Part shown: positions 1-64,000 of the stretch, piece by piece
How positions within the stretch are numbered: the first letter of the stretch is position 1
How the letters are laid out: each line of letters starts with the position of its first letter
From: Streptomyces sp. NBC_01803
GTDB lineage: Bacteria > Actinomycetota > Actinomycetes > Streptomycetales > Streptomycetaceae
Reading direction: 5' to 3'
DNA length: 64,000 nucleotides
NCBI RefSeq assembly: GCF_035917415.1
Contig: NZ_CP109073.1
Coordinates: forward strand, 4,634,501-4,698,500
The notes under the pieces: generated by a model
The model's input: the letters and a program-made list of their open reading frames with translations, nothing else
The model's database searches: none
Told to the model about the DNA's origin: nothing
Program-made: the position numbers and the translations under genes

Positions 1-426
1 AGCACGCCCTCCCTGCTCGACGTCGTCAAGGCCCGCGAGGAGGGGACGGCTCGCCGGATCGGTGACACGCGGGAGACCGCGGAACGGTACGGCCGCCGTG
101 TGGAGTACGCGGTCAAACGGGCCTGGGCGACGCTGACCAACGGCAAGGTCGAGGACTGCCTGTGGTCCGAGGAGGCCGCGGTGCGGTACTGGCCCGCCGC
201 CGGCACGGCCTTCTGGGACATCCTCGCCGAAGGGACCTTCGACCAGGCCCGGCGGATCTTCCTCGGTCACGCCCACGGGGTGTTCGACCGTGTCACCGAC
301 CGCGCGCCTCTCACCTGCCGGGCCACGGCCGCGGTGGAGGGGGCGCGCATCGAACTGCACGGCGGTCGGCGGGCCATTCCCCGGCGAGCGGCCGACACCG
401 GCCGGACCACGACCCAGGAGACCAGC
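1..426 (+). CDS. casA: Cas8e (Cse1/CasA), C-terminal part only
   Basis: This is the C-terminal helical bundle of the large subunit of the type I-E Cascade complex, which recognises the PAM and recruits Cas3. The window opens inside the gene, so only about 142 codons are visible. The helical stretch (AWATLTNGKVEDCLW, then VRYWPAAGTAFWDIL) and the position directly upstream of cas11-cas7-cas5-cas6-cas1-cas2 support the call. There is no stop codon between this region and casB: frame 1 is open from base 1 to the TAG at 1105. The protein would therefore continue into Cas11 unless translation is interrupted. The usual Cas8e end is expected near the GGRR residues at about 361-375, so roughly the last 20 codons before 427 act as a linker. 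cas3 is presumably upstream, outside the window. Confidence 0.85.
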
Positions 427-1107
427 ATGGACACCCCTCTCCTCGCGGACACCGCCGAGCCCGAGAAGGAGAAGACCCCCACGACCGCCGGATTCGTCGC
501 CCGGGTGCGGTGGTTGTGCGCCAACGACCCCGGCGCGCGCGCCGCGTTGCGCAGTGGACTGCGGCGCCCGGTCGACCAGTGCCCGCGTATGCACCGCTAT
601 CTCGCGGACCTCATCCCCGATGAGCACCGTCACGGTGACGACTCCGAGCGCGCCTACTACGCCGTCGCCGCCATGATGGCCAACCTCGACCCGGCCGCAC
701 GCGAGGTGGGCCGGCCCCCTGGCGCGGGCACAAGGATTCGCAACGCCGCGCCCACAGAGGGCGGGGAGACGGCCTCCGCCGAAGGGGACGCTGTCGGCGG
801 TCCGGTCTTCCGGAACTTCGGAACGAATCTGGCCGAGGCCGTGGGACGTGATCCGCGGCGGGAGCGAGGCGTTGAAGCCCGCCTTGACGCGATGGCCAAG
901 CAGAGCGTCGAGGGCATCCACCGACACCTGCCCGCCGCCGTTGATCTGATCACTGACCAGCCCTACGCCGTCGACTGGGTCAGGCTCATCCTCGACCTGC
1001 GCGAATGGGGGAGCCGCCGCGACCGCGTCTGCCGCCGCTGGATGCAGTCTTACTACCGCGAACGCCAGCGCGCCGTCACCGAAGCGGCCAACGAGACCGA
1101 CGCGTAG
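427..1107 (+). CDS. casB: Cas11e (Cse2/CasB) small subunit of Cascade, in frame with cas8e
   Basis: Small subunit of type I-E Cascade, normally present as a dimer along the belly of the complex. The start is placed at ATG 427 because an AGGAG lies at 416-420, six bases upstream, and because the sequence after it (TAGFVARVRWLC, then about 100 residues later DLILDLREW-type helices) looks like a complete Cse2 of about 226 residues. The protein is all helical and Arg rich at its C-terminus. The oddity is that the upstream frame is open: the same frame reads back through the end of cas8e without a stop. Both a Cas8e-Cas11 fusion and a separately started Cas11 can therefore be made from this arrangement. 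A stop followed by an 82-nt gap separates it from cas7. Confidence 0.85.
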   Translation: MDTPLLADTAEPEKEKTPTTAGFVARVRWLCANDPGARAALRSGLRRPVDQCPRMHRYLADLIPDEHRHGDDSERAYYAVAAMMANLDPAAREVGRPPGAGTRIRNAAPTEGGETASAEGDAVGGPVFRNFGTNLAEAVGRDPRRERGVEARLDAMAKQSVEGIHRHLPAAVDLITDQPYAVDWVRLILDLREWGSRRDRVCRRWMQSYYRERQRAVTEAANETDA

Positions 1108-1189
1108 CAGAACCCCCCGCCATCGGACGTGGCCCGCACCCCTCACAGCACACGCAACTCATCGGACTTCTGCCACAGGGAACTTTTCC

Positions 1190-2368
1190 ATGTCACACAT
1201 CCCCGGTCGCTTCGTCGAACTCCACGTTCTCCAGTCGGTGCCCTACGCGAACCTGAACCGCGACGACACCAATTCGGTGAAGCTGGTCGAATACGGCGGG
1301 GTGAGCAGGACCCGCGTCAGTAGCCAGTCGTGGAAGCGGGCTGCCCGGCTGCGGCTCCAGCAGCGGATCGGCCAGCGCTCCCTGCGCACGCGTCGCCTCC
1401 CGGAGCTCATCGAACGCCACCTCGTCGAGGAACGCCAGTGGCCGCTGGCAGCGGCGGCCCGCGCCGGCCGCCACGTCATGGCGGGCAGCGGGGTCGGCGT
1501 GACGGCACCGAAGAAGGAACCTGAGCGGAATCCCTGGACCTCGGCTGCGATGGTCTACGTCCCGGACACCGCGGTCGCCGAACTCGCCGACATCGCTGAG
1601 GAGTTCCGTTCAGCGATCGAAGCGGCCAAGGACACCAAGGACATCAAGGCCAAGGACGCGCTCGTCCCCGGCGACCGGGTCGACGCCGTCCTGCGCTCCC
1701 GCAACGGCATCGTCAACCTCTTCGGCCGTATGCTCGCCCAGGTCGACAACGCCAAGGTCGACGGCGCCGTCCAGGTCGCGCACGCCTTCACCACCCACCG
1801 CACCGATGTCGAGATCGACTACTTCTCGGCCGTCGACGACGTCACCCACGGGTGGGAGGACACCACCGGCTCCGCCCACATGGGCCACGCCGAGCACAGC
1901 GCCGGGACGTTCTACCGCTACATCGTCCTGGACCTCGACGACCTGCTGCACAACATCGGCGGGGACCTCACCGCCGCCCGCGAACTGGCCGAGGCGTTCC
2001 TGGACGCCGCGCTGCTGTCCCTTCCTCAGGCCAAGAAGAACTCCACGGCGCCGCACACCATCCCCGATCTCGCGCACATCACCGTGCGCGGCGACCGCCC
2101 GGTCTCCTATGCGGGCGCCTTCGAGACCCCGGTACGCCCCGACGCCAAGAGCGGCGGCCATCTCGGCCCCTCCATCGCGGAACTCACCCGTTACGCCTCG
2201 GCCGTCGAGCGCCTCTTGGGCAAGGGCGACCAGCGGTACTGCGGCTATGCGGCCGTCGGCGCCGAGGAGTTGAACGCCTTGGGCAAGCGCGTCGATTCCT
2301 TCGGCACCCTCGTGCGCGAAGCCGTCACCGCTGCCCTCGGCACGGTGTCGCGGGACATCGCGGCATGA
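1190..2368 (+). CDS. cas7e: Cas7e (Cse4/CasC) Cascade backbone protein
   Basis: Backbone subunit of type I-E Cascade; six copies bind the crRNA spacer in the family. The N-terminus (LHVLQSVPYANLNRDD, followed by VEYGGVSRTRVSSQSWKRA) is the hallmark of the Cas7e RRM-like fold, and the 392-residue length is normal for actinomycete members. ATG 1190 is preceded by an AGGGA about eight bases away. Its stop overlaps the cas5 start in an ATGA, which indicates coupled translation. The gap in front (1108-1189) is the only real break inside the cas operon. It may hold a weak promoter, but none is obvious by eye. Confidence 0.95.
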   Translation: MSHIPGRFVELHVLQSVPYANLNRDDTNSVKLVEYGGVSRTRVSSQSWKRAARLRLQQRIGQRSLRTRRLPELIERHLVEERQWPLAAAARAGRHVMAGSGVGVTAPKKEPERNPWTSAAMVYVPDTAVAELADIAEEFRSAIEAAKDTKDIKAKDALVPGDRVDAVLRSRNGIVNLFGRMLAQVDNAKVDGAVQVAHAFTTHRTDVEIDYFSAVDDVTHGWEDTTGSAHMGHAEHSAGTFYRYIVLDLDDLLHNIGGDLTAARELAEAFLDAALLSLPQAKKNSTAPHTIPDLAHITVRGDRPVSYAGAFETPVRPDAKSGGHLGPSIAELTRYASAVERLLGKGDQRYCGYAAVGAEELNALGKRVDSFGTLVREAVTAALGTVSRDIAA

Positions 2369-3258
2369 GTGGCACCGAGGAACCCGGCCTGCCCGGAATC
2401 CTGCTGCACCTGTCCGGCCCCCTCCAGTCGTGGGGCGAGGTCTCCCCGTTTCCCGCTCAGCGGGACACGGCGGCCACGCCGACCCGCTCCGGCCTCATCG
2501 GCCTGATCGCCGCCGGCCTCGGCTACTCCCGAGACGATTCGCGCCTGGGCGAGCTGGGCGACCTACGGTTCACGGTTCGCGTCGACCGCCCCGGGACCCT
2601 CGTTCGTGATCTGCACACAGTCGGCGGCGGTATGCCGCGCCACCTCACGGTCGCCACCGCGGAGGGGAAGTTCCGCAGCGGGGAGACCTCGACCTTGGTC
2701 TCCCACCGTTACTACATGCAGGACGCCGCCTTCACCGTCGCCGCCCACAGCGCTGACATCCCGCTCCTCCACCGCTGTGCCTCGGCCTTGCGTTGGCCGA
2801 CCTGGCCCCCCTACCTGGGGCGGCGTTCGTGCCCTCCCAACGCACCCTTCTACCTCGGTACTTCCCCCAACGTGCTGCGCGACCTGGTGCGCCTTCCCCT
2901 CGCGCGCCAAGGGCCACGCGAGCCGGCGCCCCGTGCGAGCGACCGGACCACACCCGACGAACGGACGGTGCCCCCCGTCGCGGTGGACTTCACCGCCGAC
3001 TCCTCCCTGGAGGCGCTCCTGCGCGCGGTTCACGCACACGCCGCCCAGCCCGACCACCGGCCGCCACCGGAGGAAAACGTCAGCGAAGCCCACGACGACC
3101 CGATCTCCTTCGTCCCCCTGGACCGCCGCTACCGCTCCCGACGGCGCCACCACATCACCGTCCGGCTCCCCGCCGCCCAGTGCGGAGGGCGCGGCACCGC
3201 GTACCTCGACCGCCTGACCGCACACTTCGACGCCACCCCGCTTGAGGACCTGCCATGA
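2365..3258 (+). CDS. cas5e: Cas5e (CasD), crRNA 5'-handle binding subunit
   Basis: Type I-E Cas5, which caps the 5' handle of the crRNA in Cascade. The start is the ATG inside the ATGA overlap with cas7 (2365-2368); the open frame extends much further upstream, but that part is out-of-frame cas7 sequence. The product is 297 aa. Near the N-terminus the motif LHLSGPLQSWG and then PTRSGLIGLIAAGLG are typical of Cas5 RAMP proteins. The gene ends in another ATGA overlap with cas6e. The middle (about residues 185-240) is rich in Pro and Arg and looks like a less conserved insertion. Confidence 0.93.
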   Translation: MSGTEEPGLPGILLHLSGPLQSWGEVSPFPAQRDTAATPTRSGLIGLIAAGLGYSRDDSRLGELGDLRFTVRVDRPGTLVRDLHTVGGGMPRHLTVATAEGKFRSGETSTLVSHRYYMQDAAFTVAAHSADIPLLHRCASALRWPTWPPYLGRRSCPPNAPFYLGTSPNVLRDLVRLPLARQGPREPAPRASDRTTPDERTVPPVAVDFTADSSLEALLRAVHAHAAQPDHRPPPEENVSEAHDDPISFVPLDRRYRSRRRHHITVRLPAAQCGGRGTAYLDRLTAHFDATPLEDLP

Positions 3259-3905
3259 GCACGCCCCTGTGGATCACCCGCCTCGTCCCGGACCCGCGCA
3301 ACGCGACCGCCCGCAAGGACCTCAACAGCGCCGTCGCCCTGCACCACCGGATCATGGCCTTCTTCCCGGACGGCCTCGGCGACCGGGCCCGCCAACAGGC
3401 CGGCGTCCTCTTCCGAATCGAGGAGTCCCCCGGCCGGGAGACCACCATCCTCATCCAGAGCGGCCTGCGACCCGTCCCCGAGCGCCTTCCCGAGACCTAC
3501 GGCGCCGCCCAGACCAAGCCTCTCGACCCCCTCCTCGACCAGTTGCGCACCGGCGACCGCGTTCACTACCGCCTCGTCGCCAACGCCACCCGCAAGCTGG
3601 GCAGGAACACCCAGGACGGTTGCCCCCATCAGGTCAAACCCTTGTACGGAGCCGACGCCGACGCTTGGTGGGAACGCCAGGCCGCGCGCGCCGGTCTCGA
3701 CATCCTTTCCGTCCGCAGCATGTCTCTGTCCGATGCGACCGGCAGACGCGTGGACGGCGCTCACCGGATCACCCACGCCCGGACGCGTTTCGACGGCATC
3801 GCCTCGATCACCGACGCCGGGGCACTGCGCACGGCCATCGTCCACGGCATCGGCCGCGGCAAGTCCTACGGGTGCGGGCTTCTGAGCACCATCCCGGTCC
3901 GGTGA
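3255..3905 (+). CDS. cas6e: Cas6e (CasE) pre-crRNA endoribonuclease
   Basis: Cas6e cleaves the CRISPR transcript at the base of the repeat hairpin and stays bound to the 3' handle. The 216-aa protein starts at the ATGA overlap with cas5. It shows the N-terminal RAMP segment WITRLVPDPRN, a candidate catalytic His at position 30 or 31 (ALHHRIMAFFP), and the C-terminal Gly-rich loop GIGRGKSYGCGLLS that defines the family. The adjacent array has a strong hairpin (CCCCGC stem) suited as its substrate. The stop overlaps the GTG start of cas1 as GTGA. Confidence 0.95.
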   Translation: MSTPLWITRLVPDPRNATARKDLNSAVALHHRIMAFFPDGLGDRARQQAGVLFRIEESPGRETTILIQSGLRPVPERLPETYGAAQTKPLDPLLDQLRTGDRVHYRLVANATRKLGRNTQDGCPHQVKPLYGADADAWWERQAARAGLDILSVRSMSLSDATGRRVDGAHRITHARTRFDGIASITDAGALRTAIVHGIGRGKSYGCGLLSTIPVR

Positions 3906-4882
3906 CCGCGCCTCCCGGCACCGGCCAGGCACGTCGCCGCCTGGCCAAGCCAACGGCCGCCATGCTGCCTCGTGTTGGCGACAGCCTGTCCTTCCTCTAC
4001 ATCGACATCGCCCGCATCGTCCAGGACGACACGGGCGTTGACGCGGTCATCGACACGGCCGAGGGGGAGCGGCGTATCCCCTTGCCCACGGCTGCGCTCA
4101 GCACCCTCCTGCTGGGACCGGGCACCTCGATCACCGCCCGCGCCCTGACCACGCTCACCCGCCACCGCACCACGGTCATCTGCACGGGAGCGGGTGCCGT
4201 CCGCTGCTACAGCGCGACCGTTCCCGACGAACAGCCCACCCGCTGGCTGGAGAGCCAGGCCCGAGCCTGGGGCGACCCCGCCACCCGCGCCGAGGTCGCC
4301 CGCCGCATGTACCTGAAACGCTTCGGCGACGCCGCCCCACCCGACGCGACGGTGGGCACGCTGCGGGGGCTCGAGGGCACGCGCATGCGAGTCCTGTACC
4401 GAACCCTCGCCCGGCAGCACGGCGTACGTCCGTTCAAACGCTCCTACGACCCGGCGGACTGGGACGGCCAGGACCCCGTCAACAAGGCGCTGTCCGCCGC
4501 CAACACCTGCCTGTACGGCATCGCGCACGCGGCGATCACCGCGATCGGCTGCACGCCCGGCCTCGGCTTCGTCCACACCGGAAAATCCCACGCCTTCATC
4601 TACGACATCGCCGACCTCTACAAATCCCAGCTCACCATCCCGCTCGCCTTCTCCCTCCACGACGCGGCCGATCCCGAGGGCGACGCCCGTCGCTCCTTCC
4701 GCGAGGATCTACGTCTCTTCCGGCTGCTTCCGCGCATCGTCGGCGACATCCAGAACCTCCTCGAACCTGGCTCCGGCCCGGGCGATGAGGACATCGAGGA
4801 AGCCACCGAGGAACTCACCCGCCTCTGGGACCCGGAACTCGGCCATCTCAGCGGAGGAACGAACTACGGGGAGAGGGACTGA
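3902..4882 (+). CDS. cas1: Cas1e spacer-integration endonuclease
   Basis: Integrase subunit of the Cas1-Cas2 adaptation complex. I choose GTG 3902, in a GTGA overlap with cas6e, giving 326 aa; the next in-frame ATG (3962) would remove a 20-residue tail but keep the fold. The metal ligands are all present: Glu158 (GLEGT), His225 (GFVHTGKSH), Asp235 and Asp238 (YDIADLYK). The spacing matches E. coli Cas1 E141/H208/D218/D221, so the protein is probably active. The last about 25 residues, after the helical end, are acidic and variable. cas2 follows after only 3 nt. Confidence 0.96.
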   Translation: MTAPPGTGQARRRLAKPTAAMLPRVGDSLSFLYIDIARIVQDDTGVDAVIDTAEGERRIPLPTAALSTLLLGPGTSITARALTTLTRHRTTVICTGAGAVRCYSATVPDEQPTRWLESQARAWGDPATRAEVARRMYLKRFGDAAPPDATVGTLRGLEGTRMRVLYRTLARQHGVRPFKRSYDPADWDGQDPVNKALSAANTCLYGIAHAAITAIGCTPGLGFVHTGKSHAFIYDIADLYKSQLTIPLAFSLHDAADPEGDARRSFREDLRLFRLLPRIVGDIQNLLEPGSGPGDEDIEEATEELTRLWDPELGHLSGGTNYGERD

Positions 4883-4885
4883 GAC

Positions 4886-5203
4886 GTGGCCTCCATGACA
4901 GTGATCGCTACCACGGCTGTACCCGACCACGTCCGAGGAGCGCTCTCCCGCTGGATGATCGAAACCATGCCCGGCCTCTACGTCGGCACCTTGTCCGCAC
5001 GCGTCCGCGACGAGCTGTGGAAGTCCGTATCCGCGACGATCGCCGACGGCGCGGCCGTCCTAATCCACCCTCAGGCCAGCGAACAGGGTTTCACCCTGGC
5101 AACGGCTGGCACCCGACGCCGCGTCCCAGTCGACCTCGACGGCCTGACTCTCGTCGCTATGAACCCACTGGAGGTACATAACGACTTGGCAAAGCCCACA
5201 TGA
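4886..5203 (+). CDS. cas2: Cas2e adaptation protein
   Basis: Partner of Cas1 in spacer acquisition; in type I-E it is the structural dimer core. It is 105 aa from GTG 4886. The conserved family start would be MTVIATTAVPDHVRG, at ATG 4895, three codons later. The GTG is preferred because a purine-rich GGAGAGGGA lies about nine bases upstream. GLYVGTLSARVRDELW is the expected beta-alpha core. The 3' end is unusually A/T rich for this genome (about 5165-5203) and runs to within 18 nt of the first CRISPR repeat, so any leader or array promoter must lie inside this gene or further up the operon. Confidence 0.94.
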   Translation: MASMTVIATTAVPDHVRGALSRWMIETMPGLYVGTLSARVRDELWKSVSATIADGAAVLIHPQASEQGFTLATAGTRRRVPVDLDGLTLVAMNPLEVHNDLAKPT

Positions 5204-5221
5204 ATCCCCAGGTCAGCAAGT
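5204..5221 (+). promoter_or_regulatory. Very short leader between cas2 and the array
   Basis: Only 18 nt separate the cas2 stop from repeat 1. The sequence ends in CAGCAAGT directly before the repeat. A similar ending (CAGCGGAAGT) stands directly before the orphan repeat at 14559, which suggests that these few bases are the conserved leader anchor used by Cas1-Cas2. No clear promoter is visible in the gap itself. Confidence 0.5.
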
Positions 5222-5921
5222 GTGCTCCCCGCGCGGGCGGGGGTGATCCGCCTTCAAGCGCGCCGCGCACAGTGACGACGGCGTGCTCCCCGCGCGGGCG
5301 GGGGTGATCCGGTGGTGACCGCGTGATCAGGAAGCGTGCGGCCGTGCTCCCCGCGCGGGCGGGGGTGATCCGTACCTCGACCAGCTCGACGTGTACCTGA
5401 TCCAGTGCTCCCCGCGCGGGCGGGGGTGATCCGGCGGACCGGATGCGGTCGTAGATTTCCTGGCGGTGCTCCCCGCGCGGGCGGGGGTGATCCGTTGCTG
5501 GTCATGATGCATCCGTTCGTGAGAAGGTGCTCCCCGCGCGGGCGGGGGTGATCCGCCCTGCCAGAAAGCCCCCGCGTAGAGAAGAGAGTGCTCCCCGCGC
5601 GGGCGGGGGTGATCCGGTGGCCGAGTGCGGCCGACGGGGCGAGAAGCGGTGCTCCCCGCGCGGGCGGGGGTGATCCGGAGAAGGGGCAGATCCAGCCGAT
5701 CGCCGTGGTGTGCTCCCCGCGCGGGCGGGGGTGATCCGCGGTGCGCGCCCCTACCCTGAGACCATGACCGGTGCTCCCCGCGCGGGCGGGGGTGATCCGT
5801 ACCAGGACGGCCGCGCGTCCTGGACGACCGCGTGCTCCCCGCGCGGGCGGGGGTGATCCGCAGCGGCGGTGATCTCCCGGCCGGCCATCAATGTGCTCCC
5901 CGCGCGGGCGGGGGTGAACGG
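5222..5921 (+). CRISPR. Type I-E CRISPR array: 12 repeats of 29 nt, 11 spacers of 32 nt
   Basis: Repeats begin at 5222, 5283, 5344, 5405, 5466, 5527, 5588, 5649, 5710, 5771, 5832 and 5893, an exact 61-nt period. The repeat begins GTGCTCCCCGCGCGGGC and ends GGGGGTGATCCG; the stem CCCCGC/GCGGGG with a GCGG loop fits Cas6e cleavage. Eleven repeats are identical by eye. The twelfth (5893-5921) has a changed end (TGAACGG instead of TGATCCG), so it is the trailer end and the leader end is next to cas2. All 11 spacers are exactly 32 nt and none repeats another. I recognised no spacer target and cannot search for one here. The last spacer and repeat are also read by the convergent gene ending at 5888. 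Confidence 0.98.
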
Positions 5922-6925
5922 AGGTCCAGGACGGGGGTCGGGTTCGAGACGGTGTGGGATGCCAGCAGGTTCATCAGGGGCCAGAGGGCGTCGGAGCGGC
6001 GCGGCACCGGGATCTCCCGGCCGACGGAGCCGAACCCTCCCTTCTCGCCCGGGAGTTGAGCCTGCAGCAGACGGGCCTCCTCGCCCGGCTCGGTCACCGG
6101 CGCCCGGTCCTCGGGGAAGGCGCGGGCCCGGTCGGCCAGCGTACGGAACCGTGCTGCCGTCTCCGCGTCCAGGCGCCGGAGGTCGATCGTGTCCCCCGCC
6201 ATCTCGACGCGGCCGACCGCCAGCGAGAGCCGCATCTGTTCCAGCAGATGCCCGGTGCGTCGCGTCACGTCGATCAGCCGACCGTCGAGGTCGATCAACC
6301 GGCAGGTTCTCGTGCCCGCGAGCAGGGCGCTGCGCGGCCAGAGGACGGTTACCTTGCCAAGGCCGTCTGTGAGGACGGCCAGTCGGCCCGCCGTGATCGC
6401 CGACAGGCACAGGGCCGGGACCCGCCACTCGTCCGTGATCTCGAACCCGGAGAGCCCCACCGCCCCTTCCGCCTCCTCCGCGGCGTGCACCCGCAGCCTC
6501 ATCCTGATCGACGGCGTGAACTCGGCGGGCGCGTAGTCGCCCACGTACGTTGTGAACGTCGCCTCCCCGTCCGGGTCGTACCGCACCGACGACGCCTCCA
6601 GGACGTCCGCCCGCGCCAACCGCGCGCCCATCGGGCCCGGTTCGGACCGTGGCGCCCACATCACAAAGGTGTCGTCCCCGTACGAGCCGCTCTCGGCCCG
6701 CACGCGGTCCCCGCCCGTGATCCGGGGGAACTCGGCGCGCGTCGAGCGGAGAGCCAGGACAAGGATCATGACGGTGACGGCCGCGCCGAATGCGGACACG
6801 GCCCAGCCCCAGCTCGCGCCGTCATGCCAGGCGGCGCCTCCGAGGACGAGGAAGACCGGGCCCGTCGACAAGCAGAGCGCCGTGAACACGAGATTCTCGA
6901 CGAACACACCGATATGGCTGCGCAT
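5888..6925 (-). CDS. Putative membrane protein whose C-terminus is encoded by the CRISPR terminal repeat
   Basis: 345-aa protein of unknown function. Two hydrophobic segments sit at the N-terminus (about residues 9-31 and 38-60); the rest is soluble and mixed alpha/beta (RVHAAEEAEGAVGLSGFEI, later IDLRRLDAETAARFRTLADRA). It starts at the ATG ending at 6925, after purine-rich tandem repeats that supply the ribosome site. Its stop lies at 5888-5890, inside the last CRISPR spacer. The final residues (RSPPPARGAH) are a translation of the degenerate last repeat. The true ancestral stop is thus either lost or was placed there by array insertion. It belongs loosely with the neighbouring DUF3592-like genes. 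I do not recognise a function. Confidence 0.7.
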   Translation of the reverse strand: MRSHIGVFVENLVFTALCLSTGPVFLVLGGAAWHDGASWGWAVSAFGAAVTVMILVLALRSTRAEFPRITGGDRVRAESGSYGDDTFVMWAPRSEPGPMGARLARADVLEASSVRYDPDGEATFTTYVGDYAPAEFTPSIRMRLRVHAAEEAEGAVGLSGFEITDEWRVPALCLSAITAGRLAVLTDGLGKVTVLWPRSALLAGTRTCRLIDLDGRLIDVTRRTGHLLEQMRLSLAVGRVEMAGDTIDLRRLDAETAARFRTLADRARAFPEDRAPVTEPGEEARLLQAQLPGEKGGFGSVGREIPVPRRSDALWPLMNLLASHTVSNPTPVLDLRSPPPARGAH

Positions 6926-6946
6926 TGCTCCTCTTCCGCTCCTTGT

Positions 6947-7001
6947 CCCCTTCCGGTCCCCTTCCGGTCCCCTTCCGGTCCCCTTCCGGTCGCCTTCCGG
7001 G
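6947..7001. repeat. 11-bp tandem repeat, four perfect copies plus one variant
   Basis: The unit CCCCTTCCGGT occurs at 6947-6957, 6958-6968, 6969-6979 and 6980-6990, followed by a changed copy to 7001. It lies in the 79-bp gap between two minus-strand genes and, read on the minus strand, gives GGAAGGGG blocks just upstream of the ATG of the 345-aa gene. Confidence 0.9.
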
Positions 7002-7004
7002 GTG

Positions 7005-7862
7005 TCACAACATGACCGCGCCGGCCACTGCCCCCGCTGTCCCGGCCAGCAGGAGGGCGACGGCGAAGGCGATGTCCATCGCTCCCGAACGGCGGTCGGC
7101 CGCGGGGTCGGGGGTGTAGACGGCCGGGTCGGCGGGGGCGTAGTGGATGGTGAGGGCGCGGTGGAGGGACCGGCCCGGATCGGAGATGCCCTTGTGGGAC
7201 AGGACGGTGACGTGGGCGCCCTCGTGGGTGGTGAAGGCGATGACCGGGGCGTGGACGACGATGTCGCCGCCGGACTCCTCGTCGCTGTAGACGTCCCGGG
7301 TGACGGCCACCACCCGGGCCGGGACGGCTACGGCCGAGGCCAGCAGGGCGTTGCGGGCGCGCACCATGCGGATGTCGGGGCTCCTCACCGCGGCAGCCGT
7401 CAGCAGGGTGCCGAAGCCGAGCAGCGCCCATGGCCAGCCCCAGTGGACCGTCGCGTGGATCACCAGCCCGATGAGGAGCAGCATGACCGCACAGTCGGGG
7501 CCCTCGCGTCCGGTCTGCTCCCCCGCGCCGCCCAGCACGACGGCGAACCGGAGAGGCTGCCCGGGCGGGTAGCGCACCTCGACCTCCCGGCCCACCCAGG
7601 CCTCCTCGATCGTGTCGCCGTGCTTGCCGGCGTTCGACAGGGTGAACTCCTGGCCCGTGCCCGGGTCCTGGAACGTGAGCGTCACCGGTATCCCGGGCTT
7701 CCTGGAGGCGCCGTGGGCCGGCTGCTCCACTGCCACGATCCGCGCCTTCACCCATACCGCTCGCTGGGCCCGGGTCACCCCGGCGAGCGAGCGCGCGTAG
7801 CCGAGCAGCGCCAGCCCGGCGGGTATCACCCACCAGAACTCCAGTAGCTCGTGACCCTTCAT
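7005..7862 (-). CDS. DUF3592-like membrane protein
   Basis: 285-aa protein starting at MKGHELLEFW; the open frame extends further but the upstream part is out of frame with the next gene. There is one N-terminal membrane segment (WWVIPAGLALLGYARSL), a first beta-rich domain (VWVKARIVAVEQ to VEVRYPPGQ), two central membrane helices (CAVMLLLIGLVIHATVHW and the next), a second similar domain (VPARVVAVTRDVY to IHYAPADPAVY) and a last membrane helix. This is a duplicated DUF3592-type layout common in streptomycetes, with no known function. The start overlaps the upstream gene's stop in ATGA, so the two are co-translated. Confidence 0.75.
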   Translation of the reverse strand: MKGHELLEFWWVIPAGLALLGYARSLAGVTRAQRAVWVKARIVAVEQPAHGASRKPGIPVTLTFQDPGTGQEFTLSNAGKHGDTIEEAWVGREVEVRYPPGQPLRFAVVLGGAGEQTGREGPDCAVMLLLIGLVIHATVHWGWPWALLGFGTLLTAAAVRSPDIRMVRARNALLASAVAVPARVVAVTRDVYSDEESGGDIVVHAPVIAFTTHEGAHVTVLSHKGISDPGRSLHRALTIHYAPADPAVYTPDPAADRRSGAMDIAFAVALLLAGTAGAVAGAVML

Positions 7863-8227
7863 CAGATCTCCACGCGGAAGCTGCCGTTGTGCGGGTCCAC
7901 GACGGCCGTGAGACGAAGCCCCACACGCAGGGCGCCATGGTGCGAGCGTCTCCAGGTCGTCTCGAACGTCCGGAATCCCGGCCCGCTGACCCGCAGGTCC
8001 ACGGTGACGCCGACGTCGTCTCCGTCGTCCCAGCGGCTCAGCTCGGTGATCTCCGCGGTGGCGGGAATCCCGACGGTGTCGAGCCGTCGGGTGTGTGCCC
8101 GCTCGACGGTGGTGTTGCCCCAGAACGCCAGGCCCAGGGGAAGGAAGACCACCGTGAGGACGATGCCCATGACCATGAGGTCCGCGTCGGCGAGGAGGGC
8201 CGAGCCGAGCATGACCGGGCCGCACAA
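7862..8227 (-). CDS. Small DUF3592-like membrane protein, possibly frameshifted at its N-terminus
   Basis: 121 aa as annotated, with one strong membrane helix (LMVMGIVLTVVFLPLGLAFW) and a beta domain (PATAEITELSRWDDGDDVGV). It ends in ATGA overlap with the gene to the left. In a different frame just upstream (8324 down to about 8230), a good coding-like stretch beginning MADDGHALRWTQVSRVG carries another hydrophobic helix. Joining the two needs a one-base shift near 8230. The natural gene may therefore be 7862-8324 with a frameshift or sequencing error. The function is unknown. Confidence 0.6.
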   Translation of the reverse strand: MCGPVMLGSALLADADLMVMGIVLTVVFLPLGLAFWGNTTVERAHTRRLDTVGIPATAEITELSRWDDGDDVGVTVDLRVSGPGFRTFETTWRRSHHGALRVGLRLTAVVDPHNGSFRVEI

Positions 8228-8366
8228 GGCACATCACCGCCGCGCTGCCGTACGCGGCGGCGGCGCCCCACGGGCCGACCCGCGACACCTGCGTCCACCG
8301 GAGCGCGTGCCCGTCGTCGGCCATGTCAGGGATCCGGGGTCTCGGATTCGTGGAAGATCGGCGAGG

Positions 8367-8792
8367 TCACGGGGTGACGCCGTCCCCTGCGTAGACGTAG
8401 CCGCCCGGCCGCGCGGGGTCGGCGATCAGCAGGACCTGGTCGCCGGTGCGGGGGATGCGCAGTTTGGAGACGACGGTCTGGAGGGTGATCGGGTCAGTCG
8501 TCCCGGACGGCTGGAGGACCAGGTCGACGACCGGGTCGTAGTTGACCAGCCGGCCGGTGTCGCCGATCGCCACGACGACGGCCAGTATGGTCGGCGCACC
8601 CATGGCGAGCAGCTGCTGGACGTCCTGGCCGGACTTGTACGCGCCGATCGTCTGCTGGACCTCGGCGAAGTCCTGCTTGCCGAGGAAGGCGCGTGTGGTA
8701 CGTCCGTAGAACCCCTTGCCGCCGGCCACTTGGCCGGCGATCTGGGTGGCCCGCTCCTCGCGGTTCTTGCCACGCTTGCTGAAGACTCCCAT
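8367..8792 (-). CDS. Small conserved hypothetical protein, divergent from the CHAT operon
   Basis: 141 aa starting MGVFSKRGKNREER; this ATG is preceded by AAGGAG at good spacing, while the longer frame start nine codons upstream is not. A short basic helix is followed by a beta-rich domain (ILAVVVAIGDTGRLVNYDPVVDL) ending IPRTGDQVLLIADP, the pattern seen in soluble DUF3592-like domains. There is no membrane helix. It is transcribed away from the TPR-CHAT operon across a 117-nt shared promoter region, so the two may be co-regulated. The function is not known. Confidence 0.65.
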   Translation of the reverse strand: MGVFSKRGKNREERATQIAGQVAGGKGFYGRTTRAFLGKQDFAEVQQTIGAYKSGQDVQQLLAMGAPTILAVVVAIGDTGRLVNYDPVVDLVLQPSGTTDPITLQTVVSKLRIPRTGDQVLLIADPARPGGYVYAGDGVTP

Positions 8793-8824
8793 GACCGCTT
8801 CTCCTTGTGGTGATGTCATGTGCG

Positions 8825-8839
8825 GTGCACGGTGTGCAC
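8825..8839. promoter_or_regulatory. Inverted repeat GTGCAC-GGT-GTGCAC in the divergent promoter region
   Basis: Two GTGCAC hexamers, each self-complementary, are separated by GGT. They lie in the 117-nt region between the divergent starts at 8792 (minus) and 8910 (plus). The position suits an operator or activator site for the CHAT operon. No clear -35/-10 pair could be chosen with confidence. Confidence 0.35.
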
Positions 8840-8909
8840 GCTAGGCGGCCCGAAACCCCTACCGATCCCAGGTTCGCCCGCCCGTTCCCGGACGACGTAC
8901 GCTCGCCGC

Positions 8910-10295
8910 ATGCCGACGCCGAGCCAGCCGACCGACGCATGCCGATCTCGCGCCCTGGTCATCGACCGTGCCTGGCGTAACCTCGGGCCGGGGCTGGAGT
9001 CGCTGAGCGGGCCCGGCGGGGCGCCGTTGACCCGGACGGTCAAGCTGATCGTGCTGCCGTTGATCGTCAGGCCGTCGCTGTGTCCCGAACTCGCGGCGGA
9101 TTTCCTCGAACCGGCGCAGGCCGCGCGCCTCGACGCGCTGGTCCAGGAGTCCGGTGCGCGTCTTCGGGCGACGGCACAGTGGTTCACGCTGCTCAAGAAG
9201 ACCCGCCGGGCTCTGGGGATCGTGGCGGGTCACCCCCAAGATCTGTACTTCCAGCGGTGCTTCGAGCTGGCTACCGAGTACGGGGCGCCTTCCGTCGGTG
9301 CGGACGCTGTGGCGAGGGGCGTGGTGGAGGACGTGGCGGACGCGGGCGGCGGACGTACCGTCGAAGCGCTGAAGGGCCACCTGGCGGACGCCGCGCGGCG
9401 GGCCCGGCTCGACGGGGAACTGGCCGTCGCGTGGGCGGGTCGGCATCCGGTGGCCGCTGACGTCGGTGTGGTGGTCGCGCTGGCGGGCGCGGTGCTCGAA
9501 GCGTGCGGTGCGACGGGGCCTGCGAGGGACTCGACTGAGTACACGGCCATGGTCGAGGCGGGGCACGGAGGGCTGTTCGGCCGGGCGCTGTGGGCGCATG
9601 CGGGCGAGGTCTGGGGCGCCGAGGAACTGCCGGCGCATCTGGGGCTGACCGCGCGCCAGGCGCCGCCGCGTCCGGAGGTCGGGCGCGCCGCCTCCACCGC
9701 CACGCTTCCCGCGCCGCTCGACCGCACGCTCTTCGAGCGGCTCTTCGTCGTGCTGCAGTCGTCGTCCCGGCGCGAGGAGCTGCCGACGGTGCCGGATCTC
9801 GTCCAGCGGGAGGTCGGCCGCAGTTGCGCTCCGCTCGGCCTGCACGACGAGAGCCTGCGCGTCGCCGTCGTCCTCGGCGGGCGGCTCGCGGTCGGCCTCG
9901 ACCCGCTGGGCACCGGGGAACCCGTGCCGGGGCCCACCGCGGCGCACCGGGCCGTCAACAGCCGCTGGCGGCGCGAGGCATCGGTCCTGCGCGCCCGCAG
10001 GATGACCGTTTCTCCCCGCCCCGACCCGGACGGCGGCAGCGACAGCGGCGGCGTGCTGGACGCCCTCGCCCGGGACCTGCGCACCCCCTGGGCCGCTTAT
10101 ATGCGGCGGCTGTGGGTGCGGCTGCACGGGCGAGACGTCCGTGACGCGCCCCTGGGGGACCTCGCCTCGCTCTGGGCGGTGCTCGACGGGGTGGCCCGCT
10201 CGGTGATGATGGACCATCGCGCCAGGGTGCGGTCGGCGCTGCGCACCCTGGCGGCGACGACCGCCGTGGACACGGCCGAGCCGAGCAGCGCGTGA
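8910..10295 (+). CDS. Unrecognised 461-aa protein, first gene of the TPR-CHAT operon
   Basis: I do not recognise the family. The start is ATG 8910. The protein is mostly predicted helical, with no signal peptide or membrane helix. The first 100 residues include a hydrophobic strand-like stretch (VKLIVLPLIVRPSLC) and a basic helix (RLRATAQWFTLLKKTRRALG). The middle holds small Ala-rich helices (VVVALAGAVLEACGATG). The C-terminal third is acidic/basic mixed with a DPDGGSDSGG linker. Its stop overlaps the start of the next gene as TGATG, so the genes are coupled. An adaptor, sensor or substrate role for the protease two genes downstream is inferred from position only. Confidence 0.75.
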   Translation: MPTPSQPTDACRSRALVIDRAWRNLGPGLESLSGPGGAPLTRTVKLIVLPLIVRPSLCPELAADFLEPAQAARLDALVQESGARLRATAQWFTLLKKTRRALGIVAGHPQDLYFQRCFELATEYGAPSVGADAVARGVVEDVADAGGGRTVEALKGHLADAARRARLDGELAVAWAGRHPVAADVGVVVALAGAVLEACGATGPARDSTEYTAMVEAGHGGLFGRALWAHAGEVWGAEELPAHLGLTARQAPPRPEVGRAASTATLPAPLDRTLFERLFVVLQSSSRREELPTVPDLVQREVGRSCAPLGLHDESLRVAVVLGGRLAVGLDPLGTGEPVPGPTAAHRAVNSRWRREASVLRARRMTVSPRPDPDGGSDSGGVLDALARDLRTPWAAYMRRLWVRLHGRDVRDAPLGDLASLWAVLDGVARSVMMDHRARVRSALRTLAATTAVDTAEPSSA

Positions 10296-11581
10296 TGGCC
10301 GGGGACGGGACGCGTATCCACGTCGCACGGGGCGCGGACGGCACGATCCGGGTCGCCGCCGGTAGCCCCGTCTTCGCCCACGACGAGGTGGACGCCGTAG
10401 GCCCCGACTTCACGCGCTCCGTTCTCGACGTCGCGGGTGCCGTGCTGGTCTGGCCCGTTCTCCGGGAGCCGGGGCCGCCGGTGGCGGAGGTCCATGACGT
10501 GGGGCGGGCGCAGCAGTGGCTGTGGGCGGTCTACGGCGAGCCCACCGCTGCCGCGGTGCACGCGTGCGCGACAGGGGAAGGCGAGGTGAACCCTGTACCG
10601 GCGGACCTCGGCGCTCTCGCGGACGCTGCCGCACGGCTCGGATTCGCGCACTGGGCGGCCCGGTGGTGGCCGGCGTCGTACACCGACGGCATTCCGGTGC
10701 TCGAACCGGATGTGCTCGGCCTGGAGTCGGCGGCGCTCACACACCGGTGCCAGCAGTTGTTCGACGACTTCGGCGACCAGCCCGACGACTGCGTGAGCGA
10801 ACTCATCGAGGAGCACCGGGCCGGACTCGGCCCGCTGATCCAGTGGTGGCGCTCGGCACCACAACCGGCGGACACCGCACGCCACTTGGCGAACGTCCTG
10901 CGGCTGATCGACGACGCGGCGGACGCCGCCGGGCTGGACGGGCCGGCCCTGCGCGAACTGCGCTCGGCCCTGGAGCGGGGCCTCGCCGGTACGCCGGTCG
11001 ACGCGGGCGCGCTGTTCGCCCGGCGGGACGGCTACGCCCTCGCGGCAGGCGACGCACCCGTGTCCGGCGGCCGGGTCATCGCCCGGGGCTCGGGGAGGAA
11101 CGACTGGCGCCGCTACCCGCCGGGGTTCGTCGACGCCGCCGAGGACTCGGTGTCCTGGACCGCCCGCGCGCACGGTGCGCGCCGCCAGATCGAGGTCGAG
11201 GTCGTCGCGCACATCGCGGCTCCCGTCACGGGCGCGCTGCTCGTCGCGGAGGTCCGGGTGAACGGCGGCCCGCCGAGCCGGGTACCTCTCGCCAGACGGG
11301 ACGACGTGTGGACCGGCCGGGCGGATCTCGACCTGAACCCGCATCTCGACCTGCCGGCCGCGGCGACAGCGCCGCAGGTCGAAGTCGGAGTCCTGTTGCC
11401 CGGTTTCGACCCGGGCGCCGGTCCCGGGGGCCGCGCCGACCGTGACGCGGTCCGCGCCCTGGCCCGGCGCCGACTGGCCGACACGGCACAGCCCCTGACA
11501 TCCGACGACGCGTACGACACGTTCTCGGCGCCTTTCCTCGCCGAGACGCTCGCCGCCACCGCCACGAGTGAGGATTACTGA
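10295..11581 (+). CDS. Unrecognised 428-aa protein, second gene of the TPR-CHAT operon
   Basis: The start is ATG 10295 inside the TGATG overlap; a GTG one codon earlier is possible. There is no signal peptide or membrane segment. Residues about 1-60 look beta rich. A helical acidic middle follows (CQQLFDDFGDQPDDCVSEL). A basic RNDWRRYPPGF segment comes next, then a beta-rich domain at about residues 290-390 (RRQIEVEVVAHIAAPV, VAEVRVNGGPPSRVPLARR). This C-terminal half resembles a small beta-sandwich carrying a conserved Trp (DDVWTGRADLDL). A four-codon-scale gap (3 nt) separates it from the TPR-CHAT gene. I cannot assign a function; regulator or substrate of the CHAT protease is the working inference. 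Confidence 0.75.
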   Translation: MAGDGTRIHVARGADGTIRVAAGSPVFAHDEVDAVGPDFTRSVLDVAGAVLVWPVLREPGPPVAEVHDVGRAQQWLWAVYGEPTAAAVHACATGEGEVNPVPADLGALADAAARLGFAHWAARWWPASYTDGIPVLEPDVLGLESAALTHRCQQLFDDFGDQPDDCVSELIEEHRAGLGPLIQWWRSAPQPADTARHLANVLRLIDDAADAAGLDGPALRELRSALERGLAGTPVDAGALFARRDGYALAAGDAPVSGGRVIARGSGRNDWRRYPPGFVDAAEDSVSWTARAHGARRQIEVEVVAHIAAPVTGALLVAEVRVNGGPPSRVPLARRDDVWTGRADLDLNPHLDLPAAATAPQVEVGVLLPGFDPGAGPGGRADRDAVRALARRRLADTAQPLTSDDAYDTFSAPFLAETLAATATSEDY

Positions 11582-11584
11582 CGG

Positions 11585-14485
11585 ATGCCGGACGGAAACG
11601 AGTCAGAGGTCCAAGCGGCGGCGCCGCTGTACGGGGAGCCGTTCGACAGCGGCTTCGCCCAGGCCCACGAGCATCACATGGCCGCCGACTTCGGGGCCGC
11701 GTGCGCCGTGTACGGCGAGATGCTCGCCCTGGCCGAGTCCATCGAGGACTCGCCCGACGCGCGGTTCCTGCGCGCGCACGTGCTGTGCGACCTCGCCATC
11801 GTCCTCCTCACCGCCTCGGACCTGCCCGGGGCGCAGGACGCGGTCGAGCGGTCCCGGGCCCTGCTCGACGACATCGCGTCGGCGCAGATGGGCCCGCAGG
11901 GCCGTCAACTGTGGCTGGAAACCGTCCTGAAGACACTCATTGCCAGGTCCGACGTGATGAGCAGGACGGGGCGTCTGGACGAGTCGTTGGCCTGCCTGGA
12001 CGAAGCGGCTGCCCTGTTCCCCGAGTTCGAGGACCGCGACGGGCTGCGCGCCGCCGAACTCGGCCTGAACCGGGTCCTCCTGCTGATGAACCGGGGCGAG
12101 TGGGGAAGGGCGGAGGAACAGGCCACGCTCCTGCTGTCCACCACTCCGGCCACCGCCGCGGAGACCGTCCCCCGCCTGCTGACCGCGCTCGGCACGATCT
12201 GTGCCACGACGGGGCGGTTCGACCTGGCCGAGGACTACCTCGCCCGCGCTGACGACGGTTTCCGGGCGTTGGGGGACACCGGCGAGCGGCAGACTCTGCT
12301 CGTGCACCGGGCGTCGCTCGCGATGGAACGAGGTGAACTCGACCTGGCGGAGCGGTTGTTCGCGCAGGCGTCAGCCTTCTTCGAGGAACAGCGGCGGTTC
12401 GGTGATCTGGCGGTCTGTGAGCAGGCCCGTAGCCATCTCGCGGGCCTGCGCGGGGACGCCGCCGGCGCGAGCGATCTCATGACGGCGAGCCTGGACCGGT
12501 TCCAGCGGCTCGGCGCCTCTGTCGCCGCCGCCGACACCATGCTGCTGGGCGCCCAACACGCTTACGAGCGGGGGGACATCGAGGAGATGAAGCGGCTGGC
12601 CCAGGAGGCCCGTGACGTCTACCAGGCACGGGAGATCCACGAGCGGTGCGCCCAGGTCGACCTCATGCTCGCGGGCACCCTCGAGGACAACCTGAACCGG
12701 ACGGACCACGGCCGGCACGAGACGCGGTCCATCGACACCGCGCTCTCCCTCGCCCTGCCCGCCGCCCTGGCGCTGGCCGCGGCACGCCACGACTTCGTCA
12801 CCGCCCACGCCCGCACCCAGTGGCTGCAACTCGCGGACAAGGCCATGCACTTGGTCTTCCGGCTCGCCGTGCGCCGCCAGGACCAGGGGCTCCTCTTCGA
12901 GCTGGTGGAACACCGGTGCGCGGGCGCCGCGCTGGCACTGGGTCCCGGGTCGGGCCCCGACGACGGGCACGACGGACCGTCGGTCTTCCCGGACGCGGGC
13001 ATGAAGGCGTACGGCGACGACGGGCCGATGGCCCTCGGAGGTGTGGCTGCCGAGGCCGCCGCGTCCGCCGGGCTGCGTGTCGCACCGCCTCCGAAGGTGC
13101 GCATGTCGGGGGAGTCCGGCCGTGTCGCCCTCCAGGAGTTCATCGCGGCTGCCGAGTTCCGCTATCGCCGACGGATCGTGGACGACGAGGAGGTGCCGTT
13201 CTGGATCACCGACGAACTCACGGCCCGTCCCGTGGTCCAGATCCGACTGGCCGACGCGGGCGACCTGTTCATGACCTGGACCTGGGCCGGCGGCGCCCAG
13301 GGGTTCGGCACCGGACACGGCCCCGCTGCCGAAGTCGACCGTGCGGTCCGCGAGTTGGCCGAGGCGCTGCCCGGCTCGGGCGAGGGGACGGCCGGCATGC
13401 GGCGGGCGTTCGAGTCGGGCGCGCTGGCCGATCACCGCACCGAGCGACAGTTCGCGCGGTCGCTGGCCGAGGCGCTGTGGCCGGAGGGGCTGACGGCGCA
13501 GATCCGCCAGGTGTCGGAGCGCGCGGGCCGCCCACTGGTCCGCATCCAGCCGTCGCCCCGGGTCGCTCAAGTCCCCTGGGAACTGCTGGCCGTCGACGAT
13601 GCCGACACCCGCCTCATCGAGCTGGCGGACGTGGTGACCACCGCGCCGACGTCGTTGCGACGACAGAACACGGTGCAGCGCGCTCCTGAAGGTCCGGAGC
13701 GGGACACCGGCCCGGTCGTGCTCGTCCTCGACCCCCGGGTGCCCGGATTCCGCGCCGACTCCCCGCTCGGCTCGGTCCTGGGGCCGCCCGGCTCGGATCC
13801 GGAGCTGCTGGCGCTGGTCCAAAGCCGCCTGGACGCGGGCGGCGTCGAGCCGTCCCTCGCCGGCCCGGCGGAGGCGTTCCGCCGCACCGACCTGGACCGG
13901 GACTGGCTGAGCGGCGTGCTCCGCAAGGGGGCACGCCGACTGATGTACGTCGGGCATGTGAGCGGCACACCGGTCGAGGGCGGGCAGAGCGAGGACGGCA
14001 CGCTGCATCTGTCCTGCGGTCCGGAGACCGTCGGCCTGGCCGAGGCGGTCCGCACGCATCGGCCGCTGTCGGCCAGGGACCTCCTGCTGGGCACGCTGCC
14101 CCTGCGGGCTGACGGTGAGCCGGGGGCGCGGATCTGGCCCGCGCCGCCGCGGGTCGCCCTGATCGGCTGTGAGAGCGGTGGCGATCTGCGGTTCGCCGAG
14201 TCGTTCGGCCTGGCCACGGCGATGATCCACAACGGTGCCGAACTGGTCACCGCCACCCGCTGGGTGCTGCCGACCAGCTTCGCGTTCCACCGGCTGGCCG
14301 GCCTGGCCGAGTCCGTGCGCCCGCTGTCGGAGGCGATCGTCGCCGTCGACACCGCCCACGAGGACCCTGCCCCCGTGCAGCGGCTCGGTCGCTGGCAGCG
14401 CAAGCAGCTCGACCGCTGGCGCGCCGATGGCCGGACCGAGCACTCACCCCTGCTGTGGGCGGCCATGACCTGCATCGTCGTGTGA
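11585..14485 (+). CDS. TPR-CHAT protease (caspase-like peptidase with TPR sensor region)
   Basis: 966-aa soluble protein. Residues about 20-400 form TPR-like helical pairs (for example GRFDLAEDYLARADDGFRAL and GELDLAERLFAQASAFFEEQ, with the TPR small/large residue pattern). Residues about 400-640 are a linker with an uncharacterised beta-rich part. Residues about 660-966 are a CHAT (caspase HetF-associated with TPRs) peptidase. The start strand is LVRIQPSPRVAQVPWELLAV, the candidate catalytic His is His791 (LMYVGHVSG) and the nucleophile is Cys862 (VALIGCESGG). Both lie at the expected ends of strands, so the enzyme should be active. CHAT proteases act in regulated proteolysis and cell death, including with CRISPR in type III-E. 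The last gene of a three-gene operon, it lies between a type I-E locus and an orphan CRISPR repeat. Confidence 0.88.
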   Translation: MPDGNESEVQAAAPLYGEPFDSGFAQAHEHHMAADFGAACAVYGEMLALAESIEDSPDARFLRAHVLCDLAIVLLTASDLPGAQDAVERSRALLDDIASAQMGPQGRQLWLETVLKTLIARSDVMSRTGRLDESLACLDEAAALFPEFEDRDGLRAAELGLNRVLLLMNRGEWGRAEEQATLLLSTTPATAAETVPRLLTALGTICATTGRFDLAEDYLARADDGFRALGDTGERQTLLVHRASLAMERGELDLAERLFAQASAFFEEQRRFGDLAVCEQARSHLAGLRGDAAGASDLMTASLDRFQRLGASVAAADTMLLGAQHAYERGDIEEMKRLAQEARDVYQAREIHERCAQVDLMLAGTLEDNLNRTDHGRHETRSIDTALSLALPAALALAAARHDFVTAHARTQWLQLADKAMHLVFRLAVRRQDQGLLFELVEHRCAGAALALGPGSGPDDGHDGPSVFPDAGMKAYGDDGPMALGGVAAEAAASAGLRVAPPPKVRMSGESGRVALQEFIAAAEFRYRRRIVDDEEVPFWITDELTARPVVQIRLADAGDLFMTWTWAGGAQGFGTGHGPAAEVDRAVRELAEALPGSGEGTAGMRRAFESGALADHRTERQFARSLAEALWPEGLTAQIRQVSERAGRPLVRIQPSPRVAQVPWELLAVDDADTRLIELADVVTTAPTSLRRQNTVQRAPEGPERDTGPVVLVLDPRVPGFRADSPLGSVLGPPGSDPELLALVQSRLDAGGVEPSLAGPAEAFRRTDLDRDWLSGVLRKGARRLMYVGHVSGTPVEGGQSEDGTLHLSCGPETVGLAEAVRTHRPLSARDLLLGTLPLRADGEPGARIWPAPPRVALIGCESGGDLRFAESFGLATAMIHNGAELVTATRWVLPTSFAFHRLAGLAESVRPLSEAIVAVDTAHEDPAPVQRLGRWQRKQLDRWRADGRTEHSPLLWAAMTCIVV

Positions 14486-14558
14486 AGTGCACGTGCTGCG
14501 CGGTGCTGGCGGGCTGAGAAGCTGTCCTACCGTTCTGGCTCGGCCCCACAGCGGAAGT

Positions 14559-14587
14559 GTGCTCCCCGCACGCGCGGGGATGGTCCC
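14559..14587 (+). CRISPR. Orphan single type I-E CRISPR repeat
   Basis: A 29-nt sequence starts GTGCTCCCCGCACGC and ends GGGGATGGTCCC. It matches the main array repeat at 24 of 29 positions and keeps the CCCCGC/GCGGGG stem. It is closer to the common streptomycete I-E repeat form than the local array is. No second copy occurs 61 nt away on either side. The upstream bases CAGCGGAAGT resemble the CAGCAAGT before the main array. It lies in the 240-nt gap between the CHAT gene and the MazG-like gene. It may be a naive or collapsed array; chance use of the hairpin as the terminator of the CHAT operon is the alternative. Confidence 0.75.
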
Positions 14588-14725
14588 ACACACTCGGCCA
14601 TGCACGCCAGTCTCCGCATCCCCGTTGTCGATCCCTTGGTAGTCTCCGACCCGACCGCCACACCGGCCGACGACACGCTCTTCTGACCGCCGGCCCCCCA
14701 CCTTCGTCACGGATTCGGTGAGCAC

Positions 14726-15040
14726 ATGGACCCGGCGACCTGGCAGACGATCAACCGCCTCGTCGAGTGGCTGGACGCGAACAGCACCAACAGCCATGAA
14801 GTCACCCGCCTCTTGCGCGTGCTCAAAATCCAGGAGGAGGCGGGCGAGGTCGCCGAGGCCGTGCACGGCGCCATGGGCTCCAACCCCCGCAAGGGCGCGA
14901 GCCACACCTGGGCCGACGTCGAGAAGGAACTGTGCGACGTGATCCTCACCAGCATGGTCTCGCTCGCGACGATCAACCTGGACGCGCAGAAACTCTTCGA
15001 GCACCACCTCAACGCGGTGGCGGAGCGCTCCCTCGCTTGA
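14726..15040 (+). CDS. MazG-like nucleotide pyrophosphohydrolase
   Basis: 104-aa all-helical protein of the MazG-like all-alpha NTP pyrophosphatase superfamily, which hydrolyses (d)NTPs to NMPs and pyrophosphate. The metal-binding signature is visible: the EExxE-type motif (KIQEEAGEVAEAVHG) and, about 25 residues on, the ExxxD motif (VEKELCDVIL). The length matches the single-domain short forms. It starts at ATG 14726, about 140 nt after the orphan CRISPR repeat, and is followed by a hairpin terminator. MazG enzymes occur in house-cleaning and in phage defence or counter-defence; the setting here makes a defence role possible but unproven. Confidence 0.85.
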   Translation: MDPATWQTINRLVEWLDANSTNSHEVTRLLRVLKIQEEAGEVAEAVHGAMGSNPRKGASHTWADVEKELCDVILTSMVSLATINLDAQKLFEHHLNAVAERSLA

Positions 15041-15057
15041 AGCCCCTCGGCGACTTC

Positions 15058-15079
15058 CTGCCCGTCCTGGAACGGGCAG
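15058..15079 (+). terminator. Hairpin after the MazG-like gene
   Basis: CTGCCCGT, six-base loop, ACGGGCAG: an 8-bp stem 18 nt downstream of the MazG stop. There is no T tract, as is usual in this genus. Confidence 0.55.
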
Positions 15080-15441
15080 ACAACCCATCAGATCACGGGA
15101 GTTCGTCAGCAGACGTGGTGAGTGCCACCATCCCGGTACAGAGAGACTTCCTCTGCGGCAGGGGCAGCACCTCTGCGACCCACGGGGCTTTCACTGATCA
15201 GAGCGGGCTCCCATGAACTCGCGCCGACCGCCTGGCATGGAGGAGGTGCGGGAGCGCTCTGATGAAGCGGCGCGCGCAGTGGCCGGGCACCGGCTCACCG
15301 TTGCCACTTTCAGGCGACTCGCTGCCGACGGGGAAGTCCCGGTCTGTTGCTGGCCTTGTCGGCCGTGGCGGTGAGGGGGAAGTGGTCCAGCGCGGGCGTC
15401 CGCGGGCCGGGCCGGGGTGGCGCGTGTGGGGAACGGTCGCG
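15080..15441. other. 362-nt stretch without a recognisable gene
   Basis: No frame here has convincing codon bias, ribosome site and homologous-looking product. Short plus-strand frames near 15262 are rich in Gly and Arg and look like chance. It may contain the trailing region of the TetR gene that ends at 15442. Confidence 0.5.
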
Positions 15442-16104
15442 TCAGCCGGCCAGTAGCTCGTCCAGTTCGGCGGTGAAGAGCAGGGCGGGGTCGAAGCCCA
15501 TTCCGGTGAAGTGACCGGCGAGTTCGAGGGAGAGGATGCCGTGCAGCCGGGTCCAGAACGCGAGGGCGCGGTGCAGGGCCGAGGGCGGGGCGGAGTGCTC
15601 GCCCGCCCACTGCCGGTGGCTTTCCAGGTGCGCTTCCATCTGCGCGGCGAAGGGTGTCGTAGTGGTGTCGTCCGCGGGCAGCGCGGCGCAGGCGTCGAGG
15701 AGGGCCGTCATGATCTCCGACGCGATCGCGGTGACGTCGTCGGGGGCGTGATAGCCGGGTACGGGCGTGCCGTAGACCAGGAAGTACCGCTGGGGGTCGT
15801 CGAGGGCCCACCGGCGCAGCACGTGCGCCAGCCCGGCGAGGTCGGCGTCCGCTTCGGCGGCGGCCCGGAAGGCGTCGGCCAGGCTGCGGTAGGCGTCCCG
15901 GATGAGCTCGGTGATCAGCTCGTCGCGGCTTGAGAAGTACCGGTAGAGCGCGGGTCCGCTCATACCCAGCTGTTTGGCGATCGCGTTGAGGGAGAGGGCG
16001 GACGCGCCGGCGGTGGCGATCTGCTCCCACGCCCGTTCCTTGATCTCCGCGCGTACCTGGTTCCGGTACCGCTCGCGGGGGGTCTCCTTCGCTTTGGCCA
16101 TCAC
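15442..16104 (-). CDS. TetR-family transcriptional regulator
   Basis: 220-aa regulator with an N-terminal helix-turn-helix (IATAGASALSLNAIAKQLGMSG, then PALYRYFSSRDELITELI) and a C-terminal ligand-binding region of the TetR_C type (FWTRLHGILSLELAGHFTGMG). The double ATG (MMAKAK) leaves the exact start open by one codon. It is transcribed divergently from the zinc-independent oxidoreductase at 16255, across a 150-nt region with short inverted repeats, so it very likely represses that gene and itself. The effector is unknown; such pairs usually answer electrophiles or quinones. Confidence 0.92.
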   Translation of the reverse strand: MMAKAKETPRERYRNQVRAEIKERAWEQIATAGASALSLNAIAKQLGMSGPALYRYFSSRDELITELIRDAYRSLADAFRAAAEADADLAGLAHVLRRWALDDPQRYFLVYGTPVPGYHAPDDVTAIASEIMTALLDACAALPADDTTTTPFAAQMEAHLESHRQWAGEHSAPPSALHRALAFWTRLHGILSLELAGHFTGMGFDPALLFTAELDELLAG

Positions 16105-16164
16105 CCGTCACGCTCCCTGCCACTGTGCCTCCCAGCACGTTACACGCTGTCGCCGTAGCGAAAA

Positions 16165-16240
16165 GTATTAACGATCGGGACCGCCAGTGCTTGACGCTCT
16201 CGCTTTGAGCTGTCATCTTAGTTATAGCTTCTAACGAAAG
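16165..16240. promoter_or_regulatory. Divergent promoter region with putative TetR operator
   Basis: A TTGACG (16191-16196) followed after 17 nt by CATCTT (16214-16219) is a possible promoter for the oxidoreductase. Downstream lies GTTA-N7-TAAC (16221-16235). TAACGA occurs at 16169-16174 and again at 16232-16237, one on each side of the promoter. These sites suit binding of the divergent TetR protein. Confidence 0.4.
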
Positions 16241-16254
16241 CGGAATCCTTCCAG

Positions 16255-17298
16255 GTGAGGTGTGTGTTGAGAACCAAGGAACTCGTCGAGGTCGTTCTGC
16301 CCGGCACGGTGGAGCCCGAGGGGCTTCAGCTGAGGTACGGGGCCGTGCCGGTCGCGGGCCCCGGGCAGGTCGTCATCGAGATGGAGGCCACCGGCGTCTC
16401 GTTCGCCGAGCAGCAGATGCGCCGCGGGCGCTACTACGACCAGCCGCCGTTTCCCTTCGTGCCCGGCTACGACCTGGTCGGCACCGTGTCGGCAGCCGGT
16501 GCAGGCGTCGATCCCGGCCTCGTCGGCCGGCGGGTGGCCGCGCTGGTCAAGGTCGGCGGCTGGGCCAGCCACGTGGCCGTCGACGCGGCGGACGTGGTCC
16601 GGGTACCCGACGGGATCGGCGCGGCGGAAGCGGAGACCCTGGTGGTCAACGGCATCACCGCCTGGCAGATGCTGCACCGCAAGGCACGGGTGCGCGCGGG
16701 GCAGACCATTCTGGTGCACGGCGCGAACGGCGGTGTCGGCTCGCTCCTGGTCCAACTCGCGCATGCCGCGGGTGCCAAGGTGATCGGCACCGCGTCGGCA
16801 CGCCACCACGACGCCCTGCGGGCAGGGGGTGTGCTGCCCGTCGACTACCGCACCGAGGACGTTCCCGCCCGCGTCCGCGAGCTGGCTCCCGCCGGCGTGG
16901 ACGCCGTCTTCGATCACGTCGGCGGCCGCAGCGTGATCGATTCCTGGCGTCTCCTCGCCCCCGGCGGCACGCTCGTCTCCTACGGCAGCGCCTCCACCCG
17001 GGACGACACCGGCTCCAAGCAGTGGCCCGTCCTGAGGATCCTCGGCCGGGTGTGGCTGTGGAACAGCCTGCCCAACGGCCGCCGCGCCTACTTCTTCAAC
17101 GTCTGGGCCGGCCGGGCCTTCGGCGCCGACCGCTTCCGCGCCCGCCTGCGCGCCGACCTCACCGAGGTGTTCGCCGCCTTCCAGCGGGGCGAGATCACCG
17201 CTCACGTCGCCGCCCGGCTGCCTCTCGCCCGTGCCGCCGAGGCTCTGCGACTGGCCGAGTCCGGCACCGTCGCCGGAAAAGTCGTCCTGACCCCGTGA
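16255..17298 (+). CDS. Zinc-independent quinone oxidoreductase (MDR superfamily)
   Basis: 347-aa medium-chain dehydrogenase/reductase without structural zinc ligands, related to NADPH:quinone reductases. The N-terminal GroES-like domain has the pattern VEMEATGVSFAEQQMRRG and PFVPGYDLVGTV. The Rossmann motif is LVHGANGGVGSLLVQLA. The end GTVAGKVVLTP is typical. The start is uncertain: GTG 16255, GTG 16264 or TTG 16267 are in frame; the purine-rich AGGTGAGG at 16253-16260 best serves the last two. It is divergent from a TetR regulator and probably under its control. The substrate cannot be told from sequence. Confidence 0.9.
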   Translation: MRCVLRTKELVEVVLPGTVEPEGLQLRYGAVPVAGPGQVVIEMEATGVSFAEQQMRRGRYYDQPPFPFVPGYDLVGTVSAAGAGVDPGLVGRRVAALVKVGGWASHVAVDAADVVRVPDGIGAAEAETLVVNGITAWQMLHRKARVRAGQTILVHGANGGVGSLLVQLAHAAGAKVIGTASARHHDALRAGGVLPVDYRTEDVPARVRELAPAGVDAVFDHVGGRSVIDSWRLLAPGGTLVSYGSASTRDDTGSKQWPVLRILGRVWLWNSLPNGRRAYFFNVWAGRAFGADRFRARLRADLTEVFAAFQRGEITAHVAARLPLARAAEALRLAESGTVAGKVVLTP

Positions 17299-17434
17299 AC
17301 GCGGCATTGCCTGCCCGCCCCCGGCACCACCCGCACCGACTGACCAGACCAACCACGCGGGTCTCGCGAGTCGCGATGAGTCGTGGGGCGTTCGGCGGTC
17401 GTACTGTCGAGCCCGCTACGGAGGAGGGTTTCTG

Positions 17435-17998
17435 ATGCGCAGTGTGACCTATTCGATGAGCGTCTCACTTGACGGCTACATCGTCGGGCCGGAGGGCGAC
17501 TTCGACTGGACGGCGCCCGACGAGGAGGTCTTTCGCTTCTGGATCGACGAGATCCGGGAGGTCGGCGTTCACCTGCTGGGCCGACGGCTGTACGAGACGA
17601 TGCTGTACTGGGAGACCGCCGACCAGGATCGATCGCTCGACGACTCCGAGCGCGAGTGGACCGCGCTCTGGAAGCCGTTGCCGAAGGTGGTGTTCTCGAC
17701 CACGCTGTCGGCGGTGCGGGGCCATGCCCGCCTGGCCTCCGGCGGCCTGGCGGAGGAGATCGAGCGGTTGCGGGCCGAGCCGGGGGAGGGCGAGATCGCG
17801 ATCGGCGGCGCGACCCTCGCCGCCGAGGCGGCCGCGTTGGGTCTGATCGACGAGTACCGGACCATGGTCTACCCGGTGCTGGTCGGCGGCGGCATCCCGT
17901 TCTTTCCCCAGCGCGAGCGCCGAGTGGATCTCGAACTCGTCGAGACCCGCCCCTTCAGCTCGAAAGTCGTCTACCTCCGCTACCGCGTGGCGCGCTAG
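17435..17998 (+). CDS. Dihydrofolate reductase family protein (RibD C-terminal domain)
   Basis: 187-aa single-domain RibD_C/DHFR-like reductase. The N-terminus SMSVSLDGYIVGPEGDFDW is the usual first strand and loop. LLGRRLYETMLYWE is the NADPH-binding segment. IAIGGATLAAEAAALGLIDEY and VYPVLVGGGIPFF are the later conserved strands. A GGAGGAG lies just upstream of the ATG. These enzymes are common in actinomycetes; the substrate is unknown and it is unlikely to be the housekeeping FolA. Two relatives occur in this window (25660 and 37633). Confidence 0.88.
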   Translation: MRSVTYSMSVSLDGYIVGPEGDFDWTAPDEEVFRFWIDEIREVGVHLLGRRLYETMLYWETADQDRSLDDSEREWTALWKPLPKVVFSTTLSAVRGHARLASGGLAEEIERLRAEPGEGEIAIGGATLAAEAAALGLIDEYRTMVYPVLVGGGIPFFPQRERRVDLELVETRPFSSKVVYLRYRVAR

Positions 17999-18038
17999 GC
18001 CCGTGGGTGCGGGCGGCGGGGGCGGCCGGGTGCGGGCG

Positions 18039-18674
18039 TCACCGGATGTCGCTGCCCTCGGTCAGGCCGACGGGGACGCGGATGGCGAGCGTCACCGTCA
18101 GGCCGATGCCGAGCATCCACTCATTGCTGTGATTGCCCTTGCTGACGTCCCCGGTCAGCTCGGGACTCACGCGCCCCTCCGGGTCGTACGTCACGTCGAT
18201 GCGCTCACCGGCGTCCGCGATCCGCTCGGTGCGGGTCATCAGGTCGGGCCCGCCGGTGGCGTCGCAGTCCAGGGTGTGGTCGTAGTACGTGGTCGTGGTG
18301 GTGTGCGTGAATCCCTCCGAGTCGGTGTGCGTGGTCGTCTCCACGCGGGTGTCGACCTCGGTCACCGTGCACATCGTCGCCTCGCCCCGCGATCTGAGCG
18401 CTGCCTCCTCCACCATCCCGGCGGCGCCGATGCAGGCCACGAGCAGGGGGAAGCCGCTGAAGAACGCCAGGGTGTTGTCGTAGAGGACGCCGGAGAAGAA
18501 CGCCCCGACGCAGGCGACGAGAACGAGTCCCCCGCCGGTCAGCGTGCTCGGCCACCCGTCCGGGCCGTGGGCGACCAGAAGGCTTCCCCCGGCCGCGCCC
18601 CCCACCGCGAGCAGGGGAACTCCCACCGCCAGCGCGAGCTCGAAGCACCGTTCGCTCCAACTGCCCATGCCCAC
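18039..18674 (-). CDS. Putative membrane protein, DUF3592-like
   Basis: 211-aa protein with two or three hydrophobic helices in the first 90 residues (ALAVGVPLLAVGGAAGG, GGGLVLVACVGAFFSGV, FFSGFPLLVACIGAAGM), a beta domain with Thr/His-rich region (TTHTDSEGFTHTTTTTYYDH) and a C-terminal helix (MLGIGLTVTLAIRVPVG). The central ATMCTVTEVDTRVET to IDVTYDPEGRV block matches the DUF3592-like pattern. No function is known. It has no close partner and ends convergently with the DHFR-like gene. Confidence 0.7.
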   Translation of the reverse strand: MGMGSWSERCFELALAVGVPLLAVGGAAGGSLLVAHGPDGWPSTLTGGGLVLVACVGAFFSGVLYDNTLAFFSGFPLLVACIGAAGMVEEAALRSRGEATMCTVTEVDTRVETTTHTDSEGFTHTTTTTYYDHTLDCDATGGPDLMTRTERIADAGERIDVTYDPEGRVSPELTGDVSKGNHSNEWMLGIGLTVTLAIRVPVGLTEGSDIR

Positions 18675-18764
18675 ACCCCTGTTGTCGCCCCATGCCCAGG
18701 GTAGGCGAGGGAGCAGCCCGGCAGGACTGGCGGCTTCGTCGAGGAGATCAACCCCGGCCGCACG

Positions 18765-18800
18765 CGCACGGCCCGCCAGCGTGGGCCGGCGGGCCGTGCG
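18765..18800 (-). terminator. Strong hairpin terminator after the sigma/partner operon
   Basis: CGCACGGCCCGCC and its reverse complement form a perfect 13-bp stem with a 10-base loop, starting 17 nt after the stop of the gene at 18817. Confidence 0.8.
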
Positions 18801-18816
18801 GTGAAGGGCCGGCGCG

Positions 18817-19806
18817 TTACGGCTGTTGCTTCGCCTCGTCGACGACGGCGTAGTCCGTGAGGGAGGTCCACTGGACGTACGTGGCGCTGCCGTCGTCCGC
18901 GACCCGCTCGCCGCGCATCCCCAGGTAGGCGTAGGTGTCGGCGTCGAAGACGATCGTCTCGTCTCCCATGACGGGGTCGCCGGGCCGGGTGATGCCGATG
19001 CCCTCCCGGCCCTGGACGTCCGTCTCGTCGTCGACGGTCTCCGTGCCCGGTACCTCGGCCAGCGCTTCGAAGACCGCGGGCCGCAGGCCGTCCGGCATGA
19101 GCGGCACCCGGTGCAGCAGCCCCGTGAGCATGAAGTACACCGTGTCCCAGTCCTCGTCCGTGATCGGCTCGTCGTAGTCCGGGTCGCTCCATCCGGGGCT
19201 GCGCACGGTGTTGATCAGCTCCTGCGGGTCGGTCGGCAGGGCGCGCAGTTCGTCCCAGGCGAGCGGCGGCCACGAGGAGCCCGGCGCGGCCGGGTCCTCC
19301 CACCAGCCATGGCCGAGTTCCATGATCCACGATCGCTGGGAGCCGTCGACCGAGGACCAGCTCTCGTCGACGTACTCCTCGGTCTCCCCGCCCTCCGCCG
19401 GGGTCTCCGTCACCACCTCCCGGGTGTAGACGAACTGGTCGTCGCGCGGAGCGATCGTCACCTCGTGGCCGCGGTCCTCCGCCGCCGCCGATGTGAGCAC
19501 GGTGCCGGCACTGACCGTCATCATGCCCGGCTCCTCCGGCTTGTCCCCGCCGTCGCCGCCGGCGAGCACCACGGGCACGGCGACCGCCGTGGCCAGGGCC
19601 ACAGGAAGGGCCACGCGCCACACGTACCGCATCCGTCCCTTCTGGCCGCTCTGCTCGCTCCGGTCCTGTCCCATCCGCAGCCAACTGCTCATCAGGTGCT
19701 CCTCGCGCTGGTGTTGGCGGCCGGCTGGAAAGTCCCGTTCGGGCGGCAGGGGGGGCAGCAGGCGGCGCAGCGCCCGCACCTCGTCGTTGTCCTGATCCCG
19801 TTTCAT
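18817..19806 (-). CDS. CU044_5270-type membrane-anchored partner of an ECF sigma factor
   Basis: 329-aa protein with a cytoplasmic N-terminus of about 60 residues, one membrane helix (VWRVALPVALATAVAVPVVLAGG) and an extracytoplasmic domain rich in Asp, Glu and Trp. The layout and the gene order, directly after an ECF sigma factor with ATGA overlap, fit the CU044_5270 family, which is probably the anti-sigma or sensor partner. Its ribosome site GGAGGTAATGCC lies in the end of the sigma gene. A strong hairpin follows. The signal it senses is unknown. Confidence 0.85.
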   Translation of the reverse strand: MKRDQDNDEVRALRRLLPPLPPERDFPAGRQHQREEHLMSSWLRMGQDRSEQSGQKGRMRYVWRVALPVALATAVAVPVVLAGGDGGDKPEEPGMMTVSAGTVLTSAAAEDRGHEVTIAPRDDQFVYTREVVTETPAEGGETEEYVDESWSSVDGSQRSWIMELGHGWWEDPAAPGSSWPPLAWDELRALPTDPQELINTVRSPGWSDPDYDEPITDEDWDTVYFMLTGLLHRVPLMPDGLRPAVFEALAEVPGTETVDDETDVQGREGIGITRPGDPVMGDETIVFDADTYAYLGMRGERVADDGSATYVQWTSLTDYAVVDEAKQQP

Positions 19807-20459
19807 GCGGCATTACCTCCATTCGGCCGGACCGCGTCGGGGCGGTCACCCGATACCTGCCGTTCCGCGGTCGCCAGTTCCCGGTCCCGCTCCGGAATCT
19901 GTTCGGCCGACAGCCGTTCCAGCCGCTTGCGGGCGCGTGACAGCCGGGAACGGACCGTTCCCACCGGGATCGCGAGCGCCTCGGCGGCGTCGGCGTAGCC
20001 CAGGCCGCCCCACACGCACAGCGCGAGCACCTCACGGTCGGCCCGGGGTAGTCGGCCCAGCGCCGCCCGGACCGCGGCGATGCGCTCCTGGTCGTCGAGC
20101 CGTTTCGCGACATCGTCGGCGAAGTCGGGCAGCAGGCCGGGCGGCGTCATCCGTGCCATCAACTCCCGGTGCCGTCGCGCGACCCGCCGCCGGCGGTGCA
20201 CCACATGAACGGCTATGCCGAACAGCCACGGCAGCAGGCTCCCGCCCTCCGGGTCGACCTTCTGCCGCAGCCGCCAGGCTTCGAGATAGACCAGCGAGGT
20301 GCAGTCCTCGGCGACCGACCAGTCCCCGGTGAGCCGGAAGCAGTGGTTGTACACGCTCCGGCCGTGCTCGCGGAAGAGCACGCCGAAGGCTTCCTCGTCA
20401 CCCGCGCGGACGCGGGCTCGGAATCCAGGCTGTATTGGCTGCATGTCCGACTCCGCCAC
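19803..20459 (-). CDS. ECF RNA polymerase sigma factor
   Basis: 218-aa sigma-70 family ECF factor. Region 2 is seen as FGVLFREHGRSVYNHCFRLTGDWSVAEDCTS-like sequence from about residue 25. Region 4 is seen as AALGRLPRADREVLALCVWGG followed by GYADAAEALAIPVGTVRSRL. The start may be GTG 20459 or the ATG five codons later. It is the first gene of a two-gene operon with its membrane partner (ATGA overlap), the usual arrangement for a signal-responsive ECF system. No autoregulated promoter could be identified with confidence. Confidence 0.92.
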   Translation of the reverse strand: MAESDMQPIQPGFRARVRAGDEEAFGVLFREHGRSVYNHCFRLTGDWSVAEDCTSLVYLEAWRLRQKVDPEGGSLLPWLFGIAVHVVHRRRRVARRHRELMARMTPPGLLPDFADDVAKRLDDQERIAAVRAALGRLPRADREVLALCVWGGLGYADAAEALAIPVGTVRSRLSRARKRLERLSAEQIPERDRELATAERQVSGDRPDAVRPNGGNAA

Positions 20460-20561
20460 CCCACCCGGCCGAAGTTCCCGTGACGTGCGTCACGACGCTG
20501 GTGTGCCGGGGCGCGGCTGTCGTGAGCGGGGGACACAGCGGGCATGCCGGTGTGCGTGGCG

Positions 20562-21510
20562 TCATCCACCTGCCGTGATCGGCATCGCCGCCCATGTCGG
20601 TGTCCACGTCCGGGGGTCGGGGCGCACGGTGCCGAGGTGGGCGCGGAGTGCGGTGAGTGCGGGGTGCGGGTTGTCGCCGTGCCAGATCAGGGAGTGCGGG
20701 TAGACCGGTGTGGGGTCGTGCAGGCCGACACGCCGCAGGTCGTGGTCGGCGGGCCAGGCGAGACGGGTCTGCCGGCCGAAGAAGGTCCCCAGCGTCGCTG
20801 AGTCGGCGATCGTTGTCGAGGAGCGGTTCGGTGCCGAAGTCGGGGCCGGTCGCCTCGATCGTCAGCCCGAACGCGGCGGCGAGGTCGTCGTAGAAGGCGG
20901 CCCACTCGGTGCCGGAGACGATGCGGGGCATCCAGATCCTGTGCCCGGCGAGTCGGGCGGGGGTAACCGCGCGGGCGGTGGCCAGCTCGTGGGCCGGGCC
21001 GGTGAGGAACTGGACGGGCTCGTTGAGGACGCGCGTGGCGTGGATGGCGTCGGGGAACTGCCGCGCGGGCAGGGTGACGGCGCGGAAGGACGCGTCGATG
21101 CTGCCGGAGCGGACGGCGGCGATGGCCGTGTCGGCGTCGAAGAGGGCCACGACGTCGAGTTCGATCCCGGGATGTGCGCGGTGGAAGTCGCGCGGCAGAG
21201 CGGCCGGCGCGAGGCGTCGGCCGATCACATCGACGCGCAGCGCACGGCGGCCGGGCCGCACGGAGGCCGCCGCCCGTTCCGCGGCCCGGAGGAGATCACG
21301 GGCATGGGGCAGGAACGCCTGCCCGTCGATGGTGAGGTGGGCTCCGCGCGCGGTGCGGGTGAACAGCCGTACGCCGAGGCTTTTCTCCAGCGCGGCGACG
21401 CGCTTGGAGACGGCCTGCTGCGTGATCGACAACCGGGCGGCGGCCTCCCGGAACCGCCCGGCGTCGACGACGGCGACGAAGGCGCGCCCGGCATGGAGCT
21501 CAGGGCCCAT
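20562..21510 (-). pseudogene. LysR-family regulator with a frameshift
   Basis: The N-terminal winged helix-turn-helix (RFREAAARLSITQQAVSKRV) and most of the LysR substrate-binding domain are intact from ATG 21510. Near 20806-20812 the frame shifts by one extra base. The conserved end (TLGTFFGRQTRLAWPADHDL, then TPVYPHSLIWHGDNPHPALT) continues in another frame to a TGA at 20562. In the original frame translation runs on into Pro/Arg-rich nonsense. The total length of 949 nt is one over a multiple of three. It is either a recent pseudogene or a sequencing error. Upstream lies a broken MFS gene that it may once have regulated. Confidence 0.85.
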
Positions 21511-21679
21511 GCCAACCAGCCTAGTCGGCACAACCTTTGGTTGTGAGACGCCCGGCGGAACGGTTGTTTGATCGGCGTTCCCGCTGCCCGCTTCGATGTC
21601 GCCGTCAACAAGAGGTTGTTGGGGGGCGTGGCTATGGGCCACAGGCGGTCGTTGGGGCGGGGCTTCGGGTGGCTGTGGG

Positions 21680-21827
21680 CGGCGTATGCGGTCAGGCCCC
21701 ACAGGGCCGTCAGGGCCGCGACGGCGACCTTGCCGGTGACCGACCACGCGGACAGGGTGCGGGCGACCCGGTCCGCCTCCGTGTGGTCGAGCCGGTAGGT
21801 GGCGAACACCGGGTTGAACACGCCCAT
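21680..21827 (-). pseudogene. Remnant of an MFS transporter C-terminus
   Basis: The frame from 21827 reads GVFNPVFATYRLDHTEADRV followed by ARTLSAWSVTGKVAVAALTA, a pattern I recognise from the late helices of streptomycete MFS exporters. It then degenerates. No upstream helices are present, so only a fragment of about 50 residues survives. It sits directly upstream of the frameshifted LysR gene. Confidence 0.5.
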
Positions 21828-22037
21828 GCGGAGCGGGCTTTCTGACCTGCGGTGTTAGAGGGGCTTTGCCATTGCTTGACTGTGGGAAGTCATGGACATG
21901 GAGGCATACTGCCAGACACGTCGTCCCGTGCACTTGGGGAATAGCACCTTGTGGGAGCGGTCCCGGGCCCGCGAGGGGCGGGTGACGTGTGGAGACGACG
22001 GTTGAGGGCTGGTTCGCCGCGCCGCTTCAACGGACCC

Positions 22038-22262
22038 GGGTCGAATCGGGGTCGAAATGGGGTGGCCCTCTCTGGTTGCCTTCGGGCGTCTCCGTGAGCT
22101 GTTGCCGCAGGTCACCGTTGGTCCGGATGCGCATCGGCGCTGGTGGGCGTGGTGGGGCAGAAGAACCCGGCGTACAGGCCGACTCGTCCGCCACCACCAC
22201 GTTTCCCCAGGTCGGAGCGGGTGTCCGCGCCGCATGACCCTGCGGGGTCGAATCGGGGTCGC
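22038..22262. repeat. Pair of 17-bp direct repeats
   Basis: GGGTCGAATCGGGGTCG occurs at 22038-22054 and again at 22246-22262, 208 bp apart. The stretch 21840-22340 around them has no convincing gene. The core resembles a tRNA T-arm, so an attachment-site remnant is conceivable, but no tRNA or integrase is present. Confidence 0.6.
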
Positions 22263-22349
22263 ATTCCGGTGAGCGGGTCCTTTCGCGGACCGGCTCATCT
22301 CATACCCGCCCCGCGACCAGCGGCGCCGTGGAGCCGGGGAATCCGTCCC

Positions 22350-22673
22350 ACCGACACCCGTTCACCGGCATCTCGCCCTGGAGATCGGAGAGACCCGATT
22401 CGCCCTCCACCTCGACCCGGTCACCGCACCGGGCGGATGGCAACTCGAACGCAACCACCACCGCCTCACCGCCACACGCATCAGCGATGGCCAACTCCTC
22501 CACGACGAGGTCCTCCACGACTCCCCACTGCGGACCGCCGTGCACCACGCCATCTCCACCCTGACGACGGACAGCCCGCTGCGCCCCCCGACCTCACACC
22601 CCTGCGCCGCATCGCCACCCTCGCCGAAGCCCTGCGCAGCCACCTTCCGCCCTCTTCACCAACCGCCGATTGA
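22350..22673 (+). pseudogene. Frameshifted coding fragment of unknown family
   Basis: One frame from about 22366 reads HLALEIGETRFALHLDPVTA and continues with good codon bias to LTTDSPLRP near 22600. The sense then moves to another frame (DLTPLRRIATLAEALRSHLP) that stops at 22671-22673. There is no start codon with a ribosome site. The fragment is about 100 residues in all. I do not recognise the family. Confidence 0.5.
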
Positions 22674-23063
22674 CGGAGGAGGGGGGCTCCAACTGGCAGG
22701 GGCGCATGTTGAGGTGTCGCATGGTGCTCGGCGAAGCTCAGGGACTGTCACCGTGCGGAGTCGGTGGACGGATGGGGCGCTAGTTGTATTGTCACGAACG
22801 TTCGCCGGGGTCGATTACTGGGATTCGCCGCGCGATGCCGCTTCGGATCCGCCCGCTCAGCAGGTATTCCGGCCGGGGGTCCGGGGGCCCACGACGTCTG
22901 TCGCCGATGTCACGAGCCCCCGGGAAGACGCAGTAGGCGGCTGCGGGTCGTGGGCGTCGCCGGCGTTCGCCGCGGTCAGCCGGCCGCACGCCCCGACATC
23001 ACCCGATCAGGTCAGTACCATGGTTTCCCGGCGATCGGGCCGACCTGCACCACAGGAGGCGCC

Positions 23064-23918
23064 ATGGAGACCGTGGACCCGTCAGTGCGTCGGCGCCAGC
23101 AGCGCGATCGTCAGGTGGGAAATCCAACTGCCCTGTGTTTGGGCGTGATCTGGTTCGTCCTCGGCACCGCGGGCGCCTTCGTGCTCGGCCTCCTCGTCTC
23201 CCTGTGGTTCGACGCGCTGCGCGCGATCTCCCTCAACGCGCCATCCGGCACCCACGTTTCCGGTGTCTCGGTCCCGCTCGTCGTCGCCGGGGTGGGCGCA
23301 GGGACCCTCCTGGTGGGCCTGGGGCTGCCGGTGGGCGCCCATCATCTCGACGGCTACCGGGCTGCACGGGGCAGCGGCGGATGGGCGCTGGCGATCGGCG
23401 TCGCCGGCTTTGCCCTGGGCGTCGCTGTCGCGTCGCGGGGCTGGGTGGCGGCGGACCGCGTCGGCTGGGTGATGACGGACTATGAGCCGCCGGAGCCCTG
23501 GGGTTGGGGGCGGTGGATCCTCTACTACGCCGACCTCTGGCTGCCGGGCCTCCTGGTCGTGCTCTCGCTGCTGCTGGTGTGGTCGGCCGTCCGGGCTCAG
23601 CGCCGTGGGGCCGCGAGCGCCGCCACCCGGGACCGGCTGCTGCTCGAGGGGCTGCGGACCACCGGGACCATCAGCGAGCTGCGCATCCACTACTCCAGCG
23701 ACGACTCCGGTGGGCGGCGCGTCGCGGGGGCCACCGCCACGGTCACCTACGTCGACGCCGCCGGTACGCGCCGCTGGGTGACGCGCAAGTACGCCGATGC
23801 GTCCGTGCTCGTCCAGGGTGGCGCGGTGCAGGTGCTCCACGACCCTGCCCGCCCGGACGACGACGACTCGGTGTTCGTGAGCTTCCTGCGGGAGCCGGCC
23901 GCCCTCGACTGGGTCTGA
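23064..23918 (+). CDS. DUF3592-like membrane protein
   Basis: 284-aa protein starting at ATG 23064 with AGGAGG just upstream; the open frame reaches further back without coding character. There are four hydrophobic helices (ALCLGVIWFVLGTAGAFVLG, VPLVVAGVGAGTLLVGLGL, WALAIGVAGFALGVAVAS, WLPGLLVVLSLLLVWSAV) and then a C-terminal beta domain (RTTGTISELRIHYSSDDSGG to VQVLHDPARPDDDDSVFV), the DUF3592 pattern. The function is unknown. It is flanked by degraded sequence on both sides and is the best-preserved gene between 20.5 and 25 kb. Confidence 0.8.
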   Translation: METVDPSVRRRQQRDRQVGNPTALCLGVIWFVLGTAGAFVLGLLVSLWFDALRAISLNAPSGTHVSGVSVPLVVAGVGAGTLLVGLGLPVGAHHLDGYRAARGSGGWALAIGVAGFALGVAVASRGWVAADRVGWVMTDYEPPEPWGWGRWILYYADLWLPGLLVVLSLLLVWSAVRAQRRGAASAATRDRLLLEGLRTTGTISELRIHYSSDDSGGRRVAGATATVTYVDAAGTRRWVTRKYADASVLVQGGAVQVLHDPARPDDDDSVFVSFLREPAALDWV

Positions 23919-24075
23919 CGGGCAGCTCGGCGGAACTCCGGCTGGTCGGCCGCAGCGGATCGTGCCGGGCGGGCCAGTGCTGTGACATGTAGGTTCGCCG
24001 GGTTGGCGGTGGTGGCGGTTGGATGTGCGGTGACGCCCGATCCGACCGCTCGAGGCAGTGGCCGAGCCTGTCCGT

Positions 24076-24812
24076 GTGCGCAGACTGACCGACCAGGACG
24101 GGCAGCGGCTGCAGCAGATCGTGCGCCGGGGCCGTACCAACTCGGTGCGCTATCGGCGCGCGATGATGCTGCTGGCCTCGGCCGGCGGGACCGGGTGCCG
24201 GTGATCGCCCAGCTGGTGCAGGCGGACGAGGACACCGTCCGGGATGTAATCCACCGGTTCAGCGAGATCGGCCTGGCTTGTCCGGCCCCTCAGTGAGCGG
24301 GAGGCCGTCCCCGCCTGCTCAGTCCTGACGACGAGGACTTCGTCGTCCAGACGGCCACCACCCGACCGGTCACGCTCGGCCAGCCCTTCACCCGCTGGTC
24401 GTTGCGCAAGCTGGTCGCCTACCCGCGCGAAGTCCACAGCCGGGTCATCCGCATCGGCCGCGAAGCCTTACGCCGCCTGCTCGCCCGCCGCGGGATCACC
24501 TTCCAGCGCACCAAGAGGTGGAAGGAGTTCCCGGACCTCGAACGGGACGCACAAACTCGACCGGATCGGGGAAGTACTGGAACGTTTCCCGGACCGGGTA
24601 TTCGCTTTCGATGAGTTCGGCCCGCTCGGGATCCGGCCCACCGCAGGGTCGGGCTGGGCCGACCAGGGGCACCCCGACCGGCTGCCTGCGACCTACCACC
24701 GCACCCACGGCATCCGGTACTTCACGGCTGCTACTCGGTGGGTGACGACACCCTGTGGGGTGTCAACCGCCGCAGGAAAGGCGCCGCGAACACACTGGCC
24801 GCGCTGAAATAC
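24076..24812 (+). mobile_element. Decayed IS630-family transposase
   Basis: Three frames together spell an IS630-type transposase. From GTG 24076 the frame reads RRLTDQDGQRLQQIVRRGRT to AMMLLASAGG. It then shifts near 24187 to VIAQLVQADEDTVRDVIHRF, and again near 24300 to DDEDFVVQTATTRPVTLGQP and RWSLRKLVAYPREVH. Another shift near 24545 gives LDRIGEVLERFPDRVFAFDE, and a last one near 24730 gives VGDDTLWGVNRRRKGAANTL. At least four frameshifts and loss of the C-terminal DDE end near 24812 make it inactive. I could not find terminal inverted repeats. Confidence 0.85.
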
Positions 24813-25130
24813 CGCTCGTCCCGCGGATCGCGGTCGGCGCCTCGCTGTTGTGCTTCCTCCTGTGCGACCGCGTTCGGGCTCCTCCTCAATGCTGCCCCAT
24901 GGCGGGAAGCGGATGTCCGCTCGTTCCGTCCCCGCCTCTCGGCCGAGCACTGGTTCAAGGACGAGCACCTGGCGACACAGGCCATCGCCATCGTCCAGCT
25001 CAGGGTGCTTCGGGACTGTCTGCGGGTCTTCGCGGTCGAAGTGCGGTACCCGCGGCTCGCGTTCGGGTGCGAGCTCGCCGGTATGACCCTGCTGGCCGCC
25101 TCGGCCTTCGCGCTGCTCCTGCTGCTCTGA
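24813..25130 (+). pseudogene. Coding-like remnant joined to the transposase fragment
   Basis: Directly after the truncated transposase the frame continues to a TGA at 25130. The second half (DVRSFRPRLSAEHWFKDEHL and LRVLRDCLRVFAVEVRYPRL, ending in a hydrophobic helix with six Leu) has reasonable codon bias and one membrane segment. There is no start of its own. It is probably the 3' end of a gene into which the element inserted. The family is not recognised. Confidence 0.4.
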
Positions 25131-25249
25131 TCACTCACGACCGAGAAACTGAGTAATCGTCAAGACCTGTGGATGGGGTGGGGATGCCGCCTCGCGCTGG
25201 GCCGCGCCCGCCCCGAAGCGAGGCTTCTTCACTCCGCGCACCGGACCGC

Positions 25250-25663
25250 TCAGGAGAAGTCCGCGGCGGTGATGCCGTCGGGGTGTCCAGGCGGCCACTC
25301 CACCAACTCGATCCGGTAGCCATCCGGGTCGGTGAGCCACGACGTCTTCGGGCCGCGAGGCCCGCCCGGGTACTGGACAGGTCCCGGCTCCAGGCCGACT
25401 TCGGTCAGCATCTCCAGGGTGGCGGCCAGTGTGTCCACCTGGATCGCGAGGTGGTCGAAACCGCTGCCCACGTCGACGCGTCCGTCAACGGGACGGTGGA
25501 CCAGTTCGAGCGAGGCCGCCGGTTCGCCGGGGAACTTGAGGATCACGAGGTGACTCCCGTCCCCGCCGTCGACCCTGCCCAGCTCGACGTAGCCCAAGGC
25601 GGTGTAGAAGGCGAGCGAGCGGTCCAGGTCGGTGACGCGGTAGCCGACGAAGAGCGTCTTCAT
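25250..25663 (-). CDS. VOC (glyoxalase/bleomycin-resistance) family protein
   Basis: 137-aa protein with the paired beta-alpha-beta-beta-beta modules of the vicinal oxygen chelate fold. The first module starts FVGYRVTDLDRSLAFYTALG. The second includes FDHLAIQVDTLAATLEMLTE and ends SWLTDPDGYRIELVEWPPG. The His in DHLAIQV and the Glu in RIELVE are the usual metal ligands, and the first module has HLVILK. It resembles lactoylglutathione lyase. It overlaps the upstream DHFR-like gene by ATGA, so they form a two-gene operon. Confidence 0.88.
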   Translation of the reverse strand: MKTLFVGYRVTDLDRSLAFYTALGYVELGRVDGGDGSHLVILKFPGEPAASLELVHRPVDGRVDVGSGFDHLAIQVDTLAATLEMLTEVGLEPGPVQYPGGPRGPKTSWLTDPDGYRIELVEWPPGHPDGITAADFS

Positions 25664-26247
25664 GCGGCCTCATCGGGGCGGCGCACCCGGTAGCGGAGGT
25701 GCGTGACGTCTCGACCCTCGAGCCGCCGGACGAGGTCGAGTTCGATGTGGTCACCACCGAGGTGGTCGAACAGCCGTCGGCCGTCCCCAAGGAGGACCTG
25801 CACCAGGTGGATCTCCATCTCGTCCATGTGCCCGGCTCGGAGCAGCGCTTGGGCCGCGCCCGCCCCATGAACCATGACCGGGCGGTCCCCGGCGGCCGCG
25901 CGAGCCTGACGGGCGCAGTCCTCGACGTCGGTGACGAATCGCGCGTGGCCGGGTGGCACGTCCCCGTCATCCACATGGTGGGTGAGGACGAAGATCGGCA
26001 CACCGTCGTGATGGTCGCCCTGCCAACGCCCGGCGAGTTCGAAGGTCCGACGGCCGGAGATTACCGCGCCGGTCGCCAGCGCCTCGCGATAAACCTGTCC
26101 GCTGGGACCGTCGGATTCCCGGTCGTCGAGCCAGTTGAAAAGACGCCCACCGGGGGGCAACGCAGTGTTCCTGGCAGGTCTTGCCGATCCCGGTGCTCGC
26201 TCCGGCGCGGGCACGTCGGTGGTGAGCGCCTGATGGGTGACCGGCAA
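25660..26247 (-). CDS. DHFR/RibD_C-family protein with an abnormal N-terminus
   Basis: 195 aa. The core is a RibD_C reductase: ATGAVISGRRTFELAGRWQG, VMVHGAGAAQALLRAGHMDE and IHLVQVLLGDGRRLFDHLG are the conserved strands. The usual first strand (a KVxxxxSxSLDGF motif) is missing. Instead the first 35 residues are Pro/Ala rich (DVPAPERAPGSARPARNTAL) and look unrelated. The gene is thus probably 5' truncated or frameshifted and may be inactive. Its stop overlaps the VOC gene start. Confidence 0.7.
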   Translation of the reverse strand: MPVTHQALTTDVPAPERAPGSARPARNTALPPGGRLFNWLDDRESDGPSGQVYREALATGAVISGRRTFELAGRWQGDHHDGVPIFVLTHHVDDGDVPPGHARFVTDVEDCARQARAAAGDRPVMVHGAGAAQALLRAGHMDEMEIHLVQVLLGDGRRLFDHLGGDHIELDLVRRLEGRDVTHLRYRVRRPDEAA

Positions 26248-26451
26248 GGGGCACGGCGGACGGTCACCTCAGGCTCGGCGTCCCGGAAGATCTTCGCGCG
26301 CGGTGGCCGGGGATCGCGCCGCATCCGCCCGGTGGGAACCCCGAGACGCCGCCGGCCCCGGGCAACGGGAGCCGGCGGCAGGAGGGGTTTACCGTCTGGG
26401 TCCGCACCCTCTTCGGCCTTGTCAGTGCGGGGCTCAGTCGCGTGGAGGGAA

Positions 26452-27291
26452 TCACTCGGCCGGGGGTTCGGTCTCCTCTTGGCCGGTGGTCTCGTCGTGC
26501 GGCGGCCGGTTGTCGATGATGACGCGCGTGGCCGGGCGCGTCACGGTCTCGGCCGTCTCCAGACCTTGCAGGGCGGCGTGGATACGGTTGTAGATGCGGG
26601 CGGCCAGTGCCTGGGTCCCGGGTGAGGCGGCGGGGTCGTTCTGGGTGGACCACAGGGCGTCGATCGTGGCGATCAGGGTGCGGCCCGACAAGCTGGTGGC
26701 GATGGTGCCATCGCCTCGTTCGCCGACCTGGGAAGGCAGGCGGAAGTGCTCGGTCTGAGCGGCGCGTTCGACGAGAAACGCCCAGGTGTCGCGGTGGCAG
26801 GAGATGTCGGTGTAGGCGACGCCTGCGGCCAGGTCGAGGAGGGTGCGCAGTTCGGCCGATGACGGCAGTGCGGCCTCGGCGAGCGCGGACGTGGGAACTG
26901 CCAGCTCGGTGGCGGGCGGGGCCGGTGGCGTCGGCGCGGGTTCTGGGGCGGCGGGCTTTTGGGCACGGCGCTCACGCTGCCGCTCGGCCTCGGCCTCGGC
27001 CCGGACCCGTTGGGCGAGCGCTTCCTCGCGGGCGTGTCGGTCGGCCTCGGCTTCCGCGCGCAGCCCGGTGACCTCGGCCCGGTAGCGCTCGATCAGGGAC
27101 TTGAGGTCGCTGATATCCCTGCTCAGCGCCTCGGTCGAGCCAGCGCTCGGCGTGGTGAGTTTCAGGTGCTGGACGTCGGCCTTGACCGCGTCGAGTTTCG
27201 TGTCGATCTCCGGCAGCCGATCCCGCACGCCTTCCGTGATACCCAGCAACTGCTTGACGACTCCGTAGACCCGTCCCTCGCCGAATGCCAT
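26452..27291 (-). CDS. Coiled-coil protein of unknown function
   Basis: 279 aa starting MAFGEGRVYGVVKQLLG; the longer frame upstream has no coding character. Residues about 15-110 are a long charged coiled coil (EALSRDISDLKSLIERYRAE, EEALAQRVRAEAEAERQRER). A Pro/Ala linker (PEPAPTPPAPPATELAVP) follows, then a compact helical domain at about 145-250 (LRTLLDLAAGVAYTDISCHR, DTWAFLVERAAQTEHFRLPS). There is no membrane segment. Such proteins occur in actinomycete accessory regions, often next to mobile elements. The role is unknown. It is divergent from vapBC. Confidence 0.75.
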   Translation of the reverse strand: MAFGEGRVYGVVKQLLGITEGVRDRLPEIDTKLDAVKADVQHLKLTTPSAGSTEALSRDISDLKSLIERYRAEVTGLRAEAEADRHAREEALAQRVRAEAEAERQRERRAQKPAAPEPAPTPPAPPATELAVPTSALAEAALPSSAELRTLLDLAAGVAYTDISCHRDTWAFLVERAAQTEHFRLPSQVGERGDGTIATSLSGRTLIATIDALWSTQNDPAASPGTQALAARIYNRIHAALQGLETAETVTRPATRVIIDNRPPHDETTGQEETEPPAE

Positions 27292-27516
27292 GGACCACCC
27301 CTCGCATGATCGTGCTGTGTGACGCGATGATCTCTCCCCGTGTCCGGCGCCTGCGACGCGGCGAGTTTCGGCCGATCCGATGTCGGTGGTCACCGGCGTC
27401 CGCGGTGCCTGTGTGTCCGAGGACGGTGCGTGGGCGCGGAAGCTGCGGCCGCACACCACGGTGAGGTCGACGTCGATCAGGAAGAGCAGGACCAGGGCAT
27501 CCACCGGGTCGTTGGG

Positions 27517-27547
27517 TTGATATCGATCGCGATGGGATTTGATATCG
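27517..27547 (+). promoter_or_regulatory. Repeat operator upstream of vapBC
   Basis: TTGATATCG occurs at 27517-27525 and again at 27539-27547, exactly 22 bp (two helical turns) apart; the GATATC cores are palindromic. The block ends 44 nt before the vapB ATG. It is a fitting autoregulatory site for a VapBC complex. The A/T-rich character suggests that the promoter overlaps it. Confidence 0.6.
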
Positions 27548-27591
27548 TGGGGTAGGTCCTCGTGGGGATCCGGACGGAAGGAGGAGTTCGT

Positions 27592-27807
27592 ATGACGAGA
27601 ACCGTCGTCGACATCGATGACGAATTGCTGGCTCAGGCCGCTGAGGTCTTCGGTACCTCGACGAAGGTCGCCACGGTGAACGCCGCCTTGGAGGATGCGA
27701 TCAAGCGTCGGAAGCGGGCCTCGTTCCTGGGGTGGCTCGCCGAGGGTGGGCTGCCTGATCTGACCGGTCCCGTCGAGGACACGAACGGTGCGGGCCAGGC
27801 GGCGTGA
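27592..27807 (+). CDS. vapB: VapB-type antitoxin
   Basis: 71-aa protein from ATG 27592, preceded by GGAGGAG; the frame is open ten codons further but without a better start. The ribbon-helix-helix N-terminus (MTRTVVDIDDELLAQAAEVF followed by GTSTKVATVNAALEDAIKRR) binds DNA in this family. The C-terminal tail should bind and block the toxin. It overlaps vapC by GTGA. Expression is probably repressed by the VapBC complex at the direct repeats just upstream. Confidence 0.9.
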   Translation: MTRTVVDIDDELLAQAAEVFGTSTKVATVNAALEDAIKRRKRASFLGWLAEGGLPDLTGPVEDTNGAGQAA

Positions 27808-28220
27808 CGGGTCGCTATCTCATCGACAAGTCGGCGCTGGCCCGTTATCCGAAGCCGGCCGTCCGGGCGGTGATCGATCCGCTGCACAACGCGGGGCTGC
27901 TGGCGGTGTGCGGGGCCGTCGAGGTCGAGGTCATGCACAGCGCGCGGTCCAAGGCGGACGCGGAAAGGATCCGTGACGAGATGCGCGGTTTCGACTGGCT
28001 GGCGACCCCCGACGAGGTGTGGGACCGGGCGCTGGAGGTGCGGACGCGACTCGTCGGCTCGGGGAACTGGAAGGCTCTCTCGGTGGCGGATCTGGTCATC
28101 GCGGCGACCGCCGAGCGGCATGGAGCGGTGGTGCTGCACTACGACGGCGACTACGACATGATCGCGAGCGTGACCGGCCAGCCGACCCAGTGGGTGGTCC
28201 CGGCCGGTACCGCGGACTGA
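27804..28220 (+). CDS. vapC: VapC PIN-domain ribonuclease toxin
   Basis: 138-aa PIN-domain protein from the GTG overlapping the vapB stop. The acidic metal-binding residues are present: Asp8 (YLIDKSAL), Glu40 or Glu42 (AVEVEVMHS), Asp96 (LSVADLVIAATA) and Asp114/Asp116 (HYDGDYDMIA). The enzyme should therefore be an active endoribonuclease, which in the family cuts tRNA or rRNA. The pair lies within a decayed segment. It may act as a stabilising addiction module or a remnant of the element that brought it. Confidence 0.92.
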   Translation: MTGRYLIDKSALARYPKPAVRAVIDPLHNAGLLAVCGAVEVEVMHSARSKADAERIRDEMRGFDWLATPDEVWDRALEVRTRLVGSGNWKALSVADLVIAATAERHGAVVLHYDGDYDMIASVTGQPTQWVVPAGTAD

Positions 28221-28232
28221 GCCACGGGCACC

Positions 28233-29090
28233 GGTCGCCACACGGTCGAATGCGTGGACCCGGATGCCTGGGCACCGGTGTGGGCGGCGGTGAGCAGGCG
28301 GTGGAGGTCCCCTGTGAGTGGGCCGATGCCGCCGGTGTCGGCCAGGATGTCCGTCGCTGACCTGGACTCGCGGTGGGGTGTGGTGGGGTGCCGTTTCTCG
28401 CCGTAGAGAAGGTGGCCGATGCGCAGGCTGACCGTCTCGGTGGTGACTGTGACGGGGTGGAGTCTGGTTCTTGGCATGGGGTTGGCGCGGCCGGCGCGTA
28501 CGTCGTCGTAGCCGTAGTGGGGGAGGGCGCGGTGTTCGCGGGGGGTCGGCGAGGTCGACGATCCGGGTGCAGGACTGGGCGGTGCGCTGCCAGTGCTGGG
28601 CCGATTCCCGCAACTCGGCGGCGTTGGTGCGGAGTTGTTCGCTGATCGTTTCGGGTTGCTGTTCGGCCTGGTGCAGCAGGATGCGTCCGGTCAGGAGGTG
28701 GCCGAGGGCGAGGCTGCGGGCGGTCTGCTGGAGGTCGGCTCCGCTGATCGGCCGGCCGCTGCCGCGGGCGGCTTCGAAGGTGCCGCGGATGATCCGGTCC
28801 GTGTCCTCGGCGATGCGTTCGAGGGTGCCGGGCAGGTCGGGGTGCGGCGCGCGGTCCGGTCAACTCAGGGACCTGCTCGCGCAGGGCTGCGCGGTCCAGG
28901 TGGCCCGTGCCGCCCAGGCTCGCGCCCGCGCTGAGCGCGCGCAGGCCGCCGAGGTCGCTGTCGCTGACACCCGCGTCGATACGGGCGTCATCGAGCGCGT
29001 TGCGGAGGCTCTCCAGGGGGACGAGCGGTCCTCGCCGGTCCCCGTCTCCTCGCTACAACACCGAGTCTGCTGGGCGCCCGAGCCCGAGGC
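28233..29090 (-). pseudogene. Frameshifted minus-strand gene of unknown family
   Basis: Good coding stretches follow one another in different frames. Near 29020-28870 the sequence reads SLESLRNALDDARIDAGVSD and GGLRALSAGASLGGTGHLDR. Near 28840-28560 it reads TLERIAEDTDRIIRGTFEAA and LTGRILLHQAEQQPETISEQ. Near 28470-28240 it reads TVTTETVSLRIGHLLYGEKR and ADTGGIGPLTGDLHRLLTAA. Shifts occur near 28860 and 28540. The reconstructed protein would be helical, about 270 aa, without a membrane segment. I do not recognise it. Confidence 0.6.
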
Positions 29091-29140
29091 TGAGAATGAC
29101 GTCGGTGGCGCCCCCTCGAGCGGTATGTGAGGGTAACCGG

Positions 29141-30028
29141 GTGAGTCGTAAGGTCGTCACCGAGTATGGAGGGTCACCGGTCACGCGGTGGGAGGTGGCC
29201 ATCGGTGACGTCGATGCTCGGCTGCGTCCTCTGTTGGACTCCTACGGTGGCTACGCAGAGCGCGCCGCGCGGCCGGTCCTCCGCCGGGAGGTCCCCTGCG
29301 CCAGGGTGGTGGTGATCCTCGGTCTCGGACAGGGCCTCGCCGTCCGGCCAGGGGGGTCGGGGAAACCCGCAGTGCATGTGTCGTCGTTCGCGGCTGGCTT
29401 GACCAGCGAACCGACCCTGGTCGAGCACGAGGGCGCACAGCGCTGCGTGGAGCTACGGCTCACCCCGCTGGGGGCCTTCCGGCTGCTTGGAGTGCCGATG
29501 TCACAGCTGACCGGTCGGGTGGTCGAGCTGACGGACCTATGGGGCAGGCAGGCCGACGAGTTGGTCGAGCGACTCGTCGAGGTTCCGGACTGGGACTCCC
29601 GGTTCCGTCTGCTCGACGACCACCTTCTGAGGCGCGCGGTCGAGGGGTGCCGCCCGGCGCCGGAGCTCGTGGCCGCTTGGACCCGGCTCGACAGGCACCA
29701 CGGGGACCTGGCCATCGGCGAACTGATCCGCGACACCGGTTGGAGCAGGCGCCTGCTCGCGAAGCGGTTCCGCGAACAGGTGGGGCTCCCTCCCAAGGAG
29801 ACGGCCCGGGTCCTGCGTTTCGCGCGGGCGGCCGAGCTCGTCGGTCACCCAGAGCAGTACGCGCTGGCCGCGATCGCGGCGCACTGCGGTTTCTACGACC
29901 AGGCTCACCTCAACCGCGATTTCCGGGCATTGGCCGATTGCACGCCGACCGAATACCGTGCCGCCCATCTGCTGCCCGCCCTCCCCGGCACCGGTGCGCA
30001 ACCCGGCGCACGGGCGGCCCACTCCTGA
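29141..30028 (+). CDS. AraC-family transcriptional regulator
   Basis: 295 aa from GTG 29141. The N-terminal about 190 residues are the sensory region (cupin-like, with PVLRREVPCARVVVILGLGQ). The C-terminal about 100 residues are the double helix-turn-helix AraC domain: LAIGELIRDTGWSRRLLAKR, then QVGLPPKETARVLRFARAAE, and IAAHCGFYDQAHLNRDFRAL with the usual end TPTEYRAAHL. It lies upstream of a VOC-family gene 103 nt away and may control it. The start is chosen from the GTG that begins the first coding-like segment; no strong ribosome site is seen. Confidence 0.88.
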   Translation: MSRKVVTEYGGSPVTRWEVAIGDVDARLRPLLDSYGGYAERAARPVLRREVPCARVVVILGLGQGLAVRPGGSGKPAVHVSSFAAGLTSEPTLVEHEGAQRCVELRLTPLGAFRLLGVPMSQLTGRVVELTDLWGRQADELVERLVEVPDWDSRFRLLDDHLLRRAVEGCRPAPELVAAWTRLDRHHGDLAIGELIRDTGWSRRLLAKRFREQVGLPPKETARVLRFARAAELVGHPEQYALAAIAAHCGFYDQAHLNRDFRALADCTPTEYRAAHLLPALPGTGAQPGARAAHS

Positions 30029-30131
30029 GCGCCTCGGGCCGACGGGAGCGTAACAATCGTCCAAGACCACCTGAGATCTCCGCCCTACCGTCAGTGCCCG
30101 TCCGAAGTTTCCGTGATTTCTGGAGCGGCAC

Positions 30132-30476
30132 ATGCACGGCGCACCCTCCCACTTCGAGTTCGGTGTCGCGAACGCCTCGCGCGCCCAGTCCTTCTACAGC
30201 TCGCTGCTTGGCTGGACCTTCCACCCGATGGGCAGTACCGATGAGGGTTGGATCGAGACCCCCGGCATCCGCGGTGGTGTCCACTCGAACGACCCGGCCC
30301 ACGCGATTGTGATCTACTTCACCGTGACCGACCTCGACGCCGCAGTGCGCCGGGTCGCCGAACTCGGTGGCCAACCCGGCACCCCTGGCGCGGCTGAGCC
30401 CGGGTTCGGTCGTTTCGTGGAATGCCGCGACGACCAGGGCGTGCGTTTCGGTCTGCGTCAGCCGTCGGACAGCTGA
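30132..30476 (+). CDS. VOC family protein
   Basis: 114-aa glyoxalase/bleomycin-resistance-like protein. HFEFGVANASRAQSFYSSLL and GWTFHPMG form the first beta-alpha unit. IYFTVTDLDAAVRRVAELGG and FVECRDDQGVRFGLRQP form the second. This is a single copy of the paired VOC fold, as in many small streptomycete members. The enzyme activity is unknown. It probably forms a transcriptional unit with the AraC regulator just upstream. Confidence 0.85.
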   Translation: MHGAPSHFEFGVANASRAQSFYSSLLGWTFHPMGSTDEGWIETPGIRGGVHSNDPAHAIVIYFTVTDLDAAVRRVAELGGQPGTPGAAEPGFGRFVECRDDQGVRFGLRQPSDS

Positions 30477-30892
30477 TGACGGGCACCGTCCGCGCCGCGT
30501 CGACCACCTGCCCAGCCGGGCCAGCAACGTGAACTCGCCCAGACGCTTTGGATCCTGGCTTTTCAGTGGCTCCACGCCCACCACTCTGGCAGAGAGGCGT
30601 ACGCGAGGCAGTACAGCTCAGGTGCCGGGCACGGTCACCTTGATGTCTTCGATGGCGAGGGGCGGGTGGGCATAGGAGTGCCGGGTCTCGGAGAACTCGG
30701 CGTCGCGGGGGAGGGCCCGAGCCGAGCCGGGACGTGTGGAAGTGCCGTGCCACGTCGCGTGGGCCAGAGCCGAGCACGCCCCCCGTGGCTCGCGCGGAGG
30801 CGTCCGGCGCGCCCGCCCCTCCCCGGCCCGCCGATGACGGACGATCGACGCGGGCCGGCCGGTCCACGGAACGGGCGTACAGGAGGCGAACG
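30477..30892. other. 416-nt stretch with a possible minus-strand gene end
   Basis: No complete gene is seen. On the minus strand one frame from about 30790 to a TGA near 30617 reads RDAEFSETRHSYAHPPLAIE and DIKVTVPGT with good codon bias. It may be the 3' end of a truncated gene, but there is no start and I do not recognise it. Confidence 0.35.
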
Positions 30893-31153
30893 GTGACAGT
30901 GGCGGAGCGGGGGAACATCCCCGAGCATCCGGTGATCGGATACGTGGTCTGGGCGGTGCTGTTCGGCGCGCTGTTCGCCTGGGAGGGCATCGGGCTGGTC
31001 CGGTCGGGCGACGGCTACCCGACGCTCAGCGACGCGCTGGGCGCGGTGATGCGCCACCCGGCCGGGCGGTGGGCGCTGTTCGCGCTCTGGCTGTGGTTCG
31101 GATGGCACACGTTCGTCCGTGGCTGGCACTTCCTGCTGCGGGACGCTCACTGA
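30893..31153 (+). CDS. Small membrane protein (DUF6186-like)
   Basis: 86 aa from GTG 30893 after a perfect AGGAGG. It has two membrane helices: HPVIGYVVWAVLFGALFAWEG and WALFALWLWFGWHTFVRGWH, with the conserved Trp/His end WHFLLRDAH. It resembles the DUF6186 family of streptomycetes, which is found next to a second small membrane protein as here. The function is unknown. The next gene follows after 16 nt. Confidence 0.75.
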   Translation: MTVAERGNIPEHPVIGYVVWAVLFGALFAWEGIGLVRSGDGYPTLSDALGAVMRHPAGRWALFALWLWFGWHTFVRGWHFLLRDAH

Positions 31154-31169
31154 CGACGGAGGACCGCGG

Positions 31170-31604
31170 GTGCTCCCAGTCCCGGTGATCGTCGCCGTGA
31201 TGCTGGTCGGCTACCTCCTGGTCATGGGCTGCCTCGGACTCGGTCTCCGGCTGCTGCCCCGGGCCCGGCCGGTTCCACGCGGGGTGTGGCGGCGGGGCTG
31301 GCCGGGGCTCGTCCGGCAGGTGGCGGGCACGGCCGTCGGCGGGTACCTGGTGCTGATGGCCGTCGTGGTCGGCTACTACTACGGCGTCGCACGGGTGAGC
31401 GGCGGGTTTCTGATGAGCGCCTGCACCGGGTCCGCGCTGCTCGTCGGCCTCACCCTGCCGTTGTACCTGGTGGTCTCCTGGCTGGTCGAACGGCGCCGTC
31501 CCGGCGGCCCGGCCAGCCCGTCGGGCTCGCCGCCCGGCTCCCCACCGGGTCACGGGAGCGCCGCTGGTGCGGGGCCGCCTCGCGCTCGCGGCCCGTGTCC
31601 GTGA
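31170..31604 (+). CDS. Small membrane protein (DUF6256-like)
   Basis: 144 aa from GTG 31170, preceded by GGAGGA. It has three membrane helices: VIVAVMLVGYLLVMGCLGLG, VGGYLVLMAVVVGYYYGVA and GSALLVGLTLPLYLVVSWLV. A Pro/Gly/Ser-rich cytoplasmic tail follows, which differs from relatives and may be partly read-through. The pair with the upstream small membrane protein is conserved in streptomycetes. A bidirectional terminator follows at 31624. The function is unknown. Confidence 0.75.
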   Translation: MLPVPVIVAVMLVGYLLVMGCLGLGLRLLPRARPVPRGVWRRGWPGLVRQVAGTAVGGYLVLMAVVVGYYYGVARVSGGFLMSACTGSALLVGLTLPLYLVVSWLVERRRPGGPASPSGSPPGSPPGHGSAAGAGPPRARGPCP

Positions 31605-31623
31605 GTCCCGACACGAACGCGAC

Positions 31624-31654
31624 CGCCCGGCGGGCTTGCGTAGCCCGCCGGGCG
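31624..31654. terminator. Bidirectional hairpin between convergent genes
   Basis: CGCCCGGCGGGCT, five-base loop TGCGT and its exact reverse complement: a perfect 13-bp stem, 20 nt after the plus-strand stop and 35 nt before the minus-strand stop. Confidence 0.9.
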
Positions 31655-31688
31655 GCCGCTCCCATCCCTGACGGGCCGGGCGGAGGGG

Positions 31689-31910
31689 TCAGGACTCGGT
31701 GCAGATGTACTGCCTGGCGGCGAAGGCGGCGCCGTCGCTGATCTTGGCGCCGCCCGCCTCGATGGCGAAGTACTGGATTCCGGCGGCTGCTGCCCCCTCG
31801 CAGGTTTCCACCTGCTGCCGCGCGGAGGCGGTTCCGGCGGTGACACCGAGCACGAGCAGCGCGGAGGTGCCGGCGGTGACGGCGACGCGGGTGAGCCTGG
31901 AGCTCTTCAT
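31689..31910 (-). CDS. Small secreted protein
   Basis: 73 aa. A Sec signal peptide is clear: MKSSRLTRVAVTAGTSALLV plus LGVTAGTASA, with cleavage expected after ASA. The mature part of about 42 residues contains two Cys (VETCEGAAAAG and QYICTES), which could form one disulfide. The open frame extends upstream without coding character. There are no close family names I can give. It is probably exported to the wall or medium. Confidence 0.75.
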   Translation of the reverse strand: MKSSRLTRVAVTAGTSALLVLGVTAGTASARQQVETCEGAAAAGIQYFAIEAGGAKISDGAAFAARQYICTES

Positions 31911-32349
31911 CCTGTTTGTCCTCCCGATAAGACGGCCGGTCCGGCGGCGGACGCCACCGGATGGATTCCGCTCATGGGTAGCGCAAGGTGCCCCCGCCGG
32001 CGCCGCAGACACGGTCCGGGCGGGGCGGAGTCCCCCGGACGATGTAGCACGTTCGGCGACGTGTCGGGAGAGACCGTCGACTCCCCGCGGATCCCCGACG
32101 AGGAGGACGTGGCGGACGTCGTTCGGGCCGGTTTTCCGGAGCACCTCGCCCGCCGCTGCCTCGGCTTCTCCTCCGACACCGCGACAACCAGCTGGATGAA
32201 CCGAGCCACGACATCGGGGCACTGCTCGGCCGCGAGCCCGCCCGTCTCGCCGGGGGCCTGCGCGAGGTCGTCCGGTTTCCCGCCGTCGGGATCACCGGGC
32301 ACCGGGCGGGGAGTCCAGGAGTTCTCCCGATACGCCTTGGGGCGGATCC

Positions 32350-32425
32350 GGCCCGGTCCCGGCGCACCGGCCCGGTCCCGGCGCACCGGCCCGGCCCCGG
32401 CGCACCGGCCCGGCCCCGGCGCACG
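32350..32425. repeat. 19-bp tandem repeat, four copies
   Basis: The unit GGCCCGGTCCCGGCGCACC is repeated at 32350, 32369, 32388 and 32407 with T/C changes. It lies in the stretch 31911-32566 (656 nt), where I see no convincing gene on either strand; the translated repeat gives low-complexity Gly/Pro/Arg only. Confidence 0.9.
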
Positions 32426-32566
32426 GGGCCGGGGACGCCGCCGGAGCCCGTCGTCACTCGCGTGGGCCATCCTCCCGGCTCGTCATCGTGCCGATGTCGG
32501 AGCGGCGGGCGGGAGCTCCGGCCCGGCCGGGGAGCCGGCACCATCATCAGCACCGAGGAGAGCGAC

Positions 32567-32833
32567 ATGACCACCGACGACCAGACCGTTCAGGACGCCG
32601 TGCGCCGCGTGCTGGGCGAGGGCGCCCACGCCCACATCACCCGCTTCCCCGGCGGGAACCTGTCGATCACCGTCACCAGCCGGGGTCACACCGCCACCAT
32701 CGACGGGCACCCCGGGACCGGCTGGGGCTGGAGCGTCGATCCGGGCGAGGACGAGGGGTTCAGCGGGCACGAGCAGATGGCCGAGACGCTCGACGGCGCC
32801 CTGCTGAGCGTGCGCGGGACGATCGGCGCCTGA
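32567..32833 (+). CDS. Small conserved hypothetical protein
   Basis: 88 aa from ATG 32567 with GAGGAGAG upstream. The protein is acidic and soluble: an N-terminal helix (DQTVQDAVRRVLGEGAHAHI) and then a small beta-sheet (LSITVTSRGHTATIDGHPGT, WGWSVDPGEDEGFSGHEQ). No catalytic motif is visible. The family is not recognised. It ends 11 nt before the convergent dehalogenase gene. Confidence 0.75.
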   Translation: MTTDDQTVQDAVRRVLGEGAHAHITRFPGGNLSITVTSRGHTATIDGHPGTGWGWSVDPGEDEGFSGHEQMAETLDGALLSVRGTIGA

Positions 32834-32844
32834 CGGCGGGAGCC

Positions 32845-33702
32845 CTAACGCAGCCCGTGCCGGTCCGCCCAGGCGGAGACCGCGGCGGCGATCTCCTCGG
32901 GGCGGTCCTCCGGAGCGTGGTGCCCGGCCGGGCCGCAGGAGACGGATTCGAGCGCGGCGATGTGCGTCTCGCACCACTCGGCCATCTCCTTGCCGATGAG
33001 CAGGGTGGGCGAGCCGTCGAAGGTCATCAGCAGCTTGGGCACGTCCGGGCTGGTCGCGAGCCAGGCGTCGTACGCCTCGATGCGGGTGACCAGCTCGGCC
33101 GGCTCGCCGCCGAGCGGCAGTTGGCGCGCCCACGCGAGGATGGGGCGCCGGCTGTCGCGGGTCGGGTAGGGAGCCAGGTAGGGAGCCAGGTCCTCGTCGC
33201 TCACCGGGGTCAGGACGCCGCCGGTGAAGGCGGAGCGGAGGAAGAGGTTCTGATCGAGCACTATCTCCTCGCCGCGTCCGGGGGCGCGGATCAGTTCCGA
33301 ACGCTCGCGGGCCGGCGCTGACAGGTCCTCCCAGGCCATCGGCTTGACGATGGCCTCCAGGAACGCGACGCCGCGCACCCGGCCGGGATGCCGGGCCGCC
33401 CAGTCGAACGCGAGCGCGCCACCCCAGTCGTGGCCGACCAGGACGACGCGGTCCAGGCCGAGGGCGTCGAACCAGGCATCGAGATAACGGGCGTGGTCGG
33501 CGAAGCGGTACGGGATGTCAGGCTTGCCGGACCGGCCCATCCCGATGAGGTCGGGTGCGAGCAGCCGCCCGGGGCCGAGGCGGGGAAGGACGTGGCGCCA
33601 CAGGTGCGAGGAGCCCGGGTTGCCGTGGAGCAGCACGAAGGCCGTTCCGCTTCCCGTCTCCTCGTAGTGGATGGTCGAGTCGAGCACGTCGATGGTCGGC
33701 AC
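32845..33702 (-). CDS. dhaA: Haloalkane dehalogenase
   Basis: 285-aa alpha/beta hydrolase. The nucleophile is Asp92 in VGHDWGG, followed by the Trp93 that helps bind the halide. Asn28 in HGNPGSSHLW is the second halide-stabilising residue. The catalytic His is in the AGHHAPEDRP segment. The length and motifs fit the LinB/DhaA-like class, which cleaves C-halogen bonds hydrolytically. A cytoplasmic enzyme, it is divergent from a MarR regulator, with palindromes between, so probably repressed by it. Related Asp-nucleophile hydrolases (fluoroacetate dehalogenase, epoxide hydrolase) remain possible. Confidence 0.85.
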   Translation of the reverse strand: MPTIDVLDSTIHYEETGSGTAFVLLHGNPGSSHLWRHVLPRLGPGRLLAPDLIGMGRSGKPDIPYRFADHARYLDAWFDALGLDRVVLVGHDWGGALAFDWAARHPGRVRGVAFLEAIVKPMAWEDLSAPARERSELIRAPGRGEEIVLDQNLFLRSAFTGGVLTPVSDEDLAPYLAPYPTRDSRRPILAWARQLPLGGEPAELVTRIEAYDAWLATSPDVPKLLMTFDGSPTLLIGKEMAEWCETHIAALESVSCGPAGHHAPEDRPEEIAAAVSAWADRHGLR

Positions 33703-33819
33703 GGTGCTGTCCTTACGTTGCTGGTGGGCTGATGTCTCGGCCGGCCGTCGCCGTCGCCGACCGCGTCATGGCTGCTCCTGACGTGACGGTTTCGAATCGT
33801 CACCCGAACGTTTATGTCG

Positions 33820-33867
33820 CTAACGTTAGTGGCACTACCGGAAGGTATATCGTTAGGGCTACTAACG
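33820..33867. promoter_or_regulatory. Putative MarR operators
   Basis: CTAACGTTAG (33820-33829) is a perfect palindrome. CGTTAG-N5-CTAACG (33851-33867) is a second inverted repeat with the same half-sites. Both lie in the 185-nt region between the dehalogenase and MarR genes, close to the MarR start, and are unusually A/T rich for this genome. Confidence 0.65.
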
Positions 33868-33887
33868 CAAGCGGTAGGATCGCGGCC

Positions 33888-34379
33888 ATGAGTGCCATGG
33901 ACGACCGGGGGGAGGGCTCGGCGGTCCCCGCCCGGCTGCGGAGTCTGCCGAGCCGGCTGCTGTCGCACGCCGCGATGCACGCCGAGCGGCTGGTGAACGA
34001 GGGGCTGGCCGGCGCGGACGCCCGCAAATGGCACTACGCCGTGCTGGTCGCGCTCCAGGAGTCGGGCCCGGCGAGCCAGGCCACGCTGAGCCGCCGCACC
34101 GACATCTACCGCAGCGACCTGGTCGCCGTCATCAACGAACTGGCCGACCGAGGCCACGTCGAACGCGCCCTCGATCCCGCCGACCGCCGCCGCAACGTCA
34201 TCACGGTCACCGAGCGGGGCCGGCGCCACCTGCGCCGGCTCGACGCCCTCCTGGCCACCGTCCAGGACGAGTTGCTCGCGCCCCTGACCCCGCCCGAACG
34301 CGACGAGCTCACCCGCCTCCTGACGCGCCTCATGGAGCACCACGCGAAGACAGCGCCCCGCCCGATGGCCGGGGACTGA
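33888..34379 (+). CDS. MarR-family transcriptional regulator
   Basis: 163-aa winged helix regulator from ATG 33888. The DNA-binding core is visible: ALQESGPASQATLSRRTDIY, RSDLVAVINELADRGHVERA and the wing DPADRRRNVITVTERGRRHL. It is divergent from the haloalkane dehalogenase. Two palindromes with CTAACG half-sites in the shared region are its likely operators, which points to autorepression and control of the dehalogenase. The ligand is unknown. Confidence 0.9.
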   Translation: MSAMDDRGEGSAVPARLRSLPSRLLSHAAMHAERLVNEGLAGADARKWHYAVLVALQESGPASQATLSRRTDIYRSDLVAVINELADRGHVERALDPADRRRNVITVTERGRRHLRRLDALLATVQDELLAPLTPPERDELTRLLTRLMEHHAKTAPRPMAGD

Positions 34380-34920
34380 GACGATCGCCCGCGGCTTCAT
34401 CGCGGCCCAGCCGTCCTTCTGGCCGAACGCCGGGCCCGGGAACGAGACGGGAGCGCGCGGCCCGTCCAGCGCCCGTCCGCCCATGGGGACGACGGTGCCG
34501 CGCCCGCCGCCGACGTCAGTCCAGGCGCTCCGGCGCTCCGGGCATCCAGCGCTCCAGCGATCCGGGCGATCCGGCAACGCCGGGTCCCGCGGAGGACGAG
34601 ATGCCCCCTCGGTGCGCTGCACACCGTGGCGTGGCGAGGGGGCGGCACGCCGATCGCCACGCTCGCGATGACGACGGCCCGGGCGGTGCCCCGGAGTGCG
34701 CCGGCGGGCAGGGGATGATCCGCGAGCGCTTCCCTCGCCCGGAGGAGCGACGTGCCGGCAGCCGACCACCGCGCCACGGCGGTTCACCGGCTGTGACGTT
34801 CGGCTCGGGCGGGCCTCTCCTCACGGCAGCGGGCAGCGGGACCGGTCGTCGTTCCGGGTGGTCTCTCGCCGGTCCCGTCGTCCTCGGCGGAGTCCCGCTG
34901 ACGCGGGCCCCACCGGGCCG
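34380..34920. other. 541-nt stretch without a recognisable gene
   Basis: Short open frames on both strands lack a ribosome site and consistent codon bias. Imperfect GCGATCC/GCGCTCC repeats lie around 34525-34570. It lies between the MarR stop and the end of the kinase gene. Confidence 0.5.
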
Positions 34921-36432
34921 TCAGCTCTTCAGGATCCGGCCCATGCCGTCGGTGCGGCTGTCGCTGACCAGGAAGACGATTCCGTCGATGAGCGCCCAGA
35001 GGCCCCAGCCGCCGCAGGTGAACAACTGGATGAGGCCGATGCCCACATGGCCGGTGTAGAAGCGGCCGACACCGAAGACGCCGAGGAAGATCTGGAGCAG
35101 GCCCGCGACGACCTTGGACTTGTTGGAGAGCGGCCGGCCCAGCGCGTCATAGCCGTACGGCGAGTACGGCACGTACGCGGCGGCCACCGGGTAGGCGACC
35201 GGTGGGTAGGCGACGACCGGCTGGGGGTACATCGCCCCCGGCTGGGGCCATGGCGCGGTCACGTGCGGCGGCGGGGTGTTGTACCCCGGGGCCGGCGTCG
35301 GAGTCGCGTACGGCGCGGGGGCGTTGTACCCGGGAGCCGGGGCCGGGGCCGGGGCCGGAGTCGCGTACGGCGCCGGGAGGTGGCCCGGGGCCGGAGTCGC
35401 CTGCGGGGGTGGGGTCGGCTGGTGCGGTGGGGCGAAGCCGGGGGAGGAAGTCATCGTCGGCATGTTGTGCGGGATCGACATCTCCGCGTGGCTCCCCTGC
35501 TGCGGGGACGGGCCGCCCGGAGCCGCGGCGGGGCCGCCCACGGCGAGGAGCCGGGCCGCCTCCTTGCCCAGCTCGGCGGTCAGCGCCGGCGGCAGCCAGA
35601 CCCCCTCGGCGCCGTCCGGGTCCTGGTGCCGCGCGGCCTCCTCGATGATCTCCCCGGGGGTGGGCCGACCGGCCGCGTCCTTGTCCAGGCAGCGCTCGAT
35701 CAGATCACGCATCGGCCCGGCGAGGCCACCCAGCTCGGGCGCCTCGGCGAGGACGCGGTGCATCAGGGTGTGGGCGGCGGACTCGCTGGTGCCGAACGGT
35801 CCGTTGCCGGTGAGGGCGTAGGCCAGCACGGCACCGAGACCGAAGATGTCGCTCGCCTCGGTGAGACGCTCGCCCCGGATCTGCTCGGGCGCCATGTACC
35901 CGGGCGACCCGACCGCCACGCCCGTGCGCGTCGCGACACCGCCGTCGGCCGCGCGGGCGATGCCGAAGTCGATGACGCGCGGGCCGTCCAGCGTGATCAG
36001 CACGTTCGACGGCTTCAAGTCACGGTGTGTCACCCCCGCGCCGTGGATGACGGCCAGCGCCCGGGCCAGCCCCTCGGCCAGCCGCCACACGGAGAACTCC
36101 GGGAGCGGTCCGTGGAGCTCGTCCACGACCCGGGTCAGCGAAGGCCCCGGCACGAACCCGGTGGCCAGCCATGGCATGTCCGCCTCGGTGTCGGAGTCGA
36201 GCACCGGCATCGTCCACTCACCGGACACCCGCTGCGCGGCGGCGACCTCCAGCCGGAAGCGGCGCCGGAACTCGGGCTCGTGCGCCAGATGCGGATGGAT
36301 CAGCTTCACCGCCACCGTCCGCCCGTCCGGCGTCCGGCCCAGATAGACCTGTCCCATGCCCCCGGCGCCGAGGCGCCCCAGCAACCGGTACCCGCCCAGC
36401 TCACGCGGATCGGTGGACCCCAGAGGCTTCAC
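34921..36432 (-). CDS. Ser/Thr protein kinase with C-terminal TM2 domain
   Basis: 503 aa from the GTG at 36432 (VKPLGSTDPRELGGYRLLG), the usual start of streptomycete kinases; the frame extends 26 codons upstream. The Hanks kinase domain spans about residues 13-270: Gly loop LGAGGMGQVYLG, Lys43 (VAVKLI), catalytic Asp138 in THRDLKPSN, DFG at 155-157, and GSPGYMAPEQ. A long Pro/Ala/Tyr-rich linker (about 300-430) follows. The end is a TM2 domain with two helices (KVVAGLLQIFLGVFGVGRFY and LIQLFTCGGWGLWALIDG). The kinase is thus membrane tethered through its C-terminus, unlike PknB with its extracellular PASTA repeats. Substrates are unknown. Confidence 0.93.
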   Translation of the reverse strand: MKPLGSTDPRELGGYRLLGRLGAGGMGQVYLGRTPDGRTVAVKLIHPHLAHEPEFRRRFRLEVAAAQRVSGEWTMPVLDSDTEADMPWLATGFVPGPSLTRVVDELHGPLPEFSVWRLAEGLARALAVIHGAGVTHRDLKPSNVLITLDGPRVIDFGIARAADGGVATRTGVAVGSPGYMAPEQIRGERLTEASDIFGLGAVLAYALTGNGPFGTSESAAHTLMHRVLAEAPELGGLAGPMRDLIERCLDKDAAGRPTPGEIIEEAARHQDPDGAEGVWLPPALTAELGKEAARLLAVGGPAAAPGGPSPQQGSHAEMSIPHNMPTMTSSPGFAPPHQPTPPPQATPAPGHLPAPYATPAPAPAPAPGYNAPAPYATPTPAPGYNTPPPHVTAPWPQPGAMYPQPVVAYPPVAYPVAAAYVPYSPYGYDALGRPLSNKSKVVAGLLQIFLGVFGVGRFYTGHVGIGLIQLFTCGGWGLWALIDGIVFLVSDSRTDGMGRILKS

Positions 36433-36595
36433 GCCCCGCCCCCATTTCCCCCTCGCGCCCCCTCGGGATGCCGGTCCTCGGCCGGGACGCTCGTCACCCG
36501 CATTCTCCACCCTGCGGCCCGTCCCCGGAACACTTTCTCACTCAACACCCGCGAAAACGGCGGACAGTGACCCCTCGGGGGCCCCGATCGCCGGG

Positions 36596-36934
36596 TCAGG
36601 AGCCGGTCCTGGAACGGGTCTCGGAGGCGGAGTCGCGCAGCTTCTCGTTGATGCGCTGGGCCTCTTCGAGCTGGTCCTCAAGGATGACGATGCGGCAGGC
36701 CGCCTCGATCGGGGTGCCCTGGTCGACGAGCTCGCGGGCGCGGGCGGCGACGCGCAGCTGGTAGCGGGAGTAGCGGCGGTGGCCGCCCTCGGAACGAAGG
36801 GGGGTGATCAGGCGGGCCTCGCCGATAGCCCGCAGGAAGGCGGGGGTCGTGCCGAGTATCTCGGCGGCTCGTCCCATGGTGTAGGCGGGGTAGTCGTCGT
36901 CATCGATACGGCCGAGCGGATTGTCCGCGGTCAT
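36596..36934 (-). CDS. MerR/BldC-like helix-turn-helix regulator (copy 1)
   Basis: 112-aa protein from the ATG ending at 36934. It has one winged helix-turn-helix of the MerR type (YTMGRAAEILGTTPAFLRAI followed by LRSEGGHRRYSRYQLRVAA), then a short coiled segment (ACRIVILEDQLEEAQRINEK) instead of a ligand domain. It is about 85% identical by eye to the regulator at 43801. The upstream region contains a 32-nt perfect palindrome (36974-37005) and, about 480 nt away, a promoter nearly identical to that of the paralogue. The long transcribed leader may hold a small gene. Confidence 0.9.
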   Translation of the reverse strand: MTADNPLGRIDDDDYPAYTMGRAAEILGTTPAFLRAIGEARLITPLRSEGGHRRYSRYQLRVAARARELVDQGTPIEAACRIVILEDQLEEAQRINEKLRDSASETRSRTGS

Positions 36935-36973
36935 CTGCACCTCTGTGTCGGGGCGTACTGGGGAATGCGTCGA

Positions 36974-37005
36974 GGGGCCCTGGTGCCGTACGGCACCAGG
37001 GCCCC
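36974..37005 (-). terminator. Perfect 32-nt palindrome (terminator or attenuator)
   Basis: GGGGCCCTGGTGCCGT is followed directly by its exact reverse complement, giving a 16-bp stem with no spare loop. It lies between the possible small gene ending at 37032 and the MerR-like start at 36934, so it could stop or attenuate transcription into the regulator. Confidence 0.7.
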
Positions 37006-37031
37006 GAGGATGTGCAACACCATCTGCCGGC

Positions 37032-37328
37032 TTACTGCTCTGCCGGCCTTCTGCTTCCGCGCCGCCGACTGGGGGATGTCGGCGAGCGCGGGGATCGCGG
37101 CTGCGTGACCGTGGGACCACCTTCCGTTCCGGGGCCTGCGGTACCCGGGCCGGCAACGCTCTGGCCCGGGCGATCCTGATGGCGGCTGCTTCCTCTCCTT
37201 TCCTTCCGATCAACTTGCCACTGCCTGTACTGCGGATACTGCCTGTACTGCGTACTGCTCGCGGTCCCTGTGGGCCGCGTCGGCACGGCGGCCAGCGAGG
37301 GGACCCTGACCACTTCCGGCCCCGCCAC
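37032..37328 (-). CDS. Possible small basic protein upstream of the MerR-like gene
   Basis: A 98-codon frame starts at GTG 37328 (MAGPEVVRVPSLAAVPTRPT when read with Met) and ends in TAA at 37032, just before the palindrome. The middle carries a Tyr/Gln repeat (QYRQYPQYRQW) and the end is Ser/Arg/Pro rich. It starts about 80 nt downstream of the promoter shared with copy 2. Codon bias is good at the start but weak later, so it could be an untranslated leader instead. No family is recognised. Confidence 0.35.
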   Translation of the reverse strand: MAGPEVVRVPSLAAVPTRPTGTASSTQYRQYPQYRQWQVDRKERRGSSRHQDRPGQSVAGPGTAGPGTEGGPTVTQPRSPRSPTSPSRRRGSRRPAEQ

Positions 37329-37414
37329 TCCACTGCCATGCCCTGACCTGCTGGTCCTGCTGCGCGGCGGTTCGTCTCCGTCGCGCCTGGCTCGATCTCT
37401 TGGCTACGAGAGAG

Positions 37415-37443
37415 ACACTAACCCCTCCAGGAGCGCATGTCTA
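37415..37443 (-). promoter_or_regulatory. Promoter shared in design with the paralogue at 44267
   Basis: On the minus strand: TAGACA (-35, 37438-37443), 17-nt spacer, TAGTGT (-10, 37415-37420). Flanking blocks GGAAAATCTG upstream and CTCGTAGCCA downstream match the promoter at 44267-44295 closely, although the genes are 7 kb apart. Confidence 0.65.
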
Positions 37444-37549
37444 CTTCAGCTGCGACAGATTTTCCGGGAGGGTGACCATGGATTTCCGGCGCTGACATGT
37501 ACCGGATAGCTGCATCCTGCGGCTGGGCCCACGACGCGCGACCGTCGGG

Positions 37550-37576
37550 TGTCGATTTCCGCCGGTCCCGTTCGCC
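37550..37576 (+). promoter_or_regulatory. Candidate ECF42-type promoter
   Basis: TGTCGA (37550-37555) followed after 17 nt by CGCC (37573-37576), 57 nt before the DHFR-like start. The -35 element matches that described for ECF42 sigma factors; the -10 is only approximate. Confidence 0.45.
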
Positions 37577-37632
37577 GTAGGGGTGAGGGCGTCACCGGTG
37601 ACGCCCGGTGGCACGGAGAGCGAAGGAAAGAC

Positions 37633-38259
37633 ATGCGGAAACTGATGGTGACCACGTTCGTGTCCCTGGACGGCGTGATGCAGGCGCCGGGCGGCGCCGA
37701 CGAGGACCGGGACGGCGGGTTCGAGCACGGCGGCTGGGCCGTCCCGCACATCGACCGGCACGTGATCGAGCTGATGGCGGCGCTGGTCGGCCGGGCCGAC
37801 GCGCTGCTGCTCGGGCGCAAGACCTACGACGTCTTCGCCGCCACCTGGCCGCTCGCCCCGGCCGACGACCCGATCGGGGCGAAGCTGAACAGCGTGCCCA
37901 AGTACGTCGCGTCGCGGACGCCCCGGACGCTGTCGTGGAACAACGCGACGCCGCTCTCCGGCGACGTCGCCGAGGCGGTCGGCGAGCTCAAGCGGGGCGC
38001 GGGCGGCGAGATCCAGGTCCATGGCAGTGGCGAGCTGATCCAGACACTGATCGCGCACGACCTCGTCGACGAGTTCCACCTGCTGGTCTTCCCGGTGCTC
38101 ATCGGCTCCGGCAAGCGGCTCTTCGGGGAGGGAACGGTCCCGGCCGCCCTCAGGCTGATCGACACCAGGGCGACGGAGACCGGACTCGTCATCGCCACAT
38201 ACGCCCGGGACGGCGAGGTCGAGTACGGTGCGATGGGCCCGGAGACCGGCAACTGGTGA
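37633..38259 (+). CDS. Dihydrofolate reductase family protein
   Basis: 208-aa RibD_C-type reductase from ATG 37633 with GAAGGAAAG upstream. Motifs in order: MVTTFVSLDGVMQAPGGADE, LLGRKTYDVFAATWPLAP, IQVHGSGELIQTLIAHDLVD and LLVFPVLIGSGKRLFGEG. It is the first gene of a three-gene set with a DGPF-domain protein and an ECF42-type sigma factor, a common actinomycete arrangement. A candidate sigma target promoter lies upstream. The substrate is unknown. Confidence 0.9.
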   Translation: MRKLMVTTFVSLDGVMQAPGGADEDRDGGFEHGGWAVPHIDRHVIELMAALVGRADALLLGRKTYDVFAATWPLAPADDPIGAKLNSVPKYVASRTPRTLSWNNATPLSGDVAEAVGELKRGAGGEIQVHGSGELIQTLIAHDLVDEFHLLVFPVLIGSGKRLFGEGTVPAALRLIDTRATETGLVIATYARDGEVEYGAMGPETGNW

Positions 38260-38303
38260 GTGAGCGAAGCGACCGGACCGGACAGGACAGGACAGGACAT
38301 GCC

Positions 38304-38639
38304 ATGCCGCAGTACGCGATCCTGATCTACGAGAAGGAGACCCCCGGCGGGGTGGCCGACATCCCGCCCGAGGTCATGGAGGCCAACCTGCGCGCCGGGG
38401 AGCGGATCGCCGCGATGGGCGCGCGGGTCGTCCACGAACAGGCGCTGGAGCCCAGCGCGGCCACCCGGACGGTCCACAAGAACGGCCAGGTCACCGACGG
38501 CCCATTCATCGAGAGCAAGGAAGTGATCGCCGGGTTCTTCGTGGTGGAGACCGAGGACCTCGAAACAGCGGTCGCCATCGGCAAGCTGCTCCCGATCATG
38601 GACGGCGCCGTGGAGGTGCGGCCCTTGCTCGCGCCGTGA
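38304..38639 (+). CDS. YciI-related DGPF-domain protein
   Basis: 111 aa from ATG 38304. The defining motif appears as VTDGPFIESKEVIAGFFVVE, with the ferredoxin-like start QYAILIYEKETP. DGPF proteins are partners of ECF42-type sigma factors, probably as sensors or regulators, though the mechanism is not settled. Its stop overlaps the sigma gene start (GTGA), so the two are made together. The upstream gap carries four GGACA repeats (about 38279-38299). Confidence 0.9.
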   Translation: MPQYAILIYEKETPGGVADIPPEVMEANLRAGERIAAMGARVVHEQALEPSAATRTVHKNGQVTDGPFIESKEVIAGFFVVETEDLETAVAIGKLLPIMDGAVEVRPLLAP

Positions 38640-39922
38640 CCCCGGTGCCGGACGCGGTCACCGACGCGGTGGCCGGCGCGCACCGTCGTGAGTGGGCCAC
38701 GGTGCTCGCCGCGACGGTGCGCGTCACCCGCGATCTCGACCTGGCCGAGGAGTGCGTCCAGGACGCCTACGCCGCCGCGCTCGACGCCTGGACGCGCGGC
38801 GGCGTGCCGGCCAGGCCGGGAGCCTGGCTGACCACCGCGGCCCGGCACAACGCCCTGGACGCCCTCCGCCGGGCCGGGACGCTGCGGTCGAAGCTGCACC
38901 TGCTGGTGGAGCCCGCCACGGCCGACCTGGGGCTCCCGGCCGATCCACAACTCCCGGCCGACCTGGGGCTCCCGGCCGACCCGGGGGTGCGCGACGACCG
39001 GCTGCGGCTGGTCTTCCTGTGCTGTCACCCGGTGCTGGCCACCGAGGCGCGGGTCGCGCTCACCCTGCGGTTGGTCTGCGGCGTGCGGACGCCGGACATC
39101 GCCGCGGCGTTCCTGGTCTCGGAGCCGACCATGGCCGCCCGGATCACCCGGGCGAAGAAACGGATCGCGGCGGCGCGGATCGCCTTCCGCGTGCCCGGTC
39201 GGGAGGAGCTGCCGGACCGGTTGGGCGCGGTCCTCACCACGATTCACCTGCTCTTCACCACCGGCCACACCGCGCCCGCCGGGCCCACGCTGACCAGGGA
39301 CGACCTCGCCGGGCGCGCGCTCGACCTGGCGCGCGTGCTGCATGACCTGATGCCGGGGGAGCGGGAGGTCCGGGGCCTGCTCGCGCTGCTCCTGGCCCAC
39401 CACGCCCGCCGCGCCACCCGTACCGGCGCGGGCGGGCGGCTGCTGCCGCTGGAGGAGCAGGACCGTTCGGCGTGGGACCGGGGGGCCATCGCCGAGGCGC
39501 ACGACCTGGTCGTCGGCGCGCTCCGCGGCGGCGCGCCCGGCCGGTTCGCCCTGCAGGCCGCCATCGCGGCACTGCACGCGACCGCGCCGGCCTACGCCGC
39601 CACGGACTGGCCGCAGATCCTGGTGCTCTACGACGAGTTGCTGAGGGTGTGGCCGTCGCCGGTGGTCGTGCTCAACCGGGCGGTGGCGGTCGCGATGGCC
39701 GACGGTCCGGCGACGGCGCTGGCCGAGGTCGAGGCGCTCGAACGTGACGCGCGCCTCGCCGGCTACCGCTATCTGCCGGCGGTCAAGGCCGACCTGTTGC
39801 GCCGGCTGGGCCGGGCGGCCGATGCCGCCGTGGCGTACGAGCGGGCCATCGTGCTGGCGGACAACGCCGCCGAACGGGCCTTCCTCGCCGCCCGTCTCGC
39901 CGGGATCCGCGACGGCCGGTAG
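38636..39922 (+). CDS. ECF42-type RNA polymerase sigma factor
   Basis: 428-aa sigma factor from the GTG at 38636 in the GTGA overlap. The sigma region 2 lies in the first 90 residues (LAEECVQDAYAAALDAW, WLTTAARHNALDALRR). Region 4 follows (LRLVCGVRTPDIAAAFLVSE, MAARITRAKKRIAAARIAF). A C-terminal extension of about 230 residues (DUF6596/TPR-like: AIAALHATAPAYAATDWPQI, LYDELLRVWPSPVVVLNRAV) replaces a separate anti-sigma factor. An expanded repeat LPADLGLPADP near residue 105 links the domains. It probably drives the upstream DGPF operon and itself. Confidence 0.93.
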   Translation: MTPVPDAVTDAVAGAHRREWATVLAATVRVTRDLDLAEECVQDAYAAALDAWTRGGVPARPGAWLTTAARHNALDALRRAGTLRSKLHLLVEPATADLGLPADPQLPADLGLPADPGVRDDRLRLVFLCCHPVLATEARVALTLRLVCGVRTPDIAAAFLVSEPTMAARITRAKKRIAAARIAFRVPGREELPDRLGAVLTTIHLLFTTGHTAPAGPTLTRDDLAGRALDLARVLHDLMPGEREVRGLLALLLAHHARRATRTGAGGRLLPLEEQDRSAWDRGAIAEAHDLVVGALRGGAPGRFALQAAIAALHATAPAYAATDWPQILVLYDELLRVWPSPVVVLNRAVAVAMADGPATALAEVEALERDARLAGYRYLPAVKADLLRRLGRAADAAVAYERAIVLADNAAERAFLAARLAGIRDGR

Positions 39923-40027
39923 GCGCGGCGCGTCCGACGTGCCGGGGGCCGTTTCCTCGACACGGGGCGGGCGTTGCTGATGGACTTCGGTGCTGATGAA
40001 CTCGGTGTCAGCGAAAGGCGGTTCACG

Positions 40028-40786
40028 ATGGTGTCCCCCACCGTCACCCAGGTCGGCGACGGCACATATCTCGTCGGCGGAACGGACGTCAACTGGACCG
40101 TCCTGACCGACGGCGACGCCGTGACGCTGATCGACGCGGGCTACCCCGGCGACGAGCGCCTGGTCCTGGAGTCGCTGCGCTCCCTCGGCTTCCGGCCCGA
40201 GCAGATAGCCGCCGTGCTGATCACGCACGCTCATATCGATCACGTCGGGTCGCTCCCCGGGCTGCTGCGGCGCGCCACGTTTCCCGTCCACACGTCGGAG
40301 CGCGAGGCGCGGCACGCGCGGCGCGAGTACCTGGAGCAGGCCACCGCCCTGGACCTCGTCAAACGGATCTGGCGGCCCGGGCATCTCCGCTGGAGCCTCG
40401 CCATCACGCGGGCCGGCGCCGCGCGGCACGTCCGGGTGCCCGAGGCGCGGCCGTTCCCCGGCGGCGGGCCGCTCGACCTCCCGGGCCGTCCGGTGCCGAT
40501 CGTCACGCCCGGCCACACGTCGGGCCACACCTGCTACCACCTGCCGGAGAGCGGCGCCATCGTCACCGGCGACGCCCTCATCACCGGCCACCCGACCTCC
40601 CGGGTGACCGGGCCGCACCTGGTGGCACCCTTCTTCAGCCACGACCCGGCCGGTACCCTCGCGGCCCTGGACCTCCTGGAGCCCGTCGCGGCCGATCTGA
40701 TCCTCCCCGGCCACGGCCCGGCACACCGCGGTCCGATCAAGGAGGCCGTCGCCCTGGCGCGCGAGCGGGCCACCCCCGCGCGGTAG
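40028..40786 (+). CDS. MBL-fold metallo-hydrolase
   Basis: 252 aa from ATG 40028 (MVSPTVTQVGDG); the frame is open 18 codons upstream without a better start. The zinc ligands are visible: HAHIDH (ITHAHIDHVGSLPGLL), a His in TPGHTSGHTCYHLPES, Asp in VTGDALITG and the last His in LPGHGPAH. It lacks a signal peptide, so acts in the cytoplasm. The substrate could be a lactone, thioester or other ester. It stands alone, just after the ECF42 operon. Confidence 0.9.
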   Translation: MVSPTVTQVGDGTYLVGGTDVNWTVLTDGDAVTLIDAGYPGDERLVLESLRSLGFRPEQIAAVLITHAHIDHVGSLPGLLRRATFPVHTSEREARHARREYLEQATALDLVKRIWRPGHLRWSLAITRAGAARHVRVPEARPFPGGGPLDLPGRPVPIVTPGHTSGHTCYHLPESGAIVTGDALITGHPTSRVTGPHLVAPFFSHDPAGTLAALDLLEPVAADLILPGHGPAHRGPIKEAVALARERATPAR

Positions 40787-40989
40787 CGGACCGCCCACCG
40801 GGGAATCCGGGAGCCATGGCGTACTGGATGCGCGCCGCCCCCGCCCGCCGCCCACTGCCCGGTCCTCGACCTCTTCACCCATCCCACCCCGGTCACCACT
40901 GACCTCCGCGTCGACACCATCCCCGGACGGTGAAACCGGTCCGTGGAACGGGCCGTGGAACGGGCCGTGGCGGGCCGAGGCGACCCGCC

Positions 40990-41345
40990 GTTGACCGATC
41001 TCGCCGCCCGCCAGGGGAACGGACCCGTACGTGGCGGCCGGTGACACGGTCGTCGCGCCGGCTCCCCACCAGCCGCACTCGCCGGAGGAGACGTCGTGGT
41101 CGGAGTTGGCCGTGACGCGCACGCCGGTGTTGTCGCTCCACGAGCCGGGGCCCCGCATGTCCCACGTGAACAGGTAGTCGGTCGCGCGGCCGTCGTCGTG
41201 GGTCGGGTAGGGGTACGGGAATCGCGCGTCCCGGGGGCCGTTGGCCTCGCGGCCCACGCGGTATACCGAGTCCGGTTCGCGCACGGCGGGAAGAGCGTTG
41301 AGGTCGCCGGCGACGATCACCGAGCCATACCCGGGGTGGCACCCC
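40990..41345 (-). pseudogene. Fragment of an endonuclease/exonuclease/phosphatase-fold protein
   Basis: The minus-strand frame reads GSVIVAGDLNALPAVREPDS, then FPYPYPTHDDGRATDYLFTW and TANSDHDVSSGECGWW, which is the C-terminal half of the DNase I-like fold (GDLNA and SDH motifs). No N-terminal half and no proper stop are present; the frame continues into unrelated sequence with a 12-bp tandem repeat (CCGTGGAACGGG, 40941-40964). It is a truncated remnant. Confidence 0.65.
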
Positions 41346-41811
41346 GCCGGGGGTCCAGGGGGCTCCTGATCAGTGATACGAACTCCTCTGTGCCTCTCGG
41401 TCGACGGCGCTGTCCACACTCCCATGGGTGCCGGCACCGGTGCCGTGAAACGCCCCCGGAGGCGGGAGCGTTGTCCGGCACCGGCACCGCCGGGGATTCC
41501 CGCGCACATCTCTTGTCAGGGAGCGGCCCGGGTCCTACCTTCGAGTAACAGAAATCCGAAACGCATGAGTTTCTGCATTGCTTCGACGATGAGGCGGCTT
41601 CCATGAGGTGCTCGCATTCCCCCTGCCCAGGGCCACCCGAACCCGGGACCAGCACCCGCCGCCACGTCGAGCCGTAACGGAGCCGCCCGCCCGCTCCGGC
41701 CCTCACCGCCGCTCACCCCCGCGCCGCGCACGCCACCCCACTCCCGCGCGCGGGCACCGCGTGTCCGGCCATGCCGCCCGCCGCGCCCGCCCCCTCCCGG
41801 AGGACATCCCC

Positions 41812-42792
41812 ATGAGAACAGCTTCCGCACGCGGCCGACGGCGTCGCGCCACGCGCCGCTGGTTCGCCGGCGTCGGCACGGCACTGGCCCTGACGGTGAC
41901 CGCCCTCACCACTGTGCCCTTGGCCCAGGCCGAGGAGGCGGACACCCAGCGGTACGCCGTCGGCGGCCTCGGCGAGGGCGTGCGCAACTTCTTCCTCAGC
42001 CCCGGAGCCGTCGAGGGCGCCAACGACTGGGATTGCGAGCCCACCGAGGAACACCCCAACCCCGTCGTGCTGGTGCACGCCACCGGGGTGAGCCTCGGCT
42101 CCAACTGGGCGAGGATAGCGCCGACCCTGGCCAACGAGGGGCACTGCGTCTTCGCCTTCGACTACGGCATGGGTCTCTTCTCGCTCTTCGGCCGGGTCGG
42201 CGGCCTGACCGGCGTCACCGGGTCCGCCGGGACGATGGACGCCTTCGTCGACCGCGTGCTCGCCGCCACCGGGGCCGAGGAGGTCGACCTCGTCGGCCAC
42301 TCCCAGGGAGGCATGATGCCGCACTACTACATCAAGCGGCTCGGCGGCGCGGAGAAGGTCGACAGGTTCGTCGCCATCGCGCCGAGCAACCACGGCACGT
42401 CCCTCAACGGCCTGGTCACCCTCGGTGAGGCGTTCGGCCTGCTCGGCCTCTTCAACGGTCTCTTCGACGTCCTCGGCATGCAGGGCCTCAAGGACCAGGA
42501 GACGGGCTCGGACTTCCAGGAGGCGCTCTTCGCCGACGGGGACACCGTGCCGGGCGTGCGCTACACCGTGATCACGACGAGGAACGACAGTGTCGTCACG
42601 CCCTACACCAACTCCTTCCTCGACGGCGACAACGTCACCAACGTCCTGATCCAGGACCAGTGCCCCGACAGCCCGGTCGGGCACGTGGGCATGGCCTTCG
42701 ACGGTCCCACGACGGAGAACGTCGTCAACGCCCTCGGCGCGGCCGACCCCGACTTCCAGCCCGTGTGCGACGACTACGGGCTCTCCTTCTGA
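41812..42792 (+). CDS. Secreted lipase/esterase (class 2 lipase type)
   Basis: 326 aa from ATG 41812 with GGAGGA upstream. The signal peptide has a twin-arginine-like start (TRRWFAG) and ends VPLAQA, with cleavage expected after residue 40. The mature part is an alpha/beta hydrolase: NPVVLVHATG is the oxyanion strand, the nucleophile Ser lies in DLVGHSQGGMMPHYY, and the His is probably in SPVGHVGMAF. It resembles streptomycete extracellular lipases of the EstA/LipA class 2 type. A single gene with a perfect-stem terminator after it. Confidence 0.9.
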   Translation: MRTASARGRRRRATRRWFAGVGTALALTVTALTTVPLAQAEEADTQRYAVGGLGEGVRNFFLSPGAVEGANDWDCEPTEEHPNPVVLVHATGVSLGSNWARIAPTLANEGHCVFAFDYGMGLFSLFGRVGGLTGVTGSAGTMDAFVDRVLAATGAEEVDLVGHSQGGMMPHYYIKRLGGAEKVDRFVAIAPSNHGTSLNGLVTLGEAFGLLGLFNGLFDVLGMQGLKDQETGSDFQEALFADGDTVPGVRYTVITTRNDSVVTPYTNSFLDGDNVTNVLIQDQCPDSPVGHVGMAFDGPTTENVVNALGAADPDFQPVCDDYGLSF

Positions 42793-42799
42793 CGCCGCC

Positions 42800-42835
42800 G
42801 CCACGGGAGCCCGGCACGCGCCGGACTCCCGTGGC
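42800..42835. terminator. Bidirectional hairpin terminator
   Basis: GCCACGGGAGCCCGGC and GCCGGACTCCCGTGGC form a 16-bp stem with one mismatch and a 4-base loop. It lies 7 nt after the lipase stop and 14 nt before the minus-strand gene stop. Confidence 0.85.
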
Positions 42836-42849
42836 GGGCCGTGGCGGGG

Positions 42850-43584
42850 TCAGCGCCCGGGGTGCGCCTGGGCGCTGGGATGGGCGCTGGGATGGGTGCC
42901 GGGATGGGCGTGCCGGGGCGGGCTGACCAGGGTCATCTGGCGGACGATCTGCTGGAAGGCCGCGAGGGCGGAGATGGGCGGGATGCCCGCTACGGCGACG
43001 CCCGTCACGGTCATCGGCGCCTGGGCGACGCAGAGCACGACGGCGAACCCCGAGAAAAGCATCACCACCGTCCAGGAGTGCTTGGTGCGCCTGTGGTGCA
43101 GGGCGGCGCGCAGGATGGACAGGGAGGCGACCAGCCACGGGCCGTAGATGAGCAGCGGCCAGCAGGACGTCAGGGTGGGGGAGGGGCCGGAGGCCGCCGC
43201 GTCCCGCAGCGGGGCGTAGGAGACGAGTCCGCCCAGGACGCTGAGCATCGCGACCAGCGCGGTGGCGAGGGCCGCCAGCAGCAGATTGCTCCAGCGCAGA
43301 TACCTCAGCCGGGACCACTCGGCGCGGTGCTCGGCGCGGTGTTCCGCACGGCGCTCGGGCGCCGGATGCCGCCGGCGGCGGTGCCGGGGGACGGCGTTCT
43401 CCTGGGAGCCCCTGGGGGCCGGGATGTTCACGACCCTGGTCTCGGTGAGCGGAATCCGCAGGCGCGACACCCCGTCCCAGTCGTGGGCCAGCTCTCCGTC
43501 CAGGGCGTCCTGGGGATCGGGCCAGGTCAGGAGATGCGTCTCATCCGCCGCCGTCCAGGGGCATGCGCGGGGGTCATGTGTCAC
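42850..43584 (-). CDS. Membrane protein, DUF2637-like
   Basis: 244 aa. The first 90 residues are cytoplasmic and end in a basic stretch (PRHRRRRHPAPERRAEHRAE). Four membrane helices follow: LLLAALATALVAMLSVLGGL, WPLLIYGPWLVASLSILRAA, WTVVMLFSGFAVVLCVAQAP and TGVAVAGIPPISALAAFQQI. The tail is His/Pro/Ser rich (HPGTHPSAHPSAQAHPGR). The pattern resembles streptomycete DUF2637 proteins. It lies next to a BldC/MerR-like gene but on its own promoter. The function is unknown. Confidence 0.7.
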   Translation of the reverse strand: MTHDPRACPWTAADETHLLTWPDPQDALDGELAHDWDGVSRLRIPLTETRVVNIPAPRGSQENAVPRHRRRRHPAPERRAEHRAEHRAEWSRLRYLRWSNLLLAALATALVAMLSVLGGLVSYAPLRDAAASGPSPTLTSCWPLLIYGPWLVASLSILRAALHHRRTKHSWTVVMLFSGFAVVLCVAQAPMTVTGVAVAGIPPISALAAFQQIVRQMTLVSPPRHAHPGTHPSAHPSAQAHPGR

Positions 43585-43739
43585 GTGTGGGTGTCCCCTT
43601 TCCGCTCATGACGCGGCTCCTGCGCGGAGCGTGGCGAAGTCATACGTCGCCAACGACAGGTTTGGGGCGGGGATATGGCTTTTTGCGACCAATCCCCCTT
43701 TCGTGGGTTTCATGATCCCGGCGCCCGGGCAGCGGCGGC

Positions 43740-43767
43740 GGGGGCTCCGCCCGGTGGACGAGCCCCC
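43740..43767 (-). terminator. Hairpin after the second MerR-like gene
   Basis: GGGGGCT and AGCCCCC are separated by 14 bases, 33 nt after the stop of the regulator at 43801. Confidence 0.5.
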
Positions 43768-43800
43768 GCGCGGACCGGCCGCGCCGCTCCGGCCGTCGCC

Positions 43801-44142
43801 TCAGGACTGGGGGCCGGCGGCGGGGCGGCGCAGCTCCTCGTTGATGCGCTGGGCTTCCTGGAGCTGGTCCTCAAGGATGATGATCCGGCAGGCCGCCTCG
43901 ATGGGGGTGCCCTGGTCGACGAGCTCGCGGGCGCGGGCGGCGATGCGCAGCTGGTACCGGGAATAGCGCCGGTGCCCGCCTTCCGAGCGCGGCGGCGTGA
44001 TCAGCCGGGCCTCGCCGAGGGCGCGCAGGAAGGCGGGCGTGGTGCCGAGCATCTCGGCGGCGCGGCCCATGGTGTAGGCGGGGTAATCGTCGTCGTCGAG
44101 ACGGTGCGGAGCGCTGGAGCCGCCGCTGTCTTTCGCTGTCAT
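43801..44142 (-). CDS. MerR/BldC-like helix-turn-helix regulator (copy 2)
   Basis: 113-aa paralogue of the regulator at 36596, differing mostly at the ends. The MerR-type helix-turn-helix (YTMGRAAEMLGTTPAFLRAL, PRSEGGHRRYSRYQLRIAA) and the short C-terminal coiled segment (IIILEDQLQEAQRINEELR) are conserved. Its promoter (44267-44295) lies about 125 nt upstream and shares both core elements and flanks with that of copy 1. The gene is close to a cold-shock cluster but read separately from it. The target genes are unknown. Confidence 0.92.
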   Translation of the reverse strand: MTAKDSGGSSAPHRLDDDDYPAYTMGRAAEMLGTTPAFLRALGEARLITPPRSEGGHRRYSRYQLRIAARARELVDQGTPIEAACRIIILEDQLQEAQRINEELRRPAAGPQS

Positions 44143-44266
44143 TCCACCTCGCTGCGGAGCGCGTCGCCCAGGGGAGACGGCGCCGTCGGCCGGCCCGTCA
44201 CCGGGGCCGGCCGCATGGGGGCGGCACCTCTCCGCCGCGCCCGCGCACTGTCCTGGCCACGAGGGA

Positions 44267-44295
44267 AATCTATTCCAGCGAGTGATCGATGTCTA
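44267..44295 (-). promoter_or_regulatory. Promoter of the second MerR-like gene
   Basis: On the minus strand: TAGACA (44290-44295), 17-nt spacer, TAGATT (44267-44272), followed by CTCGTGGCCA. The -35 and -10 spacing is ideal, and the element and its flanks recur upstream of copy 1. Confidence 0.7.
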
Positions 44296-44316
44296 CTTCG
44301 GCCATGGCAGATTTAT

Positions 44317-44340
44317 CCGGAGCCCTCGGGCGGGCTCCGG
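44317..44340 (-). terminator. Hairpin after the SCO5918-like gene
   Basis: CCGGAGCCC, six-base loop, GGGCTCCGG: a perfect 9-bp stem 13 nt after the stop at 44353. It directly abuts the upstream flank of the MerR-like promoter. Confidence 0.75.
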
Positions 44341-44352
44341 CGGGGTGCCGTC

Positions 44353-44613
44353 TCAGAGATCCTGCGGGTGAGTGGGCGCGGGGGTGGGACGGCAGGTGAA
44401 CCCCAGGCGGTTCAGGGCCCTGATGACCTCGCCGGTGCTGAAGTCGCGCCGGTCCTGTCCCGTGATGATCTGGCCGACCTGCTTCACCGGGTACGCCTTG
44501 CGACCGATGATCACGGAAGCGTCAGTGATGGCTTCGGGCTTGACGCCCTTCATCGATTGCTCGACCTCGCTCTTGACGAGGTCGAAGGGGAAGCGGGCGA
44601 TGATGCAACGCAT
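44353..44613 (-). CDS. SCO5918-family small protein
   Basis: 86 aa from ATG 44613. The sequence (MRCIIARFPFDLVKSEVEQS, then MKGVKPEAITDASVIIGRKA and VKQVGQIITGQDRRDFSTGE) matches my memory of the SCO5918 family, encoded next to a DEAD-box helicase in streptomycetes. It is basic and soluble, possibly an RNA-binding partner of the helicase, but this is inferred from conserved position only. It lies downstream of the helicase with a hairpin between, so read-through or attenuation would set its level. Confidence 0.85.
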   Translation of the reverse strand: MRCIIARFPFDLVKSEVEQSMKGVKPEAITDASVIIGRKAYPVKQVGQIITGQDRRDFSTGEVIRALNRLGFTCRPTPAPTHPQDL

Positions 44614-44677
44614 AGTGCCTCAACAGGGTTGGCGGGACCGGGGCGGCCCGGGCTGGTGAGTGGGGATGTGGTGCGGA

Positions 44678-44705
44678 GGCCGGATCGCGCCTGTGCGATC
44701 CGGCC
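44678..44705 (-). terminator. Hairpin between the helicase and the SCO5918-like gene
   Basis: GGCCGGATCGC, six-base loop, GCGATCCGGCC: a perfect 11-bp stem starting 8 nt after the helicase stop. Confidence 0.8.
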
Positions 44706-44713
44706 GTGGAGCG

Positions 44714-46213
44714 TCAGGAAGCCGATCCGGGGGAGGACGACCGCTGGGAGGTGCCCCGTCCGGTGCGGGACGGAGCCGAGGTGGTCCGGCCGCGCGGCGG
44801 CCGGTGGGAAGAGGAGGAGCCGCGCTTGGCGTGCCCGGCGGGAGGTGCGCCGATGATGACGGGTATTCCCGACGGGGTCCGGGCACCGGTGATGCGGCTC
44901 AGCTCGGACTCGCCGGGGCGCACCTGGGCGGTTCGCGGGGTGATCCCGGCGACGGCCATCAGGCGGTTCACCTCCCGTCGCTGGTCGGGCAGCACCAGCG
45001 TGACGACGCTACCCGCTTCGCCCGCACGGGCGGTGCGGCCACCCCGGTGCAGATAGTCCTTGTGGTCGTTCGGCGGATCGACGTTGACGACGAGGTCGAG
45101 GTCGTCCACGTGGATGCCCCGGGCCGCGACGTTGGTGGCCACCAGAACGGTGACATGGCCGGTCTTGAACCAGGCGAGGGTGCGGGTCCGCTGGGACTGC
45201 GATTTGCCGCCGTGCAGCGCGGCGGCGCGCACACCGCTCTGCAGGAGATGCCTGGTCAGCCGGTCGACGGCGTGCTTGGTCGACAGGAACATGATCACCC
45301 GGCCGTCACGGGAGGCGATCTCCGTGACGGTGGCGCTCTTGTCGGGCGCCTGCACATGCAGCACGTGGTGCTCCATCAGGGTGACCGCGCCGGCGGACGG
45401 GTCGACCGAATGCACCACCGGGTCATTGAGGTACCGGCGGACCAGGCGGTCGACGTTGCGGTCGAGCGTCGCCGAGAACAGCATCCGCTGACCGTCGGGA
45501 CGGACCTGGTCGAGCAGGGCGGTCACCTGGGGCATGAAGCCCATGTCGGCCATCTGGTCGGCCTCGTCGAGCACGGTGATGGCGACCTGGTCGAGGCGGC
45601 AGTCACCCCGCGCGGTGAGGTCGCGCAGCCGCCCGGGAGTGGCGATGACGACCTCCGCGCCGTCGCGCAGCGCGCTGCTCTGGCGCCGGATCGGCATGCC
45701 GCCCACCACGGCGGTCAGCCGCAGCCGCAGCGCCCTGGCGTAGGGGGTCAGCGCGTCGGTGACCTGCTGGGCCAGCTCCCGGGTGGGGACCAGGACCAGC
45801 GCCAGCGGCTGACGGGACTCGGCGCGCCGGCCCGCCGTACGGGCCAGCAGGGCGAGGCCGAAGGCGAGCGTCTTGCCCGAGCCGGTGCGGCCCCGGCCCA
45901 TGACGTCCCGGCCGGCCAGCGAGTTCGGCAGGGTGGCGGCCTGGATCGGGAAGGGAGCGGACAGGCCCTCGGCGGTGAGCGCCGCCAGCAGGGGCGCGGG
46001 CATCTCCAGATCGGCGAACGTGCCGACGGCGGGGAGCGCCGGGGAGATGGTGACGGGGAGCGCGAATTCTCCCTGGAGGGTCGTGGCGCGGCGCTGGTGG
46101 CCACCGCCACCGCCACCGTTGCGGCCGGGGGCGCCCTGCGGGCGGTGCGCGCCCCGGCCCGATCCCGAGCCGGTGCGCGGGGAGCGATTGTTCGTGCGAA
46201 CTGTGCGGTTCAT
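44714..46213 (-). CDS. DEAD-box ATP-dependent RNA helicase
   Basis: 499 aa from ATG 46213. A basic Gly-rich N-terminus (RGAHRPQGAPGRNGGGGGGH) precedes the two RecA-like domains. Motifs are complete: Q motif FPIQAATLP, Walker A GRTGSGKT, PTRELAQQ, DEAD in VLDEADQM, SAT in LFSATLD, and motif VI HRGGRTARAG. The C-terminal tail is Ser/Arg rich. This is the cold-associated helicase typically linked to a cold-shock protein and an SCO5918-like gene. It should unwind structured RNA at low temperature. The 312-nt gap to the upstream csp gene likely carries its own promoter. Confidence 0.95.
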   Translation of the reverse strand: MNRTVRTNNRSPRTGSGSGRGAHRPQGAPGRNGGGGGGHQRRATTLQGEFALPVTISPALPAVGTFADLEMPAPLLAALTAEGLSAPFPIQAATLPNSLAGRDVMGRGRTGSGKTLAFGLALLARTAGRRAESRQPLALVLVPTRELAQQVTDALTPYARALRLRLTAVVGGMPIRRQSSALRDGAEVVIATPGRLRDLTARGDCRLDQVAITVLDEADQMADMGFMPQVTALLDQVRPDGQRMLFSATLDRNVDRLVRRYLNDPVVHSVDPSAGAVTLMEHHVLHVQAPDKSATVTEIASRDGRVIMFLSTKHAVDRLTRHLLQSGVRAAALHGGKSQSQRTRTLAWFKTGHVTVLVATNVAARGIHVDDLDLVVNVDPPNDHKDYLHRGGRTARAGEAGSVVTLVLPDQRREVNRLMAVAGITPRTAQVRPGESELSRITGARTPSGIPVIIGAPPAGHAKRGSSSSHRPPRGRTTSAPSRTGRGTSQRSSSPGSAS

Positions 46214-46479
46214 GGCGAACCTTTCTCGATACGGCGCGTGTCGAGAAATCTCCGCAGGCTGAGAGCCGCATGAAGAATCGCAAGAAACGGGCCGGGGAAA
46301 AGACGAAGCGACGCAGGGAAGAAAGGTTCTTCTCAGTGCGTCGCCAAGGGGGCATGCGCCGAAATGGGCAATGAAGCCAGGACGGGCGATGGAAAGGGCC
46401 CCCGGGAAATTCGGAATGGCTTGGTCGTGTCCCTGCTCTGAGGCGGTCCGGCGGTGGGAAGAGCGGTGAGAACGCAGCG

Positions 46480-46513
46480 AGCTGGGGCCGCACACAAGGT
46501 GCGAGCCCCAGCT
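46480..46513 (-). terminator. Terminator of the cold-shock gene
   Basis: AGCTGGGGCCGCAC and GTGCGAGCCCCAGCT pair around an ACAAG loop, with one bulge. It begins 12 nt after the csp stop. Confidence 0.8.
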
Positions 46514-46525
46514 ACCTGGTCCGCG

Positions 46526-46729
46526 TCAGGCGGGGACGATGTTCTCCGCCTGCGGGCCCTTCTGGCCCTGCGTGACGTCGAAGCTCACCTTCTGGCCTTC
46601 CTGGAGCTCACGGAAGCCCTGGGTGGCGATGTTCGAGTAGTGGGCGAACACGTCAGCGCCGCCACCATCCTGCTCGATGAAGCCGAAGCCCTTTTCCGCG
46701 TTGAACCACTTCACGGTGCCAGTAGCCAT
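46526..46729 (-). CDS. csp: Cold-shock protein (CspA family)
   Basis: 67-aa single cold-shock domain from ATG 46729, preceded by GGAGATATGAC. RNP1 (KGFGFIEQ) and RNP2 (DVFAHYSNI) are present, so it should bind single-stranded RNA/DNA as an RNA chaperone. The end [11 protein letters not shown] is typical. The mRNA has a leader of at least 130 nt with a stable hairpin at 46831-46855, which may govern cold-dependent translation. The helicase gene lies downstream on the same strand behind a terminator. Confidence 0.97.
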
Positions 46730-46830
46730 GTCATATCTCCTTCGGGGCAGTGCCCAGGACTCACACTGTGTGAATCCTGCGTCGCCGCGATGATTGCCCC
46801 ACCCGGAAAGCACCGGAACACAAAAGTGAT

Positions 46831-46855
46831 CTCGCCGGTACTGGTAACCGGCGAG
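46831..46855 (-). promoter_or_regulatory. Hairpin in the csp leader
   Basis: CTCGCCGGT, seven-base loop, ACCGGCGAG: a perfect 9-bp stem about 100 nt upstream of the csp start. It could be a leader structure of the csp mRNA or a terminator for incoming transcription. Confidence 0.5.
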
Positions 46856-47091
46856 CTCACTTGAAGCCTTGGGAACCACAACTGCAACTGAGATTCACAG
46901 TAGCACGGGTCGGTGGCCTCGTGCACGGGCGGCATCCCGGTCGGGGCCGGCGAGATCTGAGACCCCCGTCACTGCGGTGTGATTTCTCCATTCGCGGCTT
47001 CAGATATTCGCTGGTGTCGCCTTCACACCTCGGACGTGAGGTGCGGAAATTCCGGCGTGGCGCGGAATTCGCCACCCCGGCGGCGGAGCCG

Positions 47092-47445
47092 TCAGCCGAC
47101 CGTGCCGCCGCCGGCCGCGATCAGGCCCAGCAGCTCGTCGGCCGCGCGCTCGACGTCCTCGGGGCGGCCGGGGCGCACCAGGTGGCCGGCCTTGTCGCCC
47201 CACTTCGGCGAGAGGGTGTACCGGGTGCCGTTGACCTTCACCGCGAGGGTCTTGCCGCCGGTGAAGCGGACCCTGGCCGCTCGCACGCGGCTCATCGGGG
47301 CGCTTTCGATCACGCGGCCCCGGGAGCCGAGGAGCTCCAGGACACCGTCCTCGACGACCACGTAGCCGTGCTGGGCGAGCGGCCGTATCCCCTTGCCGAT
47401 CTGCACCTGGTCGAAGATGTGCTCGGGTTCTTCGTCGACGGTCAT
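47092..47445 (-). CDS. Conserved hypothetical protein
   Basis: 117 aa from the ATG at 47445 (MTVDEEPEHIFDQVQIGKGI) with GGAGG upstream; a frame start 38 codons earlier lacks a ribosome site. The protein is beta rich (YVVVEDGVLELLGSRGRVIE, VRFTGGKTLAVKVNGTRYTL) with a C-terminal helix (RPEDVERAADELLGLIAAGG). There is no signal peptide or membrane segment. It looks like a small PH-like or SHOCT-free beta domain. The family is not recognised. Confidence 0.75.
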   Translation of the reverse strand: MTVDEEPEHIFDQVQIGKGIRPLAQHGYVVVEDGVLELLGSRGRVIESAPMSRVRAARVRFTGGKTLAVKVNGTRYTLSPKWGDKAGHLVRPGRPEDVERAADELLGLIAAGGGTVG

Positions 47446-47568
47446 GCCGTCCTCCGTATCTTCCGCGATGCGGAATAGTCCGAGTACCCGTGAACGGCCC
47501 GTGAAACCCGAACTCACCGAATGAAGAGGGGCATCTGACGGCATGCCAGGCAGCGCCACCGCCGTCGG

Positions 47569-48519
47569 CTACCCGGGCCGGCGGCCGGACGTCAGCGGGG
47601 TCGGCTCGGGGGGCGGTCCGGCGTGCTCCGGGGTGGCCCGGGCCTCCGCCGCCCGCTCGCTCTCCTCGTCCCGGCAGGTCCCGGCCAGCTTCGTCAGCTC
47701 GGCGTTGAACTGGGCTCCGGTCAGCAGCGTCAGGTTGGACACCCACAGCCACACCAGGAAGACGACGATCCCCGCCAGCGATCCGTACAGCCGGTTGTAG
47801 GTGCTGACGTGCGAGGCGTACAGGGCGAATCCCACCGACGCCGCCAGCCACAGCAGCACCGCCAGCGCGCCGCCCAGGATGCCCCGGTATGGGGGGCGGG
47901 CGCCGGACGGGCCCGTTCTGAACAGCATCAGCACCAGGCCGGTGACCAGCACCAGCAGCAGCGGCCACTTCAGCACGTTCCACGCGGTCGTGCCCGCCTC
48001 GCCCGTGCCGAGCATGCGGCCTATGACGCGGACCGCGCCCGCCGTCAGGACGAGCACCGTCGCGCTGGCGACCAGCAGCGCCAGCAGGCCCAGCGCGGTG
48101 AGCAGCGTGCGCGGCATCGCCCGCCAGGGCGTCCTGCGGTCCACGACCCCGTGCATGCCGTGCAGCACCCGCCGGAAGACGCTCAGGTAGTTGTACGCGG
48201 ACAGCAGCGCGCTGACCGTGCCGATGACCGCCAGCAGCCAGGCCGCCGAGCGCTGGTCGGCCAAGTCCACCAGCGCGGTGCGCACTTCGAATCGGGAGTC
48301 GGCCGGCACCAGCGCGGTGAGCTGGCCGATCAGCTCGGGAGCGGCCGACGGATGGGCCAGGCTCGCCAGCGACAGCGCGACCAGCACGGTCGGGAACACG
48401 GCGAGCACGGAGTAGTACGTCAGGGCCGCCGCCCAGTGGTCGATGTCGTCCCGCCACAGCGACACCGGGGTCCGGCGCAGTGCCACCCCCCAGTGTCGAG
48501 GAGGCAGTCGCTCACTCAT
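47569..48519 (-). CDS. YihY/BrkB-family membrane protein
   Basis: 316-aa inner-membrane protein with six hydrophobic helices. The family start is seen as DIDHWAAALTYYSVLAVFPT, and the conserved later segment as YNRLYGSLAGIVVFLVWLWV followed by SNLTLLTGAQFNAEL. The C-terminus is cytoplasmic and Pro rich. YihY/BrkB proteins were once thought to be RNase BN; the transport function is unproven. It is followed closely (upstream on the genome) by a 38-codon membrane peptide gene and the Asp23 gene on the same strand, suggesting an envelope-related operon. Confidence 0.9.
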   Translation of the reverse strand: MSERLPPRHWGVALRRTPVSLWRDDIDHWAAALTYYSVLAVFPTVLVALSLASLAHPSAAPELIGQLTALVPADSRFEVRTALVDLADQRSAAWLLAVIGTVSALLSAYNYLSVFRRVLHGMHGVVDRRTPWRAMPRTLLTALGLLALLVASATVLVLTAGAVRVIGRMLGTGEAGTTAWNVLKWPLLLVLVTGLVLMLFRTGPSGARPPYRGILGGALAVLLWLAASVGFALYASHVSTYNRLYGSLAGIVVFLVWLWVSNLTLLTGAQFNAELTKLAGTCRDEESERAAEARATPEHAGPPPEPTPLTSGRRPG

Positions 48520-48526
48520 CGCCGGT

Positions 48527-48643
48527 TCACCCGATCCCGGCCACCACGAAGAGATGCACGGTCCAGACCGCGAGCACCGCGACTATCACCCCCACCGCCG
48601 GGGAAGTCCGCTGCGTCCAGTGCCGCTTGCCGTGTTCGCGCAT
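48527..48643 (-). CDS. 38-aa single-helix membrane peptide
   Basis: A very short gene with a strong AGGAGG site. It reads MREHGKRHWTQRTSPAVGV, then IVAVLAVWTVHLFVVAGIG, i.e. a basic head and one membrane helix. It lies 7 nt before the YihY gene and 38 nt after the Asp23 gene on the same strand. It may be a small partner of the YihY or Asp23 protein. Confidence 0.6.
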   Translation of the reverse strand: MREHGKRHWTQRTSPAVGVIVAVLAVWTVHLFVVAGIG

Positions 48644-48681
48644 GATCTCCTCCTTTCCTCGCCTACAGGTCCCGGACGCCG

Positions 48682-49221
48682 TCACTGCACGCGGGGTTCG
48701 CCCTCCGCCAGGTCCTCGTCGGGCAGCCGGACATCGACGATCGAGATGTTGACCTCCACGACCTCCAGGCCGGTCATCCGCTCCACGGCGGCGATCACGT
48801 TCTCCCGGACGTCCCTGGCGACGTCCATGATCGGCACGCCGTACTCGACCATCACATCCAGGTCGACGGCCGTCTGCCGCTGGCCGACCTCGACCTTCAC
48901 GCCCCGGCTCACACTCGGTCGGCCGCCCGGCACCCGGTCGCGGACCGCGCCGAGCGTACGGGACAGTGTGCCGCCGAGCGCGTACACCCCCGGCACCTCG
49001 CGTGCCGCCAGACCGGCGATCTTCTCCACCACGCCGCCCGCGATCGACGTCCGGCCGCGCGTCGCGGCGGGCTCCTGCGCTCCGGCCGTGCCCTCGCTCA
49101 CGGTGGTGCCGCCACCGCTCGGGACGCTCGGCGCCGGCACGGCGGCGGGCGCGGGAACGGGAACGGCGATGGCCGTCTCGGTGACCTCGTCCGTGCTGTG
49201 GGAGGCTGTCCGCGTAGCCAT
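48682..49221 (-). CDS. Asp23/Gls24-family envelope stress protein
   Basis: 179 aa from ATG 49221. The first 55 residues are Ala/Pro/Thr rich and disordered. The Asp23 domain follows: IAGGVVEKIAGLAAREVPGV, GVKVEVGQRQTAVDLDVMVE and GLEVVEVNISIVDVRLPDED. The family lies under the membrane and is linked to cell-wall stress. It is divergent from an ECF sigma factor whose own operon encodes two more Asp23-like proteins, so the sigma factor may control both directions. Downstream on the same strand are the 38-aa membrane peptide and YihY. Confidence 0.9.
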   Translation of the reverse strand: MATRTASHSTDEVTETAIAVPVPAPAAVPAPSVPSGGGTTVSEGTAGAQEPAATRGRTSIAGGVVEKIAGLAAREVPGVYALGGTLSRTLGAVRDRVPGGRPSVSRGVKVEVGQRQTAVDLDVMVEYGVPIMDVARDVRENVIAAVERMTGLEVVEVNISIVDVRLPDEDLAEGEPRVQ

Positions 49222-49357
49222 GGCATGTTCCTTTCGGTCGCGTTCGGGCCGTGGCCCGACGTTTTGACTCTGACACCCTGTTGGACACCGCGCGGCGCGA
49301 TTCGTCACGCTCGTTTACCCAACTTTTTCCATGGATCGACGAAGAAGGAGCCGGTGC

Positions 49358-49918
49358 GTGGCCGACGAGGCGGCGTCCGAGGCGTCCGACGCCCTGCTCG
49401 CGGTCCGGGCCGGGGAGGGGGACGAGGGCGCCTTCGAGGTCCTGGTCCGCCGGCACGGTCCCGGACTGCTGCGGCTGGCCGCCCACTTGCTCGGCGACCG
49501 GGCCGACGTGGAGGACGCCGTGCAAGAGGCGTTCGTGAGCGCTTGGCGGCGGCTGCCGGAGTTCCGGGGCGAGGCGGCGTTCGGCAGCTGGATGTTCCGC
49601 ATCGTGACCAACCGCTGCCTCAACCAGCTCCGCTCCCGGCCCGGCGCGGCGCCCCTGGACACGGTGTCCGAACCCGCCGCGCCCGAGCATCTGACGTCGC
49701 CCGCGCGTACGGTCGAATCGACGGCCGCGGTCCGCGCGCTGCGCACGGCGCTGGCGGGGCTGTCCCCGGAGCAACGCGCCTGCTGGGTGCTGCGGGAGTT
49801 CCACGGGCTGTCGTACGAGGACATCGCGCGGGCGGTCGGGATCAGTCGGCAGGCCGTCCGTGGCCGGATCTTCCGGGCCAGACGCTACCTGACGGAGGCG
49901 ATGGAAGCATGGCGCTGA
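49358..49918 (+). CDS. ECF RNA polymerase sigma factor of the Asp23 group
   Basis: 186 aa from GTG 49358 with AAGGAG seven bases upstream; an ATG nine codons earlier (49331) has no ribosome site. Region 2 (FEVLVRRHGPGLLRLAAHLL, VEDAVQEAFVSAWRRLPEFR) and region 4 (LSPEQRACWVLREFHGLSYE, IARAVGISRQAVRGRIFRAR) are complete. It is followed with overlap by a zinc-finger anti-sigma/Asp23 fusion and another Asp23-like gene, and is divergent from a full Asp23 gene. A sigma factor for membrane or wall stress is the natural reading. Confidence 0.93.
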   Translation: MADEAASEASDALLAVRAGEGDEGAFEVLVRRHGPGLLRLAAHLLGDRADVEDAVQEAFVSAWRRLPEFRGEAAFGSWMFRIVTNRCLNQLRSRPGAAPLDTVSEPAAPEHLTSPARTVESTAAVRALRTALAGLSPEQRACWVLREFHGLSYEDIARAVGISRQAVRGRIFRARRYLTEAMEAWR

Positions 49919-50523
49919 ACGAGCCGTCCGACGAGCCCGTCGACGGGGAACCGCTGCCCTGCGGACGGTCGTTGATGGAGGTCTGGGAGCTCTGGGACGA
50001 GGGCCTGGCGGGCGCCGACCCGCACATCCGCTCCTGTCCGCACTGTTCGGCCGCGCTGGAGGAGCTGCGCCTGCTCGGCGACGTGGTCCAGCAGACCCGG
50101 ACCGCCGAGCCCGCCGAGCCGGAGACGCACGCGGTGACCGCGCGGGTGATGGACATCGTGCGGCTGGAGCTGCGGCCCGGACGCACGCTGCCGCTGGGCG
50201 AGCCGGACGAGGACACCTGGGTCGTGGAGGCGGCGGCGGCCCGGGTGTGCCGCGCCGCCGCCGAGTCGGTGCCCGGCGTGCGGGCCGGGAGCTGTCGCGT
50301 CGCGCCGCCGGCGGAGGGCGCCCGCCGCGGTCCGGTGCGGGTGCGGCTGGAGGTCGTGGTGGACCTGTCCTGGACGGTGCCCGGACTGGCCGACGCGGTG
50401 CGCGGCCGGGTCGCGGCGGCGGCCTGGGAGGACATCGGGCTGGAGGTGGGCGCCATCGACATCGTGGTGGTGGACATGATCGACGCGGCCGACGAGCCGC
50501 ACCCGCGAAGGAGGCTCCGGTGA
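49909..50523 (+). CDS. Anti-sigma-like zinc finger fused to an Asp23-like domain
   Basis: 204 aa from ATG 49909, overlapping the sigma gene. The N-terminal about 60 residues include HIRSCPHCSAALEELRLLG, the H-x3-C-x2-C pattern of zinc-associated anti-sigma domains. The C-terminal half (ARVCRAAAESVPGVRAGSCR, PVRVRLEVVVDLSWTVPGLA, EVGAIDIVVVDMID) follows the Asp23/Gls24 strand-helix order. There is no membrane helix, unlike most anti-sigma factors. An Asp23 domain may thus act as the sensor. The fusion is inferred from sequence patterns and not proven. Confidence 0.75.
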   Translation: MALNEPSDEPVDGEPLPCGRSLMEVWELWDEGLAGADPHIRSCPHCSAALEELRLLGDVVQQTRTAEPAEPETHAVTARVMDIVRLELRPGRTLPLGEPDEDTWVVEAAAARVCRAAAESVPGVRAGSCRVAPPAEGARRGPVRVRLEVVVDLSWTVPGLADAVRGRVAAAAWEDIGLEVGAIDIVVVDMIDAADEPHPRRRLR

Positions 50524-50864
50524 GCGGCGGCGGACGGGCGGAGCCGGCGCTCACGGTGCGGCGGGCCGCCGCCGCGGCGGCCCGCGGGGTGCCGGGCGTC
50601 GCGTTCCTGCGGCCCGGGATAGCGGACCTGCTGCGCGGCGCGGCGGGCCGGGGCGCCCGGGACGTGGCGGGCGTCCAGGCCCGCCGGGCGGGCGGCGTGC
50701 CCGGCGGCTGGGAGGTCACGGTCGAGCTGGCGACGCTGCGCGGCCACCGGGCGCTCGACGTCACGCGCGCGGTGCGGGACGCGGTGACCGAGGCGGTCGC
50801 CGGGGCCGTGGGCGACGCGGGCTGCCGGGTCCGGGTGACCGTGACGGTGACCGCGCTGGCCTGA
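50520..50864 (+). CDS. Asp23/Gls24-like small protein
   Basis: 114 aa from GTG 50520 in a GTGA overlap with the gene before. It consists almost only of an Asp23-like unit: AAAAARGVPGVAFLRPGIAD, WEVTVELATLRGHRALDVTR and VRDAVTEAVAGAVGDAGCRV. It is the last gene of the sigma/anti-sigma-Asp23 operon. It may form mixed oligomers with the other two Asp23 proteins near the membrane. Ala/Arg/Gly content is very high. Confidence 0.75.
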   Translation: MSGGGRAEPALTVRRAAAAAARGVPGVAFLRPGIADLLRGAAGRGARDVAGVQARRAGGVPGGWEVTVELATLRGHRALDVTRAVRDAVTEAVAGAVGDAGCRVRVTVTVTALA

Positions 50865-50933
50865 CGCTGATGTGCGCGCTCCGTCCGGCCGGGTCAGGAT
50901 GGACGGAGTGGAGCGAAGGAAGCGAGGCGCACC

Positions 50934-51203
50934 ATGGAGACCGAGACCTGGAACGTCCGGATGTCCATCGACTCGGACGGCCGGCTGACGCGGGCGGAGG
51001 CGCGGCTGACCGGCAAGCCGGACACCGTGCTGGTCGGCGAGGGCACCGCCCGCGCCAATCCGGACGACGAGAACGTCCCCGACATCGGCCGCGAACTCGC
51101 CGTGGCCCGGGCCCTGTCCGAGCTGTCCCACCAGCTGGCGCACCTCACGGTCCAGGACATCGAGTCCCGCACCCACCAGCCGGTGACGCACCTGCGCACG
51201 TAG
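50934..51203 (+). CDS. DUF1876-family protein
   Basis: 89 aa from ATG 50934. The pattern TWNVRMSIDSDGRLTRAEAR and GEGTARANPDDENVPDIGRE, then ALSELSHQLAHLTVQDIESR, is that of DUF1876, the small double-stranded RNA-binding-like fold of mycobacterial Rv2632c. It is widespread in actinobacteria, often in stress-induced sets. The function is not known. It stands close behind the Asp23 operon but has its own ribosome site. Confidence 0.88.
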   Translation: METETWNVRMSIDSDGRLTRAEARLTGKPDTVLVGEGTARANPDDENVPDIGRELAVARALSELSHQLAHLTVQDIESRTHQPVTHLRT

Positions 51204-51230
51204 GGCTCCCGACCGGAGGCCCGGGGCGCG

Positions 51231-52103
51231 TCAGGCCGGGATCGGGGCCGCTGTTCCCGAGACGTGGACGCGGGGGTCGCCGGGGACGAGGGTCACGGTG
51301 AGCAGGCTGGGGCGGCCCAGGTCGTGGCCCTGGTGGAGAGTGAGCGTCGCCGCGTCCGGGACGTGGCCGCCGGCCCGCAGGTAGCCGCCGAGGGCCGCCG
51401 CCGCGGCGCCCGTCGCCGGGTCCTCGACCACCCCGCCCACCGGGAACGGATCGCGGACGTGGAAGACGGCCGGCGCCTCCCGCCACACCAGCTGCACGGT
51501 GGTCAGGTCCAGGCGCCGCATCAGCGCCGCCAGCCGCTCGACGTCGTAGTCCAGCTCGGCCAGCCGCTCCCGCGTCGCCGCCGCGACGACCAGGTGCCGG
51601 GCGCCCGCGAAGGCGATCGCGGGCGGCAGCGCCGGGTCCAGGCCGGCCGACGGCCAGTCCAGGGCGGCCAGCGCCTCGGCCAGATCGTCCGCCGTCACCG
51701 GCTCCTGATACGGCTCGACGCTGGAGAGCGTGGCGCGCGGCACGCCGTTCTCCTCCGTCACGGTCACCGGCACCTCGCCGGCCCGGGTCGCGAACAGCAG
51801 CTCGCCCGGCCCCGACCGCCGGGCCAGCGCCACCGCCGCCGCCACCGTCGCGTGGCCGCAGAACGGCACCTCGGCCAGCGGGCTGAAGTACCGCGCGGTG
51901 AACGACCCGGCCGCCGCCCCCGGGAAGAGGAACACCGTCTCCGAGTAGCCCACCTCGGCGGCGATCGCCAGCATCGCGGCGTCGTCCAGTCCGGTCGCGT
52001 CCAGCACGACCCCGGCCGGGTTGCCGCCCGCCGGGCGGTCGGGGAACGCCGTGTCGGGGAACGCCGTGTACCTGAGCACGTCCACAGAGGTTCCGGAAGT
52101 CAT
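51231..52103 (-). CDS. PhzF-family isomerase/epimerase-like protein
   Basis: 290 aa from the ATG at 52103 (MTSGTSVDVLRYTAFPD). The double-lobed PhzF fold is recognised by AGGNPAGVVLDATGLDDAAM, the catalytic Glu in EVGYSETVFLFPG, SPLAEVPFCGHATVAAAVAL and, in the second lobe, FPVGGVVEDPATGAAAAALG. The N-terminal loop carries a duplicated FPD (TAFPDTAFPDRPAG), a small local duplication. Substrate unknown; family members isomerise or epimerise small acids. It is divergent from the Bcr/CflA transporter. Confidence 0.9.
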   Translation of the reverse strand: MTSGTSVDVLRYTAFPDTAFPDRPAGGNPAGVVLDATGLDDAAMLAIAAEVGYSETVFLFPGAAAGSFTARYFSPLAEVPFCGHATVAAAVALARRSGPGELLFATRAGEVPVTVTEENGVPRATLSSVEPYQEPVTADDLAEALAALDWPSAGLDPALPPAIAFAGARHLVVAAATRERLAELDYDVERLAALMRRLDLTTVQLVWREAPAVFHVRDPFPVGGVVEDPATGAAAAALGGYLRAGGHVPDAATLTLHQGHDLGRPSLLTVTLVPGDPRVHVSGTAAPIPA

Positions 52104-52218
52104 GTCCCCCGCAACCACGCACCGGTGGGTGGCTATTCCGCCGGGCGGCGCGGGCTGGGAGCGGCACCGGCATTCATGGGATGATCGGGTGGTTCCGACC
52201 GAGACACCGGAGAGGTGC

Positions 52219-53562
52219 ATGACTCAGCCCGGCCAACCCCCCGAGGCCGCCCAGGACTCCCCCGACAGACCGTCCGCCCCGTCGATACCCCGCCCCCGCC
52301 CATCAGCCGAGGCGGCCACCGACCGGCCCGTTGCCCTCTCCCGTGGGCACCGGGCCGGTCTGCTGCTCATCCTCATCCTCGGCGGGCTGTCCGCCGTCCC
52401 CCCGCTGTCCATAGACATGTATCTGCCCGCCCTCCCCGAGGTCGGCGACTCCCTGGGCACCGGCGCCTCCACCATCCAGCTCACGCTCACCACGTGCCTG
52501 CTCGGCCTCGGTCTCGGCCAGCTCGTCATCGGCCCGATGAGCGACCAACTCGGCCGCCGCCTCCCGCTGATGGCCGGCCTGAGCTGCTACACGCTCGCGT
52601 CCGTCGCCTGCGCGTTCGCGCCCGACGCCGAGACGCTGATCGCGTTCCGGCTCGTCCAGGGGCTGGTCGGCTCGGCCGGTGTGGTGATCGCCCGGGCCGT
52701 CGTCCGCGACCTGTTCGAGGGCGTGGCCATGGCTCGGTTCTTCTCCACCCTGATGCTCATCTCCGGCACCGCGCCGATCCTCGCGCCCGTCATCGGCGGC
52801 CAGCTGATGCGCGTCACCGACTGGCGCGGCATCTTCCTGGTGCTCGCCGTGGCCGGTGTCCTCCTCGTCCTCGCCGTGGCCCGCTGGCTGCCCGAGACGC
52901 TGCCGCCGGAGCGCCGCAACGCGGGCGGCGTCCGGCCCGCGCTGCGCACCATGGCCGGCCTCTTCCGGGACCGGGTCTTCACCGGTCATCTCCTCGTCGG
53001 CAGCCTGACGTTCGCCGCGCTCTTCGCGTACGTCTCCGCGTCGCCGTTCGTCGTCCAGGAGATTCACGGCGCCTCGCCGCAGACGTTCAGCCTCCTCTTC
53101 ATGGTCAACGCCATCGGGCTGGTGGCGATGAGCCAGATCAACGGCAAGATCCTCGTCGGCCGCCTCCCCGCCGCCCGGATCATGGCGGTGGGCCTGGCGT
53201 CGCTGATCCTGGCCGCCACCGCGCTGCTGCTGATGACCGGCGGCGTCTTCGGCGAGGCCGGGTTGCTGCCGGTCTCGGCGGGGCTGTTCGTGCTGATGGC
53301 GTCGATGCCGCTGGTGCTGCCGAACGCCAACTCCGAGGGGCTGGACCGCACTCCGCACGCCGCCGGGTCGGCCTCGGCGCTGCTGGGCGCCTCGGCGTTC
53401 TTCGTCGGCGCCGTCGCCTCGCCGCTCGTCGGGATCGCCGGGGAGGACACGGCCGTGCCGATGGCCGTCGTCCAGCTCACCGTCGTGGTGCTGGCGGCTG
53501 TGTGCTTCGTCACGCTCTGCCGTCCGAGGCGCTCGTCGCGCCGCCCTATCCTGGCGCGGTGA
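52219..53562 (+). CDS. Bcr/CflA-type MFS drug exporter
   Basis: 447 aa from ATG 52219. A Pro-rich cytoplasmic head (about 45 residues) leads to 12 membrane helices. PLSIDMYLPALPEVGDSLGT at the end of helix 1 is the hallmark of the Bcr/CflA subfamily. The MFS loop motif appears as GPMSDQLGRRLPLMAG, and VIGGQLMRVTDWRGIFLVLA comes from helix 5. It should export small hydrophilic drugs such as bicyclomycin-like or phenicol compounds by proton antiport. The stop overlaps the GTG of the Rsm22-like gene. Confidence 0.93.
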   Translation: MTQPGQPPEAAQDSPDRPSAPSIPRPRPSAEAATDRPVALSRGHRAGLLLILILGGLSAVPPLSIDMYLPALPEVGDSLGTGASTIQLTLTTCLLGLGLGQLVIGPMSDQLGRRLPLMAGLSCYTLASVACAFAPDAETLIAFRLVQGLVGSAGVVIARAVVRDLFEGVAMARFFSTLMLISGTAPILAPVIGGQLMRVTDWRGIFLVLAVAGVLLVLAVARWLPETLPPERRNAGGVRPALRTMAGLFRDRVFTGHLLVGSLTFAALFAYVSASPFVVQEIHGASPQTFSLLFMVNAIGLVAMSQINGKILVGRLPAARIMAVGLASLILAATALLLMTGGVFGEAGLLPVSAGLFVLMASMPLVLPNANSEGLDRTPHAAGSASALLGASAFFVGAVASPLVGIAGEDTAVPMAVVQLTVVVLAAVCFVTLCRPRRSSRRPILAR

Positions 53563-54725
53563 CCAGCGTTTCCGCCGCCGGCTCCTCCTCGGCCCGGCCC
53601 CCGATCCCCCCGATCCCCGCGTCCGAGCAGCTGCGCGTCGCGCTCGACCGGCTGCTCGACGGACTGCCGCCGCGCCGGGCGGCCTCGGCCGTCGAGCGGC
53701 TGATGGCGGGCTACCGGGGGCGCACCCCGGCCGGTGCCCCGGTGCTGCGCGACCGCGCCGACGCCGTGGCGTACGCCGCCTACCGGATGCCCGCCACCTT
53801 CGGCGCGGTCTCCGCCGCGCTCCGCGAGCTCGCCGGCCGGCTGCCCGGCTGGGAGCCCGGCGGCCACCTCGACGTGGGCGGCGGGACCGGCGCGGCGATC
53901 TGGGCGGCGGCGGGCGTCTGGCCGGCGGCGGACCGCGAGACGGTCGTCCTCGACCGGGCCGGACCCGCGCTCGACCTCGGCCGCGAGCTGGCCGGGCTGG
54001 CGGCCGACGGCCCGCTGCGGACGGCCGAATGGCGCCTGGAGAGCATCGGCGCCACGCCGCCCGCGATCCCGGCGCTTCCCCTGACGGATCTGGTCACCGT
54101 CTCCTACGTCCTCGGCGAGCTGCCCGAGGCCGTCCGCGACGCCGTGGTCGACGCGGTGGCGCGGGCCGGCGCGGCGGTGGTCCTGGTCGAACCGGGCACC
54201 CCCGACGGCTATCTGCGGATCCGGGCGGCCCGGGACCGGCTCATCGCCGCTGGGCTGCGCGTCCTGGCGCCCTGCCCGCACGACGGCGAGTGCCCCATCA
54301 CGGTCGGCTCCGACTGGTGCCACTTCGCGGCCCGCGTCAGCAGGTCGGCCCTGCACCGGCGGGTGAAAGGCGGCGTACTGCCGTACGAGGACGAGAAGTT
54401 CAGCTATGTGGCGGCCGTCCGCCCGGGCGCGGAGGCGGCACCGGAGCCGGCCGCCGCGCGGATCGTGCGCCGACCGCTGCTGCGCAAGGGGCAGGTGCTG
54501 CTCGAGCTGTGCGCACGGGACGACGGGCTGCGCCGCGCGACCGTCTCCAAGCGCCAGGGCCCGGGCTACCGGGCGGCGCGCGACGCCGGGTGGGGTGAGC
54601 CGTGGCCGCCCCAGGACTCCCCACCGTCCCCGGCGGCTCCCGTTTCTCCCGTTTCTCCGGATTACCCATCGGAGCCTGTCACAGGGCAGGATGTGCGCCA
54701 CACCCGTGGCAGGACCGTGGAGTAA
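53559..54725 (+). CDS. Small ribosomal subunit Rsm22-family methyltransferase-like protein
   Basis: 388 aa from GTG 53559 in the GTGA overlap. The helical N-terminus (LRVALDRLLDGLPPRRAASA) is followed by a methyltransferase fold with the SAM loop HLDVGGGTGAAIWAAAG. The Cys motif PCPHDGECPI and the nearby DWCHFAARV are the family's probable iron-sulfur or zinc site. KGGVLPYEDEKFSYVAAV is another family block. Rsm22 assists assembly of the small ribosomal subunit; catalysis is unproven. The C-terminal 50 residues are Pro/Ser rich and variable. Confidence 0.9.
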   Translation: MTSVSAAGSSSARPPIPPIPASEQLRVALDRLLDGLPPRRAASAVERLMAGYRGRTPAGAPVLRDRADAVAYAAYRMPATFGAVSAALRELAGRLPGWEPGGHLDVGGGTGAAIWAAAGVWPAADRETVVLDRAGPALDLGRELAGLAADGPLRTAEWRLESIGATPPAIPALPLTDLVTVSYVLGELPEAVRDAVVDAVARAGAAVVLVEPGTPDGYLRIRAARDRLIAAGLRVLAPCPHDGECPITVGSDWCHFAARVSRSALHRRVKGGVLPYEDEKFSYVAAVRPGAEAAPEPAAARIVRRPLLRKGQVLLELCARDDGLRRATVSKRQGPGYRAARDAGWGEPWPPQDSPPSPAAPVSPVSPDYPSEPVTGQDVRHTRGRTVE

Positions 54726-54793
54726 CGGAATAAATGGCCTGGGTCACGGTGCTCCTGGGCTTACCGGGACGGAAGTGAGGCACGAGGAGGCCC

Positions 54794-55489
54794 ATGGAAC
54801 GCGAGAGCAGAGTGTCCCGCTGGTTGCGTCGTGGAGCCCGGGGTGCCGCCGCCGGAGCCGCCGCCGCCCGGGTCCGCGAGGAACTGCTGCTCGCCGCCGC
54901 CGAGGCGGGATTCCCGCTGGCGCCCGCCGCGTACCCGCAGGACTACGGCTGTTCCTGTGACCGCATCGGCTGTCCCTCGCCCGCCCGCCACCCCGTCTCG
55001 CTGACCTGGGCGACCCAGGCGACGACCGACCGGGGCCAGATCCTGCGCTGGCTGAACGCCGAGCCCCGGGCGAATTTCGTCACCGCCACCGGCCGTGCCC
55101 ACGACGTCCTGGACGTTCCGGCCGACGCGGGCTACGCGGCCCTCGACCGGCTCACGGCCGAAGGCGTGGAGCTCGGCCCGGTCGCGGTGGCCGACCCGGA
55201 CCGGGTGCTGTTCTTCACCACCACGCGCGGCACACCGGACGACGAGGACGAGTGGTGGCCGTGCGAGCTGGACTGCCACCCGGAGACGATGGACGAACAC
55301 CCGGGTCTGCGCTGGCACTGTCGCGGCAGCTATGTCCTGCTGCCGCCCTCCTGCCTCCCGGCGGGCGCTGACGCCTCGGTGCGCTGGCTCCGGGGACCGG
55401 AGCACCCGCTCCCCGAGCCCCTGACGCTCCTCGAAGCCCTGACGGACGCCTGCGCGGACTACCTGGCCGCGACGGAACCGGCCCACTGA
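54794..55489 (+). CDS. Bifunctional DNA primase/polymerase-like protein
   Basis: 231 aa. After a basic Arg/Ala-rich head the sequence matches the N-terminal Prim-Pol domain seen in many streptomycete proteins: FPLAPAAYPQDYGCSCDRIG, ARHPVSLTWATQATTDRGQI, FVTATGRAHDVLDVPADAGY and HCRGSYVLLPPSCLP. The metal ligand pattern seen in active primases appears as the DVPADA segment rather than a clear DxD, so activity is uncertain. It has no helicase domain. It stands alone. Confidence 0.82.
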   Translation: MERESRVSRWLRRGARGAAAGAAAARVREELLLAAAEAGFPLAPAAYPQDYGCSCDRIGCPSPARHPVSLTWATQATTDRGQILRWLNAEPRANFVTATGRAHDVLDVPADAGYAALDRLTAEGVELGPVAVADPDRVLFFTTTRGTPDDEDEWWPCELDCHPETMDEHPGLRWHCRGSYVLLPPSCLPAGADASVRWLRGPEHPLPEPLTLLEALTDACADYLAATEPAH

Positions 55490-55516
55490 GCCCGGGGCCG
55501 GGCCGGGGCGTCGGCG

Positions 55517-56500
55517 CTACTCGCCGTCGGCCCCGATCACCCCCGCGACGCGGGTGAGGATCTCGATGTCACCCTCGCCCTCGGGGACCAGGGCTACCTG
55601 GGTGACCACCCACTCCATGGTCAGGGCCTGTTCGGCCGACCCGTCCATCAGGGTCTCCACCAGCGGGTCGATCACCAGCGGCTCGCCCGGGGCCATCGTC
55701 CGCTTCTCGTGGTACTGCGACGTGAACAGCACCAGCGCGCCGCCGTCGGCCGTGCGCAGAGCGACGGGGGCGTACTCCTCGTTCTCCGGGGCCTGGTCGC
55801 GGAACTCCGTGATGAACTCCGGCTGGCTGTTGGCCTCTTCGCGGGCCGTCAGGGTGTCCGTCGTGTACGGCCCATCGGTGAACGGGCCGTCGCCCTCGCT
55901 CGACAGATAGTCGACGTAGGCCGCGCTCAGCTCACCCGGCTCCAGCGCGAGGCCGGAGTCGGTCCCGCCCTCGACCGGGATGTCCTCCAGGAATCCGTCG
56001 CCGTCCTCGGCGAGCTCGGGGAGGTCCTGGGTCGCCAGCACCGCGAGATAGGACACCGTCCACTCCTCGTCGACGCCGTCCCGGGTGAAGATGATCAGCC
56101 AGCGGTGCTCGGTGTCGCTCCCGTTGCGCGCGTCCACCGCGAAGTGCTTCGGCCAGCCCGCCTGCTGGGGTATGTGGTAGCGGGGGTCGGCGAGCTCCAG
56201 GGGCGTGTAGTTGATGTTGCCCTCCGGCGTCACCTCGTGCCGCGCGGTCAGCTCCGCCTCCCGGATCGCGCCCAACGGGCCCGTCTCCACTGTCGCGTTG
56301 AGCTCCGGGTCGTACGTCTCCAGGGCCTCGTTGCTCGTCTCGACGTAGTGCTCGAACGCCCGTTCCGCCTCGTCCTCGGAGAGCGCCGGCACGATCGCGG
56401 TCTCGCCGTGCACCGTCATGCAGCCCGACAGGGACGTCACCGTCGCCAGGGCCGTGGCAAGCCCCGCCGTGGCCGTCGTCAGTCGTGCTCGCACCCGCAT
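55517..56500 (-). CDS. Lipoprotein of unknown function
   Basis: 327 aa. The signal peptide ends in a lipobox (VTSLSGCMTVHG), so the mature protein is anchored at Cys27. The mature part is acidic (Asp/Glu) with few Lys/Arg, and has Trp/Tyr-rich strands (HRWLIIFTRDGVDEEWTVSY, GGALVLFTSQYHEKRTMAPG). It may bind a surface ligand. No family is recognised. It is divergent from the CDP-alcohol phosphatidyltransferase and starts just before it. Confidence 0.88.
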   Translation of the reverse strand: MRVRARLTTATAGLATALATVTSLSGCMTVHGETAIVPALSEDEAERAFEHYVETSNEALETYDPELNATVETGPLGAIREAELTARHEVTPEGNINYTPLELADPRYHIPQQAGWPKHFAVDARNGSDTEHRWLIIFTRDGVDEEWTVSYLAVLATQDLPELAEDGDGFLEDIPVEGGTDSGLALEPGELSAAYVDYLSSEGDGPFTDGPYTTDTLTAREEANSQPEFITEFRDQAPENEEYAPVALRTADGGALVLFTSQYHEKRTMAPGEPLVIDPLVETLMDGSAEQALTMEWVVTQVALVPEGEGDIEILTRVAGVIGADGE

Positions 56501-56586
56501 CGTGGGGCCTCCCCGTAGTTCTCCGCCCGGTCTTCTCGCTCCGGCCCACGCATCGTATCCGTGCGCCGCGTGCGATGATGCCCCGC

Positions 56587-57342
56587 ATGGTGGGGACGGC
56601 GCACAGCATGACGTACGGCACGGCGATCGCGCGGCTGCGCGGCGCGCAGAAGACCGCGAAGGGCGTCTCGCTCTACTCGCGTTACGTGAACCGGCCGTTG
56701 GGCCGGGTCCTGGCCGCCGCCGCCTACCGGGCCGGGCTCACCCCGAACCAGGTGACCGGCGTCAGCGCCGTCTTCAGCTTCGCCGCCGTCGCCGCCGTCG
56801 CCCTCGCGCGCCCCTCGTGGCCACTGGCCCTCGCCGTGTACGCGGGGCTCGTCCTCGGCTTCGCGTTCGACTCGGCCGACGGCCAACTCGCGCGGCTGCG
56901 CGCCGAGTCCAGCCCGGCGGGGGAGTGGCTCGACCACGTCGTGGACTGCGCCAAGATCACCGCGCTGCACGCCGCCGTGCTGATCTCGTTCCACCGCTTC
57001 TTCGAACTGCCCTCGGACGGCTGGCTGCTGGTGCCGCTGGTGTTCCAGTCGGCCGCCGTGCTGATCTTCTTCGGCGGGCTGCTCACCGACAAGCTCAAGC
57101 CCAAGTCCCCGCCCCGGCCGGGCGAGACGGCCGCGCCCCCCTCGCGGCTGCGGGCCGTCGCGCTGCTGCCGGTGGACTACGGGGTGCTGTGCACCGTGTT
57201 CGTCCTGCTCGGCAGCGAGCGCGCCTTCCGGTTCGGCTACGCGGCGCTGTGCGCGGTCTACGTGGTCTTCTGCGCGGCGTTCTCGGTGAAGTGGTTCCGC
57301 GAGCTGTCGGCCCTCAGCGCGTCCAGGGCGCCCCTGAGCTGA
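56587..57342 (+). CDS. CDP-alcohol phosphatidyltransferase
   Basis: 251 aa from ATG 56587; an ATG at 56575 is also possible. The catalytic signature DxxDGxxARx8GxxxDxxxD is perfect: DSADGQLARLRAESSPAGEW followed by LDHVVDCAK. About five or six membrane helices are seen. It transfers an alcohol phosphate from a CDP-activated lipid or headgroup, making a phospholipid or polymer precursor. Its 3' end overlaps the convergent cytidylyltransferase gene by 85 bp. Function in one pathway with that enzyme and the following sugar-polymer genes is likely. Confidence 0.92.
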   Translation: MVGTAHSMTYGTAIARLRGAQKTAKGVSLYSRYVNRPLGRVLAAAAYRAGLTPNQVTGVSAVFSFAAVAAVALARPSWPLALAVYAGLVLGFAFDSADGQLARLRAESSPAGEWLDHVVDCAKITALHAAVLISFHRFFELPSDGWLLVPLVFQSAAVLIFFGGLLTDKLKPKSPPRPGETAAPPSRLRAVALLPVDYGVLCTVFVLLGSERAFRFGYAALCAVYVVFCAAFSVKWFRELSALSASRAPLS

Positions 57343-57728
57343 GTGCTGGAGGTGTGCACGGTGTAGGGGAAGTAGACGATCTCCACGCCCACCGTCGCGA
57401 AGTCGCGCTCCAGCTTCTCGCCCTTGGCCGTGCCCCGCCAGTCGTCACCCTTGAACAGCACGTCGAAGCGGACCTGTTGCCAGGTGTCCAGCTTGTCCGG
57501 CACCGTCTCCACGAACGCCGCGTCCACATAACGGATGCTGCGGACGATCTCCAGCCGCTCCACCAGCGGTATCACCGGCGGCCGTCCCTTGACCAGCTCC
57601 GCCATCTCGTCGGAGACCACCCCGGCGACGAGATAGTCGCAGCGACTCCTGGCATGCCGCAGCACGTTGAGATGCCCGACATGGAAAAGGTCGTAGACCC
57701 CCGGCGCGTAACCTACAGTGTGCGGCAT
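57258..57728 (-). CDS. Cytidylyltransferase family protein (TagD/glycerol-3-phosphate cytidylyltransferase-like)
   Basis: 156 aa. The nucleotidyltransferase signature GVYDLFHVGHLNVLRHARSR contains the HxGH ATP/CTP-binding motif. RYVDAAFVETVPDKLDTW and VLFKGDDWRGTAKGEKLE match TagD-like enzymes, which make CDP-glycerol or similar. The last about 28 codons overlap the end of the convergent phosphatidyltransferase gene. Together they could activate an alcohol phosphate and attach it to a lipid or polymer. An HldE-like ADP-heptose role is a less likely option. Confidence 0.9.
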   Translation of the reverse strand: MPHTVGYAPGVYDLFHVGHLNVLRHARSRCDYLVAGVVSDEMAELVKGRPPVIPLVERLEIVRSIRYVDAAFVETVPDKLDTWQQVRFDVLFKGDDWRGTAKGEKLERDFATVGVEIVYFPYTVHTSSTQLRGALDALRADSSRNHFTENAAQKTT

Positions 57729-57901
57729 ATGCCCGGCCCCCCCGCTGGTTCACGGCCCCTTGGCCCTTGGCTGATCAACCGAACCATAACGCCCGATCGG
57801 CCGCCAGAGAGGTCCGCATGCTGACATGGGGTGGAGTTCTGCGGATAGGCTGGATACTTATCGCTGCCGGGGGAGGCGGATCGAGGGGGAGGAGTTTCAC
57901 C

Positions 57902-59173
57902 GTGCGCGACACGTCACGCTCCGGCGTGGAACGACTGCTGCTCGTGTCGACGAACTACGCGCCCGAACAGGCCGGTATCGGCCCGTACGCGGCGCAGATC
58001 GCCGAGCACCTCGCCGCCGCGCGCGGCGCCGAGGTGCACGTGCTCGCGGGTATGCCGCACTATCCGGCCTGGCGCGTCGACCCCGCCTGGCGGGGGAAGT
58101 GGCGCCAGGTGGACGAGCGCGCCGGAGTACGCATACACCGAAGACGCCATTCCGTGCCCGCGCGCCAGACGGCCGCCCGCCGGGCCCTGTACGAGGCGTC
58201 GATCCTCGTCCACGGTCTGGCCGCGCCCCCCCGCATGCCCCGCCCCGACGCCGTGCTCGCCCAGGTGCCCAGCCTGGCCGGCGGGGTGCTCGCGGCCCGC
58301 GCCGCGCGCCGGTACGGAGTCCCCTACGTGCCCATCGTGCAGGATCTGATGGGCGCCGCCGCCGAGCAGAGCGGCATCAGCGGCGGCGGCCGGGCCGCGT
58401 CCGCCGCGTCCGCCGTGGAGCGCCGCGTGCTGCGCGGCGCCACGCTCGTCGGCATCATCCACGACACCTTCCGCGAGCGCGTCCGCGCGCTCGGCGTCCC
58501 CGCGGACCGCATCCGCCTCGTGCCCAACTGGTCGCACGTCAGCGGCCCGGTCGTGCCGCGCGAGAAGACCAGGGCCCGGCTCGGCTGGCCGCCGGACCAG
58601 ACCGTGCTGCTGCACTCGGGGAACATGGGCCTCAAGCAGGGGCTCGAAGTCCTGATCGACACCGCCCGCCACGCGCCCGAGCTGCGCGTCGTGCTGATGG
58701 GCGACGGCAGCCAGCGCCCGCGCCTGACCGAGCTGGCCGCCGGGGTGCCCAACGTCGAGTTCCTGCCGCCCGCCGCCGCCGAGGACTTCCCCGACGTGCT
58801 GGCCGCGGCCGACGCCCTCGTCGTCACCCAGCGGGCGGCCGTGCTCGACATGAGCGTGCCGTCCAAGCTCACCTCCTACTTCGCGGCCGGCCGGCCCGTC
58901 CTCGCCTCGGTCGCCGCCGGCGGCGGCACCGCCCAGGAGATCCGCCGCTCCGACGCCGGCCGCCTGGTCCCGCCCGAGGACCCCGCCGCCCTGGCCGCCG
59001 CCGCCCGCGAGCTGGCCGCCGACCCCGGCGCCGCCGACGCCATCGGGACCAGGGGCGCCGGGTACGCCCGCGACCACCTGTCCCGCGCGGCCGGACTGGA
59101 CCGTGTCACCGCACTGCTCGACGAGGCACTGGCCCTGGCCGGGCGGCCCGTCCGGAAGGGAAGAGACGCATGA
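57902..59173 (+). CDS. GT4-type glycosyltransferase (WcaI-like)
   Basis: 423 aa from GTG 57902 with a strong GGGGGAGGAG site; the frame is open 45 codons further upstream without coding character. The Rossmann domains of a GT-B retaining glycosyltransferase are seen: LLLVSTNYAPEQAGIGPYAA, LHSGNMGLKQGLEVLIDTAR and, near the donor site, AADALVVTQRAAVLDMSVPS followed by KLTSYFAAGRPVLASV. The closest pattern is WcaI/colanic-acid fucosyltransferases. It overlaps the Wzz-like gene by ATGA. Confidence 0.93.
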   Translation: MRDTSRSGVERLLLVSTNYAPEQAGIGPYAAQIAEHLAAARGAEVHVLAGMPHYPAWRVDPAWRGKWRQVDERAGVRIHRRRHSVPARQTAARRALYEASILVHGLAAPPRMPRPDAVLAQVPSLAGGVLAARAARRYGVPYVPIVQDLMGAAAEQSGISGGGRAASAASAVERRVLRGATLVGIIHDTFRERVRALGVPADRIRLVPNWSHVSGPVVPREKTRARLGWPPDQTVLLHSGNMGLKQGLEVLIDTARHAPELRVVLMGDGSQRPRLTELAAGVPNVEFLPPAAAEDFPDVLAAADALVVTQRAAVLDMSVPSKLTSYFAAGRPVLASVAAGGGTAQEIRRSDAGRLVPPEDPAALAAAARELAADPGAADAIGTRGAGYARDHLSRAAGLDRVTALLDEALALAGRPVRKGRDA

Positions 59174-61020
59174 GCGCAGCGCGCGACGACGGCCGCGGCT
59201 TCGTCGGCCAGGGCGGCCCGGGCGGCCACTCCGGGCATCCCTACGACGAACCGGACCTGCTGCGCGACCAGTTCCGCCAGCTCCTGCGCTACCGGCTGCT
59301 GATCATCTGCGGCATCCTCGTCGGCCTGGCCGGCGGCGGCTGGCTCGGCCTCTCGGCCAACGAGACGTACATCGCCAACAGCGAGATCACTGTCCGGATC
59401 CCGACGGCCAGCCTGCTGGCCGAGCCCTCCGCCATCGATCGCGTGGTGATGGGCTCCGAACGCCGCACCGCCGTGAGCAACCTGATCGCCCAGGGCGCCG
59501 CCGAGCACCTCGGCCTTCCCGCCGACCGGGCCAGGGGGCTCAGGAGCGGCCTCCAGGTCACCAACCCGCCCAACACCGAGGTGCTGCGCTTCTCGTACTC
59601 GGCCGACGACCCGCGGGTGGCCGCCGACCGTGCCGACGCCTTCGTCCGGTCGTACCTGGCGAACCGTCAGGCCGACGCCGAGGAGAGCATCCAGCGCACC
59701 ATCGAGTCCTACGAGCAACAGCGCGACCCGCTGCTGGAGCGCCGGGCCGAGCTGGAGGACCGCCTGGCCGTCAGCGTGGAGGGCACCACCGGCTACGACC
59801 GCACCATCGCCGACCTGTCCGGCGTCAACGACGAGATCTCCGGCATCAACACCGAGATCGCCACCCTGCAGTCCGTGGACACCAGCGGCGGCCGGGTCAT
59901 CACCGAGGCCGTCCCGCCCGGCAGCCCCTCCGGTCCCGGCCTGCCGCTGCTGCTGGGCCTCGGCTACGTGGTCGGCATCGGCATAGGGCTGCTCGCCGCC
60001 TGGGTGCGGCTGGTGTTCGACCCCACCGTCCGGTCGGCGGGTGACGTCACCCGCGCGCTGCGCGCCCCGGTCCTCGGCGTCCTGCCCCGCACCGGGCGCG
60101 GCCACCCCGACCAGCTCCTCGCGGAGGGCCGGCTGGCCGAGGAGTACCGCTCGGTCGCGTTCCGGCTCGCCTACGACGAGACGTTCGCCCAGCGCCGCCG
60201 GCTGCTGGTGGTCGCGCCGCGCGGCAGCATCGAGACGCCGCTGGCCGCCTCGGTCAACCTCACGGCGGCGTTCGCCGAGATGGGCATGGACGCCCTGCTG
60301 GTCGAGGCCGACCTGCGCACGCCCACGCTCACCGACCAGCTCCGGCACGCCGACGGCGTCCGTCCCGGCTGGGCCAGCTCGCCCGGCCGCGAGGACGGCG
60401 GCTGGCCGGCCGGCCTGCGGGTGCCGATAGACGCGGGCGAGTCCGGGATCTTCGACCTGGTGCCCGGCCGCCGCGTGCGGAACGTGCCGCGCGCCCTCAC
60501 CTCCCCGGCCGCCACCCAGCTCATCGGGCACGCCGACACCAAGGGCTCGGTCGTCGTCGTCCTCGCCCCCGCGGTCCTGTCCTACGCCGACGCCATCGCG
60601 CTCATCGACCGCGTCGACGGCGTGGTGGTCGTCTGCGACCCGAGCCAGGTGCGCCGCGACGACCTCGCCCGGGTGCGGGAGCTGGTGGTCGGCGCCGGTG
60701 GCATCCTGCTCGGCGCGGTGCTGCACTCCTGGGGCAGCGGCAGTGACTACGAGCGGCGGGAGCCGGAGGACGCGGTCCCGAACACCGCCACGACCGGCAC
60801 CGGCACCGGCACCGCCCGCGCCGCGGCGCCGCCGCGCCCGCGCGCCGCCGTCGACGAACGGATCAGGTACCGCGACGCGCCCGCCCGGGACCGCGAGCGG
60901 GACCGGGAACGCCGCGTGCCCCGCCCGCCGGACCCCGACCTGCGCGACATCGGCTCGGAGACCCTGGGCCTGCGCATCCTGGACCCGAGCGATCTGGAAG
61001 ACGGTTCCCCCCGGCAGTGA
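59170..61020 (+). CDS. Wzz-like chain-length protein with degenerate tyrosine-kinase-like domain
   Basis: 616 aa from ATG 59170. Membrane helices lie near residues 42-60 and 257-280, with a periplasmic coiled part between (AEESIQRTIESYEQQRDPLL). The C-terminal domain resembles a BY-kinase, but the P-loop region reads VVAPRGSIETPLAASVNLTA and lacks the GK(S/T), so ATP binding is doubtful. After about residue 530 the tail is Arg/Asp rich and disordered. It should set polymer length in the Wzx/Wzy-type pathway. It overlaps the flippase gene by GTGA. Confidence 0.87.
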   Translation: MSAARDDGRGFVGQGGPGGHSGHPYDEPDLLRDQFRQLLRYRLLIICGILVGLAGGGWLGLSANETYIANSEITVRIPTASLLAEPSAIDRVVMGSERRTAVSNLIAQGAAEHLGLPADRARGLRSGLQVTNPPNTEVLRFSYSADDPRVAADRADAFVRSYLANRQADAEESIQRTIESYEQQRDPLLERRAELEDRLAVSVEGTTGYDRTIADLSGVNDEISGINTEIATLQSVDTSGGRVITEAVPPGSPSGPGLPLLLGLGYVVGIGIGLLAAWVRLVFDPTVRSAGDVTRALRAPVLGVLPRTGRGHPDQLLAEGRLAEEYRSVAFRLAYDETFAQRRRLLVVAPRGSIETPLAASVNLTAAFAEMGMDALLVEADLRTPTLTDQLRHADGVRPGWASSPGREDGGWPAGLRVPIDAGESGIFDLVPGRRVRNVPRALTSPAATQLIGHADTKGSVVVVLAPAVLSYADAIALIDRVDGVVVVCDPSQVRRDDLARVRELVVGAGGILLGAVLHSWGSGSDYERREPEDAVPNTATTGTGTGTARAAAPPRPRAAVDERIRYRDAPARDRERDRERRVPRPPDPDLRDIGSETLGLRILDPSDLEDGSPRQ

Positions 61021-62234
61021 GCAGCAGACGCAACGCGGCGGTCGCCGCCTCGGTCGCCGACCAGGGGGTGGCCGCGCTCACCAACATCGCCGTGGTGGTG
61101 TGCGCGGCCCGGCAGTCCACGGCGGGCGACTTCGCCTCGTTCGCCGTCGTCTACACGGTCTTCGCGCTGCTGCTCGGCTTCACCGGCGCGTATGTCGGCC
61201 AGGCCCTGGTGCTGCGCCAGGGCTCCGAGCCGGAGCTGCACCGGCACTGCGTGGCCTCGGGTGCCTTCACCGCCTACGCCTCCACGCTGCTCGGCGCGGC
61301 CCTGACGGCCGTCACGTTCGCGATACCCGGCGGCATCCCCGAGGGCCTGGCGGCGCTCGGTCTGGTGCTGCCGATCGTGCTCACGCAGGACACGGCGCGG
61401 TACGCCTTCGCCGTGCTGCGCCGCCCGCATCTGGCGCTCGCCGCCGACTCGTTGCGCTGTGCGGTGGCCATCCCGGTGCTGGCCCTCCAGCCGTACGGGA
61501 CCGGGCCGGGCCGCATGGTGCTGGCCTGGGGCCTGTCCGCGATCCCGGCCGTGCTGCTGTCGGTGCTGCTGCTGGCCCGCCTCACGCGCGGCGCGGCGCG
61601 CGGCGCGCGGGCCCGTTGGCTGCTGGACTCGGGACACCTGGGGCGCCGGTTCGCCGTGGAGTTCGGCGTCGGCAACGCGGCCTCGCAGCTCGCCATCGTC
61701 GGCCTCGGCGTCTTCGGCAACCACCTCGCGGTCGGCGCCCTGCGCGGCGCCACCACCCTCTTCGGGCCGATGAACGTGCTGTTCAACGCCGCGACCGGCT
61801 TCGGCCCGCCGCTGCTGAGCCGCATCCGCACCCCGCACCGGCAGGCCCGCGCCGCCGGCCTCGCGGGCGGCGGCCTCGCCGCGCTCGCGGCGCTGACGGC
61901 CACCGCGCTCGCCCTGCTGCCCACCGGGCTTGGCCGTGAACTCCTGGGTGACACCTGGGAGTCGGCGGCCCGGCTGCTGCCCGCCACGGGCAGTCAGTAC
62001 GCCGCGATGGCGCTGGGTACCTGCGGCCTGCTACTCCTGCGCGTCCTGGTGCCGCGCGCCACGCTGCCGATCCAGGTGGTCTTCTCGGCCGTGTCCGTCG
62101 CCAGCCTGATGGTCGGCTACATGGTCGGCGGCATCCCGGGCGCGGCCTGGGGCCTGTGTGTCGGCTCGGCCGCCAAGGCCGGGGCGGTCTGGCTGCGGGT
62201 CGGCCTCGAACTGCGCACGGTGGTCAGGCACTGA
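61017..62234 (+). CDS. Polysaccharide flippase-like protein (Wzx/MATE fold)
   Basis: 405 aa from GTG 61017. About twelve hydrophobic helices (FASFAVVYTVFALLLGFTGA, FGVGNAASQLAIVGLGVFGN and LFGPMNVLFNAATGFGPPLL among them) fit the MATE-like oligosaccharide flippase superfamily. It is last in the co-translated glycosyltransferase-Wzz-flippase set. It should move lipid-linked repeat units across the membrane. Its 3' end overlaps the convergent peptidase by 11 bp. Confidence 0.85.
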   Translation: MSSRRNAAVAASVADQGVAALTNIAVVVCAARQSTAGDFASFAVVYTVFALLLGFTGAYVGQALVLRQGSEPELHRHCVASGAFTAYASTLLGAALTAVTFAIPGGIPEGLAALGLVLPIVLTQDTARYAFAVLRRPHLALAADSLRCAVAIPVLALQPYGTGPGRMVLAWGLSAIPAVLLSVLLLARLTRGAARGARARWLLDSGHLGRRFAVEFGVGNAASQLAIVGLGVFGNHLAVGALRGATTLFGPMNVLFNAATGFGPPLLSRIRTPHRQARAAGLAGGGLAALAALTATALALLPTGLGRELLGDTWESAARLLPATGSQYAAMALGTCGLLLLRVLVPRATLPIQVVFSAVSVASLMVGYMVGGIPGAAWGLCVGSAAKAGAVWLRVGLELRTVVRH

Positions 62235-63201
62235 GCTCCCACACCGCGTGTGCCAGGGCGTCGGCGGTGCGGTCGAGGGCGGTCTCCGAGACATTGGCGG
62301 TGTCGTCGCACGCCTGGTGGTAGCAGGGGTCGAACGGCTCGCCCGCCGTGCCGTCCCACAGCGCGGCCTGCTGCTCGGTCATCGTCTCCCCGGCTCCGGT
62401 GAACAGGCCGCTGACCGGGATGCCCGCGTCGAGGAACGGCACGTGGTCGCTGCGGCCGTCCATCTCGTCGGCCGGCTCGACGGCGACGCCGCGCGCGGCG
62501 AACCAGTCGGTGAGGACGCCGGCGAGCGCCGGGTCGTCGTCGTAGACGAAGTACCCGGGGTTGGCGGAGCCGGTCATGTCGGAGTTGAGGTAGCCGGTGA
62601 CGGCGGCCCGGTCGGCGTCCGGCAGGGTGTCCAGGTAGTGCCGGGAGCCGACCATGCCCAGCTCCTCGGCGCCCCACCAGGCGAACCGCAGCCGCTTCGC
62701 CGGCGCCAGGTCCGCCTCCGCGACCGCCAGGGCCACTTCGAGCAGGACGGCCGAGCCGGAGCCGTTGTCGTTGATGCCGGGCACCGACCGCACCGTGTCC
62801 AGGTGGGCGCCGGCGATCAGCGTCTCGTCGGTGGCGGTGGCGGTGGCGGTGGCGGTGGCGGTGTGCGGCCACTCGGCGACGAGGTTGTAGCCGGTGGCGC
62901 CCGCGTGGGTGAACTCCTGCCGGACCGTCGTCCAGCCGGCCTCGTCCAGCAGGGCCTGGAGGTGGTCGACGGCGGCGGCGTAGCCGGGCTGCCCGTGGGC
63001 GCGGTCGCCGCCGTTGGCCTCGGCGACCGCCGCCAGGTCGGCCAGGTGCGCGCGGACGTCGGCCACGGCGATGTCGGGGGCCGCCGCCGTGGCGTGCGGG
63101 CGCGGTTCGGCGGCGGCGGTGAGCAGCAGGCAGGCGGTCAGCGCGGCGGCACCGGCGCGGGCGAGGCGGGCGAGGCGGGCGAGGCGGTTCACGGCCCGCA
63201 T
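62224..63201 (-). CDS. Secreted M28-family zinc peptidase
   Basis: 325 aa with a signal peptide (RAGAAALTACLLLTAAAEPR). The metal ligands of the M28 family are in place: His/Asp in AGAHLDTV, Asp in PGINDNGSGSA, the Glu pair in WWGAEELG, Asp in NSDMTGSANPG and the last His near CYHQACDD. A TATATATATAT run (encoded by a hexanucleotide repeat) interrupts a loop before the first His. It should act as an aminopeptidase outside the cell. It lies within a polysaccharide locus, perhaps by chance. Confidence 0.9.
   Translation of the reverse strand: MRAVNRLARLARLARAGAAALTACLLLTAAAEPRPHATAAAPDIAVADVRAHLADLAAVAEANGGDRAHGQPGYAAAVDHLQALLDEAGWTTVRQEFTHAGATGYNLVAEWPHTATATATATATDETLIAGAHLDTVRSVPGINDNGSGSAVLLEVALAVAEADLAPAKRLRFAWWGAEELGMVGSRHYLDTLPDADRAAVTGYLNSDMTGSANPGYFVYDDDPALAGVLTDWFAARGVAVEPADEMDGRSDHVPFLDAGIPVSGLFTGAGETMTEQQAALWDGTAGEPFDPCYHQACDDTANVSETALDRTADALAHAVWELSA
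62830..62863. repeat. Hexanucleotide repeat inside the M28 peptidase gene
   Basis: GGTGGC is repeated five times plus four bases, giving alternating Thr-Ala in the minus-strand protein. Changes in copy number would keep the frame. Slippage-prone, but the function is unclear. Confidence 0.85.
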
Positions 63202-63234
63202 CGTGCCGCGCCGGACCGCGTCGGGCGGCCCGGC

Positions 63235-64000
63235 TCACCGCAGCTGTGCCCTCGGGTCCCCGCGCAGGGTGGTGACCAGGGCCAGGCAGAGCAGCGCGAT
63301 CCCGATCCGGCCGGACGCCTGGAGCAGCGAGCCGCGCAGCAGGATGAAGCTGTAGCCGGCGAGGACCGGGACGACGACGGCCAGCACGTTGCCCGGCGAG
63401 GGGTCGTCCAGCGTCCGCTGCACGTACTTGCGGTCGGTGCGGGCGGCCAGATAGCCCACGGCCAGGAAGCCGGCGAGCATGCCGGGCGCGCCGAAGTCGA
63501 GCCACAGCTCCGCCCAGAGGGGGGAGGAGAGGTTGGCGCTGTTGGTGCCCATCCAGCCGCCGACGAGGAAGCCGGTGTCCTGCGGCTTGCCCTCCCACAG
63601 TCCGCGCGGCACGAAGAACAGCACGGCGCCCGTCACCTGCTGCCCGTAGGTGTGGCCGTTGCCGTCGGCCTCGTAGGTGATGGTGTTGGCGAACATGTTG
63701 ACCTGGTCGTAGTCCTTGACGACCAGCGGTTCGAGCAGCGACTGCGTCTCCACCTCCTGCCGCCCGTTCTCGTCGTAGCGGAAACGGTCGGTGAACGGGA
63801 AGACCAGCAGCGCGAAGATCACGCCCAGCGCCAGCGCCGCCCGGTACATCACGGGGCTGCGCGGGAAGACGGTGAAGAGCAGCGCGAAGAGGACCGTGAG
63901 GAACCAGTAGCGCGGGTTCGAGATCGGGTTGTTGACGATCGCGTTGATCACCAGCAGTCCGGCCCAGGGCAGCAGCACGCTCGGCCGCCGCCGCGCCCGG
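63235..64000 (-). CDS. O-antigen/repeat-unit polymerase-like membrane protein, 5' end cut by the window
   Basis: About 255 codons of the C-terminal part are visible, and the frame is still open at base 64000. Hydrophobic helices (WFLTVLFALLFTVFP, ALALGVIFALLVFPF, AVVVPVLAGYSFILLRGSLL) alternate with a large loop (SLLEPLVVKDYDQVNMFANT, NSANLSSPLWAELWLDFGAP). The Gly-Arg-Ile rich end is typical of Wzy-like polymerases (oligosaccharide repeat unit polymerase). It completes the flippase/chain-length set on the other strand. Confidence 0.8.
   Translation of the reverse strand, partial: RARRRPSVLLPWAGLLVINAIVNNPISNPRYWFLTVLFALLFTVFPRSPVMYRAALALGVIFALLVFPFTDRFRYDENGRQEVETQSLLEPLVVKDYDQVNMFANTITYEADGNGHTYGQQVTGAVLFFVPRGLWEGKPQDTGFLVGGWMGTNSANLSSPLWAELWLDFGAPGMLAGFLAVGYLAARTDRKYVQRTLDDPSPGNVLAVVVPVLAGYSFILLRGSLLQASGRIGIALLCLALVTTLRGDPRAQLR

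Follow-up and report, generated by a model that had tools for sequence, protein, structure and literature searches.

CHAT proteases are known mostly as defence executioners. In actinobacteria, CATRA systems combine several coupled genes with a TPR-CHAT protein, and the three-gene locus described here resembles them in this respect; it differs in that its first two genes, g1 and g2, are not CATRA-N or CATRA-C by sequence. In type III-E CRISPR, as described in PMC10028731, the TPR-CHAT protein Csx29 cuts Csx30, an inhibitor of CASP-sigma. Our locus shares with the system outlined there a TPR-CHAT protease with partner genes and a promoter motif in the module's own locus. In contrast, the type III-E CASP of that outline has Cas7-11 and an RNA guide, none of which was seen here, the neighbouring cas genes that were scanned being type I-E; moreover g1 and g2 match no searched Pfam or PADLOC model, the targets here would be envelope genes, and proteolysis or release is putative. 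In particular, neither g1 nor g2 gave a Pfam match to an ECF sigma factor or inhibitor of the type III-E CASP kind. The DegS/RseA/RpoE anti-sigma proteolysis pathway, as the same source presents it, shares the logic of protease-controlled transcription under envelope stress; no homologous part was identified, and the likeness is one of analogy only.

Two protein families connect the locus to known biology. The CHAT peptidases (PF12770) include its third protein, the difference being the surrounding module, and the Mycobacterium 19 kDa lipoprotein antigen family (PF05481) supplies a partner in Nocardia and Mycobacterium-type loci and was not detected in Streptomyces-type arrangements.

The g1-g2-TPR-CHAT unit

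The window, that is, the whole stretch of 64,000 nucleotides that was analysed, carries the following unit:

8910..10295, + strand: g1, 461 aa, outside known families, all-helical in model
10292..11581, + strand: g2, 429 aa, outside known families, conserved C-terminal tail [DE]-x-D-[FY]
11585..14485, + strand: TPR-CHAT protein, 966 aa, single ORF here
13955..13957, + strand: codon of the catalytic-type His791
14168..14170, + strand: codon of the catalytic-type Cys862

The three coupled genes reported in the first-pass annotation are present as open reading frames in the head-to-tail order g1, g2, TPR-CHAT. As read from the sequence, g1 starts with the ATG at 8910, g2 starts at 10292 with a 4-nt overlap with the end of g1, and 3 nt separate the g2 stop from the TPR-CHAT start. 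The same annotation placed g1 and g2 in no recognisable family, and this held: neither gave a Pfam match at E≤1 or a PADLOC family match, the NCBIfam scan of g2 returned a single meaningless match (E 0.13), and aligned relatives (52 for g1 and 50 for g2) gave no consistent family match either. A sequence search against the PDB found no relative for g1 or g2, and family scans, those with aligned relatives included, showed no DNA-binding domain in either protein. Structure prediction, which had been proposed as a check, gave for g1 an all-helical model (pLDDT 86, pTM 0.80), for which structural comparison returned no clear match.

The C-terminus of g2 is conserved, with D at position -2 in 96 of 99 loci and F or Y at position -1 in 98 of 99. 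EEVD tails are bound by TPR proteins, and by analogy we take the acidic-aromatic tail of g2 as a putative docking site for TPR-CHAT.

For the third protein, Pfam detected TPR repeats (TPR_12, E 2.6e-7). The full-length scan did not list CHAT; scanned separately, the C-terminal part matched PF12770 with E 7.7e-12 and 45.7 bits against a curated cut-off of 24, and 19 of the 21 CHAT members scanned, the window's included, matched this model. The His791/Cys862 dyad, said earlier to be intact, is preserved as H and C in all 97 relatives that were readable; L093, which is truncated, lies outside this count. The protein is thus a clear CHAT peptidase (PF12770) member with predicted proteolytic activity.

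Conservation across actinobacteria

Among 8000 candidates scored per search, relatives at E≤1e-3 numbered 601 for g1 and 295 for g2, the 120 best of each being listed. Counting its own genome each time, g2 was found in 9 of 150 Streptomycetaceae genomes and in 11 of the 396 genomes of a phylum sample, and g1 in 15 of the 293 genomes of an order sample. A one-genome-per-species scan of 84,980 species yielded 474 g1 relatives, of which the best 79 loci were taken. In 77 of these best 79, g1, g2 and CHAT lie on one strand, the remaining two (L148 and L154) ending at a contig edge, and TPR was detected in 77 of 77 loci. All three genes were also present in 20 of 20 further loci, drawn from genome samples for matching g1 or g2. 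The neighbourhood search once suggested for a conserved three-gene order hence returned that order repeatedly. The unit is not limited to this genome, and nothing marks g1 and g2 as unrelated housekeeping genes: their presence is patchy and they have no known family.

Taken together, the 100 loci (the window, the 20 and the 79) contain g1 in 100, g2 in 99, TPR in 99 and CHAT in 98 cases. Over 97 loci, pairwise distances of g1 correlated with those of TPR at r 0.97, with those of CHAT at r 0.94 and with those of g2 at 0.73; mutual correlations among g1, TPR and CHAT ranged from 0.93 to 0.97 and were lower for g2 (0.72-0.73).

The arrangement itself varies. In nine of the 20 loci (L041-L044 and L046-L050) the CHAT gene lies upstream of g1, the order being TPR-CHAT-g1-g2; this group is named Mycobacterium-type because the g1 of L046 was 100% identical to a Mycolicibacterium rutilum protein in a protein search. 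A single ORF encodes both TPR and CHAT in the window and in L051, L056, L057, L060, L141, L142, L144, L107 and L118; the other loci, including most of the Nocardia type and some of Streptomyces (e.g. L052, L058, L059 and L139), have two ORFs, mostly adjacent. Between TPR and CHAT of Rhodococcus opacus (L112, 11844-13436) we noted, by translation, a gene resembling a thioredoxin reductase/AhpF-type flavoprotein, and R. koreensis (L115) has a TPR-CHAT gap of similar size. Nocardia albiluteola carries two near-alike unit copies on separate contigs (L125 and L126). Plasmid records with the unit comprise five from Streptomyces and one from Nocardia, all above 1 Mb, and no match occurred among 50,697 phage records.

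Neighbouring CRISPR and MazG-like sequences

The unit is flanked on both sides by CRISPR-type sequences:

5222..5920, strand not assigned: type I-E CRISPR array, 12 repeats, 61-nt spacing, incidental neighbour
14559..14586, + strand: single degenerate CRISPR-type repeat directly behind the CHAT gene, incidental

This agrees with the flanking array and orphan repeat described at first pass, and those upstream cas genes that were scanned belong to type I-E. The single repeat has one genomic copy at ≤3 mismatches. The supposed tie of the operon to the type I-E locus was not supported by comparison: the sequence pieces examined for the 99 other loci contain no such array, L122 having only a 3-copy tandem. 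The MazG-like enzyme said to follow the operon has some basis in a weak PRA-PH/MazG-like match at 14726-15040 (E 1.1e-4 and 2.3e-4), but not as a conserved partner, since no such gene recurs, among the matches listed, in at least 3 of the 11 other Streptomyces loci whose flanks were compared. As judged from these comparisons, both the CRISPR array and the MazG-like gene are incidental to the unit.

Envelope genes beside the unit

On the opposite strand, g1 is preceded by three genes:

8367..8792, - strand: sA, divergent gene, about 141 aa, kept beside g1 in Streptomyces
7862..8227, - strand: sB1, small membrane-type ORF, its N-terminal part in another frame here
7005..7868, - strand: sB2, membrane-type protein with a DUF3592-like stretch

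The sB2 protein matched PF12158 just below the cut-off (E 4.2e-5, 24.6 bits against 25.3). Compared with L141 and L051, the sB1 region (7862-8324, - strand) is apparently split over two frames, and sB1 may for this reason be broken in this genome.

Among the 100 loci, sA was found in 13, sB2 in 10 and sB1 in 6, these being the Streptomyces partners. A 19-kDa-type lipoprotein (PF05481) was present in 75, with E values of 1e-22, 1.5e-29 and 2.3e-32 for three partner lipoproteins, and a DUF3592-like membrane gene in 70, some of these matches being weak (about 30 bits). Loci of Streptomyces, Nocardia and Phytomonospora mostly have these partners in divergent orientation to g1, except that five Streptomyces loci place sB2 on the far side of CHAT. 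In the Mycobacterium-type order the lipoprotein precedes TPR-CHAT and a DUF3592-like gene follows, divergent from g1-g2, in 8 of 9 loci, L048 having no DUF3592-like gene. One Nocardia group (L105, L106, L102, L100, L108, L111, L113, L117 and L132) apparently has its g1 operon apart from the lipoprotein and DUF genes; this was demonstrated for L105, where a different secreted-protein-like gene precedes g1. Judged by this recurrence, the divergent membrane and lipoprotein genes belong to the g1-g2-TPR-CHAT unit.

A conserved promoter element

The interval between the sA start (8792) and the g1 start (8910) contains:

8859..8873, strand not assigned: conserved promoter element CTACCGATCCCAGGT, which is ACCTGGGATCGGTAG when read from the divergent gene
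8838..8843, - strand: putative -10 hexamer TAGCGT for the divergent operon, spaced 15 nt from the element
8898..8903, + strand: putative -10 TACGCT of g1, 6 nt before the ATG, by eye

The consensus is TGGG(A/T)TCGGTAG, with a -10-like block at constant spacing behind it. In the direction of the divergent gene, the order is element, 15 nt and TANNNT, with T in 79%, A in 81% and T in 82% of 90 main-type sites, and the 15-nt spacing is common to about four-fifths of them. On the g1 side, a TANNNT-like hexamer was seen by eye 6 nt ahead of the start in three lineages; with a putative -10 so close to the ATG, the g1 transcript is possibly leaderless. The divergent promoter claimed at first pass is supported by conservation of the region but not by the sigma-70 consensus scan, which gave 0 sites.

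In the 100 g1-upstream regions, CTACCGATCCCAGGT was exact in 42, carried 1 mismatch in 4, 2 mismatches in 34 and 3 mismatches in 10, and was absent from 10; at ≤2 mismatches it is thus present in 80 of 100. Among the 10 regions devoid of the element, L102, L105 and L106 have an exact copy elsewhere, which in L105 and L106 stands some 5 kb off, ahead of the lipoprotein/DUF genes detached there or of their counterpart (genes listed for L105). In L048 the element stands solely before the lipoprotein, and the detached sB2 genes in L139 and G063 carry it as well. Whole pieces were also searched with three consensus forms, allowing ≤2 mismatches anywhere: of the 92 loci that have an envelope gene, 91 contain the element, versus 2 of the 8 with none in the sequence piece examined. 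For 76 of these 91, the distance to the envelope ORF as drawn is at most about 300 nt, and in the other 15 the stop-to-stop ORF as drawn overruns it or it lies elsewhere. Mycobacterium-type loci have it at the lipoprotein promoter in 9 of 9 and at the DUF promoter in 8 of 9 cases. On this evidence the element accompanies the envelope genes when these relocate.

Co-occurrence of the element and the unit

Of 150 Streptomycetaceae genomes, precisely the nine with g2 contain the exact 15-mer CTACCGATCCCAGGT, and 0 of the 141 others do; here the element lies inside the unit's locus, so that linkage alone yields this pattern. A wider form occurred in 10 of 11 g2-bearing genomes versus 0 of 385 others in the 396-genome phylum sample, its reversed control matching 2 genomes. 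Fisher tests gave p values of 1e-14 (Streptomycetaceae) and 5e-19 (phylum), both without phylogenetic correction. Similarly, among Streptomycetaceae all 9 genomes with the unit had YTGGGATCGGTAG and none of 9 others did, the reversed control matching 2 of 18. The core TTGGGWTCGGTAG gave 48 sites, spread over all 10 unit-bearing genomes searched, against no site in 10 others; these ten controls included none of the Mycobacterium-type genus (reversed control 0). The exact element was found in 14 of the 15 g1-bearing genomes of the order sample, and also in one Nocardia farcinica record and one Streptomyces megaplasmid outside the earlier samples. The window's own genome has a single site. Three extra matches in G100 and G103 look like chance, as the second block is absent from them.

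We then considered 148 genomes of the Mycobacterium-type genus: core sites were found in 111 and none in 37, the reversed control giving one site each in 9 genomes. Among the matches listed, a pair of sites about 4 kb apart was seen in 24 of 28 genomes, and the whole unit was present in 8 of 8 fetched regions with paired local sites. Of the genomes lacking a pair, G466 has the unit and no DUF gene, while G860 and G842 have one site each and no unit beside it. The genome G850 has six sites (L197-L202) with good downstream genes and no unit within 9 kb of any of them. By this comparison of genomes, module and promoter are linked.

Remote sites in Mycobacterium-type genomes

Copies of the element remote from the unit occur in Mycobacterium-type genomes. 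By our reading, 23 of 26 further sites in six such genomes precede an exported or membrane protein, the exceptions being L170 (TetR-like), L174 and L185. The binomial p is 9e-10 at a background of 30% and 4e-7 at 40%, values that are only indicative because the shorter of two printed ORFs was taken in 10 of the 23 cases and several sites are orthologous between genomes. In G850 and G788, 8 of 10 further sites precede exported or membrane proteins, again by reading, L203 and L204 being the exceptions. Other sites precede a DUF4870 membrane gene (G198), a secreted protein (G186), PE_PGRS-type genes by our reading (G244 and G515) and a small soluble protein (G500). The second block is recognisable over the 48 core sites, of which 42 have T at position 20 and 39 have C at position 19.

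Two families of small proteins recur behind the element in Mycobacterium-type genomes. Small secreted proteins with CPG...VCH-like patterns follow L168, L177, L181, L184, L186, L190, L191, L193 and L198. Two-helix membrane proteins of 84-98 aa (M[KN]IVPxxIxxQIxRVDRQ-like) follow L169, L173, L178, L183, L188, L189, L200 and L205, and the one member scanned had no Pfam match.

Proposed mechanism and alternative explanations

The first-pass annotation had read the operon as a possible conflict system. The conserved unit with an intact TPR-CHAT protein is retained from that reading; given the divergent envelope genes and the promoter element, we now lean towards protease-linked envelope-gene control rather than conflict or cell death. 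We propose, with confidence a little short of even, that g1-g2-TPR-CHAT is a control module for a dedicated class of envelope-gene promoters, working without CRISPR. Comparison between loci and genomes gives the conserved unit, its catalytic residues, the element and its occurrence with the unit, the layout of the promoter and the finding that most genes behind it are envelope genes; it suggests an undescribed protease-linked envelope switch that is not part of the neighbouring CRISPR system.

In this model, a control module conserved in actinobacteria would have g1, g2 and TPR-CHAT at its core, and its output would be transcription from promoters made of TGGG(A/T)TCGGTAG and the -10-like block. 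The divergent sA and DUF3592-like membrane genes would be driven by such promoters, and so would the 19-kDa-type lipoprotein of Nocardia and Mycobacterium-type genomes and, in Mycobacterium-type genomes, additional exported or membrane proteins. The factor reading the element would be provided or held by g1, g2 or both, and the acidic-aromatic C-terminus of g2 would dock on TPR-CHAT. Upon a signal, probably envelope-related, the CHAT protease would cut or release a partner and the element promoters would be switched. Proteolysis as the switch, g1/g2 as reader, tail docking, the signal and activation as against repression are the parts that we infer.

That the unit supplies the reader would be the simplest account. 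In a more specific form, which is conceivable and which we hold with considerable reserve, g1 and g2 would found a transcription-factor class of their own, perhaps as an unrecognised pair of all-helical sigma-like or activator proteins, with the TPR-CHAT protease as its gate; the result would be a CRISPR-free switch for a regulon of lipoproteins, membrane proteins and small secreted cysteine proteins. Alternatively, the element might be read by a sigma factor or activator that is encoded away from the unit and usually present together with it. In that case the CHAT unit would not control the regulon but be its client or neighbour, for instance as a protease for quality control or death that acts on the envelope proteins. 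The two-block promoter of fixed spacing does resemble a sigma-factor promoter, neither g1 nor g2 has a visible DNA-binding domain, and G850 has its six sites with no unit beside them. However, the element is absent from the searched genomes lacking g2 (0/141 and 0/385) and from the controls (0/10 and 0/9), so that an unlinked reader would have to track the unit closely, and no further regulator gene was prominent, among the matches listed, in the flank comparison; we consider such a reader somewhat unlikely.

A conflict or programmed-death system would make the envelope proteins sensor or effector, with CHAT firing on phage or damage, g1/g2 as adaptors and the element ensuring joint expression only. 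CATRA and type III-E modules are likewise built from a TPR-CHAT protein with coupled partners, and the patchy distribution in Streptomycetaceae (9/150) and the plasmid records of Streptomyces and Nocardia also speak for it. Yet the only PADLOC match was a weak TPR hit (E 0.036), the sequence pieces examined for the 99 other loci show no CRISPR array, the phage records gave no match, and envelope partners stand in most loci while the element is common to unrelated exported proteins; we regard this explanation as improbable. A diverged CATRA ternary system is a far weaker candidate, to be given very little credence: a genuine CATRA locus (L075) also has a TPR-CHAT protein (PF12770, E 1e-16), but CATRA-N and CATRA-C gave no match in the window's own genome, and when the profiles of g1 and g2 were aligned (hhalign) to those of seven CATRA proteins the probabilities were <1%, on which grounds CATRA membership was rejected at the level of sequence. 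CATRA-N matches with an HTH-NB-ARC-TPR protein nearby were seen at L079 and L080. Least probable of all, to the point of being negligible, is an accessory module of the adjacent type I-E system, for which the position between array and single repeat speaks and against which stands the lack of such an array in the sequence pieces examined for the 99 other loci.

Implications

Under the envelope-control reading, the g1-g2-TPR-CHAT unit would be a CRISPR-free counterpart of the Csx29/Csx30/sigma logic. If true, a caspase-family protease would act as a gene switch outside CRISPR, in envelope control rather than in death; the two unnamed protein families g1 and g2 would acquire a testable function, and Mycobacterium-type bacteria would possess an unannotated regulon of exported proteins.
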